From: Pseudanabaena sp. BC1403
GTDB taxonomy: Bacteria; Cyanobacteriota; Cyanobacteriia; Pseudanabaenales; Pseudanabaenaceae
Direction: 5' to 3'
DNA length: 64,000 nucleotides
NCBI RefSeq assembly: GCF_002914585.1
Contig: NZ_PDDM01000007.1
Span: forward strand, 62,001-126,000
Positions 1 to 64,000 of the stretch are shown here, piece after piece (position 1 is the stretch's first letter; the number at the start of each line of letters is the position of its first letter). The notes beneath the pieces were generated by a model. That model was not told where the DNA came from. It did no database searches and saw nothing but the letters and a program-made list of their open reading frames with translations. The position numbers were made by a program, and so were the translations under genes.

Positions 1-162
1 AACAACTTAAAAATCTAAACTTCTCACATTGCATTTTAGGATTGCTATAGTAGTTGTAAATTATATAAAAGAAAGTGTTAAAAATATTGATTTTTAATCA
101 ATTCAACATTCTCACATAGGATTATTATTTTCCCAAAAATATTTAGACAAGAGGTTTTTCCA

Positions 163-573
163 ATGATTATTACTACAAGTTTAACAATTGATGAAATGGT
201 GCAACAGCGAGAAAATTGGCGTGGGTTACGCCGCACAATTGCTGGTCGCCGTCGGAGTTTAAACCGAGAACACAAGATTGGGATGGTTGAATACCAACAA
301 ATGATTATTGCCGAGGATAAAATTAGTGATTTAATCGAAGCTATTAATGATCGTATCTTCGATGCAATTATCATCGATCTAAAGCAAGGAGCGACTAAAA
401 TTCAGTTTGCAACTGATAAAGCTAATGAAGCCATTGCTCAATTAGAAAAATTGAACAAGATCTTGCAGTATATTAATTTAATTATTGGCTTGACTCAGAA
501 TATTTTGTTTGTCATTAATACTGGAGATGTGGCTAAAATTGCCGTCATTCTTGATGAAATTGGTAAATTATAA
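163..573 (+). CDS. Small hypothetical protein, 136 aa
   Basis: I do not recognise this family. The start ATG is preceded by AGAGG at the right distance (about 8 nt). The protein has a basic N-terminal third (an RRTIAGRRRS stretch), then a long helix-prone region rich in Ile, Leu, Ala, Lys and Glu, and a mildly hydrophobic segment near residues 95-118. No signal peptide or known motif is visible. It lies 126 nt upstream of a co-directional cell-wall amidase and may be expressed with it. A membrane-active partner of the amidase is possible but only a guess. Confidence 0.6.
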   Translation: MIITTSLTIDEMVQQRENWRGLRRTIAGRRRSLNREHKIGMVEYQQMIIAEDKISDLIEAINDRIFDAIIIDLKQGATKIQFATDKANEAIAQLEKLNKILQYINLIIGLTQNILFVINTGDVAKIAVILDEIGKL

Positions 574-699
574 TGTTACACAATTTTGCACATCAAGTAA
601 AAGTCGTGACGAGTTTGGGGTCAAGACTTACATTCTTCTTTTGAAAATTTATTCGTTTTTGAACTCTAGAGTAATCAACATATAATTAGAGGCAAATAT

Positions 700-1449
700 A
701 TGAGCTGGTTAAAATTGACATCTAAAGCACTATACCTGATGCAAGGAGGAACCGAGCAGTACATCAGTAAAGTAGCTCTTGAATCGACAGACAAGTCCAC
801 CATATTGGATGTCCCTCTAGATTGGTTTACAGGAGCAACTTCAAATTTGCCACGTACAATGCTGGTTGACATGCAAGCTGCTGTTGAACCAGCCCAATTT
901 TCCTTGCCCGATGGTGCTTTGAAGGGTAAAAAGATTGTCCTTGATCCTGGACATGGAGAAGAGGGTGATTCTGGCGCAGTAGGATTTGAAACTTCGGAAT
1001 TAGTAGAGAATATTATTCAAGCTGATGAAGTTGCGAAATACCTTCGTAGCAAAGGAGCATCAGTCAAAATTGTCCTCAATTCCGACAATCTAGACTTGGG
1101 AGAAATTGGCGCTCGCGGAAAAGGGGCGGATGCATTTGTTTCTCTTCACTTGAATGCTTTTAATGGGGCAGTACAGAGGCATGAAGTGTTAATATTACCT
1201 GAAGCAACTCAAGAAGATGAGCAACTTGCTGAGTTGATTAGTAAGGAACTACAGAATAACCTTCCAAATCCTCCCTTCCAGAATGGGGGAGTAAAACCCC
1301 AACGTCTAGGTGTTTTATATGGAGTTCCCGATGGAGTTCCTAAGGTTTTGACTGAAGCATTGTTTATTGATGCTCCTGGCATGAGTCGTGAAAATGTTGT
1401 GAAAGCAGCACAGGCGATCGCAAGAGGGATAGAAAAGTTCCTGACATAA
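700..1449 (+). CDS. N-acetylmuramoyl-L-alanine amidase (Amidase_3 type)
   Basis: Zinc amidase expected to cleave the amide bond between N-acetylmuramic acid and L-Ala in peptidoglycan. The catalytic domain spans about residues 76-249: VLDPGHG with zinc ligand H85, the E97/E100 region, SLHLNA with H150, and VLTEALF with catalytic E219. The ATG has AGAGG 7 nt upstream. The first 75 residues are not a signal peptide and match nothing I know, which is unusual for an AmiC-like enzyme. The enzyme may leave the cell by another route or act as a lysin. The family call is firm; the biological role is open. Confidence 0.85.
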   Translation: MSWLKLTSKALYLMQGGTEQYISKVALESTDKSTILDVPLDWFTGATSNLPRTMLVDMQAAVEPAQFSLPDGALKGKKIVLDPGHGEEGDSGAVGFETSELVENIIQADEVAKYLRSKGASVKIVLNSDNLDLGEIGARGKGADAFVSLHLNAFNGAVQRHEVLILPEATQEDEQLAELISKELQNNLPNPPFQNGGVKPQRLGVLYGVPDGVPKVLTEALFIDAPGMSRENVVKAAQAIARGIEKFLT

Positions 1450-1777
1450 ATGCTTTTGAATATGAGGAGAATGCATTGCTTCACTAAGATTAGATGCTTT
1501 GCACAATTAGGTTTAAGGATGATCACTAACTTATCCTGCTTTATCATCTAAACCGCGATCGCCATTTAATTTTCAAACGAGAAAATTTGAGGTGATCGCT
1601 TTTTCTATTTGTTGTTTTTTGCGATCGCAATGAAAAAAAGCGATTGCCCAAAAAGTCATCCTTGAAAGCATCAGTTAGCCAAAAGCTTGAAATTCTGGGG
1701 GCATTTTCAGGCAAGATATTAAATTGCTGTAGTTGCCAAGCGAATATCTAAAAGCTTAAGGTTTGTCAAGGAATAAG
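1450..1777. other. Intergenic region, 328 bp
   Basis: No gene is visible. The stretch holds several HIP1 octamers and partly paired GCGATCGC-containing inverted segments around 1555-1670, which could fold after the amidase transcript. I see no clear promoter motif; AAGGA at about 1767-1771 is the ribosome binding site of the next gene. Confidence 0.4.
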
Positions 1778-3439
1778 ATGAGTACCCATCCCTCTTCAGA
1801 AATTTATGATGCGATCGTGGTTGGTTCTGGAGCCAATGGCGGCGTTGCGGCAAAAGAATTGAGCGAACGTGGTCTCAAAGTCCTTGTATTAGAGGCAGGT
1901 CGCACACCTGATGCCAAGGAAGATCTAGGGCATCAGGTCAGGGATATGGCAAAGCGCTTTTACAATCTTGCGATTTCTAAGCGACAGTCCTACCAATCAA
2001 TGCACCCTGGGTACTGGAAAGCAAACCCCGACTTGTTTATTGATGAAAAAGATAATCCTTATACCACACCAGAAGATCAGCCTTTTTTCTGGATTCGCGG
2101 TCGTCAGGTGGGCGGCAAAAGCCTAACTTGGGGCGGAATCACACTGCGGCTATCAGATTATGAATTTAAAGCAGCAAGTCGCGATGGGCATGAACAAGAC
2201 TGGCCGATCGCCCATGCTGATCTCGCACCTTACTACAGTAAATTGGAAAGATTTTTTCAGGTGTACGGCAGCCAAGAAGGTTTAGCCCAACTTCCCGATG
2301 GCGATTATCAACCCACGTTACCGCTTACTCCCGCCGAAATGCATCTGAAGCAAGTCATTGAGAATCAATGGTCTGACCGTTGCCTAATCCCATCACGGGG
2401 CTTTGCTCTGCACCGTCCCACCCCAGAGCAACCTTGGCCGATGTATTCCAGCCTCGGTTCTTCGCTTAAAGCCGCGATCGCAACTGGCAATGTGACTTTG
2501 CGATCGGATGCTGTAGTCAGTCATGTCATCTTTGATCCAGATACTCGCAAAGCTCGTGGTGTGGCATATCGCGATCGCAACAGCAAAACCACCCATGAGG
2601 TATTTGCGCGGACAGTTGTCTTATGTGCTTCTACGATTGAGTCGGTGAGGATTCTCTTACATTCCACCGAGCAATATCAACCTGCGGGATTAACCAACCC
2701 TTCAGGAATGCTAGGACACTATCTGATGGATCATGTATCCACCTCAACCTTCTTTTTCTTGCCCAATATTAAACAACCAAAAACCTTTGACCTTTCGGGA
2801 TGCGATAGCTTTTTTATTCCTTGTTTTAGCAATTTAGAATCACAACAGGAGAAATTTTTGCGTGGCTATGGCATCTGGGGAGGGGTGCAGCGCTTTGATT
2901 TACCAAGTATTGTCCGTAAAGTTGGGTCGGGTTCCATTGGTTTTCTGATTGCTCATGGCGAAGTTTTGCCTCGCTATAGCAATCAAATTCAATTAAGCAA
3001 CGAAGTAGTTGATGCATGGGGAATTCCAGTGCCCCATATCGAATGTGCTTGGTCAGAAAATGAACATCTAATGCTAGACCATATGCATCGGCAGATTGAT
3101 GAAATCATTAAGCTTGCTGGCGGTAAGAATATGAAGTTAACCGATATGTTTCATGTTCCGATCTTTGCTGATTTTGTTAGCCGAATGGAAGAAAATATGG
3201 CGTTTTCATCTCCTCCAGGTTATTACATTCACGAAGTGGGTGGCGCAAGAATGGGAACTTCTCCTACAAATTCAGTGGTGAATGCCAACAATCAAGTATG
3301 GGAAGCTCCAAACCTCTTTGTGACTGATGGAGCTTGCTGGGCATCATCTGGTTGGCAAAGTCCTACTTTGACTGAGATGGCAATCACTGCGAGGACAAGT
3401 GAATTTATTGCTGAAGGAATGCGTAAAGGTGTTTTTTAA
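1778..3439 (+). CDS. GMC-family FAD-dependent oxidoreductase
   Basis: Glucose-methanol-choline family flavoenzyme of 553 residues that should oxidise an alcohol or sugar-like substrate; the substrate cannot be read from sequence. The N-terminal Rossmann fold has GSGANG at residues 16-21 and an acidic E39 ending the second strand, the usual FAD-binding pattern. The GMC C-terminal domain carries HEVGGARMG and then a TDGACW and SPTLT stretch near the end. The ATG at 1778 has AAGGA 6 nt upstream and is preferred over an in-frame TTG at 1763. No signal peptide. It is convergent with the next gene across a hairpin. Confidence 0.85.
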   Translation: MSTHPSSEIYDAIVVGSGANGGVAAKELSERGLKVLVLEAGRTPDAKEDLGHQVRDMAKRFYNLAISKRQSYQSMHPGYWKANPDLFIDEKDNPYTTPEDQPFFWIRGRQVGGKSLTWGGITLRLSDYEFKAASRDGHEQDWPIAHADLAPYYSKLERFFQVYGSQEGLAQLPDGDYQPTLPLTPAEMHLKQVIENQWSDRCLIPSRGFALHRPTPEQPWPMYSSLGSSLKAAIATGNVTLRSDAVVSHVIFDPDTRKARGVAYRDRNSKTTHEVFARTVVLCASTIESVRILLHSTEQYQPAGLTNPSGMLGHYLMDHVSTSTFFFLPNIKQPKTFDLSGCDSFFIPCFSNLESQQEKFLRGYGIWGGVQRFDLPSIVRKVGSGSIGFLIAHGEVLPRYSNQIQLSNEVVDAWGIPVPHIECAWSENEHLMLDHMHRQIDEIIKLAGGKNMKLTDMFHVPIFADFVSRMEENMAFSSPPGYYIHEVGGARMGTSPTNSVVNANNQVWEAPNLFVTDGACWASSGWQSPTLTEMAITARTSEFIAEGMRKGVF

Positions 3440-3475
3440 AAAGCAAAAGTCGGCGCTTTGTGCCGACTTTTGCTT
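3440..3475. terminator. Palindrome between convergent genes
   Basis: Perfect 15-bp arms around GCTTTGT start one base after the stop codon at 3439 and lie just before the convergent stop at 3479. Probably a bidirectional terminator; a member of the window's palindrome family. Confidence 0.75.
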
Positions 3476-3478
3476 TGA

Positions 3479-4795
3479 TTATCGAGCCTGCGAAAAAATT
3501 CGATATTCTCTAGTATCAAAATTAGAAATACGTGAATCTGATTGAGTGTCACTTTCATTTGAGTTTGACAACTCATATGAATCATATGGATTCATTTTCA
3601 CAATATTGTAGCGAGTTTCACCAGCATAAATTGCCAGAGCAATATTAAGCATATCGATAAAAGCAATTACCGATTTACACTTGGATTCACTATATTGACT
3701 GTAGTACTTAATTATAGAAGCTACTCTTAGTTCTAGATACGGACGAATAGATTCATTAAGCAATAAAATCTTTAGGATCAATACGACTAAATTGATTGGG
3801 TTTGTATGATGCAGTAAAACATGAAATAACTCTGTTGGTTGATTGCGATCGCTGATCGTAATTTCACCAATTAAATACTTAGTAGTTTTTAAAATTAGCG
3901 ATATATTAACAGGATAATCATCATAGTTTGATTTAAACTCTAACAAGCCCTCATGCAGTTTAGTTTGAACTGTTTCAGATATTTCGGCATCGGTGACGGA
4001 GAAATCAAGATATTTAAGCAGGCTAACTTTGAATTCTTGATAAGATGAGTTCTTAATATTCTCAAGAAAATTAATAGATAAGTTTTGACAGTTCAGCACG
4101 CTCTTTTTAGTGAGCATAAGTGTAACAAGATTAATTACGTTATTACTTAAGCTAGTAGGGTTTATTTGATGATTTTGAGGAGATGATTGTGTGCCAACAC
4201 GCGCAGTATACATAGCCAGATCAAACCTAAACTTATCCTTCATTTTTTGAGCTAACAAATTCGCAGCTTGTCTTTGTTCTAGAGGACTTGTAGGGTTAGT
4301 ATACTGATAAGCTAACAAGTACGAAGCAAAGCGATTTCCCCATTTTTGATCGTTACTGCCATGATCTTCCAGATGCAGAGTAAACAGTTGTAATGATTGA
4401 AAATCTTCACTCTTGACAAACATCTGCAACCAGATTCTAATCGTTCTCAATTTAATAGATTTCGGATTTTTATAAATTGAAGAATGGTTAAAAATATCAA
4501 TTAATGATTGAATGCCAACTCGATTATTGCTGACCGTCCAATTGTTAATGAGGATATAACAGCAACGTTTTAGCGTATAAAAAAATTCTTTTTCATTATA
4601 TGCTGTCAAAATTTGATCAAGTGCTTCCGTGATTTCGGGATTATGACTCTTACTAAAATTTATGAATAAATCCCTGAAATCTTCAAGTACTTCCTCAGGG
4701 GATTTACGGCGCACAATTTCTAAAAAGAATTCATAAATTCTTTGTTGCGCTTGTTCAATTCCTTGAGAGTAAATCCGATCTGCTGTCCAGAACAT
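3479..4795 (-). CDS. Hypothetical protein, 438 aa
   Basis: Not a family I can name. The protein is about 438 residues, largely helical in composition and rich in Asn, Ser, Leu and Ile, with no signal peptide, membrane segment or catalytic motif that I can see. The N-terminal 100 residues (starting MFWTADRIYSQ) contain an EEVLEDFRDLF segment typical of helical bundles, and the C-terminal 40 residues are Ser/Asn/Asp-rich and probably disordered. The length and regular composition support a real gene. It stands alone, convergent with the GMC oxidoreductase. Confidence 0.7.
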   Translation of the reverse strand: MFWTADRIYSQGIEQAQQRIYEFFLEIVRRKSPEEVLEDFRDLFINFSKSHNPEITEALDQILTAYNEKEFFYTLKRCCYILINNWTVSNNRVGIQSLIDIFNHSSIYKNPKSIKLRTIRIWLQMFVKSEDFQSLQLFTLHLEDHGSNDQKWGNRFASYLLAYQYTNPTSPLEQRQAANLLAQKMKDKFRFDLAMYTARVGTQSSPQNHQINPTSLSNNVINLVTLMLTKKSVLNCQNLSINFLENIKNSSYQEFKVSLLKYLDFSVTDAEISETVQTKLHEGLLEFKSNYDDYPVNISLILKTTKYLIGEITISDRNQPTELFHVLLHHTNPINLVVLILKILLLNESIRPYLELRVASIIKYYSQYSESKCKSVIAFIDMLNIALAIYAGETRYNIVKMNPYDSYELSNSNESDTQSDSRISNFDTREYRIFSQAR

Positions 4796-5019
4796 AATAA
4801 TTTCATCATTTAAAGTATTAACTAAAACAATACCTAAAGCTTATAATTTGTCACTGACAAAGCTTAGCAAGGTATTTGTTATAGATATTATTCACTTTTT
4901 TAATTATTTAAAAGCGATTCTTAGGCTAGTTTTGTTATCAAAAAGGTATATCTAAGTTATGTAAATGTTATATGCAACATTTGCTTAGGCTCAAGAGCCA
5001 TAATACCTGATGTGGTTAG

Positions 5020-5072
5020 CATCCAAAAAGATAAGAGGCAGTGTGGAGCTTTGCCCCTTATCTTTTTGGATG
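5020..5072. repeat. Inverted repeat, 16-bp arms
   Basis: Arms 5020-5035 and 5057-5072 pair perfectly around a 21-nt centre that itself contains GAGCTTTGCCCC. It resembles the palindrome family but has a longer, poorly paired core. Confidence 0.65.
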
Positions 5073-5140
5073 TTGTCATATAAATTTCGTTGTCGCACCA
5101 CACAAACATTTGTGCAATGATAAAAGTACACAGAAAAAAG

Positions 5141-5158
5141 CCCACTGTTTCCAGTGGG
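5141..5158. repeat. Short hairpin
   Basis: CCCACTG and CAGTGGG pair around TTTC, preceded by an A-run and followed shortly by T-runs, so it could act as a weak terminator on either strand. Confidence 0.4.
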
Positions 5159-5273
5159 ACTAGCATTTTTGTGTTGAGTGCGGATATCTTAAATCATTTT
5201 GTGGTCAAAGATATTAAGTTTTTTGCCTGCCAAAGTGATTTTTTTGCGATCGCAAGTCGCAAATATATATTAA

Positions 5274-5308
5274 GAACAGGTAACGACAACATTTGCCGTT
5301 ACCTGTTC
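5274..5308. repeat. Inverted repeat upstream of DUF3082 gene
   Basis: GAACAGGTAACG (5274-5285) pairs perfectly with CGTTACCTGTTC (5297-5308). It lies 42 nt before the start codon at 5351. Confidence 0.55.
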
Positions 5309-5350
5309 TCATCTAGTTACAAAATCTAGTTACGAATTTGCAAGCCAGAT

Positions 5351-5665
5351 ATGACTGAAGAAGCCCCATCTAAATCTGTACAAGAAACTGCTCCCTCTCC
5401 TTTTAAGAATCTTACAGGGGTAGCAATTTCGGCTACTCTCGCCACTGGGCTTTACTCATTTACAAATATGATGGCGCACAAGCTGGCTTTAGCGCCTTTA
5501 CAGACGACCAATACTCTCACTAATCGTTTGGCAACACTAGTTCGTACTTTATTGTTAGCTGTCGGTACTGGCGCAACTATGATTTTTGCAGTGATTGCTA
5601 TTGGTTTGATATTGCTAACGGTTAAACAAGTGTTTACGACTATTTCCAGCAAATCGCAAACATAA
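5351..5665 (+). CDS. DUF3082-like membrane protein
   Basis: A 104-residue protein of a cyanobacteria-restricted family. A short polar N-terminus (about 20 residues) is followed by two hydrophobic segments, roughly residues 24-45 and 72-95, the second of which runs through LLLAVGTGATMIFAVIAIG. It is probably a thylakoid or plasma membrane protein of unknown role. The family name rests on length, topology and composition rather than on a motif, so it is moderately sure. It is convergent with the flavoprotein gene across a 55-bp palindrome. Confidence 0.65.
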   Translation: MTEEAPSKSVQETAPSPFKNLTGVAISATLATGLYSFTNMMAHKLALAPLQTTNTLTNRLATLVRTLLLAVGTGATMIFAVIAIGLILLTVKQVFTTISSKSQT

Positions 5666-5687
5666 GTAGCTACGCAAAATTAAATAT

Positions 5688-5742
5688 AAACCCCAAAAAA
5701 CTGTACCGTCCGCGAAGCGGACGGTACAGTTTTTTGGGGTTT
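5688..5742. terminator. 55-bp near-perfect palindrome
   Basis: Arms start AAACCCC and include TGTACCGTCCGC; the loop is GAA. It sits between convergent stops at 5665 and 5750, so it probably ends both transcripts. It is related to the palindrome at 35511-35557 with paired substitutions. Confidence 0.8.
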
Positions 5743-5749
5743 AGTTATG

Positions 5750-7741
5750 CTAATTTACCCATTCCACTAACATACCTTGTGCTTTCAGAAGCTCTTGCAG
5801 ATCGCCAATCCTACCGCGATCTAGAATTGCCTGCGGAGTTAGCGAAGGATCGTCTTGTAAGACAATCCAAGCAGCGGCAGCTCCTGCGGCTGCTCCTGCT
5901 GACCATTCTCCAACATGAATGCGAGTTGCACCATTGACAATGTGACTAACTGCCATCGCCTTACCACCTATCAATAAATTATCAATACGTTGAGGAATTA
6001 AACTCTCAAACGGCAGAATAATTGGGCGGACTTTATCCTCATTGGCAGGAGCAGAGCTTGGTGCTTTCGATGGTTCCCAATTGCGATAGCGACAACCATG
6101 CATATCGATCGCATAATGGGTCAACCCAATCGAAGTAGCAGTAAAATTACGTCCACCTTCCATATCGTTACGAATATCTTGCTCACGCATGAGAAATTCT
6201 GACTGACCATATGCTGAGCGCCCTAAAATACGCCGACCTTCACGGATATATGGATACATACTCAATCCAGACTCGGTGGGCATCGGGCTATCGGGGCCCG
6301 ACATGATCCGCAAAGGAAATTCTGTGGATACATACTTATCCATTATCCATTCAGCAAATAACAAGGCATGATTTTCACCATCCTTAAGTGCTGTGGTATT
6401 TAATCCCCCTAGCCAGTTCTGTTGCTGTCCAGAATCTCTAATTTGTTTATCAGTCAAGATCAATGGTGGATTCATCAGCCCCCAATCATTACCTCGATTC
6501 CAGTTGATGACGGTCATATCGCCTTTAGCAGGAATTGCCTTAAATGGGTCATCACGCTTCATGCTGACAATACGACGATAGTTGAATACGCTGTTGCCTT
6601 CAAACATGGGAAATCTACCCAAGTCATAGTCTTTGCGATGCTCTTCTCGGGAATATCCTGGCTGCACTTTACGTAGTTCTTTAAGCGATCGCCCTTCATC
6701 ATCGGCAATTTTCAGAACAAAGGGGAATGTAAATGCTTGTGTGCATTCGGGATTGTCTGCTACAGCATGAACTTCACCTGTGGTGGCAAAACCTTCAGAC
6801 CCTACACGGTGGGGAAGGTTTGCCCAAGCGATTACTTCGGCAGTATCAGTGGAGTCAATCACGATCATCTGCTTGCCCGCAGGAGCTTGTAAACGAATTG
6901 GCTTCTTGTTAAAAGTTTCGTCAGAGTTCCAGTTAAACCAGCTTTTGATTTCGCGAGATAAGCGACCTTGTGGTAAATAATTGGGATCGCGGGGTATCCG
7001 AGCTACGGCATGAATAGCTGTAATGCGATCGCCTTTTTCGTTAAAACTTGCCCCTTTAAAAGCGATCTGTGTACTCCATCTGCTTTTCGGTGCTGAACGT
7101 TGGGATTCACGCAAAAATTCTTCAGATGCGAGTTCGCCTGAGTAGGGCGTAAAGCAAAGATTGCCCACCCAGCAACTATTGGTATCTGCTACCACTGCTC
7201 CTGGCTTTAAGTAAGAATATTTTTCTGGTAAAGCTGGCTGGCTAGCAATAATATTTTTAAAATGCGTCCAACTGAGGGGAAATTGTTGACGATAGCGCAT
7301 CAATAATGATTCATCGATCGCACTAACTCCCTGCGAACTCACCTGTCCACCTAGCATTGGTGTAAGCTCAATCAAGCAAGTGGTCGCCCCAGTTTTCATC
7401 GCGTGATAGGCTGCCGCAACTCCCCCCAATGAGCCTCCAACAATTGCAACTTCGCATTCCCAGACTTCGGCATCCGCAGGTGCTGGCGGATTTAGGAGAG
7501 GGTAACCATTATTATCAAATAGTTTGATTGGCGAGCTGGGATCTTGGGCGATCGGTTCGATTGATTTTGGTTTATTACTAATTTGCCAAGTTCTTGCGGC
7601 TGCACCACTAATTACGACTCCTAAGAACAGCATCACGAAGATATGCCGCAATTTAGGGCGAAAAGAGGGCTTTTTTTCAAGATTTTCGGTCTCTTCTTCG
7701 CGATTGTTAAAATCTTCTGACTTATTTTCTTGCTTGCTCAT
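5750..7741 (-). CDS. FAD-dependent oxidoreductase, membrane-anchored
   Basis: Flavoprotein of 663 residues in the FAD_oxidored (PF12831-like) group. A charged 30-residue N-terminus precedes one transmembrane segment (about residues 32-50), so the catalytic part is probably periplasmic or lumenal and tethered. The FAD-binding Rossmann motif is VGGSLGGVAAAYHA near residue 100, followed by IELTPMLGGQ. The C-terminal DNLLIGGKAMAVSHIVNGATR plus the GEWSAGAAAG stretch is the usual end of such FAD folds. The substrate is unknown. A divergent 400-bp gap separates it from the next gene. Confidence 0.8.
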   Translation of the reverse strand: MSKQENKSEDFNNREEETENLEKKPSFRPKLRHIFVMLFLGVVISGAAARTWQISNKPKSIEPIAQDPSSPIKLFDNNGYPLLNPPAPADAEVWECEVAIVGGSLGGVAAAYHAMKTGATTCLIELTPMLGGQVSSQGVSAIDESLLMRYRQQFPLSWTHFKNIIASQPALPEKYSYLKPGAVVADTNSCWVGNLCFTPYSGELASEEFLRESQRSAPKSRWSTQIAFKGASFNEKGDRITAIHAVARIPRDPNYLPQGRLSREIKSWFNWNSDETFNKKPIRLQAPAGKQMIVIDSTDTAEVIAWANLPHRVGSEGFATTGEVHAVADNPECTQAFTFPFVLKIADDEGRSLKELRKVQPGYSREEHRKDYDLGRFPMFEGNSVFNYRRIVSMKRDDPFKAIPAKGDMTVINWNRGNDWGLMNPPLILTDKQIRDSGQQQNWLGGLNTTALKDGENHALLFAEWIMDKYVSTEFPLRIMSGPDSPMPTESGLSMYPYIREGRRILGRSAYGQSEFLMREQDIRNDMEGGRNFTATSIGLTHYAIDMHGCRYRNWEPSKAPSSAPANEDKVRPIILPFESLIPQRIDNLLIGGKAMAVSHIVNGATRIHVGEWSAGAAAGAAAAWIVLQDDPSLTPQAILDRGRIGDLQELLKAQGMLVEWVN

Positions 7742-8148
7742 GACTCACTGACAATAATAAAAATTCGCCTGTCGTAAAACAAGCAGCTACTCTCACATCA
7801 CACAGTCTTAAGATTAGCTTAAAGAGTTAACAATTTGTCCTACTTTAGTGTAGGCAAATTGGCTAATCAAGATGGTTCGCGCTTTACAGGGATTCCATCA
7901 ATTTTTCTCTAGAGAAACCATAGTATAAGTAGTACTTTCGAGTGTAGATAGAGTAATGAATACAATACATTCATTAAAAACCCGCAAAAGTTATGCTGTT
8001 TTCTTATTTTGATGTAGGCAATTACTTTATCTGCTTAGCCAATAAAACTGGTTCTTTTATAAGTAATTTAAAACTACAAAACCTCATTTATTACACCTAA
8101 GCAATGAAATAATCAATAAAGATTGGATAAAGGAGTATTTTCGTTCTC
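7742..8148. other. Divergent intergenic region, 407 bp
   Basis: AT-rich spacer between two divergent genes; it should hold both promoters. I see no recognisable operator or hairpin. AAGGAG at 8130-8135 serves the downstream gene. Confidence 0.4.
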
Positions 8149-8451
8149 GTGCCAAAGAAGATTAAGAGAATTGAAATTGAGAAGTCTCTTGGTTCCAGTA
8201 TTTACCTGACTAAAGCCAGATCAGATCAGGGAATTAGCTTCTCTTTTAAGTATTATCAAAAACGGCATGATAAATTTTCTTGTTCTGATAGGGAGAGCAC
8301 TTACTGCCTAGTATTTCTAGATAAAATAAAGGATGTATCAACTATGTCCGTGCAAGAACTATTAGTGAATCGCAGTAAGACTTTACGGGGTTATCAAATC
8401 TCATGCGAAGATACTACTGAAATTGGATTTGGATTGCCAAATGAAGAGTAA
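8149..8451 (+). CDS. Small hypothetical protein, 100 aa, GTG start
   Basis: I do not recognise it with certainty. The GTG start is backed by AAGGAG 13 nt upstream. The protein opens with the basic stretch MPKKIKRIEIEKS, then ISFSFKYYQKRHDKFS, then a YCLVFLDKIKDVSTMSVQEL helix and a C-terminal RGYQISCEDTTEIGFGLPNE segment. This order (FSF, a Leu-rich helix, then a basic KTLR-type motif) resembles small accessory proteins found scattered in bacterial genomes next to defence or mobile genes. It lies 195 nt upstream of an ATPase gene; no function is assigned. Confidence 0.65.
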   Translation: MPKKIKRIEIEKSLGSSIYLTKARSDQGISFSFKYYQKRHDKFSCSDRESTYCLVFLDKIKDVSTMSVQELLVNRSKTLRGYQISCEDTTEIGFGLPNEE

Positions 8452-8646
8452 TTAGTGGATACCTCCTATCAATTTTCGCTCTCTACTAATGAGATTGGAA
8501 GAGTACATGGCTTTTTCATTGATGACGTTTTTTAAGTTGTTTGACTAGATCCAAATCATTTGCTCTACTCTTAAATGCTAAGCCTCTCGGCGAAATGTCG
8601 CGATCGCGCTAAGATAAATGCGTGAGCAAGCTATAGCCAAACCAAA

Positions 8647-10059
8647 ATGTTTACGCAATTACGCATTCAGAATTTTAAGTCATGGGCAGATACAGGTGAG
8701 TTTCGGATGGCTCCTCTGACAGGCTTTTTTGGTACAAATAGTTCTGGCAAAACGGCGATCTTGCAATTTTTGTTGATGCTCAAGCAAACTGTCGAGTCAA
8801 GCGATCGCAATCGGATTTTGCATTTAGGTGGCGATCAATATAGCTATGTTGATTTAGGTACTAATTACGATATTAGTCACAGACATAAATTACCTGCAAA
8901 GATTAAATTCTCTTTCGAGTGGATACCCAAATACATCAATTCATTAAGTCTGTTTATGCCTAGACGTAGGATTATCAGTTTAGGAAGTTCTCATTTCTAT
9001 TATGACCAGTACAAAAAGGATTTACTAAGATTTGAGTCTGAAATTACCATTGATGAAGATCAAGTAAGTATTGATTTTTTTAAATACTATTTTAAAACAG
9101 AAGATAATAAACTAAATAATTTCTATGTGACAAGTTCAATAGTATTTAGTCAAGAAGAATCTATTTATAAACTCTATAAAAATGGTAGTCTTTTTGAAAA
9201 ACTGGAAGATGTTGATAATTCAATAGATCAAGAAATAGAGGATTTTCGTCTACTTAAGAATTACGGTAGTTGGTATCTGCCAACCTCACATTTTCCTCAG
9301 TATAATAATTGGCTATCAACACTAACGCCAGCCTATGAAGATTTATTTCAAAACACTTACTACCTTGCACCGTTAAGAGAGTACCCTAAAAGAATATATC
9401 TTTGGTCTGGGGAAAACCCTCAAGATGTCGGTAAACAGGGGGCATCAGCATTTTCAGCACTTCTTGCGTCAAACAAAAAAAATCCCGAAGTTCAGACTGC
9501 TGTAGCAAAAGCATTAAAAGAATTAGGCTTAATTGATAGCTTTCGATTGAATGCGATCGCTGAGAATCGTGGATATTATGAAGTGTTAGTAAAGCGATCG
9601 CCTAATTCAGCAGAAGTATTAATTACTGATGTTGGGTTTGGAGTCTCACAAGTTTTACCAATATTAGTGTTGTGTTACTACGCACCCAAAGGCGCAACCC
9701 TCATATTTGAACAACCCGAAATACATTTACATCCCTCAGTCCAAGCAGGACTCGCTGATATATTTATCGAAGTCATCAAAACTCGCAATATTCAAATTAT
9801 TATTGAGAGTCATAGCGAACATTTATTAAGACGATTGCAAAGGCGTATGGCTGAAGAAAAAGATGGATTTACGAATGAAGATGCGGCGCTATATTTTTGC
9901 AAAATGGATGATCAAGGCGATTCTGAATTAGTGCCTCTTGAGATTGATACCTACGGCAATATTTGTAACTATCCCGAAGGATTCTTTGGTGATGAAATGG
10001 GCGATCTCGTTGCTATGACCGAGGCAGCAATCAATCGCCAGATGAATGTTGGAGCGTGA
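8647..10059 (+). CDS. AAA ATPase, DUF3696 family
   Basis: SMC/RecF-like ATPase of 470 residues. Walker A is GTNSSGKT at residues 29-36, a GFGVSQVLPILV segment is the signature-like loop, Walker B is ATLIFEQPEIHLHP, and the switch region is IIIESHSEHLLRRL. The C-terminal 50 residues with EIDTYGNICNYPEGFFGDE are the hallmark of DUF3696. The middle (about residues 90-220) is AT-rich and Asn/Lys/Tyr-rich, unlike the ends, as expected for a fast-evolving sensor region. The next gene, a PIN-like protein, begins 2 nt after the stop, so the two are surely co-translated. The pair is typical of ATPase-effector modules. Confidence 0.85.
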   Translation: MFTQLRIQNFKSWADTGEFRMAPLTGFFGTNSSGKTAILQFLLMLKQTVESSDRNRILHLGGDQYSYVDLGTNYDISHRHKLPAKIKFSFEWIPKYINSLSLFMPRRRIISLGSSHFYYDQYKKDLLRFESEITIDEDQVSIDFFKYYFKTEDNKLNNFYVTSSIVFSQEESIYKLYKNGSLFEKLEDVDNSIDQEIEDFRLLKNYGSWYLPTSHFPQYNNWLSTLTPAYEDLFQNTYYLAPLREYPKRIYLWSGENPQDVGKQGASAFSALLASNKKNPEVQTAVAKALKELGLIDSFRLNAIAENRGYYEVLVKRSPNSAEVLITDVGFGVSQVLPILVLCYYAPKGATLIFEQPEIHLHPSVQAGLADIFIEVIKTRNIQIIIESHSEHLLRRLQRRMAEEKDGFTNEDAALYFCKMDDQGDSELVPLEIDTYGNICNYPEGFFGDEMGDLVAMTEAAINRQMNVGA

Positions 10060-10061
10060 GA

Positions 10062-10544
10062 ATGTATCAAATTGTCGATACAAATGTCCTGCTTGTCGCT
10101 AGTAAAAAAGCACCTCAAGCATCCGAATACTGTGAACTTGCCTGTGAAAAATATCTTCAAAATCTTATGAATGCAGGAGTTTTGGTAATTGATAATCAAT
10201 GGTTAATCATCAAAGAATACATGCACAAAAACTCTCAGACTGGGCAACCTTATGCAGGTGACGCATTTCTCAAATGGGTTTTGACACATCAAGCCACTAA
10301 GCGCTGCGAAAAAGTTCCAATTACAAAAATTGCCGAAAATGACTTTGCTGAGTTTCCCAAATCTCCATCTCTCGAAAAATTCGATCCCTCCGATCGCAAA
10401 TTTGTTGCCGTTGCTTTAACACATCCCGCAAAACCTGCGATCGCTAATGCCGTTGACTCTGATTGGCGCAACTACGAAATAGCTCTAGCAGATCATGGTG
10501 TTAGTCTTAATTTTCTCTGTCCTGAATTAGCTGTTAAAAACTAA
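10062..10544 (+). CDS. PIN-like domain protein, partner of the ATPase
   Basis: A 160-residue protein with a PIN-like acidic pattern: VDTNVLL at residues 4-10, an acidic residue in IIKEYM near residue 50, FDPSDRKFVAVAL near residue 110, and an Asp in DSDW near 132. PIN folds are usually Mg-dependent ribonucleases; here they would be the effector controlled by the upstream ATPase. ATG at 10062 has GGAG 7 nt upstream and is preferred over a GTG at 10056 that overlaps the ATPase stop. No antitoxin-like gene is adjacent. Function is inferred from gene pairing. Confidence 0.75.
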   Translation: MYQIVDTNVLLVASKKAPQASEYCELACEKYLQNLMNAGVLVIDNQWLIIKEYMHKNSQTGQPYAGDAFLKWVLTHQATKRCEKVPITKIAENDFAEFPKSPSLEKFDPSDRKFVAVALTHPAKPAIANAVDSDWRNYEIALADHGVSLNFLCPELAVKN

Positions 10545-10565
10545 AACCTTTTAAATTTGCTTGAT

Positions 10566-11333
10566 CTATCGCTTGATTCTTTGGGGACTTAACATATTTA
10601 TATATCTTTCTAAAGCAAATAAAACCTTTTCGGCAATTAACAAAATAAAATCTTCTTTATTATTCTCAGTCTGCACCTTTTCTAAAGCGTCATAATAAGC
10701 CATTCGACTATCATAATCACCACCAATAATTGCTAATGGAAAACCATATTGCAACAGAATTAAATTCATGATTAAGCGCGAAGTCCTACCATTACCATCA
10801 ATAAAAGGATGAATAGTCACTAACCTCTCATGCATTTCGGCAGCTAAAACTACTGGATGCAGATTATCTTTTTCCTGATTATAAAATCGAAAATAATCCT
10901 CCATCAAATCTTGTAATAAATAGGGTTGTGGTGGCAAATGTTTACTTCCTGCGATCGCTACGGGTAACTTGCGATAAACTCCTGCATTTTCGCGATCGAT
11001 TCCATACAAGACAATTCCATGAATTTGTTTGAGGATATATTCTGATAAGTCTGCCTTTTGAGAAACAAGATCATCAATAAATAAAATAGCTTCTTTATGA
11101 TTAATTGCTTCTAAATGCTCACGCATACTCTTGCCACTAATCGTCATTCCCTCATTGATGACTAACTGAGTTTCACGCAACGTTAAAGTATTACCTTCGA
11201 TACGATTACTTTCATACAAAAACTCAACTTCTAACGCTTCTTTAATCGTGGCATTGTCTAAGGATTGACGCAAAATATCTAGCTCTACTTTGAGTTGATC
11301 AATATCAGCAAGGATCGATTCGATTGTTCTCAT
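10566..11333 (-). CDS. Fic family protein (class II, self-inhibited)
   Basis: Fic/Doc-type enzyme, 255 residues, expected to transfer AMP from ATP to a hydroxyl side chain of a target protein. The active-site loop HPFIDGNGRTSR lies at residues 175-186 with catalytic H175 and all conserved D, N, G and R positions. An N-terminal SxxxEGN motif (S42-E46-G47-N48) matches the alpha-inhibitory helix of class II Fic proteins, so the enzyme is probably auto-inhibited through E46. It has no winged-helix extension. It is convergent with the PIN-like gene; the target is unknown. Confidence 0.9.
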   Translation of the reverse strand: MRTIESILADIDQLKVELDILRQSLDNATIKEALEVEFLYESNRIEGNTLTLRETQLVINEGMTISGKSMREHLEAINHKEAILFIDDLVSQKADLSEYILKQIHGIVLYGIDRENAGVYRKLPVAIAGSKHLPPQPYLLQDLMEDYFRFYNQEKDNLHPVVLAAEMHERLVTIHPFIDGNGRTSRLIMNLILLQYGFPLAIIGGDYDSRMAYYDALEKVQTENNKEDFILLIAEKVLFALERYINMLSPQRIKR

Positions 11334-11349
11334 AAATTCAGAATGTAAA

Positions 11350-12849
11350 TTACATTGCGCCCAAAGCCTTTAACAAAGCTGCAAACTTAATCGTAGTTTC
11401 ACTTTGTTCGTTTTCTACCTGCGAATTAGCGACAATTCCTGCACCTGCAAAAATCCTTGCCCGATCGCCTTGAATATATCCTGCTCTAATCCCCACACCA
11501 AAAGTCCCCTCGCCATTGCCATTGAGCCAACCAATTGGAGCCGCATACCAACCCCGATCGCAGGCTTCCCATTGCTGCATAAAACACACAGCGCGATCTC
11601 TTGGCTCACCTCCAACGGCGGCGGTTGGATGTAACTGTTGCAAAATATCAAGAGCAATTAACCAGTCAGAATCATCAATTTGGGCAGTGATCGGCGTATA
11701 TAAATGCTGCACATTAGAAAGCTTCAGCAAACTAGTCTCTACTTGTGAATCGATCTCCGCCCCCATACTTTGCAAGCGATCGCAGATTGACCGAATCACA
11801 ATTTGATGTTCGCACATATCTTTTTCGCTATTAAGTAAGCGATCGCCGAGCATCAGATCCTCTTGGACAGTCTTGCCACGCTCAATCGAACCCGCCACCG
11901 CATCACTGCGTAACCAGAGGCGATCGCTTTGGGTTTTAAATTGCAATACAACTTCAGGAGTAGCACCCAAAAAGGTCTTGCCCACGCCATAATCTAGCAA
12001 AAAGGAAATACATTCAGGATATTCGCAGCGCAAAACATGCAGCACCTGAAACGGATCGAAATTGCGATCGGCTAACACATCCAACGCCCTAGCCAATACC
12101 ACTTTCTCAAAATGCCCTTGATGAATCAAAGTCAAAGCACGTTCGACAATCTCTGTCCAGATTTGCTGTCCCTGTACCTCGACGATTTTGCTCACCTCAT
12201 GCACTGTTGGCACTTCATAATGGGAGCTTTCTTGTAAATGCGATCGCAAATTCTCTATTCGCTCTAATACTTCATCTGGCTTGTCCCAAGGCTGAATGTA
12301 GTGATTTAGAGTTAAAGTACAACTCTTATCTTTGAGTCTAACCATCCAACGGGGAATAAAAAAGAGTAAAGTCGGAAACTCGATCGCTGGTTGATAATCA
12401 TTTGGCTCTGCTAAATCGAGGTAGGCACTCGCATTACTACCATTGCGATAAAACGAAAAAGCCCCAAAAAAATGTATAGGAATTTGAGATTCGGGCGCTT
12501 CGAGATCGGCAATCTTGGCAACGATCGCATTATTTAAATGGTTTTTGATAAATTTTTTAGCACAATCAAAGCGATCTCTTAAATCATGATTAGGAACTGA
12601 AACTTCCGCTACCGAACCAGCCGCCGCTAATACCAAATCGGCATTCGGCTGTTCCCAATAAAATTTTGGCTGTTGGGGATCGGACTTACTTGCCAACAAC
12701 AATAAAGGATTAATGCACTCCCAGCTTTGAGAGTAACTAAATAAAATCGGTGACCCTGTGATCTGAGCTTGAGCGATCGCTTTAACAATCCAATCGTGCA
12801 GAGATTTAGAATCGATACTGCTATAGGTGACACTCTGACGAACTTGCAT
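11350..12849 (-). CDS. menF: Isochorismate synthase
   Basis: Converts chorismate to isochorismate, the first committed step towards phylloquinone (or menaquinone) in cyanobacteria. At 499 residues it has the chorismate-binding domain in the C-terminal 260: FLGATPEVVL, GSIERGKTVQEDL, the SEKDMCEHQIVIRSI helix, LHPTAAVGGEPRD, and IFAGAGIVANSQVENE with the Mg-binding glutamates. The N-terminal half is divergent, as usual for this family. The symbol is the usual one for the family; paralogues such as salicylate synthases cannot be excluded. menE lies about 34 kb away on the other strand. Confidence 0.85.
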   Translation of the reverse strand: MQVRQSVTYSSIDSKSLHDWIVKAIAQAQITGSPILFSYSQSWECINPLLLLASKSDPQQPKFYWEQPNADLVLAAAGSVAEVSVPNHDLRDRFDCAKKFIKNHLNNAIVAKIADLEAPESQIPIHFFGAFSFYRNGSNASAYLDLAEPNDYQPAIEFPTLLFFIPRWMVRLKDKSCTLTLNHYIQPWDKPDEVLERIENLRSHLQESSHYEVPTVHEVSKIVEVQGQQIWTEIVERALTLIHQGHFEKVVLARALDVLADRNFDPFQVLHVLRCEYPECISFLLDYGVGKTFLGATPEVVLQFKTQSDRLWLRSDAVAGSIERGKTVQEDLMLGDRLLNSEKDMCEHQIVIRSICDRLQSMGAEIDSQVETSLLKLSNVQHLYTPITAQIDDSDWLIALDILQQLHPTAAVGGEPRDRAVCFMQQWEACDRGWYAAPIGWLNGNGEGTFGVGIRAGYIQGDRARIFAGAGIVANSQVENEQSETTIKFAALLKALGAM

Positions 12850-12893
12850 GATTATATTTTATCCATACAACGCCGTTCAGCCACAATAAAAGC

Positions 12894-13007
12894 GTTTCTT
12901 AAATTAAGTACTTGTGCGAATAGTTCACCGACCCCGTGAGGTTGCGCCCCTGCGGGGCGCAACCTCACGGGGTTGGATTATATTTGCGACCCTTTAATTT
13001 AAGAAAC
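12894..13007. repeat. Nested inverted repeat downstream of prfA
   Basis: Inner palindrome 12931-12973 has GC-rich 19-bp arms (ACCCCGTGAGGTTGCGCCCC) around a TGCG-type loop. Outer arms, GTTTCTTAAATTAA at 12894-12907 and its complement near 12994-13007, pair across it; the right outer arm is the last codons and stop of prfA. It probably terminates prfA and may also end the upstream end of menF leader transcription. Confidence 0.75.
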
Positions 13008-14105
13008 TAGATCGTCACCAGTTGCGATCGCCAATTCCTGCAAACGCTCTTGTTGATCCTTAGAAATGCAACTTTGAATCACTTCTTCAAGATCCCCCTC
13101 CAGAATCGGCGGCAAAGTAAAGTTTTGCCCCAAACGATGCTCTGTCAAACGACTATCTTTATAGTTGTAAGTACGAATTTTTTCGGAGCGAGAACCAGTG
13201 CCAACCTGAGATCGGCGCATCGAGGTGATCTCTGCTTGTTGTTCACGCAACTTTATTTCATAGAGCTTAGCTCGCAAAATCTGCATCGCACGTTCTTTGT
13301 TTTGTAACTGCGATCGCTCTTCAGTACAAAAAATTCTAATCCCCGTCGGTTTGTGAAATAAATCGGCGGCAGTTTCTACCTTGTTGACGTTTTGACCGCC
13401 AGCTCCACCCGATCTCGCTGTGGACATTTCAATATCCTTGGGATCGATGTGAATCTCCACTTCATCAACCTCAGGCATAATTGCAACCGTTGCTGTTGAG
13501 GTATGCACCCGACCTTGAGACTCCGTGGCAGGCACACGCTGCACGCGATGTACACCCGACTCAAACTTGAGTTTGCTATAAACGCGATCGCCTTGAACTT
13601 CAATGATCGCTTCTTTAAAGCCACCCATTTCGGCAAGAGTCTCACTGATCATCTTCACCCGCCAGCCTTGACGCTCGGCATAGCGCGTATATAGCCGCAC
13701 CAGATCGCCAGCCCAGATCCCCGCTTCATCACCACCCGTACCCGCACGGATTTCCAACATGATGTTCTTATCATCATTAGGATCTTGGGGCAATAGCAAG
13801 ATTTGGAGCTTTGCTTCTAATTCCGCCAGCTTCGCTGATAGTTCCTCGACTTCCAGAGATGCCATTTCCATAAGTTCGGGGTCATTAGACTCCTTCAATA
13901 TTTCTTGCGACTCCTTGTAATCTTGCTCCGCCTTGCGAAAAGTCTCGTAGGTCAAAACCGTCTCTTCTAAAGAAGCACGAACTTTAGCAATGCGCTGAAA
14001 CTCGCCGTGATCGGTCGCCACATCAGGATCACCCATCCGACGAGTCAGTTCATTGAAGGTTTGTTCAACAGATTCGAGCTTTTTGATTAAGTAAGCAGCA
14101 GGCAT
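12999..14105 (-). CDS. prfA: Peptide chain release factor 1
   Basis: Recognises UAA and UAG in the ribosomal A site and triggers peptide release. The 368 residues match the family length. The codon-recognition tripeptide PAT is at residues 192-194 and the catalytic GGQ at 236-238, within [16 protein letters not shown]. The PAT tripeptide marks RF1 rather than RF2. It is followed downstream (on the same strand) by a nested palindrome and preceded by rpmE, a common ribosomal-gene neighbourhood. Confidence 0.97.
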
Positions 14106-14176
14106 GGAATTTGAGTTACCGCAAAAGAAAGTGAAAAATTAGTAAGCCAGAGGTAAACCTTAGAATTAATCCTTGG

Positions 14177-14413
14177 CTAGACCTGATTTTCCACAGCAGC
14201 GTTTTCGTCAAACATGCCGTACTTACGCAAGAAGCGTTCTACGCGACCTTCGGTATCGATAATCTTTTGTGTACCTGTGTAGAAGGGGTGATTGCCCGAC
14301 CATACATCAACATTAATCTCAGGATGAGTAGAACCAATAGTTGCTACCACTTCACCGTTGCAAATTACTTTTGCTTCGGGATACCACTTCGGGTGAATTC
14401 CAGCTTTAGGCAT
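14177..14413 (-). CDS. rpmE: 50S ribosomal protein L31
   Basis: Large-subunit protein of 78 residues, matching bacterial L31: IHPKWYPEAKVICNG, NVDVWSGNHPFYTG and the C-terminal RVERFLRKYGM. Zinc-type L31 proteins have a CxxC pair at the VCSKCHPF position; here the equivalent reads VWSGNHPF, and only one Cys (C18) remains, so this is a zinc-independent form. It is upstream of prfA on the same strand, separated by about 70 nt. Confidence 0.95.
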   Translation of the reverse strand: MPKAGIHPKWYPEAKVICNGEVVATIGSTHPEINVDVWSGNHPFYTGTQKIIDTEGRVERFLRKYGMFDENAAVENQV

Positions 14414-14427
14414 AGTCTTAGCTATAA

Positions 14428-14513
14428 AAAATCAAAAATTAAGCTTTTCTAGACTAGCACAGAAACATGCAAATAAGAAAAGACGATTTGCCCGTTCTTA
14501 ATTTTTTGATTTT
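14428..14513. repeat. AT-rich inverted repeat between rpmE and the DUF4276 gene
   Basis: Arms of about 16 nt (14428-14443 and 14497-14513), rich in A/T, differ by one A and enclose a 53-nt loop. It ends on the stop codon of the DUF4276 gene. A large terminator-like or structural hairpin is possible. Confidence 0.4.
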
Positions 14514-15156
14514 AAGCAAGACTTTCAAGGCGATCAATCCAACTGTTAAATATTGGACATTCACGGCGAATAGTTTCTAAGCCGATATCTAGAGCCACTA
14601 ATGAGCCATGTAAAACCTTATCGTATTGACTAAATATGCTGAGAATCCGCTTAGAGGGTGCAGTCGTATATCCATCATTAATATGCTCAGGGGACGGAAA
14701 CCCACAGCGAATCTTTCTCAGATTAACGACTACTTGTGGATCATCACACCAGTTTTTAAAAGCTTCTGGTTCACTGAATAAAAAGCCTTCAAATTCATGA
14801 ATCATCAGGTTGGCAATGAAGTTTGATTCTACAATATCATCCTGAAAGGATTGCTGAAGTATCTTTGCTTTCTTCACTGATGATAAACCTGTAGGTATTG
14901 CTAATTTTGGGAAATCCTTCGGGAATCCATAAAAATCGATCAGAGTCGTTACACACGCATTAGGATCTTCCTTACATTTTTTTTCAATCTGATTTTTAAG
15001 CTTGCCATAGGTTGATATACCACCTTTACCGATTTTACTGGTACGCAAAATAATGGGATTGATCCAAATATCTAATCGAGCAAAATGGCTCGTTAGAAGT
15101 TCTCGCACAAAGGTTTCTTCGGTTTGCCCCTCACAGAAAATATGGACTCTAATCAT
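14512..15156 (-). CDS. DUF4276 protein (TOPRIM-like)
   Basis: A 214-residue protein of the DUF4276 family, thought to carry a TOPRIM-like nuclease core. The acidic motif CEGQTEETFV sits at residues 8-17 and a second acidic element is LIDFYGFPKDFP around residue 73. A further segment is IHEFEGFLFSEP near residue 120. The gene overlaps the upstream ATPase by 4 nt (ATGA type), so the two are translationally coupled. Pairs of an ATPase with this type of protein resemble OLD/PARIS-like anti-phage modules. The nuclease role is inferred. Confidence 0.85.
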   Translation of the reverse strand: MIRVHIFCEGQTEETFVRELLTSHFARLDIWINPIILRTSKIGKGGISTYGKLKNQIEKKCKEDPNACVTTLIDFYGFPKDFPKLAIPTGLSSVKKAKILQQSFQDDIVESNFIANLMIHEFEGFLFSEPEAFKNWCDDPQVVVNLRKIRCGFPSPEHINDGYTTAPSKRILSIFSQYDKVLHGSLVALDIGLETIRRECPIFNSWIDRLESLA

Positions 15157-16238
15157 CGCGATGGTCTACCACCTAACAAATTTTTTTGCCACAGAGCTCC
15201 TAATGAATATTCTTCTAGCCATTCAGCTAAAGCATCCTCATCTAATCGGTGTAAATGTGTTGCCCCTTCGACGCGATCGCACACAATTACATCAGAGACA
15301 TCAAACTCATTAAGTAGTGCGACTGACTGGGTAGAAACGATGACTTGCTTAGATTTTGCTGTAGAGCGCAGCAATGAAGCCAGAACATTAATAGCATAGG
15401 GGTGTAACCCCAGTTCTGGCTCATCGATCAAAATCATTTCGGGTTGCTTATCCTCTGGCTGCATCAACACAGTTGCCAGACAAATAAACCGCAAAGTTCC
15501 ATCGGAGAGTTGATATGCCTTGAATGGTAAATCTTCACCTTTTTCAACCCATTCCAGTTCAATTTGGTCTTGATTATTAGGATGAGGACGCAAGTAAAAA
15601 TCACCAAAAAATGGCGCTACTAACTGAATCGTTTTGACAATTCTTTGATAATGCGTTTGATACTGCTCTTTTAGTAAGTAAAGATATGCGGCTAGATTTT
15701 GAGCATCTGATCTTAGATAAATATTGTCATTGATAGCTTGACGCTGCTTTACCAGAGCAGTATCTCCAGTGTCATGAAAATGGTAGAGTCGCCAGCTTTT
15801 CATCACTGGGACTGTGTAATTGTAGATCCTTGTACTTCGACCTCGGGTTTCCACCTCAGTTTCAAAATTACCTGCCCCAACAAACCAATTACCGCTCTTT
15901 TTCCACCAAAAATTTTCATCAGAGAAAACCATCCGATTATCGTTGGTTGGCTCTAAAGTAAATTTATATCCATTATCACCAAAGTAAAGCTCAGCAGAAA
16001 GCTGATGAGTTTTTTTACGCCCAAAATGTAAAAGTGAATCAGCACCTCCTTGCTTACTCACGTAAAGCTGTAGTTTACTTAGGAGTATTTGCTGGATTAG
16101 TTGAAAAAAAGCAATAAAATTCGACTTTCCAGCCCCATTAGCACCAATTAAGACATTGAGTTCTTTTAACTCAAGATCGCAATCACGGATTGATTTGAAT
16201 CCTTTGAGTACAATTCTTGATAACTGATCTTGGTTCAT
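15153..16238 (-). CDS. AAA ATPase paired with DUF4276 protein
   Basis: A 361-residue RecF/SMC-like ATPase. Walker A GANGAGKS is at residues 32-39, the signature-like loop is YQLSDGTLRF, Walker B is MILIDEPELGLHP, and the switch is VIVSTQSVALLNEF. It is compact, without a long coiled coil. It follows the GNAT gene by 9 nt and overlaps the DUF4276 gene by 4 nt. By analogy with OLD and PARIS pairs, it may hold a nuclease in check and release it on sensing phage. The module is probably defensive; the trigger is unknown. Confidence 0.85.
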   Translation of the reverse strand: MNQDQLSRIVLKGFKSIRDCDLELKELNVLIGANGAGKSNFIAFFQLIQQILLSKLQLYVSKQGGADSLLHFGRKKTHQLSAELYFGDNGYKFTLEPTNDNRMVFSDENFWWKKSGNWFVGAGNFETEVETRGRSTRIYNYTVPVMKSWRLYHFHDTGDTALVKQRQAINDNIYLRSDAQNLAAYLYLLKEQYQTHYQRIVKTIQLVAPFFGDFYLRPHPNNQDQIELEWVEKGEDLPFKAYQLSDGTLRFICLATVLMQPEDKQPEMILIDEPELGLHPYAINVLASLLRSTAKSKQVIVSTQSVALLNEFDVSDVIVCDRVEGATHLHRLDEDALAEWLEEYSLGALWQKNLLGGRPSR

Positions 16239-16247
16239 GGTTGTAGT

Positions 16248-17165
<918 letters not shown>

Positions 17166-17879
17166 ATGACGTTTGGGTTAAAAACCTCAACGGTCGAATT
17201 ACTGAAACGCTTTAACATGAGCTTTCCTCAGTTTTACGAGCAGTTTGTTAGTAGTGATATCCAACTGCAAAATCTGCGTTTGGCGTACCAGCTTTATCAA
17301 ACTAAGGAAGCGGTAATTGAGTTAAAGTCTGAAAGCAGCAAGAGTGTATTGTATTTTGCCTATCGCAATCAGTCTTTTTTACTAAGCGATATTTTTGGGG
17401 TGTTAGCTGCCTATGGATTAACGATCCATAGCCTTAGTTTGTATGGTCAAATCCATACACCAATGTTGGTATTTATCAAGTTGGTAATTTCTCGTGGGGG
17501 AAAATCTCTGCCTCAGAAAACCGCAGAAAATGTGCGGAAGGCGATTAAGGAGACTCTGTTAGGTCGCTTTGAGGTCGAGGAGATGTTGGCGCTGGAATTT
17601 AACCTCGATAGCGGGCTTAAGAAAGTAGAGACAAACTTTTATGTCGATCGCGTATTTCATTTACCAGCTTTGTTAGTCGAGGCGGATAGCCAACCTGGGT
17701 TGTTTTATAAGGTGATGAATGCGATTTGGCAAGAGGATTTGTTGGTGGTGAATGCCAATTTACTGGTTTGGCGTGGGCGCACACGTTTGATTTTGTATTT
17801 GTTGGGACCAAACGAAAATTTAATCCCTGAGTATTTAGGGACGAAAATTGCTGAAAGTCTCAAGCAGCGATTGTCTTAG
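17166..17879 (+). CDS. ACT-domain-like protein
   Basis: A 237-residue protein with two segments resembling ACT folds: FAYRNQSFLLSDIFGVLAAYGLTIHSLSLY near residues 55-85 and ALLVEADSQPGLFYKVMNAIWQEDLLVVNAN near 165-200. ACT domains bind amino acids or similar ligands; the segments recall the C-terminal ACT pair of GlnD, but no nucleotidyltransferase domain is present. The ATG at 17166 follows AGGAGG at the right distance; a TTG two codons upstream is less likely. It ends next to a palindrome and is convergent with SelO. A signalling or regulatory role is likely but unproven. Confidence 0.65.
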   Translation: MTFGLKTSTVELLKRFNMSFPQFYEQFVSSDIQLQNLRLAYQLYQTKEAVIELKSESSKSVLYFAYRNQSFLLSDIFGVLAAYGLTIHSLSLYGQIHTPMLVFIKLVISRGGKSLPQKTAENVRKAIKETLLGRFEVEEMLALEFNLDSGLKKVETNFYVDRVFHLPALLVEADSQPGLFYKVMNAIWQEDLLVVNANLLVWRGRTRLILYLLGPNENLIPEYLGTKIAESLKQRLS

Positions 17880-17922
17880 CTAAAAAAATAGAGTGGCGCT
17901 TTGCGTCACTCTATTTTTTTAG
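17880..17922. terminator. Palindrome between convergent genes
   Basis: Arms CTAAAAAAATAGAGTG and complement surround GGCGCTTTGCGT with one mismatch. It begins one base after one stop and its right arm contains the stop codon of SelO on the other strand (17919-17921). Probably a shared terminator. Confidence 0.8.
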
Positions 17923-19346
17923 TCTTTGAGTTGTGCGATCGCATCATACAGAGGCTGCCAATCGTCATCAACAGTAATTTTTTCCCAGATTTCTTCGATT
18001 TTAGGACGCAAGAAAATGATGGTGGGATTAGCTTGTTTAAGTTGATGGGCAATGTTTTCCATTTCTGCGATCGGCTGGCGGATTAGCCATTGATGGTAAA
18101 CGACTCGCCATTTTTCTAATAGCGGCAATTGCTCATCACTTAGTTCCCAATTATGATCAGCAAAAATATTGCTTATATCTTCGCGCCAATTAGTTTGGAA
18201 AGATTCGCGCAGCTTGACAAAAAATTGGTTGTAGCCGATCGCTTGCACACCTGATAGCAATTCTAGAGTTGCACCAATTAAATCTTCTGTTTCAGGCTCA
18301 GAAAGGGTGATAAAACCTAACCGCTTTAACATCATTTCGCAATAGGCATCGCGATAGAAGTCTTTAAACTTCTCTAAAGATGATCGCATATCATCTGTGT
18401 CCATCACCATGCTGAGAGGATCTTGTAGCTTTTCAAGATTCCAATAACAGGCTGCGGGTTGATTAGCATAGCTATAGCGTCCAGCATAATCAAAATACGC
18501 GGCAGTAAATCGCGGATCATAAGTAGGAATAAAGGCAAATGGCCCATAATCAAAGCTTTCACCCGTGATAGACATATTGTCAGTATTGAGTACGGCATGA
18601 CAAAATCCTGATGCCATCCATTGAGCACAAAGAGTGGCAACTCGTTCGACAAGTTCTAAATAAAATATGCCATCTTGATTCTGTTTACCCCAAATATGTG
18701 GATAGTAAATTTGGAGAACATGATCTAGTAAGTTGCGGGTGAGATCGGCGCTTCCAATCCAGCGTAGGCGCTCGAAAGTACCGAAACGAATATGCGATCG
18801 CGAAAACCTCACCATTACTGAAGATCTTGTTGGTGAAGGTTCATCACCTCGCCATAGGTCTTCACCTGTTTCTACAAGACTAAGACAACGGGAAGTTTTT
18901 ACTCCCATGCGATTCAGAGCCTCGGAAGCAATTATTTCGCGGACACCGCCTTTGAGGGTGAGTTTGCCATCAGCGGAGCGAGAGTAGGGAGTTCGCCCAG
19001 AGCCTTTGGTTCCAAAATCATAAAGTTCTCTGTCAATGCCACGTACTTGTCCATAGATAAAGCCACGTCCATCACCAAGTTGAGGATTATATTCTCCAAA
19101 CTGATAGCCGTGATAGCGCAGGGCTAGAAATGGACGCACTGCCTGAAAATGCCCAAAGGCTTCGATAAAGTCATCGTCGCTGACCTGTGAAGAGTCAAGC
19201 CCTAACGTCGGCAAAATATCGTCATTGCGCCAACGCAATTTGTGCATCGGATATTCGGCGGCGGTAACGATGTCGTGATAGTCTGCTAGGGATTCGATCG
19301 CAGGTTCGTAGTTGAGATTAAGGAAAGGGTTGCTAGGGTGACTCAT
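17919..19346 (-). CDS. selO: SelO/YdiU protein adenylyltransferase
   Basis: Pseudokinase-fold AMP transferase that adenylylates Ser, Thr or Tyr residues of target proteins. The 475 residues match the family. Visible hallmarks: LRYHGYQFGEYNPQLGDGR, FGTKGSGRTPYSR (nucleotide loop), KLTLKGGVREIIASEAL, and the metal site CHAVLNTDNMSITGESFDYGPF with NTDN and DYGPF. Family members in other bacteria end with a Sec or Cys redox residue; none is seen at the C-terminus here. It is divergent from, and overlaps the start of, the RluA-like gene. Function is known for the family, not tested here. Confidence 0.85.
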   Translation of the reverse strand: MSHPSNPFLNLNYEPAIESLADYHDIVTAAEYPMHKLRWRNDDILPTLGLDSSQVSDDDFIEAFGHFQAVRPFLALRYHGYQFGEYNPQLGDGRGFIYGQVRGIDRELYDFGTKGSGRTPYSRSADGKLTLKGGVREIIASEALNRMGVKTSRCLSLVETGEDLWRGDEPSPTRSSVMVRFSRSHIRFGTFERLRWIGSADLTRNLLDHVLQIYYPHIWGKQNQDGIFYLELVERVATLCAQWMASGFCHAVLNTDNMSITGESFDYGPFAFIPTYDPRFTAAYFDYAGRYSYANQPAACYWNLEKLQDPLSMVMDTDDMRSSLEKFKDFYRDAYCEMMLKRLGFITLSEPETEDLIGATLELLSGVQAIGYNQFFVKLRESFQTNWREDISNIFADHNWELSDEQLPLLEKWRVVYHQWLIRQPIAEMENIAHQLKQANPTIIFLRPKIEEIWEKITVDDDWQPLYDAIAQLKD

Positions 19347-20993
19347 ATCGAAGAAATAAGCGGCGAAATATTAAATGCTTCTGCCATGATACTTGGTTCA
19401 GATCATGATCAAGACGTAACCTACTGGTATGAAGGGCGTTGTCCCTATAGTGGTGAAGTATTGAGTTTACCAAGAACTTTGCAATCTGAGGCGATCGCTA
19501 AAGTTTTAATGCAAGAACTTGGGTGCATTTATCCTCATGATATAGAAGGCAAAATGTATGGGGTATTACTTGCCAAATCATTAACGGGGAAAAGAGTAAT
19601 TCTGAAAGCTTTTTCTGGTTTGCTAAATGGAGAGAGCCAAATCGAAGGATGGGTTCCACCGATCGCAGGTAGAGAAAAAGTAGCCATTGAGGAATCTATC
19701 ACTCTAAGTAAATTAGCGATAATTAAACAGGAACTAATTGAGTTAAGTAAGATTCCTGAACGCTTAGAATATGAGAAAAAGCTACAAGAATATGAGTTGA
19801 AATTTCAAGTTCTACGAGATCAGCATCAAGTTTCTAAACAAGCAAGACAACTAAGAAGAACTCTTAATAATTCAGATTTAGAAGATTTAGATCGCGAAAG
19901 CCAGTTAGAGAAGATGGCAAGACGTAATTTTAAACGCGATCGCGATCAAGTTTTGCTGCCATTAAAAGAAGCGATCTCGTCTGCTGATGCAAAAATGCAA
20001 GTTCTCAAAAAGCAACGCCGAGAGTTATCGCGCACTTTGCAAACGCAGATGCATAGCGCTTATGTATTAACAAATTTTGCAGGGGAAACGCGATCGCTAC
20101 GAGAATTAATTACGGAAGGAGCAATGCCTACGGGTATGGGAGATTGTTGTGCTCCTAAGTTATTGTATTATGCAGCGACGAATAAACTCACACCTATAGC
20201 CATGTCTGAGTTTTGGTGGGGAAGTACTTCTCCTGATGGCTATAAAATTCAGGGCGAGTTTTATGGTGCTTGTGTGGAGAGGTGTCAGCCTTTGATGGGA
20301 TTTTTGTTGTCAGGAAGAAGATCCCCCACTGCCCCCCATGTTTTTGTAAGTCTGGTGAAGCGAGACTTACAAATTATCCATGAAGATGAGCATCTAATTG
20401 CGATCGCAAAACCCGCAGGACTTCTTTCTGTTCCAGGCCGATATTTGGATACTCAAGACAGCGTTCTCAGTCGTTTACGTCAATCGCTAGGCGAAGATAA
20501 AACTCTTTATCCTGTGCATCGCCTTGATCGCCAAACCTCAGGAATTTTATTGTTTGCGCGTGATCTTGATTCTCTTCGCAGTTTGAATCATCAATTTCAA
20601 CAGAGACAAATTCACAAAATATATGAGGCTGTACTATCGGGAAGAATTGACATTGAGCAAGGGACAATTGATTTACCACTGTGGGGGAATCCCGAAAATC
20701 GTCCTTTTCAACAGGTGGATTTTGAACGTGGCAAGCCTAGTGTGACTGAGTTTCGCTTGTTAGAAAACAAAGAGAATTATTCGCGAATAGAATTTATGCC
20801 CTTAACTGGTAGAACTCATCAATTGCGAGTTCACTCTGCCGATTCTAGAGGTTTAGGGATGACCATTTTAGGCGATCGCCTTTATGGCTGTGATGCTGCA
20901 ACTGATCGATTACATCTTCATGCTCGCGAGTTAACCTTCATACATCCGCGATCGCAAGAGCTAATTCATCTACAAATACCAGTTCCATTTTAA
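19338..20993 (+). CDS. RluA-family pseudouridine synthase with long N-terminal domain
   Basis: Isomerises uridine to pseudouridine in an RNA. The catalytic C-terminal domain (about residues 345-551) has HRLDRQTSGILLF with catalytic D397 and GRTHQLRVH. The N-terminal 340 residues include a charged coiled coil (about 120-250) and a Cys-rich block, GMGDCCAPKLLYY, EFWWGSTSP, YGACVERCQPLMGFLL. This extension, with its four cysteines, is typical of a subgroup of these enzymes. GTG at 19338 follows AAGGA and overlaps the divergent SelO start by 9 bp; an ATG at 19386 is the alternative. Confidence 0.85.
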   Translation: MTHIEEISGEILNASAMILGSDHDQDVTYWYEGRCPYSGEVLSLPRTLQSEAIAKVLMQELGCIYPHDIEGKMYGVLLAKSLTGKRVILKAFSGLLNGESQIEGWVPPIAGREKVAIEESITLSKLAIIKQELIELSKIPERLEYEKKLQEYELKFQVLRDQHQVSKQARQLRRTLNNSDLEDLDRESQLEKMARRNFKRDRDQVLLPLKEAISSADAKMQVLKKQRRELSRTLQTQMHSAYVLTNFAGETRSLRELITEGAMPTGMGDCCAPKLLYYAATNKLTPIAMSEFWWGSTSPDGYKIQGEFYGACVERCQPLMGFLLSGRRSPTAPHVFVSLVKRDLQIIHEDEHLIAIAKPAGLLSVPGRYLDTQDSVLSRLRQSLGEDKTLYPVHRLDRQTSGILLFARDLDSLRSLNHQFQQRQIHKIYEAVLSGRIDIEQGTIDLPLWGNPENRPFQQVDFERGKPSVTEFRLLENKENYSRIEFMPLTGRTHQLRVHSADSRGLGMTILGDRLYGCDAATDRLHLHARELTFIHPRSQELIHLQIPVPF

Positions 20994-21005
20994 GAAAATT
21001 GCGAT

Positions 21006-21419
21006 CTAAAAATATCGCTCCAAAAAATCCTTTGCAGTCACAATCTGAATATTTTGATATTCTTGCAAGACTAACAAATCTTGATCGCCTGTAATAATGA
21101 CTTTAGCATTAGCAGCGATCGCAGTGGCTAAAACAACATTGTCATCTGGATCTCGAAGCTCTGAAACATTAAGATTAGCAATTGGATAAATGTAAGTGAT
21201 TTCGCTAGTCCCTATAAGTAATTGCTCTTTTGTCAAGTTAAGTGATTGTATTTTTTGCTGAAGTTTTTTGTAAGACAACGTGTTTTCTAGTTCAGCAAAT
21301 AAAGACTCAGATATGCAAATCTGAATCTCTTCTCTTCTGGCTAAGTGAATTAGATTATTAGGTAATCCTCTCCATAGCCAAGCTGACACCCAGACGTTTG
21401 TATCTAGAACCACTTTCAT
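21006..21419 (-). CDS. PIN-domain toxin of a toxin-antitoxin pair
   Basis: A 137-residue PIN protein of the COG1569 kind, predicted Mg-dependent ribonuclease. VVLDTNVWVSAW (D6) begins the active site; ELENTL near residue 47, ELRDPDDNVVLATAIAA near residue 90 and ITGDQDLL near residue 110 supply the other acidic positions. It overlaps the upstream AbrB-like antitoxin gene by 4 nt, the normal arrangement. The toxin role is inferred from domain and pairing. Confidence 0.85.
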   Translation of the reverse strand: MKVVLDTNVWVSAWLWRGLPNNLIHLARREEIQICISESLFAELENTLSYKKLQQKIQSLNLTKEQLLIGTSEITYIYPIANLNVSELRDPDDNVVLATAIAANAKVIITGDQDLLVLQEYQNIQIVTAKDFLERYF

Positions 21420-21673
21420 CTTTTATTTTCTCTGCGTACTTCTCTTACAAGTTCACAAACTTCTTCTGTGGTCATTTCGTTAGGATCGCTCGCTGATCGG
21501 TCAAGAGATCTTTTCCATTCACTCCAGTTAAACTTAGTAGCTTTTCTAAATGTAATTGTATCTTCACTTGTAATAACCAAATACTGTTCGCCATTGGAGA
21601 ACTGTTCGCGAATTTCCAGTGGAAGTTGTAAGTCTCCTTCAGGGGTTAGATTGATAGTTATTGTTTTTTGCAT
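21416..21673 (-). CDS. AbrB/MazE-like antitoxin
   Basis: An 85-residue DNA-binding antitoxin. The N-terminal 45 residues, TITINLTPEGDLQLPLEIREQF then LVITSEDTITFRKA, are the swapped-hairpin AbrB type. The C-terminal half (WSEWKRSLDRS, TTEEVCELVREVRREN) is the charged, helical toxin-binding tail. It precedes the PIN gene on the same strand with a 4-nt overlap. Confidence 0.8.
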   Translation of the reverse strand: MQKTITINLTPEGDLQLPLEIREQFSNGEQYLVITSEDTITFRKATKFNWSEWKRSLDRSASDPNEMTTEEVCELVREVRRENKR

Positions 21674-21786
21674 TGGTGTTTGCCTAATTTTCGTATTGAG
21701 TTAATTGATTTTGTTGTATTTTGTTAAGGCTTTAAATTTGACTGTGTTTCGAGTATAGCAAATGCACCACCTCAGAATATTTACGC

Positions 21787-21845
21787 AATAAAATCCAAAA
21801 ATGTTGTGGCGGGCTACGCCCGCCACAACATTTTTGGATTTTATT
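21787..21845. repeat. 59-bp palindrome
   Basis: Arms starting AATAAAATCC with inner TTGTGGCGGGC around CTAC; the arms are almost perfect. It separates the antitoxin gene (start side) from the end of the TPR gene at 21861, both on the minus strand, so it would terminate the TPR transcript's downstream side. Confidence 0.75.
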
Positions 21846-21860
21846 GGTCTGTAGAGATGC

Positions 21861-22811
21861 CTATAGCTGACGAGTTAGTAATTTACCTAAATATTGGTGT
21901 GCTTCTACCCAATCAGGAACAATCTCGATCGCAGATTGGAAACAGGCGATCGCCTCATCGATTTTGCCGATGTTATTTAAGAGAATGCCTAGATTAAAGT
22001 AAGGTTGAGCAAAATTTGGATCAATATCTAGCGCTTCTTTGTAAGCAATGATTGCATCTTTAATCTGATCTTTATGGATGAAAGCACTTCCCAAATTACA
22101 ATGCGCATCAGCATAGGCAGGATCGATTTGAATTGCCTGTTGAAAGCAAGCGATCGCACTATCTAAAAAATCAATGATTGCGGATTTCCCATCAGCACTT
22201 GGAGAGTTGAACTTAAACATCCATGCCACCCCAAGGGCATTGTAGTCCTTACTTTGCAGCAGTTCAGAATTATGAGCATTGGCTCTTTCATAAATTGCCT
22301 GTACAGCTTCAGGATTATTTTGGCGCAAATATACTAGTGAGATCGCCCGATAGCCATCTCCATAATCGGGATTTGTGGCGATCGCTCTTTCATAACTAGC
22401 TAGTGCTTCTGAGATTTTGCCCCGATCTTTAAGACTATCTCCCAATTTGCAATGATATTCCGCCAAAAAACGATCAGGGTGAAATTCAAGTGCTTTTTGA
22501 AAATGAGTAATTGCTAGCTCAGCCCATCCCATCTGTTGATAGACATTACCAAGTCCTAATTGTGCCTCCAACGATTTGGGATCGAACTGCACAGCTCGAT
22601 TAAAACTGGTGATCGCCTCCATCGCATTTCCTTGCTGTTGATGAATTGTCCCAATGCGTTCATGGGCTGGAGCAAATTCTGGATTGATCGCTAAGGCACG
22701 TTGATAATTTTTCAGCGCGAGGGGAATATTATCGGAGTTTCGATAGCGATCGCCAAATTGTAGATATGTCTCAGGGGATTCAACAGTTGATGGATGGATA
22801 ACATCAGTCAT
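21861..22811 (-). CDS. Tetratricopeptide-repeat protein
   Basis: A 316-residue protein with about eight TPR units, regularly showing the A/G..Y..A pattern (for example IPLALKNYQRALAINPEF, AWMFKFNS, AIIAYKEALDIDPNFAQPYF, CFQSAIEIVPDWVEAHQYL). It has no signal peptide, so it is cytoplasmic and probably a scaffold for protein complexes. Nothing indicates its partner. The ATG at 22811 starts MTDVIHPSTVES. Confidence 0.85.
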   Translation of the reverse strand: MTDVIHPSTVESPETYLQFGDRYRNSDNIPLALKNYQRALAINPEFAPAHERIGTIHQQQGNAMEAITSFNRAVQFDPKSLEAQLGLGNVYQQMGWAELAITHFQKALEFHPDRFLAEYHCKLGDSLKDRGKISEALASYERAIATNPDYGDGYRAISLVYLRQNNPEAVQAIYERANAHNSELLQSKDYNALGVAWMFKFNSPSADGKSAIIDFLDSAIACFQQAIQIDPAYADAHCNLGSAFIHKDQIKDAIIAYKEALDIDPNFAQPYFNLGILLNNIGKIDEAIACFQSAIEIVPDWVEAHQYLGKLLTRQL

Positions 22812-22950
22812 GGCAATTAAAGTCGGCTATAGTATTTGGATTTCTGATACAGTGCTTGGCACTAAGACAACAATCTAATACCATATTTCCCCAAAGCATT
22901 GCTGCAATTTCAGCCAAATTTATAAACATTGGTACATCTGATTTAATTTC

Positions 22951-23607
22951 ATGAAAAGATCGATCTTGGTTGCGACGTTATTACATATTTCGTTAGCACC
23001 AGTTTCGTTAGCACCAGCTTATGGTCAAATCTGTGCGAACGGTTACTCTAATCAGACGTTAGAGGAAGATTCTCCTGTCCAGCGACTCGGTACTGCTCTT
23101 AGCGAGAGAGAACTAGAATTACATTGGCTTCAGCCAGCTAATTATACAAATATCTTCCCTTTTATAGGCAAATCTTATCAACTATCCGAACATGAGGGCA
23201 TTGACTTCATTAATACTAATCAGTCAATTACTCAAGTTTCGGTGCGCTCGGTTGCAGACGGTAAAGTTGTTTATATTCGTCGTGGCTGTCCTCAATCTAG
23301 TCCATTTGGCTTTAATGAGAAATTGCACAACTGTGGAGGAGGTTGGGGAAATCATATTGTACTCTTGCATCCTAATGGATTATTTACAAGATATGCTCAC
23401 CTTTATCCTGATACCATTCAAGTTCAAGTTGAACAAAAAGTTCATCGAGGGGAAGAGCTCGCAAAAATGGGAAACTCAGGTCGGAGTGATACAAGACATC
23501 TTCATTTTGAATTGGGTGTTGCGATTAAATTCAATTCCTGTGAACCAGCGCAATCCTTTACATACATTTATAATCCAGCAGCAGTGTTTCTAAATGGCGA
23601 TCGCTAA
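22951..23607 (+). CDS. M23/LytM-family peptidase
   Basis: Zinc endopeptidase of the peptidoglycan-cleaving M23 type, 218 residues. A signal peptide (about residues 1-25, ending APAYGQ) is followed by the catalytic domain: H81EGID85 with the first His and Asp, YAHL with H150, and the HLH pair H183/H185 in RHLHFELG. This is the LytM metal-site pattern, so it is likely an active envelope hydrolase. Two or three Cys residues may form disulfides. It abuts the next gene with a possible 14-nt overlap. Confidence 0.85.
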   Translation: MKRSILVATLLHISLAPVSLAPAYGQICANGYSNQTLEEDSPVQRLGTALSERELELHWLQPANYTNIFPFIGKSYQLSEHEGIDFINTNQSITQVSVRSVADGKVVYIRRGCPQSSPFGFNEKLHNCGGGWGNHIVLLHPNGLFTRYAHLYPDTIQVQVEQKVHRGEELAKMGNSGRSDTRHLHFELGVAIKFNSCEPAQSFTYIYNPAAVFLNGDR

Positions 23608-25168
23608 CCGTTATAATCTGCTTATGTCAGCACCACTCTCAACTAAAGTCTTTACCCTTGCTTTAGTCACCAACTTATTGGGGATGAGTATTTATTATGA
23701 GCCAACCTTTGCTCAAGTTGGTGAATATTGTCAATTTGATCGCGAAGCGATCGCGACTAAAGAAAATTTACGTAATGCTGCTTTTCAAGACGCAAGCAAA
23801 GGTGCAAATCTAGAGGCTAACAAAGCATATCAAGCGATCATCAAAGAACACAGCCAAGCTTTAAATACCTGTCGCCAAAAATCTTGGCTCAAAAACCAAG
23901 GAATTTGGCTACGCCTATATCCCTGTGATCTACTATCAGGCAAGCTTGATGAAGTTATGGATCGAATTGTGAATAAGGGATATAACCAAGTCTTTATAGA
24001 GGTTCTCTCTGATGGCAAGATTCTGTTACCACAATCAGAGAATACAACTGCTTGGAATTCTCTAGTTCTATCGGAGAAGTATAAAAATGCAGATTTATTG
24101 AAACTGGCGATCTCGAAGGGGCAAGAACGCGGGATTAAGGTTCATGCATGGATATTCACGTTGAATGTGGGTACTGGCTATGGGAGAGGCATAGATCGTA
24201 ATGGATTGTCGAAACTAACCGTGGCTCGTCAAAATGCGATCGCTCGCAATGCCAATGGTGATAGTACAATTTCTATAGTTGAGAACTTGGGAAAAAATAT
24301 TGCAGGAGAAGTTCCTACTAAAGATCAATTATTTGTCGATCCCTACAATTATCAAGCTCAAAGTGATTTGTATCTGGCAGTGAATGAGGTCGTCAAGCGC
24401 AAACCTGATGGAGTGGTATTTGATTATGTTCGTTATAAGCGCGGCGCAGGTGCTGCCTCAGTGGTAAGCAATGTCCGCTATCTGTGGATCTATGGAGCAT
24501 CATCATTACAAGCTCTACGCGATCGCGCTGAGAATTTCCAAGGCAGAGAAATTATCAACCGCTTTCTCAAACAGGGTTATGTCACGCCAAACGATCTTAA
24601 AGTAGTTAAAAAACTCTATCCCCAAGAAACAGAACCTCTCTGGCAAGGTCGCCAACCATCTGATCAATCTGGTCAAAAAGAGCCTGCGATCGCATACTGG
24701 CAGAAAGAACTATGGCAACTGGCTGTTGGCCATGCTTTTATTGGTGTGACCTATTATTTAGATACTGTTTCCAAGCCTGTTTTTCAGCAAAAAATTCCTG
24801 CTAGTATTGCCTTCTTTTCCGATGGCAATCAACCAGTAGGCGAAGGATTTGATTCGCGAATGCAGCCTTGGCATTTGTTCACTAGTTCCTATGAGTGGCA
24901 ACCGATGGCATATGCTGTCTGCGGTAAGCCAGACTGTATCGTGGATCAGGTTCGTCGTGTTGCTCAATATGCTCCGAGTGGGACGAAAATCGCGCCGATT
25001 TTAGTCGGTCAATGGAATGAACCCTTTACAAATCGTCCATCCTTGGAAGTGCAAATGCAAGCAATTCGATCAGCCATACCTGCGATTACTTCTATTAGTC
25101 ATTTTGCCTTTGGCTGGCAAGTAGAAGAAGTAGCACTTTCGCGATCGCGCCAAATATGTAAGCTCTAA
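23594..25168 (+). CDS. Secreted glycosyl-hydrolase-like protein (GH10-like, DUF)
   Basis: A 524-residue protein that resembles the family 10-like glycosylhydrolases of cyanobacteria: GIWLRLYPCDLL, a TIM-barrel-like series with YNQVFIEVLSDGKI, HAWIFTLNVG, PDGVVFDYVRYKRG and later PILVGQWNEPF. The N-terminal hydrophobic part (about residues 17-40) looks like a signal peptide. ATG 23594 overlaps the M23 stop; ATG 23624 is nearly as likely and no clear ribosome site decides. With the M23 gene it may form a cell-wall remodelling pair. The substrate is unknown. Confidence 0.75.
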   Translation: MAIANRYNLLMSAPLSTKVFTLALVTNLLGMSIYYEPTFAQVGEYCQFDREAIATKENLRNAAFQDASKGANLEANKAYQAIIKEHSQALNTCRQKSWLKNQGIWLRLYPCDLLSGKLDEVMDRIVNKGYNQVFIEVLSDGKILLPQSENTTAWNSLVLSEKYKNADLLKLAISKGQERGIKVHAWIFTLNVGTGYGRGIDRNGLSKLTVARQNAIARNANGDSTISIVENLGKNIAGEVPTKDQLFVDPYNYQAQSDLYLAVNEVVKRKPDGVVFDYVRYKRGAGAASVVSNVRYLWIYGASSLQALRDRAENFQGREIINRFLKQGYVTPNDLKVVKKLYPQETEPLWQGRQPSDQSGQKEPAIAYWQKELWQLAVGHAFIGVTYYLDTVSKPVFQQKIPASIAFFSDGNQPVGEGFDSRMQPWHLFTSSYEWQPMAYAVCGKPDCIVDQVRRVAQYAPSGTKIAPILVGQWNEPFTNRPSLEVQMQAIRSAIPAITSISHFAFGWQVEEVALSRSRQICKL

Positions 25169-25204
25169 AAAAGATAGGCGGCATAGAGTGCCACCTATCT
25201 TTTT
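25168..25204. terminator. Palindrome between convergent genes
   Basis: 16-bp arms AAAAAGATAGGCGGCA and complement (one mismatch) around TAGAG. It overlaps the last base of the gene ending at 25168 and precedes the convergent gene at 25239. Confidence 0.75.
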
Positions 25205-25238
25205 GATTTTTGAATCGTCCTAAGCTTCGTGTTGAGAT

Positions 25239-26657
25239 TTAGTCATCATCACCACGATCGCGACGTTCGACTTTTACGATTGTACCGAAACCAGGGATTA
25301 AACGACTAGGTAACCCAACAAAAACCACTCTCACAACTTGGGTAGTAGTGGTAGTAGTAGAAGTGTTGTTAGAAGTGTTGGTAGAGGTGTTGTTAGAAGT
25401 ATTCGTGGAGGTGTTATTAGAAGTGTTGTTAGAAGTGTTGTTAGAAGTGTTGTTGGAAGTGTTGTTGGAAGTGTTATTAGAAGTATTGTTGGAGGTGTTG
25501 CTAGAATTAGCGATCGCTGTCAACAAAGCTTGATAAGACACCTCGCTAAAATAGTAGAGGTTCTTCTTCTGGAGATTGACGAAAACAAGCTTGTCTACCG
25601 CATTGCTATTGCCTAGAGAGACAGGATCACTATCTTCTACGTCAGAAGACTTGGACTCTACATAGTTCAGCAAGCTCTGATTGTTGACAAGCACAAGCAG
25701 GAATTTATTTTTGCCAGGAGCCAAGAACTTGGGACTTAAACCAACCAATTTCAACAGTTTAGGGTTTTTGACAATAATCAGAATTGTCTCAGTGCTGGTA
25801 CTTGGTACAGTCGTTGCACTAGATGGAACAATCAGATTTCCACTAGTGATGTCTCCCTTCAACGTATATGTGCCGCCGCTGAGCGTGGCGGTCTTTAGCG
25901 TGCCGACAATTGCAGTTTTAGCGTCTGTGAATGTTCCCACTTGAGTAGGAATTGAGCCAGAAGCCAAACCAGTAGCACGCACTTGATCATCAACAAAGAA
26001 ATCGTTTGTTGTATTATTCAAACTGTTAAGGGTTTGAAATGTAAACTTGGTAAGTTGCGCCGAGCCATAGGGAGTCAGCACTGTGGGGATGCTATTGCCA
26101 ACTGTTGTCCCATCATTAAAACGAGTGACATCAAATTTGCCACTGGTAATAGGAATAACAACAGTATTGGCGGGTAATGCGGAAATGTTTGCAGTGGGAA
26201 CTTGAATAAAAGAGTCTTTTTGAATGGAGCCAGTCACTGTTGCTGGAGCTGCTAAAGCCGAGACATTACCAGTAGCAGTGGTGGTGACAACTTTTCCTTT
26301 GATGGTGGTGTCAGCATTTGTGAAATTTGCAGTTGTACCAGTGTCAAAATTTACAGAACCTGTGGATTTACCAACAATATCAAAGCTATTGCCAGCAGCC
26401 AGATTGGTTGTGCCAGCAGTAGTTCCAGACAGAGCGGAAACTTGAGCAGTTCCAACTGGTGTAAGTACAGTTACCGCTGTGCTATTAACGTTGTTTGTGG
26501 CAGCATTAGTCACATTTACAGTAAAACTTCCGCCAGTAATTGGAACTGAGGTAGTTTGAGCAAGTGATGGAGAAGCCCCGATCGCAGTTGCACCAAGTGT
26601 AATTGCGATCGCCCCCAAATTGAATGTGTAATTCTTGATCCGAGTTAGCATTTTCAT
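25239..26657 (-). CDS. Secreted Asn/Thr-repeat protein
   Basis: A 472-residue extracellular or envelope protein. A signal peptide (residues 1-34, ending SPSLAQ) leads into beta-rich, Thr/Val/Ala/Gly-rich sequence without catalytic motifs. Near the C-terminus, tandem NNTS units (12 bp each, 25360-25505 on this strand) form a low-complexity stretch with potential N-glycosylation-like sequons, then a Thr run, then a positively and negatively charged tail VKVERRDRGDDD. I do not recognise the family; a surface or adhesin-like role is plausible. The repeat may vary in copy number. Confidence 0.7.
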   Translation of the reverse strand: MKMLTRIKNYTFNLGAIAITLGATAIGASPSLAQTTSVPITGGSFTVNVTNAATNNVNSTAVTVLTPVGTAQVSALSGTTAGTTNLAAGNSFDIVGKSTGSVNFDTGTTANFTNADTTIKGKVVTTTATGNVSALAAPATVTGSIQKDSFIQVPTANISALPANTVVIPITSGKFDVTRFNDGTTVGNSIPTVLTPYGSAQLTKFTFQTLNSLNNTTNDFFVDDQVRATGLASGSIPTQVGTFTDAKTAIVGTLKTATLSGGTYTLKGDITSGNLIVPSSATTVPSTSTETILIIVKNPKLLKLVGLSPKFLAPGKNKFLLVLVNNQSLLNYVESKSSDVEDSDPVSLGNSNAVDKLVFVNLQKKNLYYFSEVSYQALLTAIANSSNTSNNTSNNTSNNTSNNTSNNTSNNTSNNTSTNTSNNTSTNTSNNTSTTTTTTQVVRVVFVGLPSRLIPGFGTIVKVERRDRGDDD

Positions 26658-26853
26658 TTCCCTCTTGATATTTATTGGTTAGCGATTGAGTAATGCTGAA
26701 ACTGAGACTTTACTTGCCAAAAGCTTCAGATAGACGTAAACATCTCGGAAGTAGTTCCAATAAGAATTTATTTCACCCAAGACGACTAGGCTATTTCTAT
26801 GGTTCCCAAAATTCAAAAAAGATCTTTGGTAGACCTAGAAAGGATTTATACGT

Positions 26854-26888
26854 TAAGGATAGGTAGCGCAAAGCGCCACCTATCCTTA
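26854..26888. repeat. Palindrome with AAAG loop core
   Basis: Arms TAAGGATAGGT and complement around AGCGCAAAGCGCC. It abuts the next palindrome at 26888, sharing one base, upstream of the secreted protein gene. Confidence 0.7.
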
Positions 26889-26938
26889 AATCCCAAAAGA
26901 AAGGGCGGCGCTTCGCGCCGCCCTTTCTTTTGGGATTT
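26888..26938. terminator. 51-bp palindrome at porin gene end
   Basis: Near-perfect arms starting AAATCCCAAAAGAAAGGGCG with GCGCTTCGCGC centre. It lies 4 nt downstream of the porin stop (porin on the minus strand), so it is a likely terminator; the tandem partner is at 26854. Confidence 0.8.
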
Positions 26939-26941
26939 GTC

Positions 26942-28801
26942 TTAGAATGTGAAAGTTGTACGGATAGCGCCAACGGTGATCGTGTCACTGCCAGCAGTTT
27001 GCACAGGATTAAAAATAAATAGCACCCCTGGGGTAATACTAATATTGTCATTTAGGCGCATCCGATAAAACAACTCTAGATGAGTAGTTGTCGAAGGCTG
27101 TCCACCGAAGTCCCCTGCATTAACGCCAGTCAAACCGATCGCACTAGGAATGTTAAAAGCAGGTATGCCATTTTGGGTAATGTTACTGCTGGTGATCTTG
27201 GGAGGCTGTCCAACGTATATCCCGCCCAAGTTACCTTCAGCAAACAAATCGGGGAAGTTGAGAAAAGCCATCCAGTTAAATGTATTAACTGTGCCACCTA
27301 AGCCCACATCTCTAGACTCGGATGTGGTGTAACCAGCCCAACCACCCAGAATAACCTGAGGAGAAATTCGCCATGTCGCAGTACCGCCAAAAGCATTGGT
27401 TGAGAAACGTCCTGCGATCGGACCAATTAAGTTATCGCCAACGCCCGTATTTAAGCTGGCATTTGTGGTGTAGGAATTAAGGTAATATAGCGCGAGATCA
27501 ATTGCCTCACTGGGCGTAATCGCCAGTTGGACACCTGCGGTAAAGGGACCACCTGTTAAACCATTTTGAGGATCGGATGCCAAGGATGCGGCATAAACTC
27601 CTTGTAAGCTAATGTTATCGCTGATTTGCCAGTCGAAACCAATCCCAGCTTGTCCAGGGAAGTTGAGGATGGGGTTGCGTTGAGCAAAGGCTGAGAGAGC
27701 GCCTTGACCTGCACTTTCATAACGGTTGGGGCCACGAAATACACTTGATGGAGCGACTCCTGCTGCACCAACAATCACAGCTAAGCGATCGCCTACTAAA
27801 AAACGATAGGACAAATCACTTAATTGGAGGGAATTACCTGTGTCAAGTTCATATCCAAGGCGAGTGTAGCTATTGGTTAGAAAATTGTTGTTAGCAAAAA
27901 GTGTAGAAGCTGTGGAAGCATTTCCTGCCTGTATACCTGTTAACAAAAGACTACGATTGTCAAACTGGGTGACCAAGCTCAGTTGCAGGTTATAGCCAAA
28001 GGTGAGGTTAGTCGCATCATCGACGGTGTTGCGCGTACCATCTCTTGGAGTAAGGCTACCAGTATTGGGTAAACGGCTTTGCAGTCCAAAAATGGCTTGA
28101 CCAAACAGTTTCGTAGTTGTGGAAAATTGCTGGGCTTCTAGTTTGGCTGTTTTTGCATCAAGAGCATCAACTCGACCACGTAACGTTGCAAGTTCTGCTG
28201 CAAATTCTTCTTGCAACTTTTTCAAGGTTTCGAGATCTTCTTTGCCGACTTTGTCGGATAACCCTGAGGCAATGATTTCATTGATTTTATCGAGACAAGC
28301 GTTCACACCTGCGGCGAATTCATAACGGCTAGTTGCTTGATTGCCGCGATAGGTGCTGTCTGGATAGCCCGCAATGCAACCATAGCGCTCAACGAGGGAT
28401 TGTAATGCTGTGAAAGCCCAGTCTGTAGGCTTAACATCACTTAGCTGCGAAACCGAAGTAACACCCTGAGCATTAAGACTTGGTTTAGTGCGATCGCTAG
28501 TTATGACTGGTTTTGACTTTCCTAGCTCAGAATTGATCTCCCGAATAATTTGTGAGTCAGTATTAAGATTGACAGGTGCTTGCGATGTCTCAGATTTGTT
28601 AGGGGCGATCACTGGCGTGATCATGGGATCTCGACTAATTGACCGAATTAGCTCAGATTCATTGGTGGCGATCTTAGTTTCCTTTTGAGCTTCAGCCTGA
28701 GCATAGCTGGAGTTTAAGATACTAGATATTAATGTTGTGGCGATTGTTGTTGCGGTAAGTGATACTAAGTTGATGGAGCTACCAGATCTGGTTTTAAGCA
28801 T
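26942..28801 (-). CDS. SLH-OprB porin, iron-uptake type
   Basis: Outer-membrane protein of 619 residues. Signal peptide residues 1-36 (ending SSYAQA), an SLH-like domain (about 105-165, QLSDVKPTDWAFTALQSL then CIAGYPDSTYRGNQATSRYEF) that anchors to cell-wall polymers, a short coiled coil (about 175-215, DLETLKKLQEEFAAELATL), and a C-terminal OprB/carbohydrate-selective porin beta-barrel with repeating aromatic-Gly strands. The last residue is F, as in many outer-membrane barrels. It is a common cyanobacterial porin; iron uptake is inferred from homologues, the substrate is not fixed. Confidence 0.85.
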   Translation of the reverse strand: MLKTRSGSSINLVSLTATTIATTLISSILNSSYAQAEAQKETKIATNESELIRSISRDPMITPVIAPNKSETSQAPVNLNTDSQIIREINSELGKSKPVITSDRTKPSLNAQGVTSVSQLSDVKPTDWAFTALQSLVERYGCIAGYPDSTYRGNQATSRYEFAAGVNACLDKINEIIASGLSDKVGKEDLETLKKLQEEFAAELATLRGRVDALDAKTAKLEAQQFSTTTKLFGQAIFGLQSRLPNTGSLTPRDGTRNTVDDATNLTFGYNLQLSLVTQFDNRSLLLTGIQAGNASTASTLFANNNFLTNSYTRLGYELDTGNSLQLSDLSYRFLVGDRLAVIVGAAGVAPSSVFRGPNRYESAGQGALSAFAQRNPILNFPGQAGIGFDWQISDNISLQGVYAASLASDPQNGLTGGPFTAGVQLAITPSEAIDLALYYLNSYTTNASLNTGVGDNLIGPIAGRFSTNAFGGTATWRISPQVILGGWAGYTTSESRDVGLGGTVNTFNWMAFLNFPDLFAEGNLGGIYVGQPPKITSSNITQNGIPAFNIPSAIGLTGVNAGDFGGQPSTTTHLELFYRMRLNDNISITPGVLFIFNPVQTAGSDTITVGAIRTTFTF

Positions 28802-28971
28802 AAACGTTTACAATCCTCACATGGACACTTTTTTCGTGCAAAAGTTTTTAGGTACAAAAGTACGCTTCCTGCTAAAGGACGAATTCAAAAAAGATTAGTT
28901 CCTAAATATTGAGAGTTATTTTACAGAGTTTTACAAGCTTCAGACATAGAATTACACCATTTGTACTAGAC

Positions 28972-30456
28972 ATGCCCCGCATTCCTCAACTAACTTATGA
29001 TCGCGGAACCTTAATTCTTCATCCACCGCCCAAGGGTAAATCATGGATTGAATTTGCCACATGGGATGATCGCATTGAGAAATTTCGGATTCCTGCTAAT
29101 TGCTATCGCGAGTTGATTTTGACTTTGAGATCAGAAGGAATTGCGATCGAAGATAAGTCACGGGGATATCAAGAAGTTAAGTTAATTTCTCATACCAAAA
29201 TGGAGCCTTATCCACACCAGAGCGAAGCTCTTGCAGCATGGCAGAGAGTTGGGAAATGTGGAGTGGTTGTTTTACCGACTGCCGCAGGTAAAACTTATCT
29301 AGCACAGCTAGCGATGCAAGTCACAAATCGCAGCACTTTAGTGGTCGTGCCCACCCTCGATTTGATGCATCAGTGGTATGCCCATTTATTAGCTGCTTTT
29401 CCTGATGTGGAAATAGGTTTATTAGGAGGAGGTTCTCGCGATCGCACATCGATTCTTGTATCAACCTATGATAGTGCCGCCATTCAAGCAGAATCTTTAG
29501 GTAATCTCTATGGTTTGATCGTGTTTGATGAATGTCATCATTTACCTACGGATTTTTTTCGCGTGATTGCGGAATATGCGATCGCACCCTATAGACTGGG
29601 CTTAACCGCCACACCCGAACGTAGTGATGGTAAACATGCAGATTTAGAACTCCTAATTGGGGAAGAAGTCTATCGCAAATCCTCTGAAGATTTGGCAGGG
29701 CAAGCTTTAGCAGAACATAAAATTGTCCAAATTAAAGTTTCTCTTTCAGCACAAGAACGCGATCGCTATGATTCTCTAATTCAAAGTCGTAATCTTTTTC
29801 TCAAGGAATCAAAAATTTCCCTTGGCAGTCTCGAAGGATGGCAAAGATTTGTACAGGCGAGTGCGCGATCACAAGCAGGCAGAAGAGCAATGCTTGCCCA
29901 TCGAGAATCAAAGGATATATCTTTAGGAACAGAAGCGAAATTACGAGTTTTGTCAGATCTATTAGCTCAACACTTCGGTGAGAGAATTCTAATTTTCACG
30001 AACGACAATGCCACGGTTTATCGTATTTCGCAAGATTTATTAATTCCAGCACTCACGCATCAAACTCCTGTGAAGGAACGCCACGAAATCTTAACGTTCT
30101 TTCGTGAAGGCAAATATAAAACCCTAGCTGCTTCCCATGTTTTAAATGAAGGTGTCGATGTACCTGATGCAAGAATTGCCATCTTGCTATCAGGTACAGG
30201 CTCAGCCCGTGAATATATTCAGCGCTTAGGACGAGTGTTGCGGCGGGGTACTGAGGCAAATAAGCAAGCAATTCTCTATGAAGTGGTGACTGAAGATACT
30301 AGCGAAGTAAGAACTTCAGAGCGACGCAGAGGCATCGAGCGATCGCGTTCAGAGCTTCCTCAGGATAATGTCTTGCAAATAGGAATTAAGTACGACAAAG
30401 ATCTCCATAAGAAACAGGCGATCGCCGCCGAAAATCCAAATGATTACGATATCTAA
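28972..30456 (+). CDS. DEAD/DEAH-box helicase, XPB-like
   Basis: SF2 ATP-dependent DNA helicase of the COG1061 (SSL2/XPB-like) kind. Walker A LPTAAGKT around residues 101-108, DECH box IVFDECHHLP, motif III LGLTATPERSDGK, and motif VI QRLGRVLRRGTE, plus a bacterial XPB-like N-terminal domain (DRGTLILHPP). ATG at 28972 (MPRIPQL) is preferred over an in-frame TTG at 28909, as the extra 21 residues are not conserved-looking. It is 494 residues. Its role in repair or transcription-coupled processes is inferred. Confidence 0.8.
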   Translation: MPRIPQLTYDRGTLILHPPPKGKSWIEFATWDDRIEKFRIPANCYRELILTLRSEGIAIEDKSRGYQEVKLISHTKMEPYPHQSEALAAWQRVGKCGVVVLPTAAGKTYLAQLAMQVTNRSTLVVVPTLDLMHQWYAHLLAAFPDVEIGLLGGGSRDRTSILVSTYDSAAIQAESLGNLYGLIVFDECHHLPTDFFRVIAEYAIAPYRLGLTATPERSDGKHADLELLIGEEVYRKSSEDLAGQALAEHKIVQIKVSLSAQERDRYDSLIQSRNLFLKESKISLGSLEGWQRFVQASARSQAGRRAMLAHRESKDISLGTEAKLRVLSDLLAQHFGERILIFTNDNATVYRISQDLLIPALTHQTPVKERHEILTFFREGKYKTLAASHVLNEGVDVPDARIAILLSGTGSAREYIQRLGRVLRRGTEANKQAILYEVVTEDTSEVRTSERRRGIERSRSELPQDNVLQIGIKYDKDLHKKQAIAAENPNDYDI

Positions 30457-30463
30457 ACCCAAA

Positions 30464-30534
30464 AAATAAAAACCAATATTTTTGTTGAGAGTGTTGCAAA
30501 GCAACACTCTCAACAAAAATATTGGTTTTTATTT
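30464..30534. terminator. 71-bp palindrome
   Basis: One of the longest palindromes here; arms begin AAATAAAAACC and the centre is GTTGCAAAGCAAC. It follows the helicase stop by 7 nt. It shares a 47-nt core with the palindrome at 56039-56093, differing at two paired positions. Confidence 0.8.
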
Positions 30535-30636
30535 CAGCACAAAGCGCTGTAACAAAAAAATGTATACATTTTTTGACGTAAGAAACCAGAAAAAATCGTT
30601 TAAAATAAGTTAGACCGCAATCATTTGGTAGCCGTT

Positions 30637-31818
30637 ATGGAACTTGCAGCATATATATATGATGCATGGGCATATGAACAAGCCAATCAAGGAGCGGCAG
30701 AGCGCAATCTGCTTACTTGTGATGGGCTTGATGCTGATGAGTATCAGTCAAATAAGCTTGACTTGAATTTTGCTGCAATGAGACAGCAAGCCTATTTACT
30801 ATCAGCGATCGCCTTTACCAGTCTCAATGGGTTGAGCTGGAATTTAGCGCCTGCGATGGCTGCTCATTTTTTAGAGCCTGCGGTAAATGTTGCGCCTTGG
30901 TGTAACCAGTTATATATATGCAATACCAGCTATATGTTAGAGGTGCAGACTTTACTAGCTCAACGTGGGTTTGCGGTCGGAGAAATCGATGGGGTTTATG
31001 GCAGATATACCAAGCAAGCTGTAATTGATTTTCAGAAAACGCAAGCTAATCTGGTTGCCGATGGAATTCCTGGGGAAAAAACCTTGGCATTGTTGCGAAA
31101 CTCATCAGTGAGTAAGCCTTTAGTATCGCAGCGTCCAAATCAAACTACAGAGACAATTACGACTAGCGATCGCCCAAGCCCATCATCAAGCCAGTCACCG
31201 AACCAGACAATTGTGATTGTGCGATCAAATAACGCTCCAGTCAGCAACTCTCAGCAGCCAGTGATAAGCGAAATCGGAAATTTGCAAATGCTGCTGAAAC
31301 AACGGGGATTTTATCAAGGTGAAATTGATGGACAACTAGGGCAAACCACAACTAATGCCGTATTAAAGGCACAGCGAGCCTATGCCCTAGCTCAAGATGG
31401 CTTTGTAGGTCCTTTAACAATGCGCTCATTGTTGGCTGGTGGCAACAATCTTCCCTTCACTCAGCCTGCATTGCCCCGACTGCCGACAACACAAGATGTC
31501 TTGGCAATCCAAACATTACTCAAAGAACGAGGCTTTTATGATGCAGATCTCAGTGGCTTATACAACATTCAGACTAAGGCAAGCATTTTGAAAGCTCAAC
31601 TTGCTTACGGACAAGCCGCTACAGGTGATTTGACCTCAGATTTACTGACAGCCCTTAGAGCTCAAAATCCAGCTCAGAATATTGCTCAAATCCCTGCCAG
31701 TAGCCCAAACAGTCAAACTATTCAGCCAATTCCTAGCAGCGCTCCGCTAGGTAATGGAACCCAAGTCCCAACCTCTAGTCAAAATGCACCAGCAGCCAAA
31801 AACGCCAATTCTTCCTAA
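30637..31818 (+). CDS. Peptidoglycan-binding repeat protein, 3 repeats
   Basis: A 393-residue protein starting MELAAYIYDAW. Three PG_binding_1 modules lie near residues 95-150, 215-270 and 290-345, each with an LQxLLKxRGFYxGxxDG and a KAQ..YGL..DG pattern. Between them are Ser/Pro/Thr linkers. It probably binds peptidoglycan; there is no catalytic domain. The ATG at 30637 begins the family-typical leader; a TTG 12 nt upstream is possible. A larger paralogue follows 84 nt downstream. Confidence 0.85.
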   Translation: MELAAYIYDAWAYEQANQGAAERNLLTCDGLDADEYQSNKLDLNFAAMRQQAYLLSAIAFTSLNGLSWNLAPAMAAHFLEPAVNVAPWCNQLYICNTSYMLEVQTLLAQRGFAVGEIDGVYGRYTKQAVIDFQKTQANLVADGIPGEKTLALLRNSSVSKPLVSQRPNQTTETITTSDRPSPSSSQSPNQTIVIVRSNNAPVSNSQQPVISEIGNLQMLLKQRGFYQGEIDGQLGQTTTNAVLKAQRAYALAQDGFVGPLTMRSLLAGGNNLPFTQPALPRLPTTQDVLAIQTLLKERGFYDADLSGLYNIQTKASILKAQLAYGQAATGDLTSDLLTALRAQNPAQNIAQIPASSPNSQTIQPIPSSAPLGNGTQVPTSSQNAPAAKNANSS

Positions 31819-31902
31819 ATAAAAGCTGAACAAATCTCGTCAATTCCACCGAATTTTTCTCAATCGCAAATCTTAATTTTCAACCTCAACAAGGACTAAA
31901 TC

Positions 31903-33666
31903 ATGGAACTCTTAGCATATATCCAAGAAGAATTTATCAATGTTGACGATGCGATCGTCAGTGAAATACCTGAAACCTTCCAAACATGGTTCAAGAAATT
32001 CACTACTAATTCCGCCAAACTAAGCTTAAACGTACTCCTAACAGGTACAACCCTGCTGATTGGTTTAGGCTCGACCTTAAATGCTTTAGCTGCCGAAGCC
32101 CCATCATCAGATGTGAAATATGTACAATCACTACTAGCAAAAAATGGCTTTGACCCCGGGGCGATCGATGGTGTGTCTGGAGCCTCAACTAAAAATGCAA
32201 TCCTTCGCGCTCAAAAAGCTTTTGGACTTACTCCCGATGGAATTGTTGGTAGTCGGACGATCGCTGCACTCGAAGATGGCAAAACCGTAGATGAAAGTGC
32301 CACAAAAGTCGATGTCGTTGATACCAAAGTTAATGTCAGCGAAACTACGAGTAGTGCTTCATCGACTGTGATGAATCTTCAGAAATTACTTGCTGATCGC
32401 GGATTTTACAATGGTGCTGTTGATGGGATCATGGGATCTCAGACTCGCTCTGCGATCGTCGCCGCTCAAAAAGCTTATAACCTAACAGCCGATGGTGTTG
32501 CAGGGCCGCAGACCTTGGCGGCGCTAGAGTCAGATGGTGCTAAAGCAGTTACAACAAATATTAGCTCCACCAGTACCACTAAAAGTGCGGAAGTTTCCAT
32601 TCTGCAAGAGCTACTTAGCAAACGTGGTTTTTACAATGGTGCTGTTGATGGCATCATGGGGCCACAGACTCGTACTGCGATCGTCGCAGCTCAACAAAGC
32701 TATGGCTTAGTTGCTGATGGCATTGCAGGTACTCAAACTCTTTCAGCTCTAGAATCGGGAGCAAGCAAAGTTAGCATTGCCACAAAGAATCCTGCAACTA
32801 CATCTTCAGCGACGAAGACTAGTGATAAAGATGTTGCCGCACTGCAACAGTTACTGGCCAAACGCGGTTTTTACAATGGTGCGATCGATGGAGTCAAGGG
32901 AGCTCAGACAAATGCCGCGATCGCATCTGCTCAAAAAAACTATGGCTTAACAGTCGATGGTATCGCAGGTGCTCAAACTATAGCAGCGTTGCAAACCGAT
33001 GCAAAACCATCGGTATCTCCCAGTCCAACCGCAAGTAATCAAGCTACGAATGCTGTGACTCCAGCTATTGACGGTGGAGTAGCCAACTTACAAAATTTGC
33101 TGACCGATCGCGGATTTTATAATGGGCCAATTACAGGATTTTTAGGTACACGTACTAGGGACGCAATCATTGCTGCTCAAAAAGCCTACGGTTTAACTGC
33201 GGATGGTGTGGCTGGAGCGAGAACGATGGCTGCTTTAGAAGCAGGTGCAGCAAAACAACCGATTGCTGCAACTAATGTCACACCAACAATTCGTGTAGAA
33301 CCTAAACCGCAGGTAACACCACAACCTACTCCACAACCTCAAGCAGTAGTCACTCCAAAACCACAACCCACGGTACAAGCAACTCCAAAACCGACAGCAA
33401 CACCAGCAGCACAGCCCACTACTGCACCAGTAGCACAGCCCACAACACCAGCAGCAACTGCAAACACACAAGTATCAGAATTGCAACGCTTACTGGCTCA
33501 GAGAGGTTTCTATACTGGTAAAGTCGATGGTGTATTGAGTGGTGAAACTCGGAATGCGATCATCAGAGCGCAAAACTTTTATACGATTAGCCCTGCCGAT
33601 GGCTCACCAAGCAATAAACTGATTGATAGTCTTAGTAAAGATACATTTATTTCTGAAGGCAATTAA
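31903..33666 (+). CDS. Peptidoglycan-binding repeat protein, 6 repeats
   Basis: A 587-residue envelope protein. It starts MELLAYIQEEF, the same leader as the preceding gene, then a hydrophobic stretch (about residues 45-65, LLTGTTLLIGLGSTLNALA) that could act as a membrane or secretion signal. Six PG_binding_1 units follow, each with a GFYNGAVDG-like motif; units 2 and 3 are nearly identical, which suggests recent tandem duplication. Before the last unit is a Pro/Gln/Thr-rich linker (residues 465-520). No enzyme domain is visible. Confidence 0.85.
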   Translation: MELLAYIQEEFINVDDAIVSEIPETFQTWFKKFTTNSAKLSLNVLLTGTTLLIGLGSTLNALAAEAPSSDVKYVQSLLAKNGFDPGAIDGVSGASTKNAILRAQKAFGLTPDGIVGSRTIAALEDGKTVDESATKVDVVDTKVNVSETTSSASSTVMNLQKLLADRGFYNGAVDGIMGSQTRSAIVAAQKAYNLTADGVAGPQTLAALESDGAKAVTTNISSTSTTKSAEVSILQELLSKRGFYNGAVDGIMGPQTRTAIVAAQQSYGLVADGIAGTQTLSALESGASKVSIATKNPATTSSATKTSDKDVAALQQLLAKRGFYNGAIDGVKGAQTNAAIASAQKNYGLTVDGIAGAQTIAALQTDAKPSVSPSPTASNQATNAVTPAIDGGVANLQNLLTDRGFYNGPITGFLGTRTRDAIIAAQKAYGLTADGVAGARTMAALEAGAAKQPIAATNVTPTIRVEPKPQVTPQPTPQPQAVVTPKPQPTVQATPKPTATPAAQPTTAPVAQPTTPAATANTQVSELQRLLAQRGFYTGKVDGVLSGETRNAIIRAQNFYTISPADGSPSNKLIDSLSKDTFISEGN

Positions 33667-33671
33667 GTCAG

Positions 33672-34463
33672 ATGCGGTTCCGTAACTTTGCAATTAATTT
33701 GGGGGCGATCGCTATTTTTGGAGTGATCACCCTCAGTTTGCAGTTCCCTAAGCTCAATCAACGCTTGGGTGGACAGACCATAGAAGAAACTCGTAAGGCA
33801 GTCAGAGATGAAGAAGCTCGTCTCAAATTAGTTAAACAATTACCACCACGCGGATTTGGTTTTAATAACTTGATTGCCAACTTTGCATTTTTACAATTTT
33901 TGCAATACTTTGGTGATGATGTTGCCAGAAATGACTTTCAAACTGGATATACGCTAAGTCCACTTTATTTTGCCAATATTATCGATCGCGATCCTAGATT
34001 TATAAGTAGCTACATATATATGTCAGCTAGTGTGTCAATGTTTGCGGGAGTTCCTAGTAAAGCGATCGAAATCTATAGCAAGGGTTTAAAACATCTAGAT
34101 CCCGATCAACAGCCTAGCACCTATACAGTTTGGCGATACAAGGCAACCGATCAGCTATTGTTTTTAGGGGATGCTAAAGGAGCTAGAGAGTCCTATCTAA
34201 AAGCTGCTGAATGGGCTGATAAGGCTAGCTTTTCAGGTAAAAAACTTGTCGAAGACCCAAAAATTTCTGCTGAGTCATCTCGTCAGTCGGCACAATGGCT
34301 CGAAGGAGATCGGGATCTGACTCAAGCTCAAATAGGTGCTTGGTCATTAGTTTTGCAAAATGCTACTGACAAAAAAACAGTCCAGATTGTTGCTCAAGAG
34401 CTAGATAAACTGGGCATGAAAATTGAGATTAGAAATGGCGCACAAGCTATTGTGAAGAAATAA
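33672..34463 (+). CDS. Membrane-anchored conserved protein with TPR-like helices
   Basis: A 263-residue protein just 5 nt after the previous gene, so probably in the same operon. A single hydrophobic segment at residues 6-25 (NFAINLGAIAIFGVITLSLQF) anchors it; the rest is helical and TPR-like (SKAIEIYSKGLKHLD; GDAKGARESYLKAAEW). Similar proteins occur across cyanobacteria with unknown function. The context with peptidoglycan-binding genes suggests an envelope role. It ends 1 nt before a palindrome. Confidence 0.7.
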   Translation: MRFRNFAINLGAIAIFGVITLSLQFPKLNQRLGGQTIEETRKAVRDEEARLKLVKQLPPRGFGFNNLIANFAFLQFLQYFGDDVARNDFQTGYTLSPLYFANIIDRDPRFISSYIYMSASVSMFAGVPSKAIEIYSKGLKHLDPDQQPSTYTVWRYKATDQLLFLGDAKGARESYLKAAEWADKASFSGKKLVEDPKISAESSRQSAQWLEGDRDLTQAQIGAWSLVLQNATDKKTVQIVAQELDKLGMKIEIRNGAQAIVKK

Positions 34464-34494
34464 CAAGAAAGGGCGCAAAGCGCCCTTTCTTGTT
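34462..34494. terminator. Palindrome between convergent genes
   Basis: AACAAGAAAGGGCGC and complement flank AAA. It touches the stops of both convergent genes and probably ends both. Confidence 0.8.
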
Positions 34495-34904
34495 TAATTA
34501 GCTGCTAGCCACTTCTGGGCATTTAACCGTTGAATTACACCGAATACGAGTAAGTCGAGAGGTGCTTTGCGCTCATCGATCAAAAATGGCTCAATAGTAC
34601 TAGGCGATCGCCCAGCATCAGCACAAGAAAAAGCCTTCTGAGCATTGAGATCTGCCTTAGAAAAATAAACTGTAAACTGGCGTGAACCTTGCGCCCAGAT
34701 CCCACGCACTTGCGAGTTGCCAAACTCCAATTGCAAATCATCAACGCCTTGCTTACCAAAGGCTTTAGTTAGGGCTGGTAGATAATGCTTGTTAATAAAT
34801 TCGTCAAAGGGTAACTCTTCGATCGCAGGTGGCTTTTCGGCTTTGGGCTTTGCGGCAGGTTTAGCCTTTGGCTCTTCAGAAGTTGGTGCAGTGGTTTCAG
34901 ACAT
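34494..34904 (-). CDS. DUF2996 family protein
   Basis: A 136-residue cyanobacterial protein. The N-terminal 30 residues are Ala/Pro/Lys-rich and disordered; the folded part begins EELPFDEFINKHYLPALTKAF and continues with GIWAQGSRQFTVYFSKADL and APLDLLVFGVIQRLNAQKWL. The pattern matches DUF2996, whose function is unknown. It lies upstream of ndhM on the same strand but the order is DUF2996 downstream, after a 64-nt gap with a palindrome. Confidence 0.8.
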   Translation of the reverse strand: MSETTAPTSEEPKAKPAAKPKAEKPPAIEELPFDEFINKHYLPALTKAFGKQGVDDLQLEFGNSQVRGIWAQGSRQFTVYFSKADLNAQKAFSCADAGRSPSTIEPFLIDERKAPLDLLVFGVIQRLNAQKWLAAN

Positions 34905-34937
34905 AATTTTTGAGATATTTCTAAATTTTTTATAACA

Positions 34938-34968
34938 AGAATAGACAACGCGCAGCGTTGTCTATTCT
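34938..34968. terminator. Palindrome at ndhM end
   Basis: AGAATAGACAACGC and complement around GCA. It directly follows the ndhM stop (minus strand, 34969) and separates it from the DUF2996 gene. Confidence 0.7.
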
Positions 34969-35319
34969 CTATTTGGCTTCTGTATTGACAATCTGGGGTA
35001 GTCCCATACTGTAGTTAAGCGATCGATGATTGAGGTTGTAGGTAACTTCGCCTTGCTGCAATAGCGATCGCACAAAATGCTCTAAATCCGAACCAATGCG
35101 ACGCAAGTTGTAATCTGTCAAATCAGCACCTTTGTAGTCTGCTACAAGCTCATCAAACTTGCGATAAACCTTTTGCAGAGCGCCATCTGTCCAGTTCAGT
35201 TCATTGTCAGGATCAACATCTATAGTCAAAGTATTTTCGCTATCGATCAGCTCATCATTCTGCTCCTCAACAATGGCAGCATAAATCTGAATATGACGGG
35301 TTGTAGATTTGAGCGGCAT
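34969..35319 (-). CDS. ndhM: NAD(P)H-quinone oxidoreductase subunit M
   Basis: A peripheral subunit of the cyanobacterial NDH-1 complex, which moves electrons from ferredoxin to plastoquinone for cyclic electron flow and respiration. The 116-residue sequence matches the family: KSTTRHIQIYAAIVEEQ at the N-terminus, NELNWTDGALQKVYRKFDELV in the middle and HRSLNYSMGLPQI at the C-terminus. NdhM exists only in cyanobacteria and chloroplasts, supporting the assignment of the organism. Confidence 0.93.
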   Translation of the reverse strand: MPLKSTTRHIQIYAAIVEEQNDELIDSENTLTIDVDPDNELNWTDGALQKVYRKFDELVADYKGADLTDYNLRRIGSDLEHFVRSLLQQGEVTYNLNHRSLNYSMGLPQIVNTEAK

Positions 35320-35426
35320 AAAGATATGTGACTTGGGTAAGTATTGAAGAACTAACTTTAGATTATTGCAAATTTTTAGAGATTCCTAACCAAACAATTT
35401 CTCTATATGTATACATCAATCCTAAT

Positions 35427-35482
35427 AAAAACCCAAAGAGTATGAGGCGGTGCTTTGCGCCGTCTCATACTCTTTGGGTTTT
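35427..35482. repeat. 56-bp palindrome upstream of ndhM
   Basis: Arms from AAAACCCAAAGAGTATGAG with core GCGGTGCTTTGCGCCGT. It lies between ndhM and the sigma-factor gene; first of three palindromes there. Confidence 0.75.
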
Positions 35483-35510
35483 ATGTAACTCAGCAAAATT
35501 AAAAAAACAA

Positions 35511-35557
35511 ACCCCAAATATGTACCGCCCGCTAAGTGGGCGGTACATATTTGGGGT
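35511..35557. repeat. 47-bp palindrome
   Basis: Arms ACCCCAAATATGTACCGCCCGC around TAA; related to 5688-5742 with paired base changes. It is followed at 35575 by a degenerate copy of the AGCAATTCTCAT repeat. Confidence 0.75.
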
Positions 35558-35574
35558 GCGACAGCTATATCCTC

Positions 35575-35604
35575 AGCAATTCTAATTGTGAAACAGATTT
35601 TTTA
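35575..35604 (+). repeat. Degenerate copy of AGCAATTCTCAT repeat
   Basis: Begins AGCAATTCTAATTGTGAAAC and matches the copies at 44529, 44668 and 39439 (reverse) at most positions over 29-30 nt. A degenerate family member. Confidence 0.5.
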
Positions 35605-35620
35605 TATGAAGATCTCTATA

Positions 35621-35659
35621 CAAACAAACAGGAGGCGCTTTGCGCCTCCTGTTTGTTTG
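35621..35659. terminator. Palindrome at sigma-factor gene end
   Basis: CAAACAAACAGGAGGCGC and complement around TTT. It ends 3 nt before the stop of the sigma-factor gene (minus strand), the best-placed terminator for it. Confidence 0.8.
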
Positions 35660-35661
35660 AT

Positions 35662-36672
35662 TTAGCTAGCTAAATATTCTTGCATTCTGGCTTTACGCTT
35701 GCGGAGATAATCCATCGCTTGACGTTCTAATTGTCTTACTTGTTCGCGGCTAAGATCCATCCGTTTGCTAATACTAGCTAACGACATTTCTTGCCCATCC
35801 TCTAACCCGTAGCGCAAAATCATCACTTGACGTTGCTTTTCGGGTAACTCCTTGAGTAAGCTCTGGATATCCGTACGCAAAGATTCTCTTTCTACATAGT
35901 TATCAGGAGAGCGTCCAGTATCTTCTAAAAGTTCAGCAAGTTCGGTATCTTGGTTATCACCAATGCGTAAATCAAGGGAAATTGGCTGACGAGAGAGAGA
36001 TAAACATTCTCGAACTTGATCAGTCTTTATGTTTAGCTCATAGGCAATTTCAGCCACCGTGGCAACTCGACCAAGATCTTGTGAAAGTTGGCGCTGGGCT
36101 TTTTTGATTTTGTTGAGCTTTTCAGTGATGTGAACTGGTAAGCGAATAGTGCGTGCTTGCTGAGCGATCGCTCTCGTAATCGCTTGACGAATCCACCAAT
36201 AGGCATAAGTTGAGAACTTAAATCCTTTGGTTGGATCAAACTTATCTACCGCACGCTCTAATCCTAGAGTGCCTTCCTGCACCAAGTCTAAAAGCTCTAA
36301 GTTTCTTTTTTGATATTTCTTCGCGACAGAGACGACTAAACGGAGGTTTGCCTCAATCATTTTGCGTTTAGCGCGTGTGCCAACACGAATAAGACTATGC
36401 AAAATCTCCCGATCTAGACCAGCAGCTTCAGCCCACTCTTGCTCAGTTGGCAGGCGATCGCTATTTTGTGCGATCTTTTCTTGTACCTCAAACAGCGCCA
36501 TCATCTGTTGTACTTGCTTTCCATAGATAATCTCCTCTTCATTACTGAGTAGAGGGATTTTCCCGATCTCATGCAAGTATGTACGAACCATGTCAGCAGA
36601 CAGACCGACCTGCTTGTTAGCTTGCCTATCCACTGTCTTTGGTGTGGGTTGGGTCAATGGTTCTTCAGACAT
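35662..36672 (-). CDS. Group 2 RNA polymerase sigma factor (RpoD family)
   Basis: A 336-residue alternative sigma-70 factor of cyanobacterial group 2. Region 1.2 is VRTYLHEIGKIPLLSNEEEI, region 2 runs MIEANLRLVVSVAKKYQKRN and YAYWWIRQAITRAIAQQART, and region 4 includes RQVMILRYGLEDG and SREQVRQLERQA. The long region 1.1 of the primary factor is missing, which puts it in group 2 (SigB, C, D or E type; I do not name it). ATG at 36672 has AGGAG 4 nt upstream and is preferred over ATG 36684. It likely adjusts gene expression to stress or light. Confidence 0.88.
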   Translation of the reverse strand: MSEEPLTQPTPKTVDRQANKQVGLSADMVRTYLHEIGKIPLLSNEEEIIYGKQVQQMMALFEVQEKIAQNSDRLPTEQEWAEAAGLDREILHSLIRVGTRAKRKMIEANLRLVVSVAKKYQKRNLELLDLVQEGTLGLERAVDKFDPTKGFKFSTYAYWWIRQAITRAIAQQARTIRLPVHITEKLNKIKKAQRQLSQDLGRVATVAEIAYELNIKTDQVRECLSLSRQPISLDLRIGDNQDTELAELLEDTGRSPDNYVERESLRTDIQSLLKELPEKQRQVMILRYGLEDGQEMSLASISKRMDLSREQVRQLERQAMDYLRKRKARMQEYLAS

Positions 36673-37567
36673 ATCGCTCCTCATTTTTTTAAACTAAGCG
36701 TTTTTTAAGAGTGCTTCTCCAAGACCAGAAGTCTGAGACTAAAGAAGACCCAATAACTTTAAAATCCAAATTTACTAGCCTGATAGCTTAAAATCATAAT
36801 CTTTAAGTTTTATAAAGTTGGTCTACTAATGTGTCATTTGATCCAAAGTTGATTTGTATAATACATGATCAACCTTTTTATCTCTTGCGTCTTGAGTAAC
36901 ATATTATTACAAATCAACTAGAAAAGTCAAAGGACGGCTATCACTATCTCTCTAAAGATTTGGCTGAAATTCGACTAGGTATTTACACTCATTTATTTGA
37001 AGTTTTCATGATCTTCAGAATGCTTGCTCACTGTTACCAATGCACTTGGCAAACTGTAGTATCAGAAAAAGCTACGAAACTACAACATTGATCTAAAAAA
37101 TAAATACAATCAAATATAAATAAAGTTGCAGAAGTAACTGCTTATTTATATTTAGTAAATGTCCATCAAATACATTTATTTAGGAGATTCTTTTGGATTT
37201 CAAAATTTAGATAAAAGAAAAGCTGAAGCCCTAATCGATAAGCGCAAAATGTGTAATAGGAAGCCGTACGCAAGCTTTAAAAATGATCGCTGAAGTTGTT
37301 TGCTGAAACTGTTTTACTAACTGCTAAGTTACATAGGACGAGAGCAATAAACTAGAGGTTCCCGATCACAATGTTTTCAGAATTAACTATAGAAATCCTA
37401 GATTCATTTATGAGATTTAAATAGCTTGAGATATCTCGCCATTTAAGGTGAACTCTCTAAAGCCATTTTAGGATTACTATAAATTAAAGTTTATTGAATC
37501 TAAATCGTCGGAATAATATTTGCCACAATATGAACTTTGCATTAATTATTCCCTACGCTCACATTTA

Positions 37568-37605
37568 TTCATCTTTAATTTTGCTTAAGAAAAATTAAAG
37601 ATGAA
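37568..37605. repeat. Perfect 15-bp hairpin
   Basis: TTCATCTTTAATTTT (37568-37582) pairs perfectly with the complement at 37591-37605 around an 8-nt loop. A possible terminator or RNA element in otherwise empty sequence. Confidence 0.5.
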
Positions 37606-38013
37606 CTGCATAATCAATACACTTTAGTCATTGGTCTTATGATTTTTTGTCGCAAATGATTCATTTGTGCGATCGCATAATTTTCTAACCTTTATTGTTA
37701 TGTAAAAGCTGCAAAATGCAATCACTCATCAGGGTGAAGTCAAACATCAACAATCAGTCGCAGCAAGCCAATTTTTTGATGTCATGAAATTGATTTGATG
37801 CAATTTGTTTATGAGTCATTTTGCCTAAAGCTAACATCATGAAATTTACCGATGGTTTATTTCGGCTCTGGACTGTTAAAGAGGGATGAGTCGCTCAAAG
37901 TATTTCTGATGAAGCTTTTCATGTTTTTGCAGTCAATCGCCATATATCCTTGCTGGATAAGCCTTACAACCATTTATCACTTCTTTAGCAACCAGTGCCC
38001 TAAATTTGGGTTC

Positions 38014-38116
38014 ATACCAATTCACAAAAGTGTGGCAACACTTCTATGAATTAAAAACCAAACCCTGTAAGGGTTTTAAAAACGCAAAGTGGCATAACCA
38101 CTTTGTGTTTTGGTAT
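38014..38116. repeat. Three-hairpin repeat, copy 1
   Basis: An element of about 103 bp, bounded by ATACCAA and TTGGTAT, that can fold into three hairpins, the middle one being AACCCTGTAAGGGTT. It closely matches 49922-50023, with paired substitutions in the third hairpin. No coding role. Confidence 0.75.
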
Positions 38117-38393
38117 CACTTCAGAAAATCAGGTTAATATCTAGAAAGTCACAAATTTTTTAAAAAATCCTGCTTAGCAACACTTTTTAAAAAATTATTG
38201 ATTCGATGTTGAGATCAAAACGCTACAGCAAAAAATCTTGTTTTTGGGTTCGGATGAAGATACAAAAATCCTTGTATTTAGGGAACTTGTTAGTCTAAAT
38301 TATCGACCTTAAAATATATAAGAAAATTTAGACTTTGGTAAAGTAATGTTGTGCAGTGCTGAAGCTCGTAACAACAAACTAGGAACAACTGGG

Positions 38394-39275
38394 ATGATTA
38401 CAACCATGACTTCAACTAAGACTCAAATTACAATGAGCATCAAAAATGCGATCGCCATCAGCGCAATCTGTATAGCCACTGCCACTGGTTCAACAATCTT
38501 TGTGCCTTCTGCTTTTGCTCAATATGGATTAGGGTTGCCAAAGTCCGCAAGTTCGGGAGGCGCAACTAGAAGCGTCGATTCTTTGCCTCAGGTTACAATT
38601 CTTGTGCCTGGTGATGGGGCAAGAACCTTGGTATCTCGTCCGACATTTTATTGGTACATTGCTCCTCAAGATGTGAAGGCAAGTGGCTTAGATACTTCAA
38701 CAACAGTTCCTCAAGTTGATGACTCATTTAAAGTGACTTTCTTTTTGCGTGATGGCAATGAAAGAGCTTCAAAATCTATCTTTAAGGCTGAAGGAAAAGC
38801 CAAAGGGGCAGGGCTTTATAAATTTACTTTGCCCGAAAATGCCCCTCAGCTAAGAAAAGGGAAAGTTCAGCGTTGGCAAGTTCGCTGGGAAGGCAAAGGT
38901 AGTAGTGGCACACAACAAATTGATGTTAATGCGCTCATTCGTCATGATGAAGATCCTGTAGTCGCCAAAGAGATAGCCTCTGCCAAAAATGATTTAGAAA
39001 AAGCAAGGATCTTTGCGAAAAAGGCATATTGGTATGATGCGGTCGATGCTTATAACAGTTGGATATCCAAGAATCCTAAGGACAATGTAGCTAATGATGA
39101 GCGCATTAATTTATTGAAAGTAGGCTTGCCAAGTAATCCAGCTTTTATAAATGTAAAGACTGATGACAAAAACATCATAATTTCTGAGGAATTTATTCCC
39201 ATCAGATTTGCGAACTTTCTGGTCGCTTTAGATGAAATCAAAATTGCTAAGTCATTACAATTAGAGGCTAAATGA
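38394..39275 (+). CDS. DUF928 protein
   Basis: A 293-residue secreted or periplasmic protein. The signal peptide is clear in MSIKNAIAISAICIATATGS followed by SAFAQ. The folded part shows LPQVTILVPGDGARTLVSRPTFYWYIA, then RWQVRWEGKGSSG and an EKARIFAKKAYWYDAVDAYNSW segment, a DUF928 pattern of unknown function found in cyanobacteria. Several ATGs are in frame; 38394 has AGGA 9 nt upstream and was chosen, but 38346, 38406 or 38433 remain possible. A 120-bp gap with repeats follows. Confidence 0.75.
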   Translation: MITTMTSTKTQITMSIKNAIAISAICIATATGSTIFVPSAFAQYGLGLPKSASSGGATRSVDSLPQVTILVPGDGARTLVSRPTFYWYIAPQDVKASGLDTSTTVPQVDDSFKVTFFLRDGNERASKSIFKAEGKAKGAGLYKFTLPENAPQLRKGKVQRWQVRWEGKGSSGTQQIDVNALIRHDEDPVVAKEIASAKNDLEKARIFAKKAYWYDAVDAYNSWISKNPKDNVANDERINLLKVGLPSNPAFINVKTDDKNIIISEEFIPIRFANFLVALDEIKIAKSLQLEAK

Positions 39276-39297
39276 GCCTTTAAGTTTTGCTTTTTTT

Positions 39298-39423
39298 AAA
39301 ACCGACTGTATCGGTTTCAGCACTGTACAAATAGTTTTTTGAAAGCCAGATGCAGTCTAGCTTTCAAAAAACCGATTTTGGAGTTTACATCGCCGAAGGC
39401 GATGTAAACTCCAAAATCGGTTT
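39298..39423. terminator. Three consecutive hairpins after DUF928 gene
   Basis: A small hairpin (39298-39316), then TTTTTTGAAAGC with complement (39335-39371), then a 55-bp palindrome AAACCGATTTTGGAGTTT with GCC-GAA-GGC centre (39369-39423). The composite probably ends the DUF928 transcript. The reverse strand at 39411-39439 is a copy of the AGCAATTCTCAT family. Confidence 0.7.
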
Positions 39424-39439
39424 CATAGTGAGAATTGCT
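39411..39439 (-). repeat. AGCAATTCTCAT repeat, reverse copy
   Basis: Read on the minus strand from 39439 it begins AGCAATTCTCACTATGAAACC and continues CGATTTTGG; nearly identical to the copy at 44529. Its end is the arm of the palindrome 39369-39423. Confidence 0.65.
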
Positions 39440-39563
39440 GGCTACTTAAGATTGCTATACCTACAAAGTAAATCAAAATGATATGATGAGCCAAAATTCT
39501 AACTGTTTAAGTAAGTAACGCTTAAGCAATATTCAATTTTGTTGAGAACGTTAGGGCAAATCT

Positions 39564-39881
39564 ATGGCAGATAATTCAGGTAATTTTTGGGGAGGTTTTC
39601 TCTTCGGGGCTGCTGTGGGCGGCGTAGTTGGTGCATTGGTGGCGATTAAGCTCAGTGAGCCAGAGTCTAATTTGATGGATCAGCCATCTGATCGCGATCG
39701 CCTGATTGATCAGCCTCCAACCCCTAATGAATTTGCACGTCGTAATCTCGAAAAGAAAATCGCCCAACTTAACGCTGCGATCGACTCAGTTAGTCAAGAA
39801 TTGGCTAATGCTGAAGGAAAAAATGGTAACAAGCAAATATCAGTGGAATCATTACGAGATATGATCGTTGATGATAAGTGA
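39564..39881 (+). CDS. Small YtxH-like membrane-anchored protein
   Basis: A 105-residue protein with a Gly-rich hydrophobic N-terminal segment (GGFLFGAAVGGVVGALVAI, residues 10-28) that fits a single membrane helix, then a hydrophilic, charged C-terminus with a coiled-coil-like part (ARRNLEKKIAQLNAAIDSVSQEL). This is the layout of YtxH-like proteins, but the family call is weak. It is co-directional with the YggT and fabI genes downstream. Confidence 0.65.
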   Translation: MADNSGNFWGGFLFGAAVGGVVGALVAIKLSEPESNLMDQPSDRDRLIDQPPTPNEFARRNLEKKIAQLNAAIDSVSQELANAEGKNGNKQISVESLRDMIVDDK

Positions 39882-39965
39882 TGATAAAATCCTGATTTCT
39901 GCTGTATTCAGTAGAATAGTGGTATCTATAATTGTTCTAATTGTTCTATAACCTCACAACCTACT

Positions 39966-40250
39966 ATGGCAGCCATTCCAATTATTCTAGGTACAGTCAG
40001 CTCGTTTATCACGATCTATTTGGGTTTGCTATTTATTCGGGTCTTACTGACTTGGTTCCCAAACATTGATTGGTTCAGCCAGCCCTTTGCTGCCCTTTCT
40101 CAGATTACCGATCCTTATCTCAATATATTTCGTTCGATTATTCCCCCTCTAGGAGGCATGGATATATCTCCTATGCTTGCATTCCTTGCGCTTAGTTTTT
40201 TACAACGGGCTCTTGCTCCATTGGCTACAAGCACGAGTATGGGCTTTTAA
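39966..40250 (+). CDS. YggT/Ycf19 family membrane protein
   Basis: A 94-residue protein with two hydrophobic segments (about residues 6-26 and 66-86) and the family signature RVLLTWFPNIDWFSQPF followed by DPYLNIFRSIIPPLGGMDISP. It is related to plastid Ycf19, involved in membrane-protein or photosystem organisation in some studies; no clear role here. It lies upstream of fabI, 60 nt away. Confidence 0.88.
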   Translation: MAAIPIILGTVSSFITIYLGLLFIRVLLTWFPNIDWFSQPFAALSQITDPYLNIFRSIIPPLGGMDISPMLAFLALSFLQRALAPLATSTSMGF

Positions 40251-40310
40251 GGTAAGCTTATTTCTAATTACAAATTACGAATTACGCTGCGTTCACGTTA
40301 GGAAATATAC

Positions 40311-41096
40311 ATGACGGGTTTGTTAGATTTGAGCGGGAAAACTGCTCTTGTGACTGGGATTGCCAACAATCGTTCGATCGCTTGGGGTATTGCCCAAAAA
40401 TTACATCAGGCTGGAGCTAAGCTTGGTATAACTTATTTACCAGATGATCGCGATCGCAACAAAGGCAAGGTTGCTGAGTTAACCGATTCCTTGACACCAG
40501 ATTTCTTGTTGCCTTGTAATGTTCAGGATGATGCACAAGTAGATTCACTGTTTGCCTCGGTTGCTGAAAAGTGGGGGAAAATTGATATTTTGGTGCATTG
40601 TCTAGCATTTGCCAACAAAGAAGATTTATCTGGAAACTTTACTGATATTTCCCGCGAAGGCTTTCAACTTGCCCTTGATGTGAGTGCTTACTCTCTTATC
40701 CATTTATGTCGTGCCGCAAGACCACTGCTAAAAGATGGTGGTAGCGTGATTACCCTAACTTATATTGGTGGGGCAAAAGTTGTCCCTAACTATAATGTGA
40801 TGGGGATCGCCAAGGCAGCATTGGAAATGAATGTGCGTTACCTCGCTTCAGATATGGGGCCCGATAATATTCGCATTAATGCAATTTCCGCAGGCCCAAT
40901 TCGCACCCTTGCTTCAGCGGCGATCGGAGACTTCCATAAAATGTTGCACCATTACGAAGAAACAGCGCCTTTACGTCGCTTAGTTACCCCTGATGATGTT
41001 GGTAATGTGGCAACTTTCTTGGGTAGCGATCTGTCAAGTGCCGTAACTGGGCAAATTATCTATGTAGATGCTGGTTACGAAGTGATGGGTGCTTAA
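40311..41096 (+). CDS. fabI: Enoyl-[acyl-carrier-protein] reductase (NADH)
   Basis: Reduces the enoyl-ACP double bond at the end of each fatty-acid elongation cycle. It is a short-chain dehydrogenase/reductase of 261 residues. The divergent NAD-binding loop of FabI, GIANNRSIAWGIA, is near residues 16-28, HCLAFANKEDL follows at about 95, and the Tyr-x6-Lys active site is in YNVMGIAKAALE near residue 160. The C-terminal AGPIRTLAS and DVGNVATFL segments also match. Normal length; a core gene. Confidence 0.95.
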   Translation: MTGLLDLSGKTALVTGIANNRSIAWGIAQKLHQAGAKLGITYLPDDRDRNKGKVAELTDSLTPDFLLPCNVQDDAQVDSLFASVAEKWGKIDILVHCLAFANKEDLSGNFTDISREGFQLALDVSAYSLIHLCRAARPLLKDGGSVITLTYIGGAKVVPNYNVMGIAKAALEMNVRYLASDMGPDNIRINAISAGPIRTLASAAIGDFHKMLHHYEETAPLRRLVTPDDVGNVATFLGSDLSSAVTGQIIYVDAGYEVMGA

Positions 41097-41162
41097 CAAA
41101 CATCTTTAACTTTTGCGATCGCCAAAACTCTTGCTCACCAGATCAGTTTTAAAAAAATTCCC

Positions 41163-41846
41163 ATGCAAACGGATATCTTCAAAGAGCTATTTCCATTATT
41201 CGATGCTGCTAGCGCCGAAACTTTGGAGTGGCTCCTCGCTGAAGCAGTAGAACGTGACTATCCCCCTGGACGAGCCGTGTTAATGGAGGATGCTTGGGGC
41301 AATGCTGTATATTTCATTCTTTCTGGCTGGTTAAAAGTTAGATTTTTGAGAAGTCAGGATGCAACAACCCTCGCCATACTTGGTAATGGTGACTTTTTTG
41401 GAGAAATGGCGATTCTGGACGAGTCACCAAGATCTACGGATGTTGTTGCTTTTACCCCAGTGCGTGTTCTGAGTGTTCCTGCTCAAAAATTTATCCAGTT
41501 TTTATTTAAAGATCCACAGTTGCATCACCGTATGTTGCAGTTGATGGTGCGACGTTTACGCAAAACTAATCAGCGCATCCAGTTAAGGCAACAAGTAGCG
41601 GCGGTGCGAATTGCCACTATTTTGACTAGTTTGGCACAGTCCTATGGCAGTAAGACTGATGCAGGGATTGATATTTTCAATATTCCTGTGCAGGATATTG
41701 CTGATCTTTCAGAGGTTAGTCCTGAGGACACTACCAAGGTGTTAGACAAGCTGAAAGAAAAGGGGTGGATTGTAATTGATCCTAAACGTCAGGTTATGAG
41801 TATTGCCAACGAAAAGCAAATGTTGCAATTAGCGACATTTCGTTAG
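41163..41846 (+). CDS. Crp/Fnr-family transcriptional regulator
   Basis: A 227-residue regulator with a cyclic-nucleotide-binding-like N-terminal domain (about residues 15-130, GDFFGEMAILDESPRSTDVVA) and a C-terminal winged helix of the HTH_CRP type (VQDIADLSEVSPEDTTKVLDKLKEKGWI). In the ligand pocket, SPRSTDVVA resembles the cAMP-contact RS/T motif, so ligand binding is possible but unknown. It is close to fabI downstream (66 nt) and ends next to a palindrome. Confidence 0.85.
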   Translation: MQTDIFKELFPLFDAASAETLEWLLAEAVERDYPPGRAVLMEDAWGNAVYFILSGWLKVRFLRSQDATTLAILGNGDFFGEMAILDESPRSTDVVAFTPVRVLSVPAQKFIQFLFKDPQLHHRMLQLMVRRLRKTNQRIQLRQQVAAVRIATILTSLAQSYGSKTDAGIDIFNIPVQDIADLSEVSPEDTTKVLDKLKEKGWIVIDPKRQVMSIANEKQMLQLATFR

Positions 41847-41851
41847 TTCTC

Positions 41852-41906
41852 AAAATCAAAAGCATTAAAGGAGGCGCTTCGCGCCGCCTTTAATGCTTTT
41901 GATTTT
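41852..41906. terminator. 55-bp palindrome between convergent genes
   Basis: Near-perfect arms starting AAAATCAAAAGCATTAAAGG with centre GCGCTTCGCGC. It begins 6 nt after the regulator's stop and its end contains the first bases of the convergent stop (41905). Confidence 0.85.
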
Positions 41907-42921
41907 AAATTGCCAGAACAATTTTTCCTGTCATTGATCCAGTTTCTAATAATTCATGGGCTTTAGCCGCATCTGCAAGCTGAAATACTTCGCTGACATG
42001 GATTTTGAGCTTACCTGAGTCAAATAGATCTGCACATTCACTAAGGATTTTGGCTTGTTGAGCTTGCAGATTGACTTGTCCGAGCAACATTGGCGTAAGC
42101 ATCAGTTCAAAGCTAAATCTCAAGTTGCGGGTACGGGCGACTTTCCAACTTGTATCAGCGGGTGGCTCAAGAATGGAGACAATATCACCATAGATTTTAA
42201 CGGCGGGAAAAGTCTGCTCAATCAGTTTACCTCCGACAGTATCAAAGCCGAGATCTACGCCTTCTCCATTTGTCCACGCGATCGCAGCGTCCACAAAATT
42301 AGTTTGCTTATAAGCGATCGCTAAATCTGCACCCAAATCCCGTACAAATCGTCCTTTAGCTTCGGAGCCAACTGTCGTGCAGACCTTTGCGTTCCTGAGC
42401 TTAGCTAACTGAATTGCTACATGACCGACACCGCCAGCTCCTGCATGAATTAAGACATTGTTACTGGTTGACGCTGATTGTAAAGTATTTTGTAAAGTGC
42501 CGCGATCGTATAGGGCTTCCCACGCAGTAATTAACACAAGGGGAGCAGCAGCAGCTTCTTCAAAACTGAGAGATTTAGGTTTATGGGTGGCGAATTTTTC
42601 GTCTATCGTGGTTAGCTCGGCATAGTTACCTTGATGAGAGCCTAGCCCCCCGTTACAAAAATAAACCTGATCGCCTACTTTAAACTTAGTGACCTCTGAG
42701 CCGATCGCTTCTACGATTCCTGCACCATCACAACCGAGAATCGATGGTAAGCGTTCGGGCTGAAATGTGCCTCGGCTACGCAGTTTTATGTCAATGGGAT
42801 TAATGCCTGCTGCTTTGAGGCGTACCAAAATCTCAGTCGGAGCTTGAATAGTTGGTTCTTGAAGATCGGCAAGTTGCAGCACATTGGGATCGCCTGCTGC
42901 GGTCATCAAAATTGCTTTCAT
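41905..42921 (-). CDS. NADP-dependent quinone oxidoreductase-like (MDR family)
   Basis: A 338-residue zinc-free medium-chain dehydrogenase/reductase. The N-terminal MKAILMTAAGDPNVLQLADL and LGCDGAGIVEAIGSEV are the usual GroES-like part, and the Rossmann NADP-binding loop is HAGAGGVGHVAIQLAKL near residue 145. No zinc-binding cysteines are seen, consistent with quinone reductase types. ATG at 42921 (MKAIL) is preferred over a longer frame that would run into the palindrome at 42937. The substrate is unknown. Confidence 0.85.
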   Translation of the reverse strand: MKAILMTAAGDPNVLQLADLQEPTIQAPTEILVRLKAAGINPIDIKLRSRGTFQPERLPSILGCDGAGIVEAIGSEVTKFKVGDQVYFCNGGLGSHQGNYAELTTIDEKFATHKPKSLSFEEAAAAPLVLITAWEALYDRGTLQNTLQSASTSNNVLIHAGAGGVGHVAIQLAKLRNAKVCTTVGSEAKGRFVRDLGADLAIAYKQTNFVDAAIAWTNGEGVDLGFDTVGGKLIEQTFPAVKIYGDIVSILEPPADTSWKVARTRNLRFSFELMLTPMLLGQVNLQAQQAKILSECADLFDSGKLKIHVSEVFQLADAAKAHELLETGSMTGKIVLAI

Positions 42922-42936
42922 GGGTTTCTCACTAAA

Positions 42937-42971
42937 AGATGAGAGGTGGCGCGAAGTGCCACCTCTCATCT
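42937..42971. repeat. Palindrome with GCGAAG centre
   Basis: AGATGAGAGGTGGC and complement around GCGAAGT. It separates two genes on the same strand and can terminate the upstream one (stop at 42976). Confidence 0.7.
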
Positions 42972-42975
42972 GGGT

Positions 42976-43557
42976 TTATTGTGGGGGAGGAGTTGGTTTG
43001 GCGCTAGGACTAGGTGGCTGGCGCATGGTGTTATTGTCACCAGAACGGGGAGCATTCTGTACAGAGTGTGTTTGCCAATCACCAAAATATCGATTTAATG
43101 CTGTAAAACCTAAAACTGCTGCGCCGCTCATGATCGCTAATAACACAATGATTGTCGTCCAAGTTTCCACACTCTCAGCGATGCCATAACGGGTGCGATA
43201 GGGATCGATTTTGCACTGATTATCGCGATCGCGAGCAGTAATAGGACGACGAAACCGTAAGCGATGATCGTCCAGCTTTTCTAATAAAATCCAGCCTGCT
43301 TGTGACTCTTCAGCACAGACTTTGTTCAATATCTTGCGCCCGCGAAAACCACCGCTACTAGTACGCAAGATTTTAAATTCCCAGCCCTTAGGCTGATCGC
43401 TAGATGTGTTGGACTCGTAGCGAGTAAGGTTTTCTTCTTCCACTTCTTCCCGCCGCCTATTACCTTGTTTTGCTCGAAATATTCTGTCGATAATCACGGA
43501 CTGAATCCCAACATCGAGAATGATAGTACTGATGATGATTGCATTGACGGTCAGCAT
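42976..43557 (-). CDS. Hypothetical membrane protein, 193 aa
   Basis: Unknown family. A hydrophobic N-terminus (residues 2-22, LTVNAIIISTIILDVGIQSV) and a second membrane segment near residues 135-155 (TTIIVLLAIMSGAAVLGFTA) flank a hydrophilic domain with a GWEFKILRTSSGGFRGRKIL and GWILLEKLDDHRLRFRRP stretch of a kind seen in other cyanobacterial membrane proteins. The C-terminal tail is Pro/Ser-rich and presumably disordered. Good start context is not seen; ATG 43557 used. Confidence 0.65.
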   Translation of the reverse strand: MLTVNAIIISTIILDVGIQSVIIDRIFRAKQGNRRREEVEEENLTRYESNTSSDQPKGWEFKILRTSSGGFRGRKILNKVCAEESQAGWILLEKLDDHRLRFRRPITARDRDNQCKIDPYRTRYGIAESVETWTTIIVLLAIMSGAAVLGFTALNRYFGDWQTHSVQNAPRSGDNNTMRQPPSPSAKPTPPPQ

Positions 43558-43864
43558 ATGTGCGTGACTAATCCTAATGGCAGCATAGCAGCTTGATAAT
43601 CAGCAAAAGTATACATGCTGATGTAGAATATTGCACTCAAGATTTTGTCTGAAATAACGCACCTAGCTTTTTGTTGTTTTTGAACTGAATTTTGGATGAT
43701 CTCAAATTACGCAAATTAAATAACTTGTGCCATTCAAAAAACAAAACTATTGTGGCAGGCTTTGCCCTCCACAATAGTTTTGTTTTTTATTTAATTGGCG
43801 ATCTTTAGCGATCGCGATATTATGATGATTAATAAAAATAAGCCATAAGCTTTGATACAAACCT
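43558..43864. other. Divergent intergenic region, 307 bp
   Basis: Separates the divergent hypothetical gene and ssb, so both promoters must lie here. It contains the palindrome 43736-43788 and HIP1 sites; no operator could be recognised. Confidence 0.4.
43736..43788. repeat. 53-bp palindrome upstream of ssb
   Basis: Arms AAAAAACAAAACTATTGTGG around CAGGCTTTGCCCT. AT-rich outer arms (AATTAAATAA near 43714-43723 and its complement at 43787-43796) extend the pairing. It lies about 77 nt before the ssb start. Confidence 0.7.
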
Positions 43865-44323
43865 ATGAACTCTATTGTCCTAATGGCAGAAGTGCTGACC
43901 GATCCAGAACTACGCCGCACTCCTGATAATCAAAGCTCGATCGCTTCATTTCTTGTCCAGTTTGCAGGTGGCCGCGCTGAAGATGCACCTTATCGAATTA
44001 AGGTTGTAGGCTGGAATAGTTTGGCAGATGAGATGGTTGAGAAATATCATAAAGGCGATCAAGTTGTCGTTGAAGGTCGGTTGCGTCTAGATACGGTTGA
44101 TCGCGGCACTTACAAAGAAAAGCGGACAGAACTGATTGCTCAGCGTGTCCACAGTTTTGGAGTTGGTGGCAATACGGCTAACAATACTTCTGCTCCACCT
44201 GCACGCACAGAAAGAATCGCTAATAACCCTACTCCTGCTGCTAACGTTGTCCCAATGTCAACATATGTGCCTGTAGCAGCACCCGCAGCAGATGCGCCTG
44301 ATTATGATGATATTCCATTCTAA
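43865..44323 (+). CDS. ssb: Single-stranded DNA-binding protein
   Basis: Binds single-stranded DNA in replication, recombination and repair. A 152-residue protein: the OB fold spans about residues 1-105 (MNSIVLMAEVLTDPELRRTP, IKVVGWNSLADEMVEKYHKGD, VVVEGRLRLDTV), followed by a Thr/Asn/Pro-rich disordered tail and the C-terminal acidic tip DYDDIPF that recruits partner proteins. It precedes a tRNA-Thr on the opposite strand. Strong assignment. Confidence 0.95.
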   Translation: MNSIVLMAEVLTDPELRRTPDNQSSIASFLVQFAGGRAEDAPYRIKVVGWNSLADEMVEKYHKGDQVVVEGRLRLDTVDRGTYKEKRTELIAQRVHSFGVGGNTANNTSAPPARTERIANNPTPAANVVPMSTYVPVAAPAADAPDYDDIPF

Positions 44324-44325
44324 AG

Positions 44326-44358
44326 AACAAGAGAGAGCGCTTTGCGCTCTCTCTTGTT
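44326..44358. terminator. Palindrome at ssb end
   Basis: AACAAGAGAGAGCGC and complement around TTT; starts 3 nt after the ssb stop and ends before the tRNA on the other strand. Likely bidirectional terminator. Confidence 0.85.
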
Positions 44359-44367
44359 TTAATATTA

Positions 44368-44439
44368 AGCCGATGATGAGATTTGAACTCACGGCCTGCT
44401 GATTACGAATCAGCTGCACTACCCCTGTGCTACATCGGC
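44368..44439 (-). tRNA. trnT-CGU: tRNA-Thr (CGT)
   Basis: Folds as a full cloverleaf on the minus strand: acceptor GCCGATG pairs with CATCGGC (7 bp), D-arm GCAC/GTGC, anticodon stem GCTGA/TCAGC with loop TTCGTAA and anticodon CGT (reads ACG, Thr), T-arm GTGAG/CTCAT with loop TTCAAAT. The 3' CCA is not encoded, as in cyanobacteria. It stands between ssb and a cluster of palindromes. Confidence 0.92.
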
Positions 44440-44528
44440 AAGTTAGCTAAGCTGGTCAAATACAAATTTTTTGCGATTGCTATTATATCATCATCGCACA
44501 CTTTATATAATTCGGTAGTGCTAAGATC

Positions 44529-44754
44529 AGCAATTCTCATTATGATACCGATTTTGGTGTTTCCAGCGCCTTCGGCGCTGGAAACACCAAAATCAGTTGT
44601 TTGAAAGACCGCCGCTGGCGGTCTTTCAAACAACTGATTTCTATAATGAGAACGGCTGTGCTAGGGCAGCAATTCTCATTGTGAAGCCAATTTTTAAATG
44701 AGAATTGCTGTTGCTAAGGATAAGCGCCACGAAGCAACGCTTATCCTTAGCAAC
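44529..44754. repeat. Cluster of interlaced palindromes
   Basis: Contains hairpins 44550-44594 (GCGCC-TTC-GGCGC centre), 44590-44640 (CCGCC-GCTG-GCGG centre), an outer stem TTCTCATTAT (44534-44543) with 44643-44652, a second AGCAATTCTCATT pair (44668-44709), and 44710-44754 (GTTGCTAAGGATAAGCG arms). Two copies of the AGCAATTCTCAT family start at 44529 and 44668. It sits between the tRNA gene and the DUF1400 hydrolase, occupying most of that spacer. Confidence 0.8.
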
Positions 44755-44792
44755 AGATAATTTTATAAATATTCATAGTTAAGGGAATTGTT

Positions 44793-46478
44793 ATGGGTAG
44801 TTTACGACTAAAGTTGCCCGATCGCAGAGCTTTGATTGCATCCCTAGTCTTTGGGATAGCGATCGCCATTAGCAATATTTTTGCTAATCCAGCACCAGTC
44901 CATAGCGCTGAACAAATTCGCTTTTGGTATGCCCCTTTTGGTGAATTTACAATCTATGTTAGTGATTTAGAAAAATTTGCGAAAGAAGGGAAACTAACCA
45001 AGCGCTTAGAGTTCTATCTAGAAAGATTATCGCCTCAACAACAAACTCAACTTCGCGAAGCCTTAACTACTCGCTTCAGCCTCAGTCATATTACAGCAGC
45101 TCAGTTTTCCTATTCTCCCGTTGGCGAGATTTTAGTGCGTCGCTTAGGTAGGATTTTGCAGATAACTCCAGAGCTAAATGGTTTCTCAGCATTGCGAGCA
45201 TCGTTGATTCTCTCTGCACAAAGTAAGGAGGGGCTCAGCGTTCTCAATCTATTGCGGCAATATCCCGTCCCAGTTATCTATTTAGATTTGCCTCGTGGAC
45301 TTCAGGCTTATGCAGAAGTTTCACAATTGCTCTATAAGAAGGAACAAGCGATCGCCGCCATCGAAAAGCAAGCGATCGCAGAATCTCAGAATAATCAGAA
45401 TGAGAATAAAGCTCTAGTAAATTCTCAAAAAGAGCTACGAGTTGCAGGGGATGTAAAATGGACAAAAGAGCAATTTACCTATCTGCAACCAGATCGCAAT
45501 GTCAAAATATCGGCAGATATATATATCCCTCAAGGATTGGCAACTCCTGCACCGCTAATTGTGATTTCCCATGGATTAGCTTCTAATCCTGACACTTTGC
45601 AATACTTATCTCAACACCTTGCTTCTCATGGATTTGCTGTGGCTGCCTTAGAGCATCCTAAAACAGGTAGTCGTGACTTTGCGGCGTTCCTATCTGGCTT
45701 GAGCAGAGCACCCCAGACTGAAGAAGCAGTGCAACGCCCCTATGATGTGAAATATTTACTAGATGCATTAGCGCAAAAGGTTAAAACTGATCCCCAATGG
45801 CGCGATCGCTTCAATCCAGAGCAAGTAGGCTTAATTGGGCATTCCCTAGGCGGTTATACAGTTTTCACCTTGGCAGGCGCTCAACTTAACTTCAATCAAA
45901 TTAATAAAGAATGCAGCATTCCCGAACCCAATGTCTCTTCTTTTAATGTGTCTAAGGTTCTACAATGTCGCTTTAGTTCATTAGATGTAAATAATATTAA
46001 TCTTAGCGATCGCCGAGTGAAAGCAGTGTTAGCCCTTAATCCACTCGGTGGTAGTACGCTACTGGGTAAAGAAGGAATTCAAAATATCAAGATTCCTGTA
46101 GCAATTTTTGCTAGTGGAGATGACTTATTTACGCCTGCGGTTCCTGAACAGTTTTTTCCATTTGTTTGGTTAACTAGTCCAAACAAATATTTAGTAACTT
46201 TCCCCAAAGGAACGCATTTTTCTTTTCTAGAAAGAAGCGATCGTGGTGTATTGGTAGTTCCAACAACAATATTAGGAGAAAAGCCTGAATTTACACATCC
46301 CTACACAAAGGCGTTAAGCTTAGCTTTTTTTCAAACTCATCTCAATAACCGCACTGAATTTGGAGCTTATCTCAATAATGCTTATGTACAGGCGATCTCA
46401 TCTCCTCGATTCCCAGCTTCATTGACTACCAATTTCTCAGAAGCTCAACTGCTGCAATCACTAAGAGATTCTCCATAA
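44793..46478 (+). CDS. DUF1400 alpha/beta hydrolase
   Basis: A 561-residue secreted hydrolase. A signal-like N-terminus (residues 1-38, ending VHSAEQ) precedes the DUF1400 domain (about 40-165, IRFWYAPFGEFTIYVSDLEKFAKEG), known from cyanobacteria, and then an alpha/beta hydrolase fold with oxyanion region PLIVISHGLASNP and nucleophile GHSLGGYT near residue 353, plus a plausible His in FPKGTHFSFL. The catalytic Ser is in GHSLGG; the substrate could be a lipid or ester. It is followed by a convergent gene. Confidence 0.85.
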   Translation: MGSLRLKLPDRRALIASLVFGIAIAISNIFANPAPVHSAEQIRFWYAPFGEFTIYVSDLEKFAKEGKLTKRLEFYLERLSPQQQTQLREALTTRFSLSHITAAQFSYSPVGEILVRRLGRILQITPELNGFSALRASLILSAQSKEGLSVLNLLRQYPVPVIYLDLPRGLQAYAEVSQLLYKKEQAIAAIEKQAIAESQNNQNENKALVNSQKELRVAGDVKWTKEQFTYLQPDRNVKISADIYIPQGLATPAPLIVISHGLASNPDTLQYLSQHLASHGFAVAALEHPKTGSRDFAAFLSGLSRAPQTEEAVQRPYDVKYLLDALAQKVKTDPQWRDRFNPEQVGLIGHSLGGYTVFTLAGAQLNFNQINKECSIPEPNVSSFNVSKVLQCRFSSLDVNNINLSDRRVKAVLALNPLGGSTLLGKEGIQNIKIPVAIFASGDDLFTPAVPEQFFPFVWLTSPNKYLVTFPKGTHFSFLERSDRGVLVVPTTILGEKPEFTHPYTKALSLAFFQTHLNNRTEFGAYLNNAYVQAISSPRFPASLTTNFSEAQLLQSLRDSP

Positions 46479-46505
46479 GAAATAGCGCTTTTCAGCACTA
46501 CTTCT
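46478..46505. terminator. Imperfect hairpin at gene end
   Basis: AAGAAATAGCGC pairs with the complement of GCACTACTTCTT allowing two wobble positions, with a TTTTCA loop. Starts on the last base of the upstream stop and lies 5 nt before the convergent stop at 46510. Confidence 0.55.
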
Positions 46506-46509
46506 CTTT

Positions 46510-46878
46510 TTATTTCTGTAGTCGTTTGAGTTCATCTTGTAAAGCTTGAACTTTGCTTTTGAGAGAATCTACATCACTTACAGTTTGATTAGAATCACCA
46601 TCTTCCTCATCATCAATTGAGATCGTGCGTGGGGCATCTTTGCTACTAGGATTTGGAGCACTCTCACTGATTGGTTTTTGAGAATTACGTACTAGGTCAT
46701 CGACAAACTTTTTCGCTTCTTCGGTTGTCATTTCGCCGCGTTCGACTAAGTCATCAGCTAGTTTACTAGCTTGATTTCTCAGTTCACCAATGGTTTCGCC
46801 TGCTTTTTCACCTGCGACAGTCGCCAAGCCTAGACCTAGATAAAATGCTTTTTGAACAATGCCACCAAATGGATTCAT
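46510..46878 (-). CDS. Small coiled-coil protein (phasin-like)
   Basis: A 122-residue protein. The N-terminal MNPFGGIVQKAFYLGLGLATVAGEKAGE continues with a long amphipathic helix (QASKLADDLVERGEMTTEEAKKFVDDL), a polar low-complexity linker and a C-terminal coiled coil (SLKSKVQALQDELKRLQK). This arrangement resembles the PHA granule-associated phasin-like proteins. ATG at 46878 has GGAG 8 nt upstream; an upstream in-frame ATG would add 32 residues that cross a palindrome. Function unknown. Confidence 0.75.
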   Translation of the reverse strand: MNPFGGIVQKAFYLGLGLATVAGEKAGETIGELRNQASKLADDLVERGEMTTEEAKKFVDDLVRNSQKPISESAPNPSSKDAPRTISIDDEEDGDSNQTVSDVDSLKSKVQALQDELKRLQK

Positions 46879-46900
46879 TGATATTACTCCATAAAATTTT

Positions 46901-46949
46901 ATGATAGTCGTTGTGGGTAGTACTTTGCACTGCTCACAATGACTATCAT
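46901..46949. repeat. Imperfect palindrome between divergent starts
   Basis: ATGATAGTC pairs with GACTATCAT; inner part with two mismatches around CTTTGC. It lies between the divergent starts at 46878 and 46961, so it could separate or shape their leaders. Confidence 0.6.
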
Positions 46950-46960
46950 ATCTCGATATT

Positions 46961-48454
46961 ATGAAATTTTCCAACTGGCTGTCACAACGAGCGGTGCAAA
47001 AAAAGGATGCGATCGCACTGATATTTAAATCAGGTATTAATAGCGAATCAGAACATTGGACATACTCACAATTAGAAGCTGATGTTAATCAATGGGTAGA
47101 TTATTTAGAAGCATTGGGAATCAAAGCAGGCGATCGCATTGGATTGTTACTTACCAATCATCCGCGATATATCATGATTGTTCATGCTTTAGTCAAGTGT
47201 GAAGCCATAGCAGTTTTTCTCAATATTCGCCTCACTACTGAAGAATTGCGTTGGCAGATAGAAGATAGTCAAGCTAAATATTTGCTTTGTGATGAGCTTA
47301 CTAAATCAACTGTAAACAATCTGGATAAACAAATCGATCATTTAATCATTTCTGAAATATCTAGTTTTTCTCTGCTAAATTTTCAATTAAATGGCTGTAA
47401 ACCTTGCAGCGAAAGTCTAAATCTGGAAAATACACAGGGTATTTTCTATACATCGGGAACAACAGGTAAGCCCAAGGCAGTTCCATTAACTTATAACAAT
47501 CATTTCCATAGCGCGATCGCATCGGCTTTAAATTTAGGTATAGAGCCAAATGATAACTGGCTGCTCTGTATGCCATTGTTCCATGTCGGTGGATTAGCGA
47601 TCGCGTGGCGAAGTGTGATTAATGGTACGGCAATTACGCTTTTGCCGAAGTTTGATGAACAGGAAGTTTTAGATGCGATCGCCATTGAGAAAGTGACAAT
47701 CATTTCCCTAGTACCAACGATGCTGAGACGTTTGTTGGCACATCCCCAATGGCAAAATCTTCAGAAATTACGTGCGATTTTATTGGGCGGCGCACCAGCG
47801 AGTTCAGAACTAATTGAGCAATGTCGGCAGTTAAATTTACTGATAAGCCCGACCTATGGCATGACTGAAACTGCCTCACAAATAACTACACTTTCACCCT
47901 ATGAAGTGGCTACTAAGAGAGGTTCATCGGGGTTGCCACTTTTTGGCAATCGACTGCGAATTGTCGATGATAATCAGCAAGATCTTGATGTTGGTGCGAT
48001 CGGGCAAATTCTCGTTCAAGGTGCAAGTGTGATGAATGGTTATCTCAATCAACCTGAAAATAATACTATTCAAGATGGTTGGTTACATACAGGTGATTTA
48101 GGTTATCTCGATCGCGAAGGTTATCTCTATGTCGTCAGTCGTCGTTCTGATTTGATTATTAGTGGTGGTGAAAATATTTATCCGACGGAAATTGAGGCAA
48201 TTTTACTAGAACATCCTGCGATCGTAGAGGCTTGCATTGTAGGCATAAGCGATCGCGAATGGGGCGAAATAGTTACTGCCGCAATCGTGACTGATATTCA
48301 ATTGTCACTAGAAGAAATTAGGGATTTTTGCGAGCAAAAATCCTTGGCGCGATACAAATTACCCAAGTCTATCTATATTTGGGAATCTCTCCCCAAAACT
48401 GCTTCTGGCAAATTGTTGCGTCAAGAAATCCGCGATCGCCTAGAGTCCGTATAA
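46961..48454 (+). CDS. menE: O-succinylbenzoate-CoA ligase
   Basis: Activates o-succinylbenzoate to its CoA thioester in phylloquinone/menaquinone synthesis. An ANL-superfamily enzyme of 497 residues: AMP-binding loop YTSGTTGKPKAVPLTY, SPTYGMTETASQ, GWLHTGDLGYLDREGYLYV, and the C-terminal KTASGKLLRQEIRD lysine segment. Its size and short C-terminal domain fit MenE rather than acyl-CoA ligases of other kinds; the exact substrate is inferred. menF is in the same window but distant. Confidence 0.82.
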   Translation: MKFSNWLSQRAVQKKDAIALIFKSGINSESEHWTYSQLEADVNQWVDYLEALGIKAGDRIGLLLTNHPRYIMIVHALVKCEAIAVFLNIRLTTEELRWQIEDSQAKYLLCDELTKSTVNNLDKQIDHLIISEISSFSLLNFQLNGCKPCSESLNLENTQGIFYTSGTTGKPKAVPLTYNNHFHSAIASALNLGIEPNDNWLLCMPLFHVGGLAIAWRSVINGTAITLLPKFDEQEVLDAIAIEKVTIISLVPTMLRRLLAHPQWQNLQKLRAILLGGAPASSELIEQCRQLNLLISPTYGMTETASQITTLSPYEVATKRGSSGLPLFGNRLRIVDDNQQDLDVGAIGQILVQGASVMNGYLNQPENNTIQDGWLHTGDLGYLDREGYLYVVSRRSDLIISGGENIYPTEIEAILLEHPAIVEACIVGISDREWGEIVTAAIVTDIQLSLEEIRDFCEQKSLARYKLPKSIYIWESLPKTASGKLLRQEIRDRLESV

Positions 48455-48525
48455 AACCTGAGAATTATAGCGATCGCGCTACAATATCCAATGAAAATAG
48501 CAAAAGTATTTTTCTCTTTAGCACC

Positions 48526-49869
48526 ATGAATCAAGATTCTGAAAACTCTAATTCGCAATCGATGAATCTTCCGCCTGGGGAGTTGGGATTACCGATCCTT
48601 GGACAAACCTTGCAGTTTCTCTTCGATCGCAAATTTGCGGAGAAACAATATGCCAAGTACGGAGCAATCTCCAAAACTAGCTTGCTTGGTAGACCGACAG
48701 TATTTATGATTGGCTCTGAAGCTGCGGAATTTGTGCTGTCTAGTCATATGGAATACTTCTCGTGGAAAGAGGGCTGGCCAGATAATTTCAAGATGCTGCT
48801 AGGAGAATCGCTATTCTTGCAAGACGGTGAAGAACATCGCCGCAATCGCCGACTGATGATGCCCGCCTTTCATGGACAGGCTTTAACTGGCTATTTCTCG
48901 ACGATGGAAGAAATCACACAGCGATATTTGGCTAAATGGACACAAAAGGGGGAGTTTAATTGGTTTGATGAATTCAAAAAACTGACCTTTGAGATTGCTA
49001 GTCAACTTTTGATTGGAGCAAATGCTGGTGATGATGTAGAGAGATTGAGTAAATTATTTACGACCTTAACCAATGGTCTATTTGCGATCGCGCCCTTTGA
49101 CTTGCCTTTTACCACCTTGGGTAAAGCGCTTAAAGCACGCGATCTTCTATTACAACATCTCACTCAAGTTGTGCAGGAACGTCAACAAAATCCCACTAAT
49201 GACGTGCTGAGTATGTTGGTTCAGGCGCAAGATGAGGATGGTGGTCGCTTTAGTCTGGAAGAATTGAAGGCACAAGCGATGCTGATGTTATTTGCTGGAC
49301 ATGAAACCACCACATCGATGTTAACTTGGTTTTGTTTAGAATTAGGTCGTCATCCCCAAGTTTTGGAACGTGCTCGACAAGAGCAAAAGTTACTAGCGGA
49401 AACAGGTAAGTTAAGTCTAGAACAAATCGGACAAATGCCTTATCTCGATCAAATTTTTCAAGAGATTGAGCGCCTACGTCCGCCTGTTGGTGGCGGATTT
49501 CGGGGAGTGGTTAAGCCTTTCGAGTTTAATGGCTACCATGTTCCTAAAGGTTGGCTAGCTCTCTATTCAATTATGATTACCCATAAACAAACAGATATCT
49601 ATCCCAATCCTGATAAGTTTGATCCTGATCGCTTTAGTAGCGATCGCCAAGAACATAAACAGAAACCCTTTAGTCTGATTGGGTTTGGCGGAGGGGCAAG
49701 GATTTGTATTGGGATTGCATTTGCCAAACTAGAAATGAAAATTATTGCTGCGCATCTATTACGCAATTATCAATGGGAAATTTTACCTTCCCAAAATCTA
49801 GAGCCGTTCCCAATTCCCACTCTTCGACCAAAGGATGGGCTAAGAGTAAAGTTTCAACCCTTAACATAA
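48526..49869 (+). CDS. Cytochrome P450, CYP120-like
   Basis: A 447-residue heme monooxygenase. I-helix motif AGHETT at residues 257-262, ExxR E313-R316 (EIER), and heme ligand loop FGGGARICIG with Cys394. The N-terminal LPPGELGLPILGQTLQFLF is typical of CYP120 and other soluble cyanobacterial P450s (retinoid hydroxylase in Synechocystis); the substrate here is unknown. ATG at 48526 is chosen because the 66 codons upstream overlap menE in another frame. It follows menE by 71 nt, co-directional. Confidence 0.85.
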   Translation: MNQDSENSNSQSMNLPPGELGLPILGQTLQFLFDRKFAEKQYAKYGAISKTSLLGRPTVFMIGSEAAEFVLSSHMEYFSWKEGWPDNFKMLLGESLFLQDGEEHRRNRRLMMPAFHGQALTGYFSTMEEITQRYLAKWTQKGEFNWFDEFKKLTFEIASQLLIGANAGDDVERLSKLFTTLTNGLFAIAPFDLPFTTLGKALKARDLLLQHLTQVVQERQQNPTNDVLSMLVQAQDEDGGRFSLEELKAQAMLMLFAGHETTTSMLTWFCLELGRHPQVLERARQEQKLLAETGKLSLEQIGQMPYLDQIFQEIERLRPPVGGGFRGVVKPFEFNGYHVPKGWLALYSIMITHKQTDIYPNPDKFDPDRFSSDRQEHKQKPFSLIGFGGGARICIGIAFAKLEMKIIAAHLLRNYQWEILPSQNLEPFPIPTLRPKDGLRVKFQPLT

Positions 49870-49871
49870 TT

Positions 49872-49908
49872 AAAAGAAAAGGTGGCGATTAGCGCCACCT
49901 TTTCTTTT
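49872..49908. terminator. Palindrome at P450 gene end
   Basis: AAAAGAAAAGGTGGCG and complement around ATTAG; begins 3 nt after the P450 stop. Confidence 0.8.
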
Positions 49909-49921
49909 GTAGCCTATATTC

Positions 49922-50023
49922 ATAATAATTCACAAAAGTGTGGCAACACTTCTGTGAATTAAAAACCAAACCCTGTAAGGGTTTTAAAGACACAAAATGC
50001 GTAGCCATTTTGTGTCTTGGTAT
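49922..50023. repeat. Three-hairpin repeat, copy 2
   Basis: Matches 38014-38116 closely along its whole length. First hairpin AATTCAC..GTGAATT pairs fully here; third hairpin GACACAAAATG differs from copy 1 with paired changes. It lies between P450 and gyrA. Confidence 0.75.
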
Positions 50024-50071
50024 CAGTAGGCAATCTGGACAAAAAATATTGACCACCAAGAGCACGAGATT

Positions 50072-50140
50072 TGTAGGGGCGGGTTTTGCAGATATGTTCC
50101 TGTGCAAAAAACAGAATTGTCTACTAAACCCGCCCCTACA
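50072..50140. repeat. Inverted pair of TGTAGGGGCGGGTTT
   Basis: TGTAGGGGCGGGTTT (50072-50086) is repeated in inverse form at 50126-50140, spaced by 39 nt, 10 nt before the gyrA stop. This motif is a widely spread intergenic repeat in many cyanobacteria. Confidence 0.65.
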
Positions 50141-50149
50141 ATGCTTTTC

Positions 50150-52852
50150 TTAGACTTCAGTATCTCCGTCTAATTCTTCGGCTTCTGACTCTTCGGCTTC
50201 TGTTGTTTCGACAATAATTTCAACAGCAGTTACCGCTACATCACCACTTTGGATTTCCACTTCTTCTAGTTCCTCTTCCAAAGCAGGAGGAACTAGAGTT
50301 GCACCAACGATCGCATCGGATGCATCCAATCTTTGTAGACGCACACCTCTTGCCGTACGAGACTGACAAGCGATCGCATCGGTAGATTGACGCATGACGA
50401 TACCGCGACTGGTGACGATCATTAGTTCGTTCTGTTCATCAACTAAACAGAGTGAAGCCAGTTGATCTTGTCCAGACTTGAATTTGGTGACACGCAAACC
50501 TTTACCAGCTCGTTTTTGAATACGGAATTGATTGACAGGAACACGCTTACCATAGCCACCTCTAGTTACGACTAGTACCCAAGGCCCTTGGGCTTTTTCG
50601 TTTCCAGTTTCAGCCTCAGTTTCCAGATTTTCATCTTCACTGACTGTTTCAGTAGCAGTTACAGTGATATCAATTTCTTCCTCAGAATCTTCAGCTTCGA
50701 TTTCTGCAAGACCCGCAGGAATAATATCCATACTCACGATCAAGTCATCGCCTGTAAGTCGCATCGATCGCACGCCGCGAGTATCACGTCCCATCGGACG
50801 TAATTGCTCATGATCAGTACGGAAGCGGATCGACATCCCTTGGCGCGAGCCAACGATAATTGTATTATCGGCTTTGGCACGTCTGACCCAGCGCAGTAAA
50901 TCACCTTCTTCAAGAGCGATCGCAATTAAACCATTGGAGCGAATATTCGCGAAGGCAGGAAGCTTGGTTTTTTTGATATAGCCGCCAGCTGTAAGCATGA
51001 CCAGATATTCATCTTCACAAAACTCGCTGATCGGTAAAACCGTAGTGATTTTTTCATCCGCAGCGATCGGTAATAGCTGCACGACAGCAGTACCACGGGC
51101 GGCACGACCAGATTCTGGAACCTCGTAAGCCTTTACTCCATAGACCTTACCGCGATCTGTAAAGAATAGAACTTTGTCATGACTACGACATGCAAAGAAA
51201 TGCGCGATCGCATCATCATCCTTGACGTTGGCGCTAGCTTTACCGCGTGTGGCACGATGTTGAGCCGTGAAAGTATCCACAGGCATCCGTTTCACATAGC
51301 CTTGCTCCGTCACCATCACGATTGTTTCGCGATTGGCAATCAAGTCGGCAGTATCGATATCGCCTTCATTGGGCAAAATGCGTGAGCGGCGAGGTGTCGT
51401 AAATTCGAGTTTGATTGCTTCTAATTCTTCACGGGTAATCGTGAGAATGCGATCGCGATTGGCAAGAATATGTTGCAGATCGGCAATTTTAGCGACTAAT
51501 TGATCATGCTCGTCATGAATCTTATCGGCATCTTGAGCTGTCAAGCGACGCAACTGCATCGCCAGAATTGCGTCAGCTTGAGCTTCTGAAAGTCCATAAC
51601 TTTCTATCAATCCCAACTTCGCAGAACTACTGTCATCAGCTCCACGAATCAGGGCAATTACTGCATCCAGATGGTTGAGCGCAATTAATAGACCTTGCAA
51701 TAAATGATCGCGTTCTTCGGCTTTACGCAGTTCATACTGTGTACGGCGCGTAATTACTTCATAACGGAAATCGAGGAATACTTGCAGAGCGTTGCGAAGC
51801 GTTAGAGTAATTGGTTCGCCATCTACCAATGCCAACATATTGCAACTGAAGTTCGATTGCAGAGGGGTAGATTTGTAGAGATTATTTAATACCACTTTTG
51901 GATAGGCATCGCGCTTCAGCTCGATTACTAAACGCATACCATCGCGATCGCTTTCATCGCGAATATCAGAAATGCCATCAATTTTCTTCTCATTGACCAT
52001 TTCCGCGATACGTTCGATCAGCGCCGCCTTATTGGTTTGGTAAGGCATTTCCGTGATAATAATTGCCTCACGATCTTGTCGTCCAGAAGCCGAAATTGTC
52101 TCAAAGCTAGCCACTGCTCGCATAGTCACGGAGCCGCGCCCAGTCGTATAGGTTTCACGAGCACCATCAGTTCCTAAAATCAACGCGCCTGTGGGGAAGT
52201 CAGGGCCTGGAATATATTGCATCAATTCCAAATCCGTCAGCATTGGATCAGCAATCAGAGCGACTAAGCCATCGACCAACTCGCCCAAATTGTGCGGCGG
52301 AATATTTGTCGCCATCCCCACGGCAATGCCTGAAGAGCCATTCAGCAATAATTGAGGAATCCGAGCGGGTAATACCAAAGGCTCTTGCTGTGAGCCATCA
52401 TAGTTATCACCAAAGTTAACCGTATCGCGATCGATATCCTGAATTAACCCGAATTGAGAGATGCGGGTCAGCCGACATTCGGTATATCGCATTGCGGCGG
52501 CGGGATCGTTATCGACCGAGCCAAAGTTACCATGTCCATCGACCATGCGATCGCGCATCGAAAAGTCCTGCGCCATCCGCACCAGTGCTTCATACACGGC
52601 GGTGTCACCGTGGGGGTGATATTTACCAATTACGTCACCGACCACACGGGCGCATTTCCGAAACGGGCGATCGGCGGTCATGCCCAGCTCGTGCATCGCG
52701 AAGAGAATGCGGCGATGTACAGGTTTGAGTCCATCACGGGCATCGGGCAAGGCGCGACCGACGATCACGCTCATGGCATATTCCAGATATGATCGCGACA
52801 TTTCGCCACGCAGATCTGTTGGAATAATCCGATCTTCTAAGATATCAGTCAT
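50150..52852 (-). CDS. gyrA: DNA gyrase subunit A
   Basis: Catalytic breakage-and-rejoining subunit of type IIA topoisomerase. The 900 residues include the core [28 protein letters not shown], active-site Tyr123 in RYTECRLTR, and the quinolone region [20 protein letters not shown]. The C-terminal beta-pinwheel has acidic insertions (about residues 715-750) and an acidic tail. The GyrA-box region reads QHRATRG from Q531, not the usual QRRGGxG type. ATG at 52852 chosen; AAGGAG lies somewhat far upstream, and a 20-residue longer form is less likely. Confidence 0.92.
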
Positions 52853-53079
52853 ACGGCTACTCAAATTCTCCTTGCATTGCTTGGTAGTGCTTGCCCCGTG
52901 TGATATAGGCAATTCTTACTAAGTGTCTCTACTATTATAAGGCTTTGCGGGTTTACAAAGGGATTTAGCACGCAGTACTATGCCAATAAATCGAGACTCA
53001 ATAGGTGTTTCGGAGAGGTATTTTAGTTCAAAGTACTGAAATGCTTGATGCACAATGGTTTTAGCCTCGGAGGTCTTTG

Positions 53080-55368
53080 ATGTCTAAAACGCCTGTCATC
53101 AAAAGTATTGAACCGTTAATTATATTTGACCTCCCCGAATCGCCTATTGAGCCACTTAAATTATCCATGAACCTATTCGAGAACCATCGCCAACAAATCA
53201 CCGCATCAGAAGCGCCCCTCGCCGATCGCTTACGTCCGCGCCACCTCGATGAATTCATCGGACAAGAACATATTCTTGGACAAGGAAGACTACTTCGCCG
53301 CGCCATTCAAGCCGATCGCCTATCATCACTCATCTTTTATGGCCCCCCTGGAACAGGCAAAACCACCCTAGCGCGGATTATCGCTAACACCACCAACGCC
53401 CACTTCATCGCCATCAATGCCGTCCTCGCAGGTGTAAAAGAAATTCGTGAAGCAATTGAAACCGCCCAAACCCAACGCGGCTATCACAATCAACGCACGA
53501 TCCTGTTTGTCGATGAAGTCCATCGCTTCAACAAATCCCAACAGGACGCATTACTGCCTTGGGTAGAAAATGGCACGATCATTCTCATTGGTGCAACTAC
53601 TGAAAATCCTTTCTTTGAAGTGAATAAGGCATTAGTCAGCCGATCGCGATTATTCCAATTAAAGCCATTAACCGAAGCGGATTTGCGGCGAGTATTAGAA
53701 CAAGCAATTAGCGATCGCCAAAGAGGTTATGGCAATCTCAATATAAAAATTGCCGAAGAAGCGATCGCTCATTTAGCCAATGTCGCCAACGGTGACGCGA
53801 GGTCATTGCTGAATGCATTGGAACTAGCCGTAGAAACAACAGAACCAAATGAAGATGGCGCGATCTCCATTACTTTAGACGTAGCCGAAGAATCGATTCA
53901 ACAAAGAGCAGTTCTCTACGACAAGGAAGGCGACGCTCACTTTGATACGATTAGCGCTTTCATCAAGAGCGTGCGTGGTTCCGACCCTGACGCTGCCCTC
54001 TATTGGCTAGCCAAAATGGTCTATGCAGGTGAAGATCCCCGTTTTATTTTGCGCCGATTACTGATTTTAGCGAGCGAAGATATCGGACTTGCCGACCCGC
54101 AAGCAGTAGTAGTCGTGAATGCTTGTGCTGAAGCCTTTGACCGCATTGGTTTACCCGAAGGTCGCTATCATTTAGCCCAAGCCACCCTCTATCTTGCCAA
54201 TGCTCCCAAATCAAACAGTCTCATGGGCTTCTTCGATGCGATCGCTGCCGTAGAGCAGGAACGTCAATCCGATGTTCCCAATCCTCTCAAAGATAGCAAT
54301 CGCGATAAAAAAGGATTCGGTCACGGTGCAGGCTATCTCTATCCCCACGCCTATCGCGATCATTGGATCGAGCAGCAATATTTACCCAGCAGTCTGCAAG
54401 GACAGGTCTTCTATCAACCATCAGATCAAGGTGCAGAAGCCGCAATTAAATTACAAGTGGAACGTCGGCGCGAAGCTCAATTGGCAGCAATGGTAAGTGG
54501 TGTAGTCATAGAATTACCTGAAATCCTTACCTTTAGTCCCACTGATAACAAAAGTGATCGCTGGTTACAACGCACCATCGGACAGGCGGGTGAGCGATTA
54601 GCAACAATACGAGATCTCCTATTCTCCAAATTATCGATACAACGTCATCATGTGGTTCTCAACTTAAATGCCGCCACAGGCTTATTAACATGGGAAGCAT
54701 TGCGATCGGTTCCAGAAGGCGGAGTCTATGCACTGACTTATCAAGAATCTGAAGCGATCGCTTTGCAAGAACAAGCAGCAAGTTTACCCGAACTTTTGCG
54801 CCCAATTGTCATGCATGGTTCCTTGATAAAGATTCCTGATGCGATCGCTTCTATGCGTTTTGAAGCGATTGTTGGCTATAACGCTTTAATGCGGGAACCT
54901 GACAAATTAGCCTGTGTTCAGAAATTAGCAAATCTCTTGCAACCTCATGGCAAAATTGCTCTCTATGAATCAATACCCAAACACACACAGCGCATTTATC
55001 GATTGATCGATTTACCAGATGAATTTGGCGATCGCTGGATACTTGCAGAGGAAGAAATCTATAACAATCCTGATGACCCGATGACAAATTGGGATATTGA
55101 TGATTTGCGATCGGCTTTTGAGAAAGTAGGTTTAACTGTTGAAATAGAAGTAGAACGCATTACTACGCCCATGCAAATTTCTACAGCTCTATTAAACCGT
55201 TGGTTTAGCAAGTCTCAGGCAAAGCCATCCTATGCCAGTCATCTAGCCAAGTTGCTCACCGATGATGAGATAGCGATCGCTCAACAATTACTGACCAATA
55301 AGCTATTGAATAAAACAGTAGATTGGACAAGTTCAGCAGCAATGATTATTAATTATTATGTTGCTTAA
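53080..55368 (+). CDS. rarA: RarA/MgsA AAA ATPase fused to methyltransferase-like domain
   Basis: A 762-residue protein. Residues 31-470 are RarA (MgsA), an ATPase that acts at stalled replication forks: Walker A GPPGTGKTT at 88-96, Walker B TILFVDEVHRFNKSQQ, sensor 1 ILIGATTENPFFEV, and the C-terminal cluster PYP-like HAYRDHWIEQQYL. Residues about 485-762 resemble a degenerate class I methyltransferase (NLNAATGLLTWEALR; YALTYQESEAI). SD GGAGG at 53069-53073 fits the ATG at 53080; typical RarA would start at internal M30. Convergent 4-nt overlap with ruvA. Confidence 0.85.
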   Translation: MSKTPVIKSIEPLIIFDLPESPIEPLKLSMNLFENHRQQITASEAPLADRLRPRHLDEFIGQEHILGQGRLLRRAIQADRLSSLIFYGPPGTGKTTLARIIANTTNAHFIAINAVLAGVKEIREAIETAQTQRGYHNQRTILFVDEVHRFNKSQQDALLPWVENGTIILIGATTENPFFEVNKALVSRSRLFQLKPLTEADLRRVLEQAISDRQRGYGNLNIKIAEEAIAHLANVANGDARSLLNALELAVETTEPNEDGAISITLDVAEESIQQRAVLYDKEGDAHFDTISAFIKSVRGSDPDAALYWLAKMVYAGEDPRFILRRLLILASEDIGLADPQAVVVVNACAEAFDRIGLPEGRYHLAQATLYLANAPKSNSLMGFFDAIAAVEQERQSDVPNPLKDSNRDKKGFGHGAGYLYPHAYRDHWIEQQYLPSSLQGQVFYQPSDQGAEAAIKLQVERRREAQLAAMVSGVVIELPEILTFSPTDNKSDRWLQRTIGQAGERLATIRDLLFSKLSIQRHHVVLNLNAATGLLTWEALRSVPEGGVYALTYQESEAIALQEQAASLPELLRPIVMHGSLIKIPDAIASMRFEAIVGYNALMREPDKLACVQKLANLLQPHGKIALYESIPKHTQRIYRLIDLPDEFGDRWILAEEEIYNNPDDPMTNWDIDDLRSAFEKVGLTVEIEVERITTPMQISTALLNRWFSKSQAKPSYASHLAKLLTDDEIAIAQQLLTNKLLNKTVDWTSSAAMIINYYVA

Positions 55369-56009
55369 CGAGATAGCCATGCGATCGCCTCTTTAATCCA
55401 AGCTTCGATATCTTGAGTTTTAGCAAGTATCGGTAAACTGGCGATCGCATTCAGGGCATTACTAATTTCAGTTGGCGTATAACCTAGAGCTAACAAAGTC
55501 ATCTCGACCTCTTCTTGTACAGCCACACTAACCACGCTACCAACAGAGCTAGTTACACCAACTTGAGCCAAGCGCCAATCCGCTAGTTTTGTCTTTAGTT
55601 CTAGAGCCAACCTTTCCGCTGTTTTCGTGCCGACCCCTGGAGTTAAGCTCAGCACCCGCGTATTACCTGAAACGATCGCTTTAACTAAATCTTGAATACC
55701 CAGACTATTGAGCAGCGCTAAACCAACCTGAGTCCCAATTCCTGAAACGCTGATTAATTGGCGAAACAACTCACGTTCAGCTAGAGTGGCAAAACCAAAC
55801 AAGGTCATTTGATCTTCACGAACGATCAGATGCGTAAATATTTGCGTCTCTTCCCCTACTAGAGGCAACTTATTTGCAGTGCTAGCCGTAACTTGAATAT
55901 CGTAACCAACACCCTGTACATCGAGGGTGAGCCAATAGGAAGGTGTATTTTTTCGAGAACTGTCGGCAGCTTTGCAAGCAGCGATCGCACCACGCAGGAA
56001 ACCAATCAT
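55365..56009 (-). CDS. ruvA: Holliday junction branch migration protein RuvA
   Basis: Binds four-way junctions and loads RuvB for branch migration. 214 residues: N-terminal OB domain (MIGFLRGAIAA, SYWLTLDVQGVGYDIQV), then helix-hairpin-helix pair (FRQLISVSGIGTQVGLALLNSLG and TRVLSLTPGVGTKTAERLALELK), then the flexible C-terminal domain III (EVEMTLLALGYTPTEISNAL) that contacts RuvB. The stop overlaps rarA's stop by 4 nt on the opposite strand. A standard core gene. Confidence 0.95.
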   Translation of the reverse strand: MIGFLRGAIAACKAADSSRKNTPSYWLTLDVQGVGYDIQVTASTANKLPLVGEETQIFTHLIVREDQMTLFGFATLAERELFRQLISVSGIGTQVGLALLNSLGIQDLVKAIVSGNTRVLSLTPGVGTKTAERLALELKTKLADWRLAQVGVTSSVGSVVSVAVQEEVEMTLLALGYTPTEISNALNAIASLPILAKTQDIEAWIKEAIAWLSR

Positions 56010-56038
56010 AATCTACAGTGCTTTGCACTGAACTAAAA

Positions 56039-56093
56039 GCCAAGATTTTTGTTGAGAATGTTGCAAAGCAACATTCTCAACAAAAATCTTGGC
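56039..56093. repeat. 55-bp palindrome between ruvA and unknown gene
   Basis: Perfect arms starting GCCAAGATTTTTGTTGAG, centre GTTGCAAAGCAAC. It shares a 47-nt core with 30464-30534; the two paired differences preserve pairing. Confidence 0.85.
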
Positions 56094-56128
56094 GTTGGAT
56101 CTCTTGTAATCCACTGCAATTGTCAGTA

Positions 56129-57217
56129 TCATCGGCGTGGCAATGGCGGAAACTGGGGAAGTTGCACAGCCGCTAGAGAAGTCACCACTTTACGAGAGCT
56201 AGAATTCGAGATCGCTAGCTGAGTATCGTCTTCTCTCTCTGGATTAGCAACACTGCCATACAAAGCTTGCATAAACTTGGGAGTAGCGACAGTGGAAGCA
56301 ATTGTCGAGTTAGTCACAGCTGAGCTTGAAGAAAGTGACGAATCTGATGCAGATGAGTCGTTGTTGCTGGTAACATTTTTGCGCATAGCGATCGCCTGCT
56401 CTGGTTGCTTCTCAATACGCCAGTTAACGATATGCGCATCCTTTGGTTCCTCAGCAATCTGCAAAGGTGGTAAGTTAGGGGAGAGCGGTGAACCTTGAGA
56501 AGCCTTATGAGGCCTCATAATCAAAGGTGAAATTGGCTGACTTCTTGCAGGAATCGACAACTGAAGAGGTTCAGGTTCTTCAATAATTACTTCCGAAATT
56601 ACTTCTGACTGGTGTAAATCAGTCGTGAATGGCTTTAGCTCTTGAGAATCTTCTAGCTCAATTGGTTGAGGTGCAGGTACAATTTTGACTACATTTTGCA
56701 GAGGTGAGTCATTGTTCGCCTCAACAGGAGTAATCTTTTCATCGGCAAGCTTAGCGATCGACCAAGACTCTAACGCCGAAAGTGCCATGTCATTGGGGGC
56801 AGGTGTTGAGGTGTCGAGGCAACGTTCAAGGGCAGCTTTTAGTTGCGACGTGTGGTGCTGTTGGCGCTTGAGGCGATCGCGCAATTCATCACAATTTATA
56901 TGCACATCTTGTAACTCTCGCTCAAGTTGGTCAATGCGTGACTGAAGAGTTTGAGTGAGGGTTTCCTGACGCTGGATGACTAACTGAGATAGTTGTAACT
57001 GCTCTTGCGCTTGACGCAACAAAACTTGCGCTTGCTGACTACGCTCGTTGCAAAACTGTAGCTCTTGCTCTAAGACTTGTCTGGGCAAGGCGTTGAACAG
57101 AGTTGTTGGCTCACCGTGTATGTTTGAAGATACACTCTGAAGCGGGGTTTGCGGCTCTGGCATCAATGGACTAATGCTCTCTTGTGCTGATGAATCGCCA
57201 AATCCAGCCTGACTCAT
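56129..57217 (-). CDS. Coiled-coil protein, 362 aa
   Basis: No family recognised. Residues about 45-135 form a long heptad-like coiled coil (QVLEQELQFCNERSQQAQVLL, RIDQLERELQDVHINCDELRDRL, RQQHHTSQLKAALERCLD). The remainder is low-complexity, Pro/Ser/Glu/Ile-rich and likely disordered, with Ser-rich (NDSSASDSSLSSSSA) and Glu/Pro segments. No signal or membrane segment. A cytoskeletal or scaffold role is conceivable only by analogy. Confidence 0.65.
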   Translation of the reverse strand: MSQAGFGDSSAQESISPLMPEPQTPLQSVSSNIHGEPTTLFNALPRQVLEQELQFCNERSQQAQVLLRQAQEQLQLSQLVIQRQETLTQTLQSRIDQLERELQDVHINCDELRDRLKRQQHHTSQLKAALERCLDTSTPAPNDMALSALESWSIAKLADEKITPVEANNDSPLQNVVKIVPAPQPIELEDSQELKPFTTDLHQSEVISEVIIEEPEPLQLSIPARSQPISPLIMRPHKASQGSPLSPNLPPLQIAEEPKDAHIVNWRIEKQPEQAIAMRKNVTSNNDSSASDSSLSSSSAVTNSTIASTVATPKFMQALYGSVANPEREDDTQLAISNSSSRKVVTSLAAVQLPQFPPLPRR

Positions 57218-57536
57218 GACTTACCCTTCACACCAAGAATTTTACCTAGTGTCAAATCTTAGCTCAAAAATTTGTTTTTTGTAGCATTAATTTTCATAAA
57301 TTGAAAAATATTTATGATAATTATGACAATGATGACTATAAACGACCAAAAAAAAGACAAATTCTGCCATCTCTAAAACTGAAAAGAGAGTTGAGGTGCT
57401 TCGCACTTCAACTCTCTTTTCAGTTTTTCCAGCATCGCTTTGAACAACAAAAAAGAGTTGACATAGAGACTTAGAATTAGTTAAAGCAAAGTACTGCCGA
57501 TTTCGCTAACCATTAATCCCAACATGAGGGGAATCT
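57218..57536. other. Divergent intergenic region, 319 bp
   Basis: Holds the palindrome 57375-57427 and promoters presumably for the coiled-coil and NAD kinase genes. No operator is apparent; a GAGGGGAA run precedes the GTG start of NAD kinase. Confidence 0.4.
57375..57427. repeat. 53-bp palindrome with GTGC-TTC-GCAC centre
   Basis: Near-perfect arms starting AAAACTGAAAAGAGAGTTGAG. It sits between divergent genes, so it is not a terminator of either adjacent gene, unless a transcript reads through. Confidence 0.75.
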
Positions 57537-58466
57537 GTGAAGATTAGTAAAGCAATCATTGCCTATAAGTCGGGTAGTCAAATTGGCAAAATATGGGCTG
57601 AGCGATGTAGTAATGAGTTAGAAGCACTCGGAGTCAAGGTCTTAATTGGTCCAACAGGAGCAACAGATAACCCTTATCCCGTATTTCTCGAATCGATGCA
57701 TCAACAAATTGATCTTGCTGTTGTATTAGGCGGGGATGGAGCAACCTTGGGCGCGGCTAGATATCTGGCAAAACTTGAGGTTCCGATTTTGGCAATTAAT
57801 GTCGGTGGACATTTAGGATTTCTCACTCACTCAATTGAGGAATGTGAAAATACTGTCGAAATCTGGGAACGCCTCTTGTCCGATCGCTTTGCGATCGAGC
57901 GACGCATGATGCTAGAGGCAAAAGTAGTTACGGTTGATGAAGGCTTAGGGACGAGGCTCGGTCAACCCTGTGGCCCATTTTTATGTCTCAATGAGATGTG
58001 CGTCAAACCAGCTTCGCCCGATCGCATGGTCACTGCGGCTCTAGAACTAGAAATTGATGGCGAGGTGGTCGATCAATATCACGGTGATGGGCTAATTGTG
58101 GCGACACCGACAGGCTCGACTTCATACACTGTGGCGGCAAATGGGCCAATTGTGCATTCGGGAATGCACGCGATCGCGATTACGCCGATTTGTCCGTTGA
58201 GTTTATCGAGTCGAGCGATCGTGATTCCACCCAAATTAACGGTCAGTATTTGGCCGCTTTCGACTGATGACTTTAGTCTAAAGCTATGGACAGATGGAGT
58301 CATGGCTACGTCAATTTTCCCTGGGCAGAGAGTTGACATCCAGATGTCAGAGTGTCAAGCACAATTTATTGTCTTGCGAGAAGAATATTCTTATTATCAA
58401 GCGTTACGCCAAAAGCTTCTATGGACAGGCGCAAGAGTTCGCTATCCCAATCAATATAGAAACTAA
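57537..58466 (+). CDS. nadK: NAD kinase
   Basis: Phosphorylates NAD to NADP. A 309-residue enzyme, GTG start (GAGGGGAA upstream). Residues 65-68 are the catalytic GGDG (LGGDGATLGAARY), NVGGHLGFLTH follows, then the NE motif in LNEMCVKPASPDRM and the GDGLIVATPTGSTSY substrate loop. Cyanobacteria often carry two such kinases; this one has the usual length. The stop codon and final 18 nt of codons form the left arm of a palindrome. Confidence 0.93.
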   Translation: MKISKAIIAYKSGSQIGKIWAERCSNELEALGVKVLIGPTGATDNPYPVFLESMHQQIDLAVVLGGDGATLGAARYLAKLEVPILAINVGGHLGFLTHSIEECENTVEIWERLLSDRFAIERRMMLEAKVVTVDEGLGTRLGQPCGPFLCLNEMCVKPASPDRMVTAALELEIDGEVVDQYHGDGLIVATPTGSTSYTVAANGPIVHSGMHAIAITPICPLSLSSRAIVIPPKLTVSIWPLSTDDFSLKLWTDGVMATSIFPGQRVDIQMSECQAQFIVLREEYSYYQALRQKLLWTGARVRYPNQYRN

Positions 58467-58510
58467 AAGAGGGCGCTTTGCGCCCTCTTTTAGTTTCTAT
58501 ATTGATTGGG
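58446..58510. terminator. 65-bp palindrome overlapping the NAD kinase 3' end
   Basis: Arms of about 31 bp around TTT. The left arm runs from CCCAATCAATATAGAAAC (last codons) through the stop at 58464-58466; the right arm repeats these bases in inverted form after the gene. Perfect pairing. Terminator and possible record of an inverted copying event. Confidence 0.9.
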
Positions 58511-58563
58511 TTTCTTCGCTCCCCCTTGTTTAATGGTTTGGATTGGAGCGCAAGGTGCTGTAA

Positions 58564-59154
58564 TTAGTCACGAAATGCGATTCGACCAGTTTTCGGTAGG
58601 CTAAAAGCAAGGAAAGAGAAGAAATACAACATATAAACAATTCCCCCTACTGCACCAACAAAGGCTAAGTTCTCGAAAGGGATACCATTATGAAATATGG
58701 CGCTAAAGCTTAGCGGTGGCTCAAACCAAATTTTGCAAATGTCACTCAGTTGCTCAGCATTCATAAAGGCACAATTAGCGAATATTAACCGAAATATCAC
58801 GCTTAGTGAGCAATAAACCGTCGTAGCCCAACGCCATCCTAAATAAATTGGCTTAAGGCTCTTGCGCGAAGCTTCAATATCTTCATTTAAATCTTGCCAA
58901 AACCAGAGCGCAAGCACGATTAAAACCGCAGCTACAATGCCCGATATATAAGATATACCTAAACTACCGATCGCTAAATAAATAGTAATCAATACCAGAC
59001 TAGCAACGCGCCAATACAAAAGTAGCGATCGCTTGATTGCTTCATTGCCACTCCGCAAAGCCCAGATTAATAGGCCGAAGGGTATTAAAACAATAAACAG
59101 CAGAGCTAATCGATAGTCTAGCCATACAAGTTGACGAATAAGGGTTGCATCCAT
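58564..59154 (-). CDS. DUF3177 family membrane protein
   Basis: A 196-residue cyanobacterial integral membrane protein with about five hydrophobic segments: residues 14-34 (LALLFIVLIPFGLLIWALR), 45-65, 68-88, 105-125, and 160-185. The N-terminal MDATLIRQLVWLDYRLAL and the C-terminal LPKTGRIAFRD match DUF3177, function unknown. It is convergent-spaced from NAD kinase across a palindrome. Confidence 0.8.
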   Translation of the reverse strand: MDATLIRQLVWLDYRLALLFIVLIPFGLLIWALRSGNEAIKRSLLLYWRVASLVLITIYLAIGSLGISYISGIVAAVLIVLALWFWQDLNEDIEASRKSLKPIYLGWRWATTVYCSLSVIFRLIFANCAFMNAEQLSDICKIWFEPPLSFSAIFHNGIPFENLAFVGAVGGIVYMLYFFSFLAFSLPKTGRIAFRD

Positions 59155-59273
59155 AAAAGCAAAAATTTCTGACCAGATCTTCCAGTTTATGTTACTATAC
59201 TAACTTGCAATAAATAAGCTTAAATAAATAGCTATATTTGTTCCAAAAATTCTATAAAACATCGCAACAAAAA

Positions 59274-59310
59274 TAGCGAGATTCAAACTTGTTAGTCTAA
59301 AATCTCGCTA
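59274..59310. repeat. Hairpin, TAGCGAGATT arms
   Basis: TAGCGAGATT pairs with AATCTCGCTA around a 17-nt loop, in the spacer between two membrane-protein genes on the minus strand. Confidence 0.5.
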
Positions 59311-59390
59311 CAAATGGGCTTAACGAAACATCTATGTTGCTGTTTTTAGCTTCTCAAAGAAGTATTTTTTTCACATCGGCTAAATAGCTT

Positions 59391-59435
59391 AAACAAAAAG
59401 AAAAGGAACGCTGAGCGTTCCTTTTCTTTTTGTTT
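59391..59435. repeat. 45-bp palindrome
   Basis: Perfect arms AAACAAAAAGAAAAGGAACGC around TGA; a terminator candidate, followed at 59445 by a second palindrome. Confidence 0.75.
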
Positions 59436-59444
59436 GCCAACATC

Positions 59445-59484
59445 AAAAGCAGCAATTCCCACAACGCGGGGAATTGCTGCTTTT
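59445..59484. terminator. 40-bp palindrome at gene end
   Basis: AAAAGCAGCAATTCCC and complement around ACAACGCG. Ends 3 nt before the stop of the minus-strand gene at 59487, so a likely terminator. The core AGCAATTC recalls the AGCAATTCTCAT repeat family. Confidence 0.75.
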
Positions 59485-59486
59485 AG

Positions 59487-59915
59487 CTATTTATGTAACC
59501 ATTCGCCTCCATGAAATCGCCAACGCGGAAAGATGATCCTCATGAGTGTTTGTGAGGCAGTAAAAACTGTTAGCCAAATACAGATATAGTGTAGTGAAAA
59601 TTTATCAAAGGGAATGGCACTCAGCCATCCAATCTTCAAAATATTGCTGATCAAAAAGTTGAAGGGAACATAAAAGAAAAAGGCTTCCCAAATACCTGCT
59701 GCTAACTGCAAAGTCGCCGGCCAATCATGATCCCAACGGAGAGTTTGCAATTGGTTGTAAACAATATCCCATAGGCAGCCTAAAACTGCGATCGCTAATA
59801 GCACTTGAAAATAGACGAATTCACCATTGAGGCTAAAGGGAATAGTTACGAGTACCCCCAATGTCCCTAAAAGTAAGATCCGAGTTTGCCATCTTCCGAT
59901 TAATGTAGGAGTCAT
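59487..59915 (-). CDS. Small membrane protein, 142 aa
   Basis: A conserved-looking cyanobacterial membrane protein with MTPTLIGRWQTRILLLGTLGVLV at the start and three to four hydrophobic segments (about residues 9-29, 33-52, 73-95, 107-125), ending IIFPRWRFHGGEWLHK. No function known. ATG at 59915 (MTPTLIGRW) preferred over an in-frame upstream start that would add 16 residues. Divergent from the FHA gene. Confidence 0.75.
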   Translation of the reverse strand: MTPTLIGRWQTRILLLGTLGVLVTIPFSLNGEFVYFQVLLAIAVLGCLWDIVYNQLQTLRWDHDWPATLQLAAGIWEAFFFYVPFNFLISNILKIGWLSAIPFDKFSLHYICIWLTVFTASQTLMRIIFPRWRFHGGEWLHK

Positions 59916-59965
59916 AATCTTATCTTGTGCTATATATTTGAAATCAAGCAGCTTTAACAGCAATT

Positions 59966-60442
59966 ATGTCAGAACTAACATTGGCTTGGGTAGAAGCAGG
60001 AATTACCAAAAGTTATCATATCGGTCTGACAATGGCACGAATTGGGCGCGATCCTGCAAGGTGTGATTTAGTTTTGACTCATCCCACAATATCGGGGTTG
60101 CATGTGGTGATTTATTTCGATTCACAGAAACAGAGCTTTTGGATTAGAAATATGCGTGAGTCTAATCCGCCAATGATTGATGGTCAAAGTTTATCGAAGG
60201 GAGAACGCGAATTGAAGGTGAATATGGCGATCGCGTTAGGTCAACAAATATTACAAATCACCAAAATTGATATTGATGTACCCATTTCTCCCCAGAGAAA
60301 TCCTGATCATGTTTATGGATTGCAATGCCCCAATTTAAAATGTGCAAAAGTTTCGCCTTACGAACGAATTACATTAGTATGTCCTTGGTGTGGCACTTCA
60401 CTAGCTGGAGCTGCTAGCAGTATTTTACCGTCTAAAAGATGA
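59966..60442 (+). CDS. FHA domain protein with zinc ribbon
   Basis: A 158-residue protein. Residues about 22-95 form an FHA phosphothreonine-binding domain (ARIGRDPARCDLVLTHPTISGLHVVIY with GR and SxxH-like features). The C-terminal 40 residues hold a zinc ribbon: CPNLKC, about 15 residues, then CPWCG. Such a pair could read phosphorylation and contact another protein. The stop codon lies in the left arm of a palindrome. It is co-directional with an FHA-flavoprotein gene 57 nt downstream. Confidence 0.8.
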   Translation: MSELTLAWVEAGITKSYHIGLTMARIGRDPARCDLVLTHPTISGLHVVIYFDSQKQSFWIRNMRESNPPMIDGQSLSKGERELKVNMAIALGQQILQITKIDIDVPISPQRNPDHVYGLQCPNLKCAKVSPYERITLVCPWCGTSLAGAASSILPSKR

Positions 60443-60476
60443 GATGTGGCGATTCGCACTACATCTCATCTTTAGA
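60431..60476. terminator. Palindrome overlapping the FHA gene 3' end
   Basis: TCTAAAAGATGAGATGTGGCG pairs, with an indel and mismatches, with TACATCTCATCTTTAGA after CGATTCG. The left arm includes the last codons and stop (60440-60442). Confidence 0.75.
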
Positions 60477-60499
60477 ATAGCTTGATAATTTAGAAGACT

Positions 60500-62506
60500 A
60501 TGCAAATCTCCGTTCAGTTAAGTTGGCTAGAAATAGCTACCAATCAGCCGCAATCTTTGCGGCTGAGTTTACCGATCGCTATAGGTAAAGAAGCAACTTC
60601 CTTGCCAGAGAGACTAGATGGAAATCAAGTAGAGCAAGTAATACTCAGCGATCGCTCGGTGTCGCGATACCATGCATTGCTGATTTTTGAGCAAGGAAAT
60701 GTCGTAGTTATCGATCAAAATAGTACTAATGGAATGTTAGTCAATGGGGTTTTGATTGATCGGAGTAGAGAACTTCGCAAGGTTCTAGCAAGTGGCGATC
60801 GGCTCACGATTGGACGATATGAAATTGCGATCGCCTTTGATTTGCCATCTACAAAGCAAACAATTATTACAGGAACATCAAATAGCTCTGTCAAGCCGAT
60901 CACAGCGCCTACGATTTTATTTAACCCCAACACAGGCTTACCTCAAGCAAATATTACTCAGCCGAGTTTAGCTAGTTCTTCTAGTTTCCCACCAGACTTC
61001 TTTCAATTGCCGATAGTGGAAGCGCAATCTCTGCATCGCACAGGACTGCCTGTATATGAGACAACTTACGGGGCGATCGGGGGAGGATTGGGAAGTTATA
61101 TTTGGACAGACTATTTGCGGATTTTTGGTGTGGCTGCTGACCAAATCGTAGCACTGGGGCTAGAACCTGAACCCTATGCGCGTTATAAGCGCCTCTGTCT
61201 CAATTCGCAGATACCCTTACACGAAAGGTTGCGTTCTAATTCCGATTCCTGCCCAGATAATATTTGGGGATTTCCTAGCTATGCATGGCGCGAGGCTTGG
61301 CATGACTTAACTCATGGGAAGATCGCTCAGGCTTATAAATATCTCTGGAAAGTCTTTGCAGAACCTGATCTAGCAGAAACCTACACGCCGCGATCAGGAA
61401 ATGTATTTGATTCGATCGATCGCGAAGCAAGGCGAATCGGTTGGGAAAAAATTTATCGTTATGGGCGAGTGCGTTCAATCCGCAAAACTAACGATGGACG
61501 CTATGCGATCGCCTATTCTCTTGGTCAAGGAAATCATGCATTTCTGATAGCCAAGTATCTGCATTTAGCAATGGGATATGCGGCGATTCAATTCTTGCCT
61601 GACTTACAAGCCTATCGTAGTCAAACGGAAGACTTTCTCGCAGTCGTGAATGGTTATGAAGAACATGAGCATATTTATCAACATTTGGAAAATCATGGTG
61701 GCACAGTCTTAATTCGTGGACGTGGCATTGTTGCTTCACGGATTGTGCAGCGTATTTCTGAAATCAGACAGCGATCGCCTCGGCAAAAAATTAATCTCTT
61801 GCACCTAATGCGATCGCCAAAAGCCCAAGGCAATAGTTATGGTCGCGCTCAGCGTCCAATCAAGAATCATTATGAATTTCAACCTTTTAACTGGCCAAAG
61901 GCTTGTTGGGGTGGATATTTACGTGGACTGCTGGAAAAATCTGATCCGCTGACTCGTCAATCTCTGCTCAAGGATTGGGGTGGTACAACTACTGCTGATC
62001 GCTCTGACTGGAAACAAATTGTGCAATCTGGGTTGAATGAGGGTTGGTATCAGATTACGTTTGGTGATGTCGAAAAGGTCAAACAACTCCCAGATCGACG
62101 AACTGCTACATATATTCGTCCCCGCCAAATGGAAGGAATCTTGCAGTTAACAGCAGATTTTATTATTGATGCTACTGGATTAGATGCCAAAGTGGAGACC
62201 AATCCCCTTTATGCGGATCTACTCGATTGTTACAGCATTCCCGTCAATGCTCTGGGCAGACTAAATGTGACTAATGATTTTGAGATTGCAGAACTGCGTA
62301 ATGACGGGGGTGGTAGAGTTTATGCATCAGGCGCAGCGACTTTGGGTAGCTCCTATGCCGCAGTTGATAGCTTTTTAGGTTTGCAGTTTGCGGCTTTGCG
62401 ATCGGTTGATAGTTTGGTTGCATCTCGCGCGCCCCAGTTGCGTTATCTTAACGGTTGGAATTCTCTTGCTCAATGGTTGAAATGGATAAAAAATCAAGCG
62501 CCTTAA
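60500..62506 (+). CDS. FHA domain fused to FAD/NAD(P)-binding flavoprotein
   Basis: A 668-residue protein of unusual layout. Residues about 22-110 are an FHA domain (SDRSVSRYHALLIFEQGNVVVID, then NSTNGMLVNGVLI and GDRLTIGRYEIAI). After a Thr/Ser/Pro linker (about 115-165) a flavin-type fold begins with ETTYGAIGGGLGSYIW near 190, includes a second Rossmann-like HGGTVLIRGRGIVASRI near 405, a FIIDATGLDAK strand near 560 and GRVYASGAATLGSSYAAVDSF near the end. This is the pattern of FAD-dependent monooxygenase-like enzymes. Its substrate and phospho-partner are unknown; it follows another FHA gene. Confidence 0.75.
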   Translation: MQISVQLSWLEIATNQPQSLRLSLPIAIGKEATSLPERLDGNQVEQVILSDRSVSRYHALLIFEQGNVVVIDQNSTNGMLVNGVLIDRSRELRKVLASGDRLTIGRYEIAIAFDLPSTKQTIITGTSNSSVKPITAPTILFNPNTGLPQANITQPSLASSSSFPPDFFQLPIVEAQSLHRTGLPVYETTYGAIGGGLGSYIWTDYLRIFGVAADQIVALGLEPEPYARYKRLCLNSQIPLHERLRSNSDSCPDNIWGFPSYAWREAWHDLTHGKIAQAYKYLWKVFAEPDLAETYTPRSGNVFDSIDREARRIGWEKIYRYGRVRSIRKTNDGRYAIAYSLGQGNHAFLIAKYLHLAMGYAAIQFLPDLQAYRSQTEDFLAVVNGYEEHEHIYQHLENHGGTVLIRGRGIVASRIVQRISEIRQRSPRQKINLLHLMRSPKAQGNSYGRAQRPIKNHYEFQPFNWPKACWGGYLRGLLEKSDPLTRQSLLKDWGGTTTADRSDWKQIVQSGLNEGWYQITFGDVEKVKQLPDRRTATYIRPRQMEGILQLTADFIIDATGLDAKVETNPLYADLLDCYSIPVNALGRLNVTNDFEIAELRNDGGGRVYASGAATLGSSYAAVDSFLGLQFAALRSVDSLVASRAPQLRYLNGWNSLAQWLKWIKNQAP

Positions 62507-62509
62507 AGA

Positions 62510-64000
62510 TTAGAATTGCGGAAACCCTTTAATTAATAAATCTCTAGCTGCCACAGCATCAACAGGTCTAGAAAACAAATATCCTTGACAAAACTCACAT
62601 TCTAATTCTCGGATCTGATCTAGCTGTTCTTTCGTTTCCACTCCTTCTGCGATCGTCAACATGCCCAAACTCTTAGCCAGTGCAATAATAGCCTTAACAA
62701 TCTCGGTATTTTTGCCGTGTTTGCCCATTCTCATTACAAAGGAGCGATCGATTTTAAGATGGTTAATTGGGAGACGATGCAGATAACTCAAAGAAGAATA
62801 ACCAGTACCAAAATCATCAATGCTTAATTGAATATGGCGATCGCGCAATTGTGAAATAATTTTTCCTGCAAATTCAGCATTCTCCATAATGTCGCTTTCC
62901 GTAATTTCTAGCCTTAAAGAGCTTCCATTAATCCCGACTTCTTGAAGAATATTATCAATCTGCTTGAGCAATTCAAAGCTCATAAAATGCTTTACAGAGA
63001 GATTGACACTCACAGTTAAAGACTCTTGGGCAATACCTTCATCTCGCCAATCACGCAGTTGTTGACAAGCTTGGCGTAATACAAATAAATCAATCGCCAT
63101 TACCAATGACGTTTCTTCAGCGATCGGGATGAACTTATTGGGAGCAATTAAATTTTTACCTGGATGATTCCATCGAACTAGCGCCTCAAAAGAGCTGATT
63201 TGGTTAGTATCTAAACTAATGATTGGCTGATAATAAGCCACCAGTTCATTGCGCTCTAAAGCATGTCTCAGCTCAGATTCTAGCTGAAAGTTATGGAGAG
63301 CACGGCTATGCATTGTTTGCTCAAATACTTGATAGCAAGCTTTTCCATTCGCTTTTGCTCGATACATTGCTGTGTCAGCATCTCGCAAAATATGTTCGGG
63401 TTGTTTGTAAATATTACTACCCATAGCAATGCCAATACTGACATTCGTAAATACTTGATAGTCGCCAATTTGAAATGGGGCGGCTAATTCTCTCAGAATA
63501 TTGTTAGCAATTTTGATTGCGTCAGAGTTATTTTCGACATCTGGTAATAAGATGGCAAACTCATCTCCTCCTAAACGACAAAGCATTGTCCCAGAACGTA
63601 CACAAAGCTCAATTCTTCTGGAGATCGAAACTAATAGCTGATCACCAACTAAATGCCCTAAAGAGTCGTTAACAGCTTGAAAGCGATCGCAGTCTAAAAA
63701 CAAAACTGCAAAAAGACAACCTGCTTTTTGGTTGACTTGCTGGAGTAATTGCTCCAAACGCTTCATAAACCAAGTTCGATTTGGTAACCCCGTAAGCACA
63801 TCATGCAAAGCCAGATGCAATAGTCGCTCTTGAACTTGCAATCGTTCGGCAATTTCTTGTTCCAATTGAGCAGTCCTTTGACGCACACGTTGTTCAAGTT
63901 CAGAGTTTAGTTGACTAATTTCTTTTTGGGCTGCGCGTAAGCTTAAATGGGTTTGAATGCGTGCTAAAACTTCTTCTAATTGAAATGGTTTAGTGATGTA
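62510..64000 (-). CDS. REC-GGDEF-EAL signalling protein, 5' truncated by window edge
   Basis: Cyclic-di-GMP enzyme with both synthetic and degrading domains. Read from the window edge in the same frame, the first residues are YITKPFQLEEVLARIQTHLSLR, the end of a response-regulator receiver domain, then a coiled-coil linker and the GGDEF domain with intact RLGGDEF (I-site RSGT lacks the Asp), then an EAL domain with FEALVRW, NLSVKHF, LEITESDIM, SIDDFGTGYSSL, LKIDRSFV and EGVET. Both catalytic motifs look intact, EAL in particular. The true start lies beyond 64000. Adjacent to the FHA genes but convergent with them. Confidence 0.9.
   Translation of the reverse strand, partial: YITKPFQLEEVLARIQTHLSLRAAQKEISQLNSELEQRVRQRTAQLEQEIAERLQVQERLLHLALHDVLTGLPNRTWFMKRLEQLLQQVNQKAGCLFAVLFLDCDRFQAVNDSLGHLVGDQLLVSISRRIELCVRSGTMLCRLGGDEFAILLPDVENNSDAIKIANNILRELAAPFQIGDYQVFTNVSIGIAMGSNIYKQPEHILRDADTAMYRAKANGKACYQVFEQTMHSRALHNFQLESELRHALERNELVAYYQPIISLDTNQISSFEALVRWNHPGKNLIAPNKFIPIAEETSLVMAIDLFVLRQACQQLRDWRDEGIAQESLTVSVNLSVKHFMSFELLKQIDNILQEVGINGSSLRLEITESDIMENAEFAGKIISQLRDRHIQLSIDDFGTGYSSLSYLHRLPINHLKIDRSFVMRMGKHGKNTEIVKAIIALAKSLGMLTIAEGVETKEQLDQIRELECEFCQGYLFSRPVDAVAARDLLIKGFPQF

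Follow-up and report, generated by a model that had tools for sequence, protein, structure and literature searches.

How do the last codons of a protein-coding gene come to form one arm of a perfect palindrome? The question is raised by the 3' end of nadK in Pseudanabaena sp. BC1403, where positions 58446-58510 of the window (the whole 64,000-nt stretch of DNA analysed, which lies in contig C7 of a 5.5-Mb genome denoted G000; other G numbers are compared genomes) form a palindrome with two 31-nt arms, 58446-58476 and 58480-58510, that are 100% complementary and separated by a TTT loop. The gene is identified as an NAD kinase by Pfam PF01513/PF20143 and NCBIfam NF002731. The left arm starts at a CCC codon of nadK, so that 21 nt of the stem are also coding sequence: 18 nt of sense codons and the TAA stop. 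A preliminary description had stated that the left arm holds the last six codons and stop of nadK and that the right arm is their exact inverted copy, and both statements are borne out. The features of the locus are listed in Table 1.

Table 1. Features at the nadK 3' end, in window coordinates
Feature	Position	Strand	Basis
nadK, NAD kinase; outer and middle left arm consist of its last six codons and stop	57537..58466	+	ORF, Pfam/NCBIfam
Copy source CCCAATCAATATAG, nadK coding end	58446..58459	+	same 14 bases in G019, G008, G012, G005; protein end same in the 7 nearest relatives
Left arm common to sister G019 (17 bp; inner 10-15 bp common to G012, G005, G008)	58460..58476	+	
Loop TTT, 3 nt; AAA in G019, G008, G010, G016	58477..58479	.	
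Right arm common to sister G019	58480..58496	+	
New right-arm piece CTATATTGATTGGG, reverse complement of the nadK end	58497..58510	+	0/25 genus relatives; both genome copies at the locus; one-switch alignments
Putative relic of ancestral second hairpin, left arm overwritten; probable return to the old template at GGG	58508..58536	+	alignment
DUF3177 protein gene, convergent	58564..59154	-	ORF, Pfam

The RNA of positions 58420-58540 folds with -63.8 kcal/mol (z = -11.7), and none of 200 shuffled sequences folded as well. When 20 dinucleotide shuffles of the whole window were searched for arms of at least 10 and loops of 3-8, the longest perfect arm was 11 bp; chance is therefore excluded for the palindrome. 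In the window as it stands, 21 palindromes have arms of 14 bp or longer. The nadK palindrome is real and far above chance, yet it is one among many in this genome.

The spacer between nadK and the convergent DUF3177 gene is 97 nt. By consensus match only, the hairpin scores as terminator-like on both strands, giving two of the three such sites in a 401-nt region where 0.4 would be expected, and it has the G+C-rich stem followed by a T run that is the consensus for intrinsic terminators. In an Rfam scan of the window, a tRNA was the sole match. Because the score is found on both strands and the genes converge, the hairpin is probably a two-way terminator shared by both. Its likeness to intrinsic terminators lies in a hairpin after the stop that is terminator-like on both strands; it differs in having a TTTT run inside the stem and in reaching 18 nt into codons. 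In E. coli the ribosome is reported to repress a terminator located very near the stop codon (PMC4824070), and a stem that reaches into codons may accordingly have no effect or a slight cost. The present evidence gives no sign of a benefit from the extension.

An NAD-kinase match was present in 57 of the 58 genomes searched, and nadK 3' ends were read in 26 genomes of the genus, G000 included. In two small genomes of the related genus g2, the nadK match carries one in-frame TAG (G026:C5:16509-17381 and G033:C5:25967-26836). The C-terminus YPNQYRN is identical in G000 and its seven nearest relatives (G019, G008, G018, G022, G012, G005 and G010), and the exact 14-nt CTATATTGATTGGG occurs downstream of nadK in none of the other 25 genus genomes, as read up to 300 nt from the stop or to the end of the sequence. 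The preliminary description had proposed that relatives would keep the coding end and lack the right-arm copy if the palindrome arose by copying, and the seven nearest relatives show this pattern. In the nadK tree, G019 is the closest sister with weak support (82/37); the clade of G000, G019, G008 and G018 is better supported (98/92), and its last three members are without the copy.

A perfect hairpin of at least 8 bp is found at the nadK stop in 17 of the 26 genus genomes. In G019, G008, G022, G012 and G005 the hairpin core is at the same place as in G000, and the perfect stem takes in 0-7 nt of gene end and stop together; arm length is 9 bp in G022, 10 in G012, 12 in G005, 15 in G008, 17 in G019 and 31 in G000. 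This hairpin, hairpin 1, is decayed in G010, and in G018 a different hairpin occupies its place. The loop reads TTT in G000 and TTA or TAT in G012, G005 and G022; we are unsure of its deeper ancestral state. Since the protein end is kept in relatives that have shorter arms and lack the copy, it follows that the outer right arm is new, whereas the small hairpin is old and the protein end no younger than the hairpin.

We compared two ways in which this new arm could have been acquired, point changes with indels and a single template switch. Against G019, identity is 1.0 over the outer 14 nt of the left arm and 0.36 over the outer 14 nt of the right; against G008 (16 nt) the values are 1.0 and 0.38. 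The low identity on the right indicates that a block was replaced. Allowing one switch lowers the number of edits from 46 to 33 for G019, 37 to 24 for G008, 44 to 34 for G022, 37 to 26 for G012 and 37 to 26 for G005, a saving of 10-13 edits in five of five relatives. The reverse and complement-only controls save at most 5 (46/46, 32/37, 44/43, 37/37 and 37/37 edits, in the same order). With G018 as the reference, where the spacer is ~180 nt longer, the controls drop nearly as far as the switch model. The copied piece has no mismatches to G019 or G008 and two each to G022, G012 and G005, and as an exact copy it may span up to 51 nt (G019) or 49 nt (G008). These alignments indicate that the coding end is older than the copy, that the copy is new, and that one switch is a far shorter account than point changes and indels.

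Selection on the structure of the terminator or mRNA end could in principle have built the same stem, through point changes that paired with the fixed codons. Arm length does differ in steps across relatives, the hairpin lies between convergent genes with a terminator score on both strands, and nine one-sided stem changes exist among the orthologous hairpins compared below, two of them at nadK beyond the stem of the sister. Against this account, however, the new 14-16 nt of arm are unrelated to the aligned G019 and G008 bases, stem changes are paired and seldom leave lasting mismatches, and the nadK stem is longer than termination needs, a 17-bp stem being already sufficient and requiring no more pairs. 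We consider construction of the stem by such selection to be highly unlikely.

Read as its reverse complement, the right half of the palindrome (TTT, arm and copy) gives exactly copy source, arm and AAA, so copying from the opposite strand accounts for the loop and the extension together. If the new strand had instead folded back on itself, 36 edits would be needed for G019 and 27 for G008, compared with 33 and 24 for the opposite-strand copy; the three additional edits in each case are due to the loop. For G022, G012 and G005, fold-back is better by 1-2 edits (32, 25 and 25, against 34, 26 and 26). The preliminary description had suggested a right arm templated on the gene end, for example by hairpin fold-back, or else strong structural constraint. 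Templating on the gene end is supported for the outer arm and fails for the inner core, which belongs to the pre-existing small hairpin; as to the mode of copying, the inverted loop would favour a switch to the opposite strand over simple self fold-back, the latter being the better fit for the three relatives just named. The inversion of the loop at nadK may also have been a separate event, such inversions being common here.

The copied piece ends at a GGG, which forms part of a second hairpin of the AAAAGGGTTGCGAAGCAACCCTTTT type in the relatives. The return point reads AAAGGG^TTGCGAAG or AAAGGG^TTACGAAG in four of five relatives and AAAGAG^ in G005. This second hairpin is intact in G019 and G008; in G000 its left arm is gone and its right half remains.

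The following course of events would account for these features. In the ancestor, a small hairpin, probably a two-way terminator, would already have stood directly 3' of nadK. Synthesis that had passed the nadK end and the left arm would have switched template at this hairpin and run backwards along the opposite strand, through the loop (thereby inverting it), the arm and the last nadK codons, before rejoining the old template at the GGG of the neighbouring hairpin. One event would thus have yielded the inverted loop, 14 extra paired bases and the loss of the left arm of the second hairpin. On the four-point criteria for template switching, the locus has an ancestral source whose copy is absent in relatives, an edit saving beyond that of the controls, and an inverted loop. 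We therefore think it very probable, on this comparative evidence, that the nadK hairpin was lengthened by a template switch that copied the nadK end, and we infer that this happened in a single event, during replication, via the opposite strand.

The loop and the inverted copy also bear on a different class of mechanism, in which cruciform cutting, processing of a hairpin end or recombination between the arms made the copy and flips loops. Exchange between the arms of a perfect palindrome likewise inverts only the loop, and off-centre opening of a hairpin end adds palindromic bases. Such processing alone, however, fails to set the junction at the shared GGG or to overwrite the left arm of the next hairpin, and all 26 genus genomes have SbcD, so loss of the hairpin nuclease is not what distinguishes the genus. 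We regard this route as unlikely.

We then consider whether the arm occurs elsewhere. In the whole genome, the 14-nt outer arm is exact only at the two places of the nadK locus; with one mismatch it has five matches elsewhere, and the reversed control has two. The preliminary description had named the presence of the arm at unrelated loci as the result that would argue for insertion of the palindrome before adaptation of the gene end, and the exact outer 14 nt are confined to nadK. The inner 12-bp core is found exactly at two other places and, with up to two mismatches, at seven other places in all, which indicates that the small hairpin came first and that only the outer part is derived from the gene. 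These distributions bear on the idea that the codons were brought in by a mobile palindrome, REP-like or another small dispersed repeat, which landed on the gene end. Dispersed palindrome families do exist in this genome, the inner core is among the sequences found at other places, and 22 of the 26 genus genomes encode Y1-type transposase domains. However, the codons predate the palindrome, the core is in the same position in five relatives with only 0-7 nt of gene end and stop together in the stem, and the presence of the same palindrome at many unrelated loci, by which REP, REPIN and small dispersed repeats are recognized, is not seen for the nadK outer arm. Insertion of a mobile palindrome appears to be largely refuted by the locus-confined outer arm and the conserved coding end, and we assign it very little probability. 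A Y1 transposase was considered separately as the driver of the nadK element and is unsupported, the domain being absent in 4 of 26 genomes and the outer arm unrepeated.

Changes of one style have affected the nadK spacer more than once. The second hairpin of G018 carries a stem of 31 bp; its left arm is located where most of hairpin 1 was, and its right side resembles the right flank of relatives. A fold-back there saves 11-21 edits against six relatives, compared with at most 9 for the reverse and complement controls. G003 has another stem, of 24 bp, that covers 15 nt of the nadK end, counting the stop. The growth of the G018 second hairpin (L036) runs in the opposite direction to that of the G000 nadK hairpin. 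The second hairpin of G019 was set aside as a further case of growth, the complement-only control being nearly as good against some relatives. At another gene of G000, which encodes 463 aa, 14 nt of the gene end with its stop codon lie in a 30-bp stem (C7 58701-58765, L133:16701-16765). The last residues, FIN, are shared by G019, where the palindrome is missing; in this two-genome comparison, a fold-back lowers the edits from 54 to 31, and the controls give 48 and 54.

How orthologous hairpins change was examined in G000, G019 and G008. At the nadK locus, stretches from eight relatives match only from window position 55.3 kb onward, to ~75 kb, which lies beyond the window end, and the wider comparison therefore relied on random overlap of the relatives' stretches. 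This gave 216 comparisons, which included 41 distinct orthologous hairpin pairs matched in loop length and in their inner four pairs. Leaving out the inner four pairs, which the matching rule fixes, 432 stem pairs were the same, 29 had changed on both sides and were still paired, 9 had changed on one side, and none had changed on both sides to become unpaired. These are the counts from the stricter stem trimming, which we used; permissive trimming gave 74 paired and 8 one-sided changes. Among pseudo-pairs in the flanks, 746 were the same, 5 had changed on both sides and 130 on one. Of 37 three-base loops, 10 were unchanged, 13 were exact inversions (one by a single base) and 14 had changed otherwise. 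Where all three loop bases had changed, 12 of 14 loops were exact inversions (binomial p 6e-16 if changes are independent and even). Paired change is expected under selection for structure too; exact loop inversion is not.

Of the 216 comparisons, 140 lack a hairpin with matching inner four pairs and loop length and were excluded from the loop and stem counts. Arms of 14 bp or more occurred in 129 of these; both outer arm ends were conserved in 54, the flanks were unclear in 31, and the rest were mixed. Defining clear one-sided growth as one side at least 0.8 identical and the other at most 0.5, we found it in a minority of changes: 6 of these 129 comparisons, one of them at nadK, and, where the arms of a hairpin pair differed by 5 or more, 4 of 10 pairs, of which two are nadK and one is only 6 nt long. 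Growth as clean as that at nadK is thus uncommon. The template-switch process looks general in the genus. In ten comparisons a palindrome is present or absent as a block, as if inserted or excised, for instance G000 C1 257211-257257 relative to G019, and G008 C1 248703 and C9 3921 relative to G000; these are candidate insertion sites of dispersed families.

Palindromes are abundant in this genus. A 904-kb sample of G000 contains 281 perfect palindromes whose arms measure 14 bp or more and whose loops are 3-8; 210 of them have a 3-nt loop. Around nadK, 15 loci from the genus contain 70 in 137 kb, and 65 loci from other cyanobacteria contain 10 in 643 kb, corresponding to 51 versus 1.6 per 100 kb, or ~33 times the density at this locus. 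Loss of SbcCD was considered as the cause of this excess and rejected, sbcD having been found in every one of the 26 genus genomes. Palindromes are found mostly between protein genes. Of 699 palindromes in 2.42 Mb from three genomes that share some sites, 135 extend 1 nt or further into the 3' end of an ORF (minimum length 100 aa); 99 take in the complete stop codon or more and 44 reach 7 nt or further, although some of these stops may come from the palindrome itself because ORFs were called by length alone. The overlap of 21 nt at nadK is the deepest of the 699. The preliminary description had stated that ordinary terminators do not pair perfectly over 18 nt of codons; in this genus, stems that reach a stop codon are common, and the nadK case is extreme rather than an exception.

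Several further regularities were seen. Among 152 G000 palindromes with arms of at least 20 bp, 36 have a foot like AAACCC or AACCCA and 38 a tip like GGCGGCGC; copies of these families differ in mid-arm, each still perfectly paired. Arm lengths in the G000 sample are bimodal, with peaks near 15 and 26 bp. The families (A)AACCGATTTTGGTGTTTCCAGCGCC and AAAATCGGTTGTTTGAAAGCCCGCC adjoin at four places, in both orders, to form a composite double hairpin (window 44550-44594 with 44590-44640, and G000 C1 180077/180119, C3 41951/41994 and C3 66085/66129). This composite element is possibly mobile in the manner of a REPIN.

That inverted repeats undergo template switching is well established (PMC7202029, PMC8794818, PMC8604942). 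For quasipalindrome-associated mutations in E. coli, intramolecular template switching is reported, from lacZ reporters with a 4-bp correction; the intermolecular strand switch appears in the reference list of that article (PMC7202029). There, as at nadK, one arm is rewritten from the other and pairing becomes more perfect, but the nadK change is a natural 14-nt extension whose source is the codons of a gene end. Template switching is also reported to create and maintain RNA hairpins in rRNA and microRNA, and the likeness extends to the formation of long perfect stems by a single event, to paired changes, and to loop inversion as the mark of the inter-strand route (PMC8794818). Complete loop inversions are given there as very rare, with 69 cases of loop inversion only, though enriched over simulation, whereas the present hairpins, which are mostly intergenic, show inversion of 13 of 37 three-base loops among closely related species. 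Yeast REG2 is described as having the same footprint, inversion of the spacer together with lengthening of the arm from 5 to 16 bp by intermolecular switching (PMC8604942), compared with 17 to 31 bp at nadK. The yeast changes are inside coding regions, whereas that at nadK is at the 3' end of a bacterial gene and has overwritten part of a second hairpin. A search of titles and abstract openings, with subscription journals mostly outside its coverage, returned no literature on palindromes in Pseudanabaena or on terminator stems copied from gene ends, and the available main text of a survey that covered perfect inverted repeats across 118,019 genomes contains neither 'cyanobact' nor 'template switch'. 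The mechanism is therefore already known; its prominence in Pseudanabaena was not met in the titles and abstract openings searched.

An old question is whether long perfect stems arise via single paired substitutions or by copying of one arm from the other. With many orthologous hairpins, frequent paired changes and loop inversions, this genus allows the two models to be separated by counting. Extrapolation from 281 palindromes in 904 kb to the 5.5-Mb genome gives well over a thousand, mostly intergenic, and we tentatively suggest, as a reading we hold to be possible but short of probable, that inter-strand switching rather than base-by-base selection builds, lengthens, flips and maintains them and captures gene ends repeatedly. 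The nadK case shows that codons can be recruited as part of a hairpin stem, apparently by a single mutation, with the protein unchanged.
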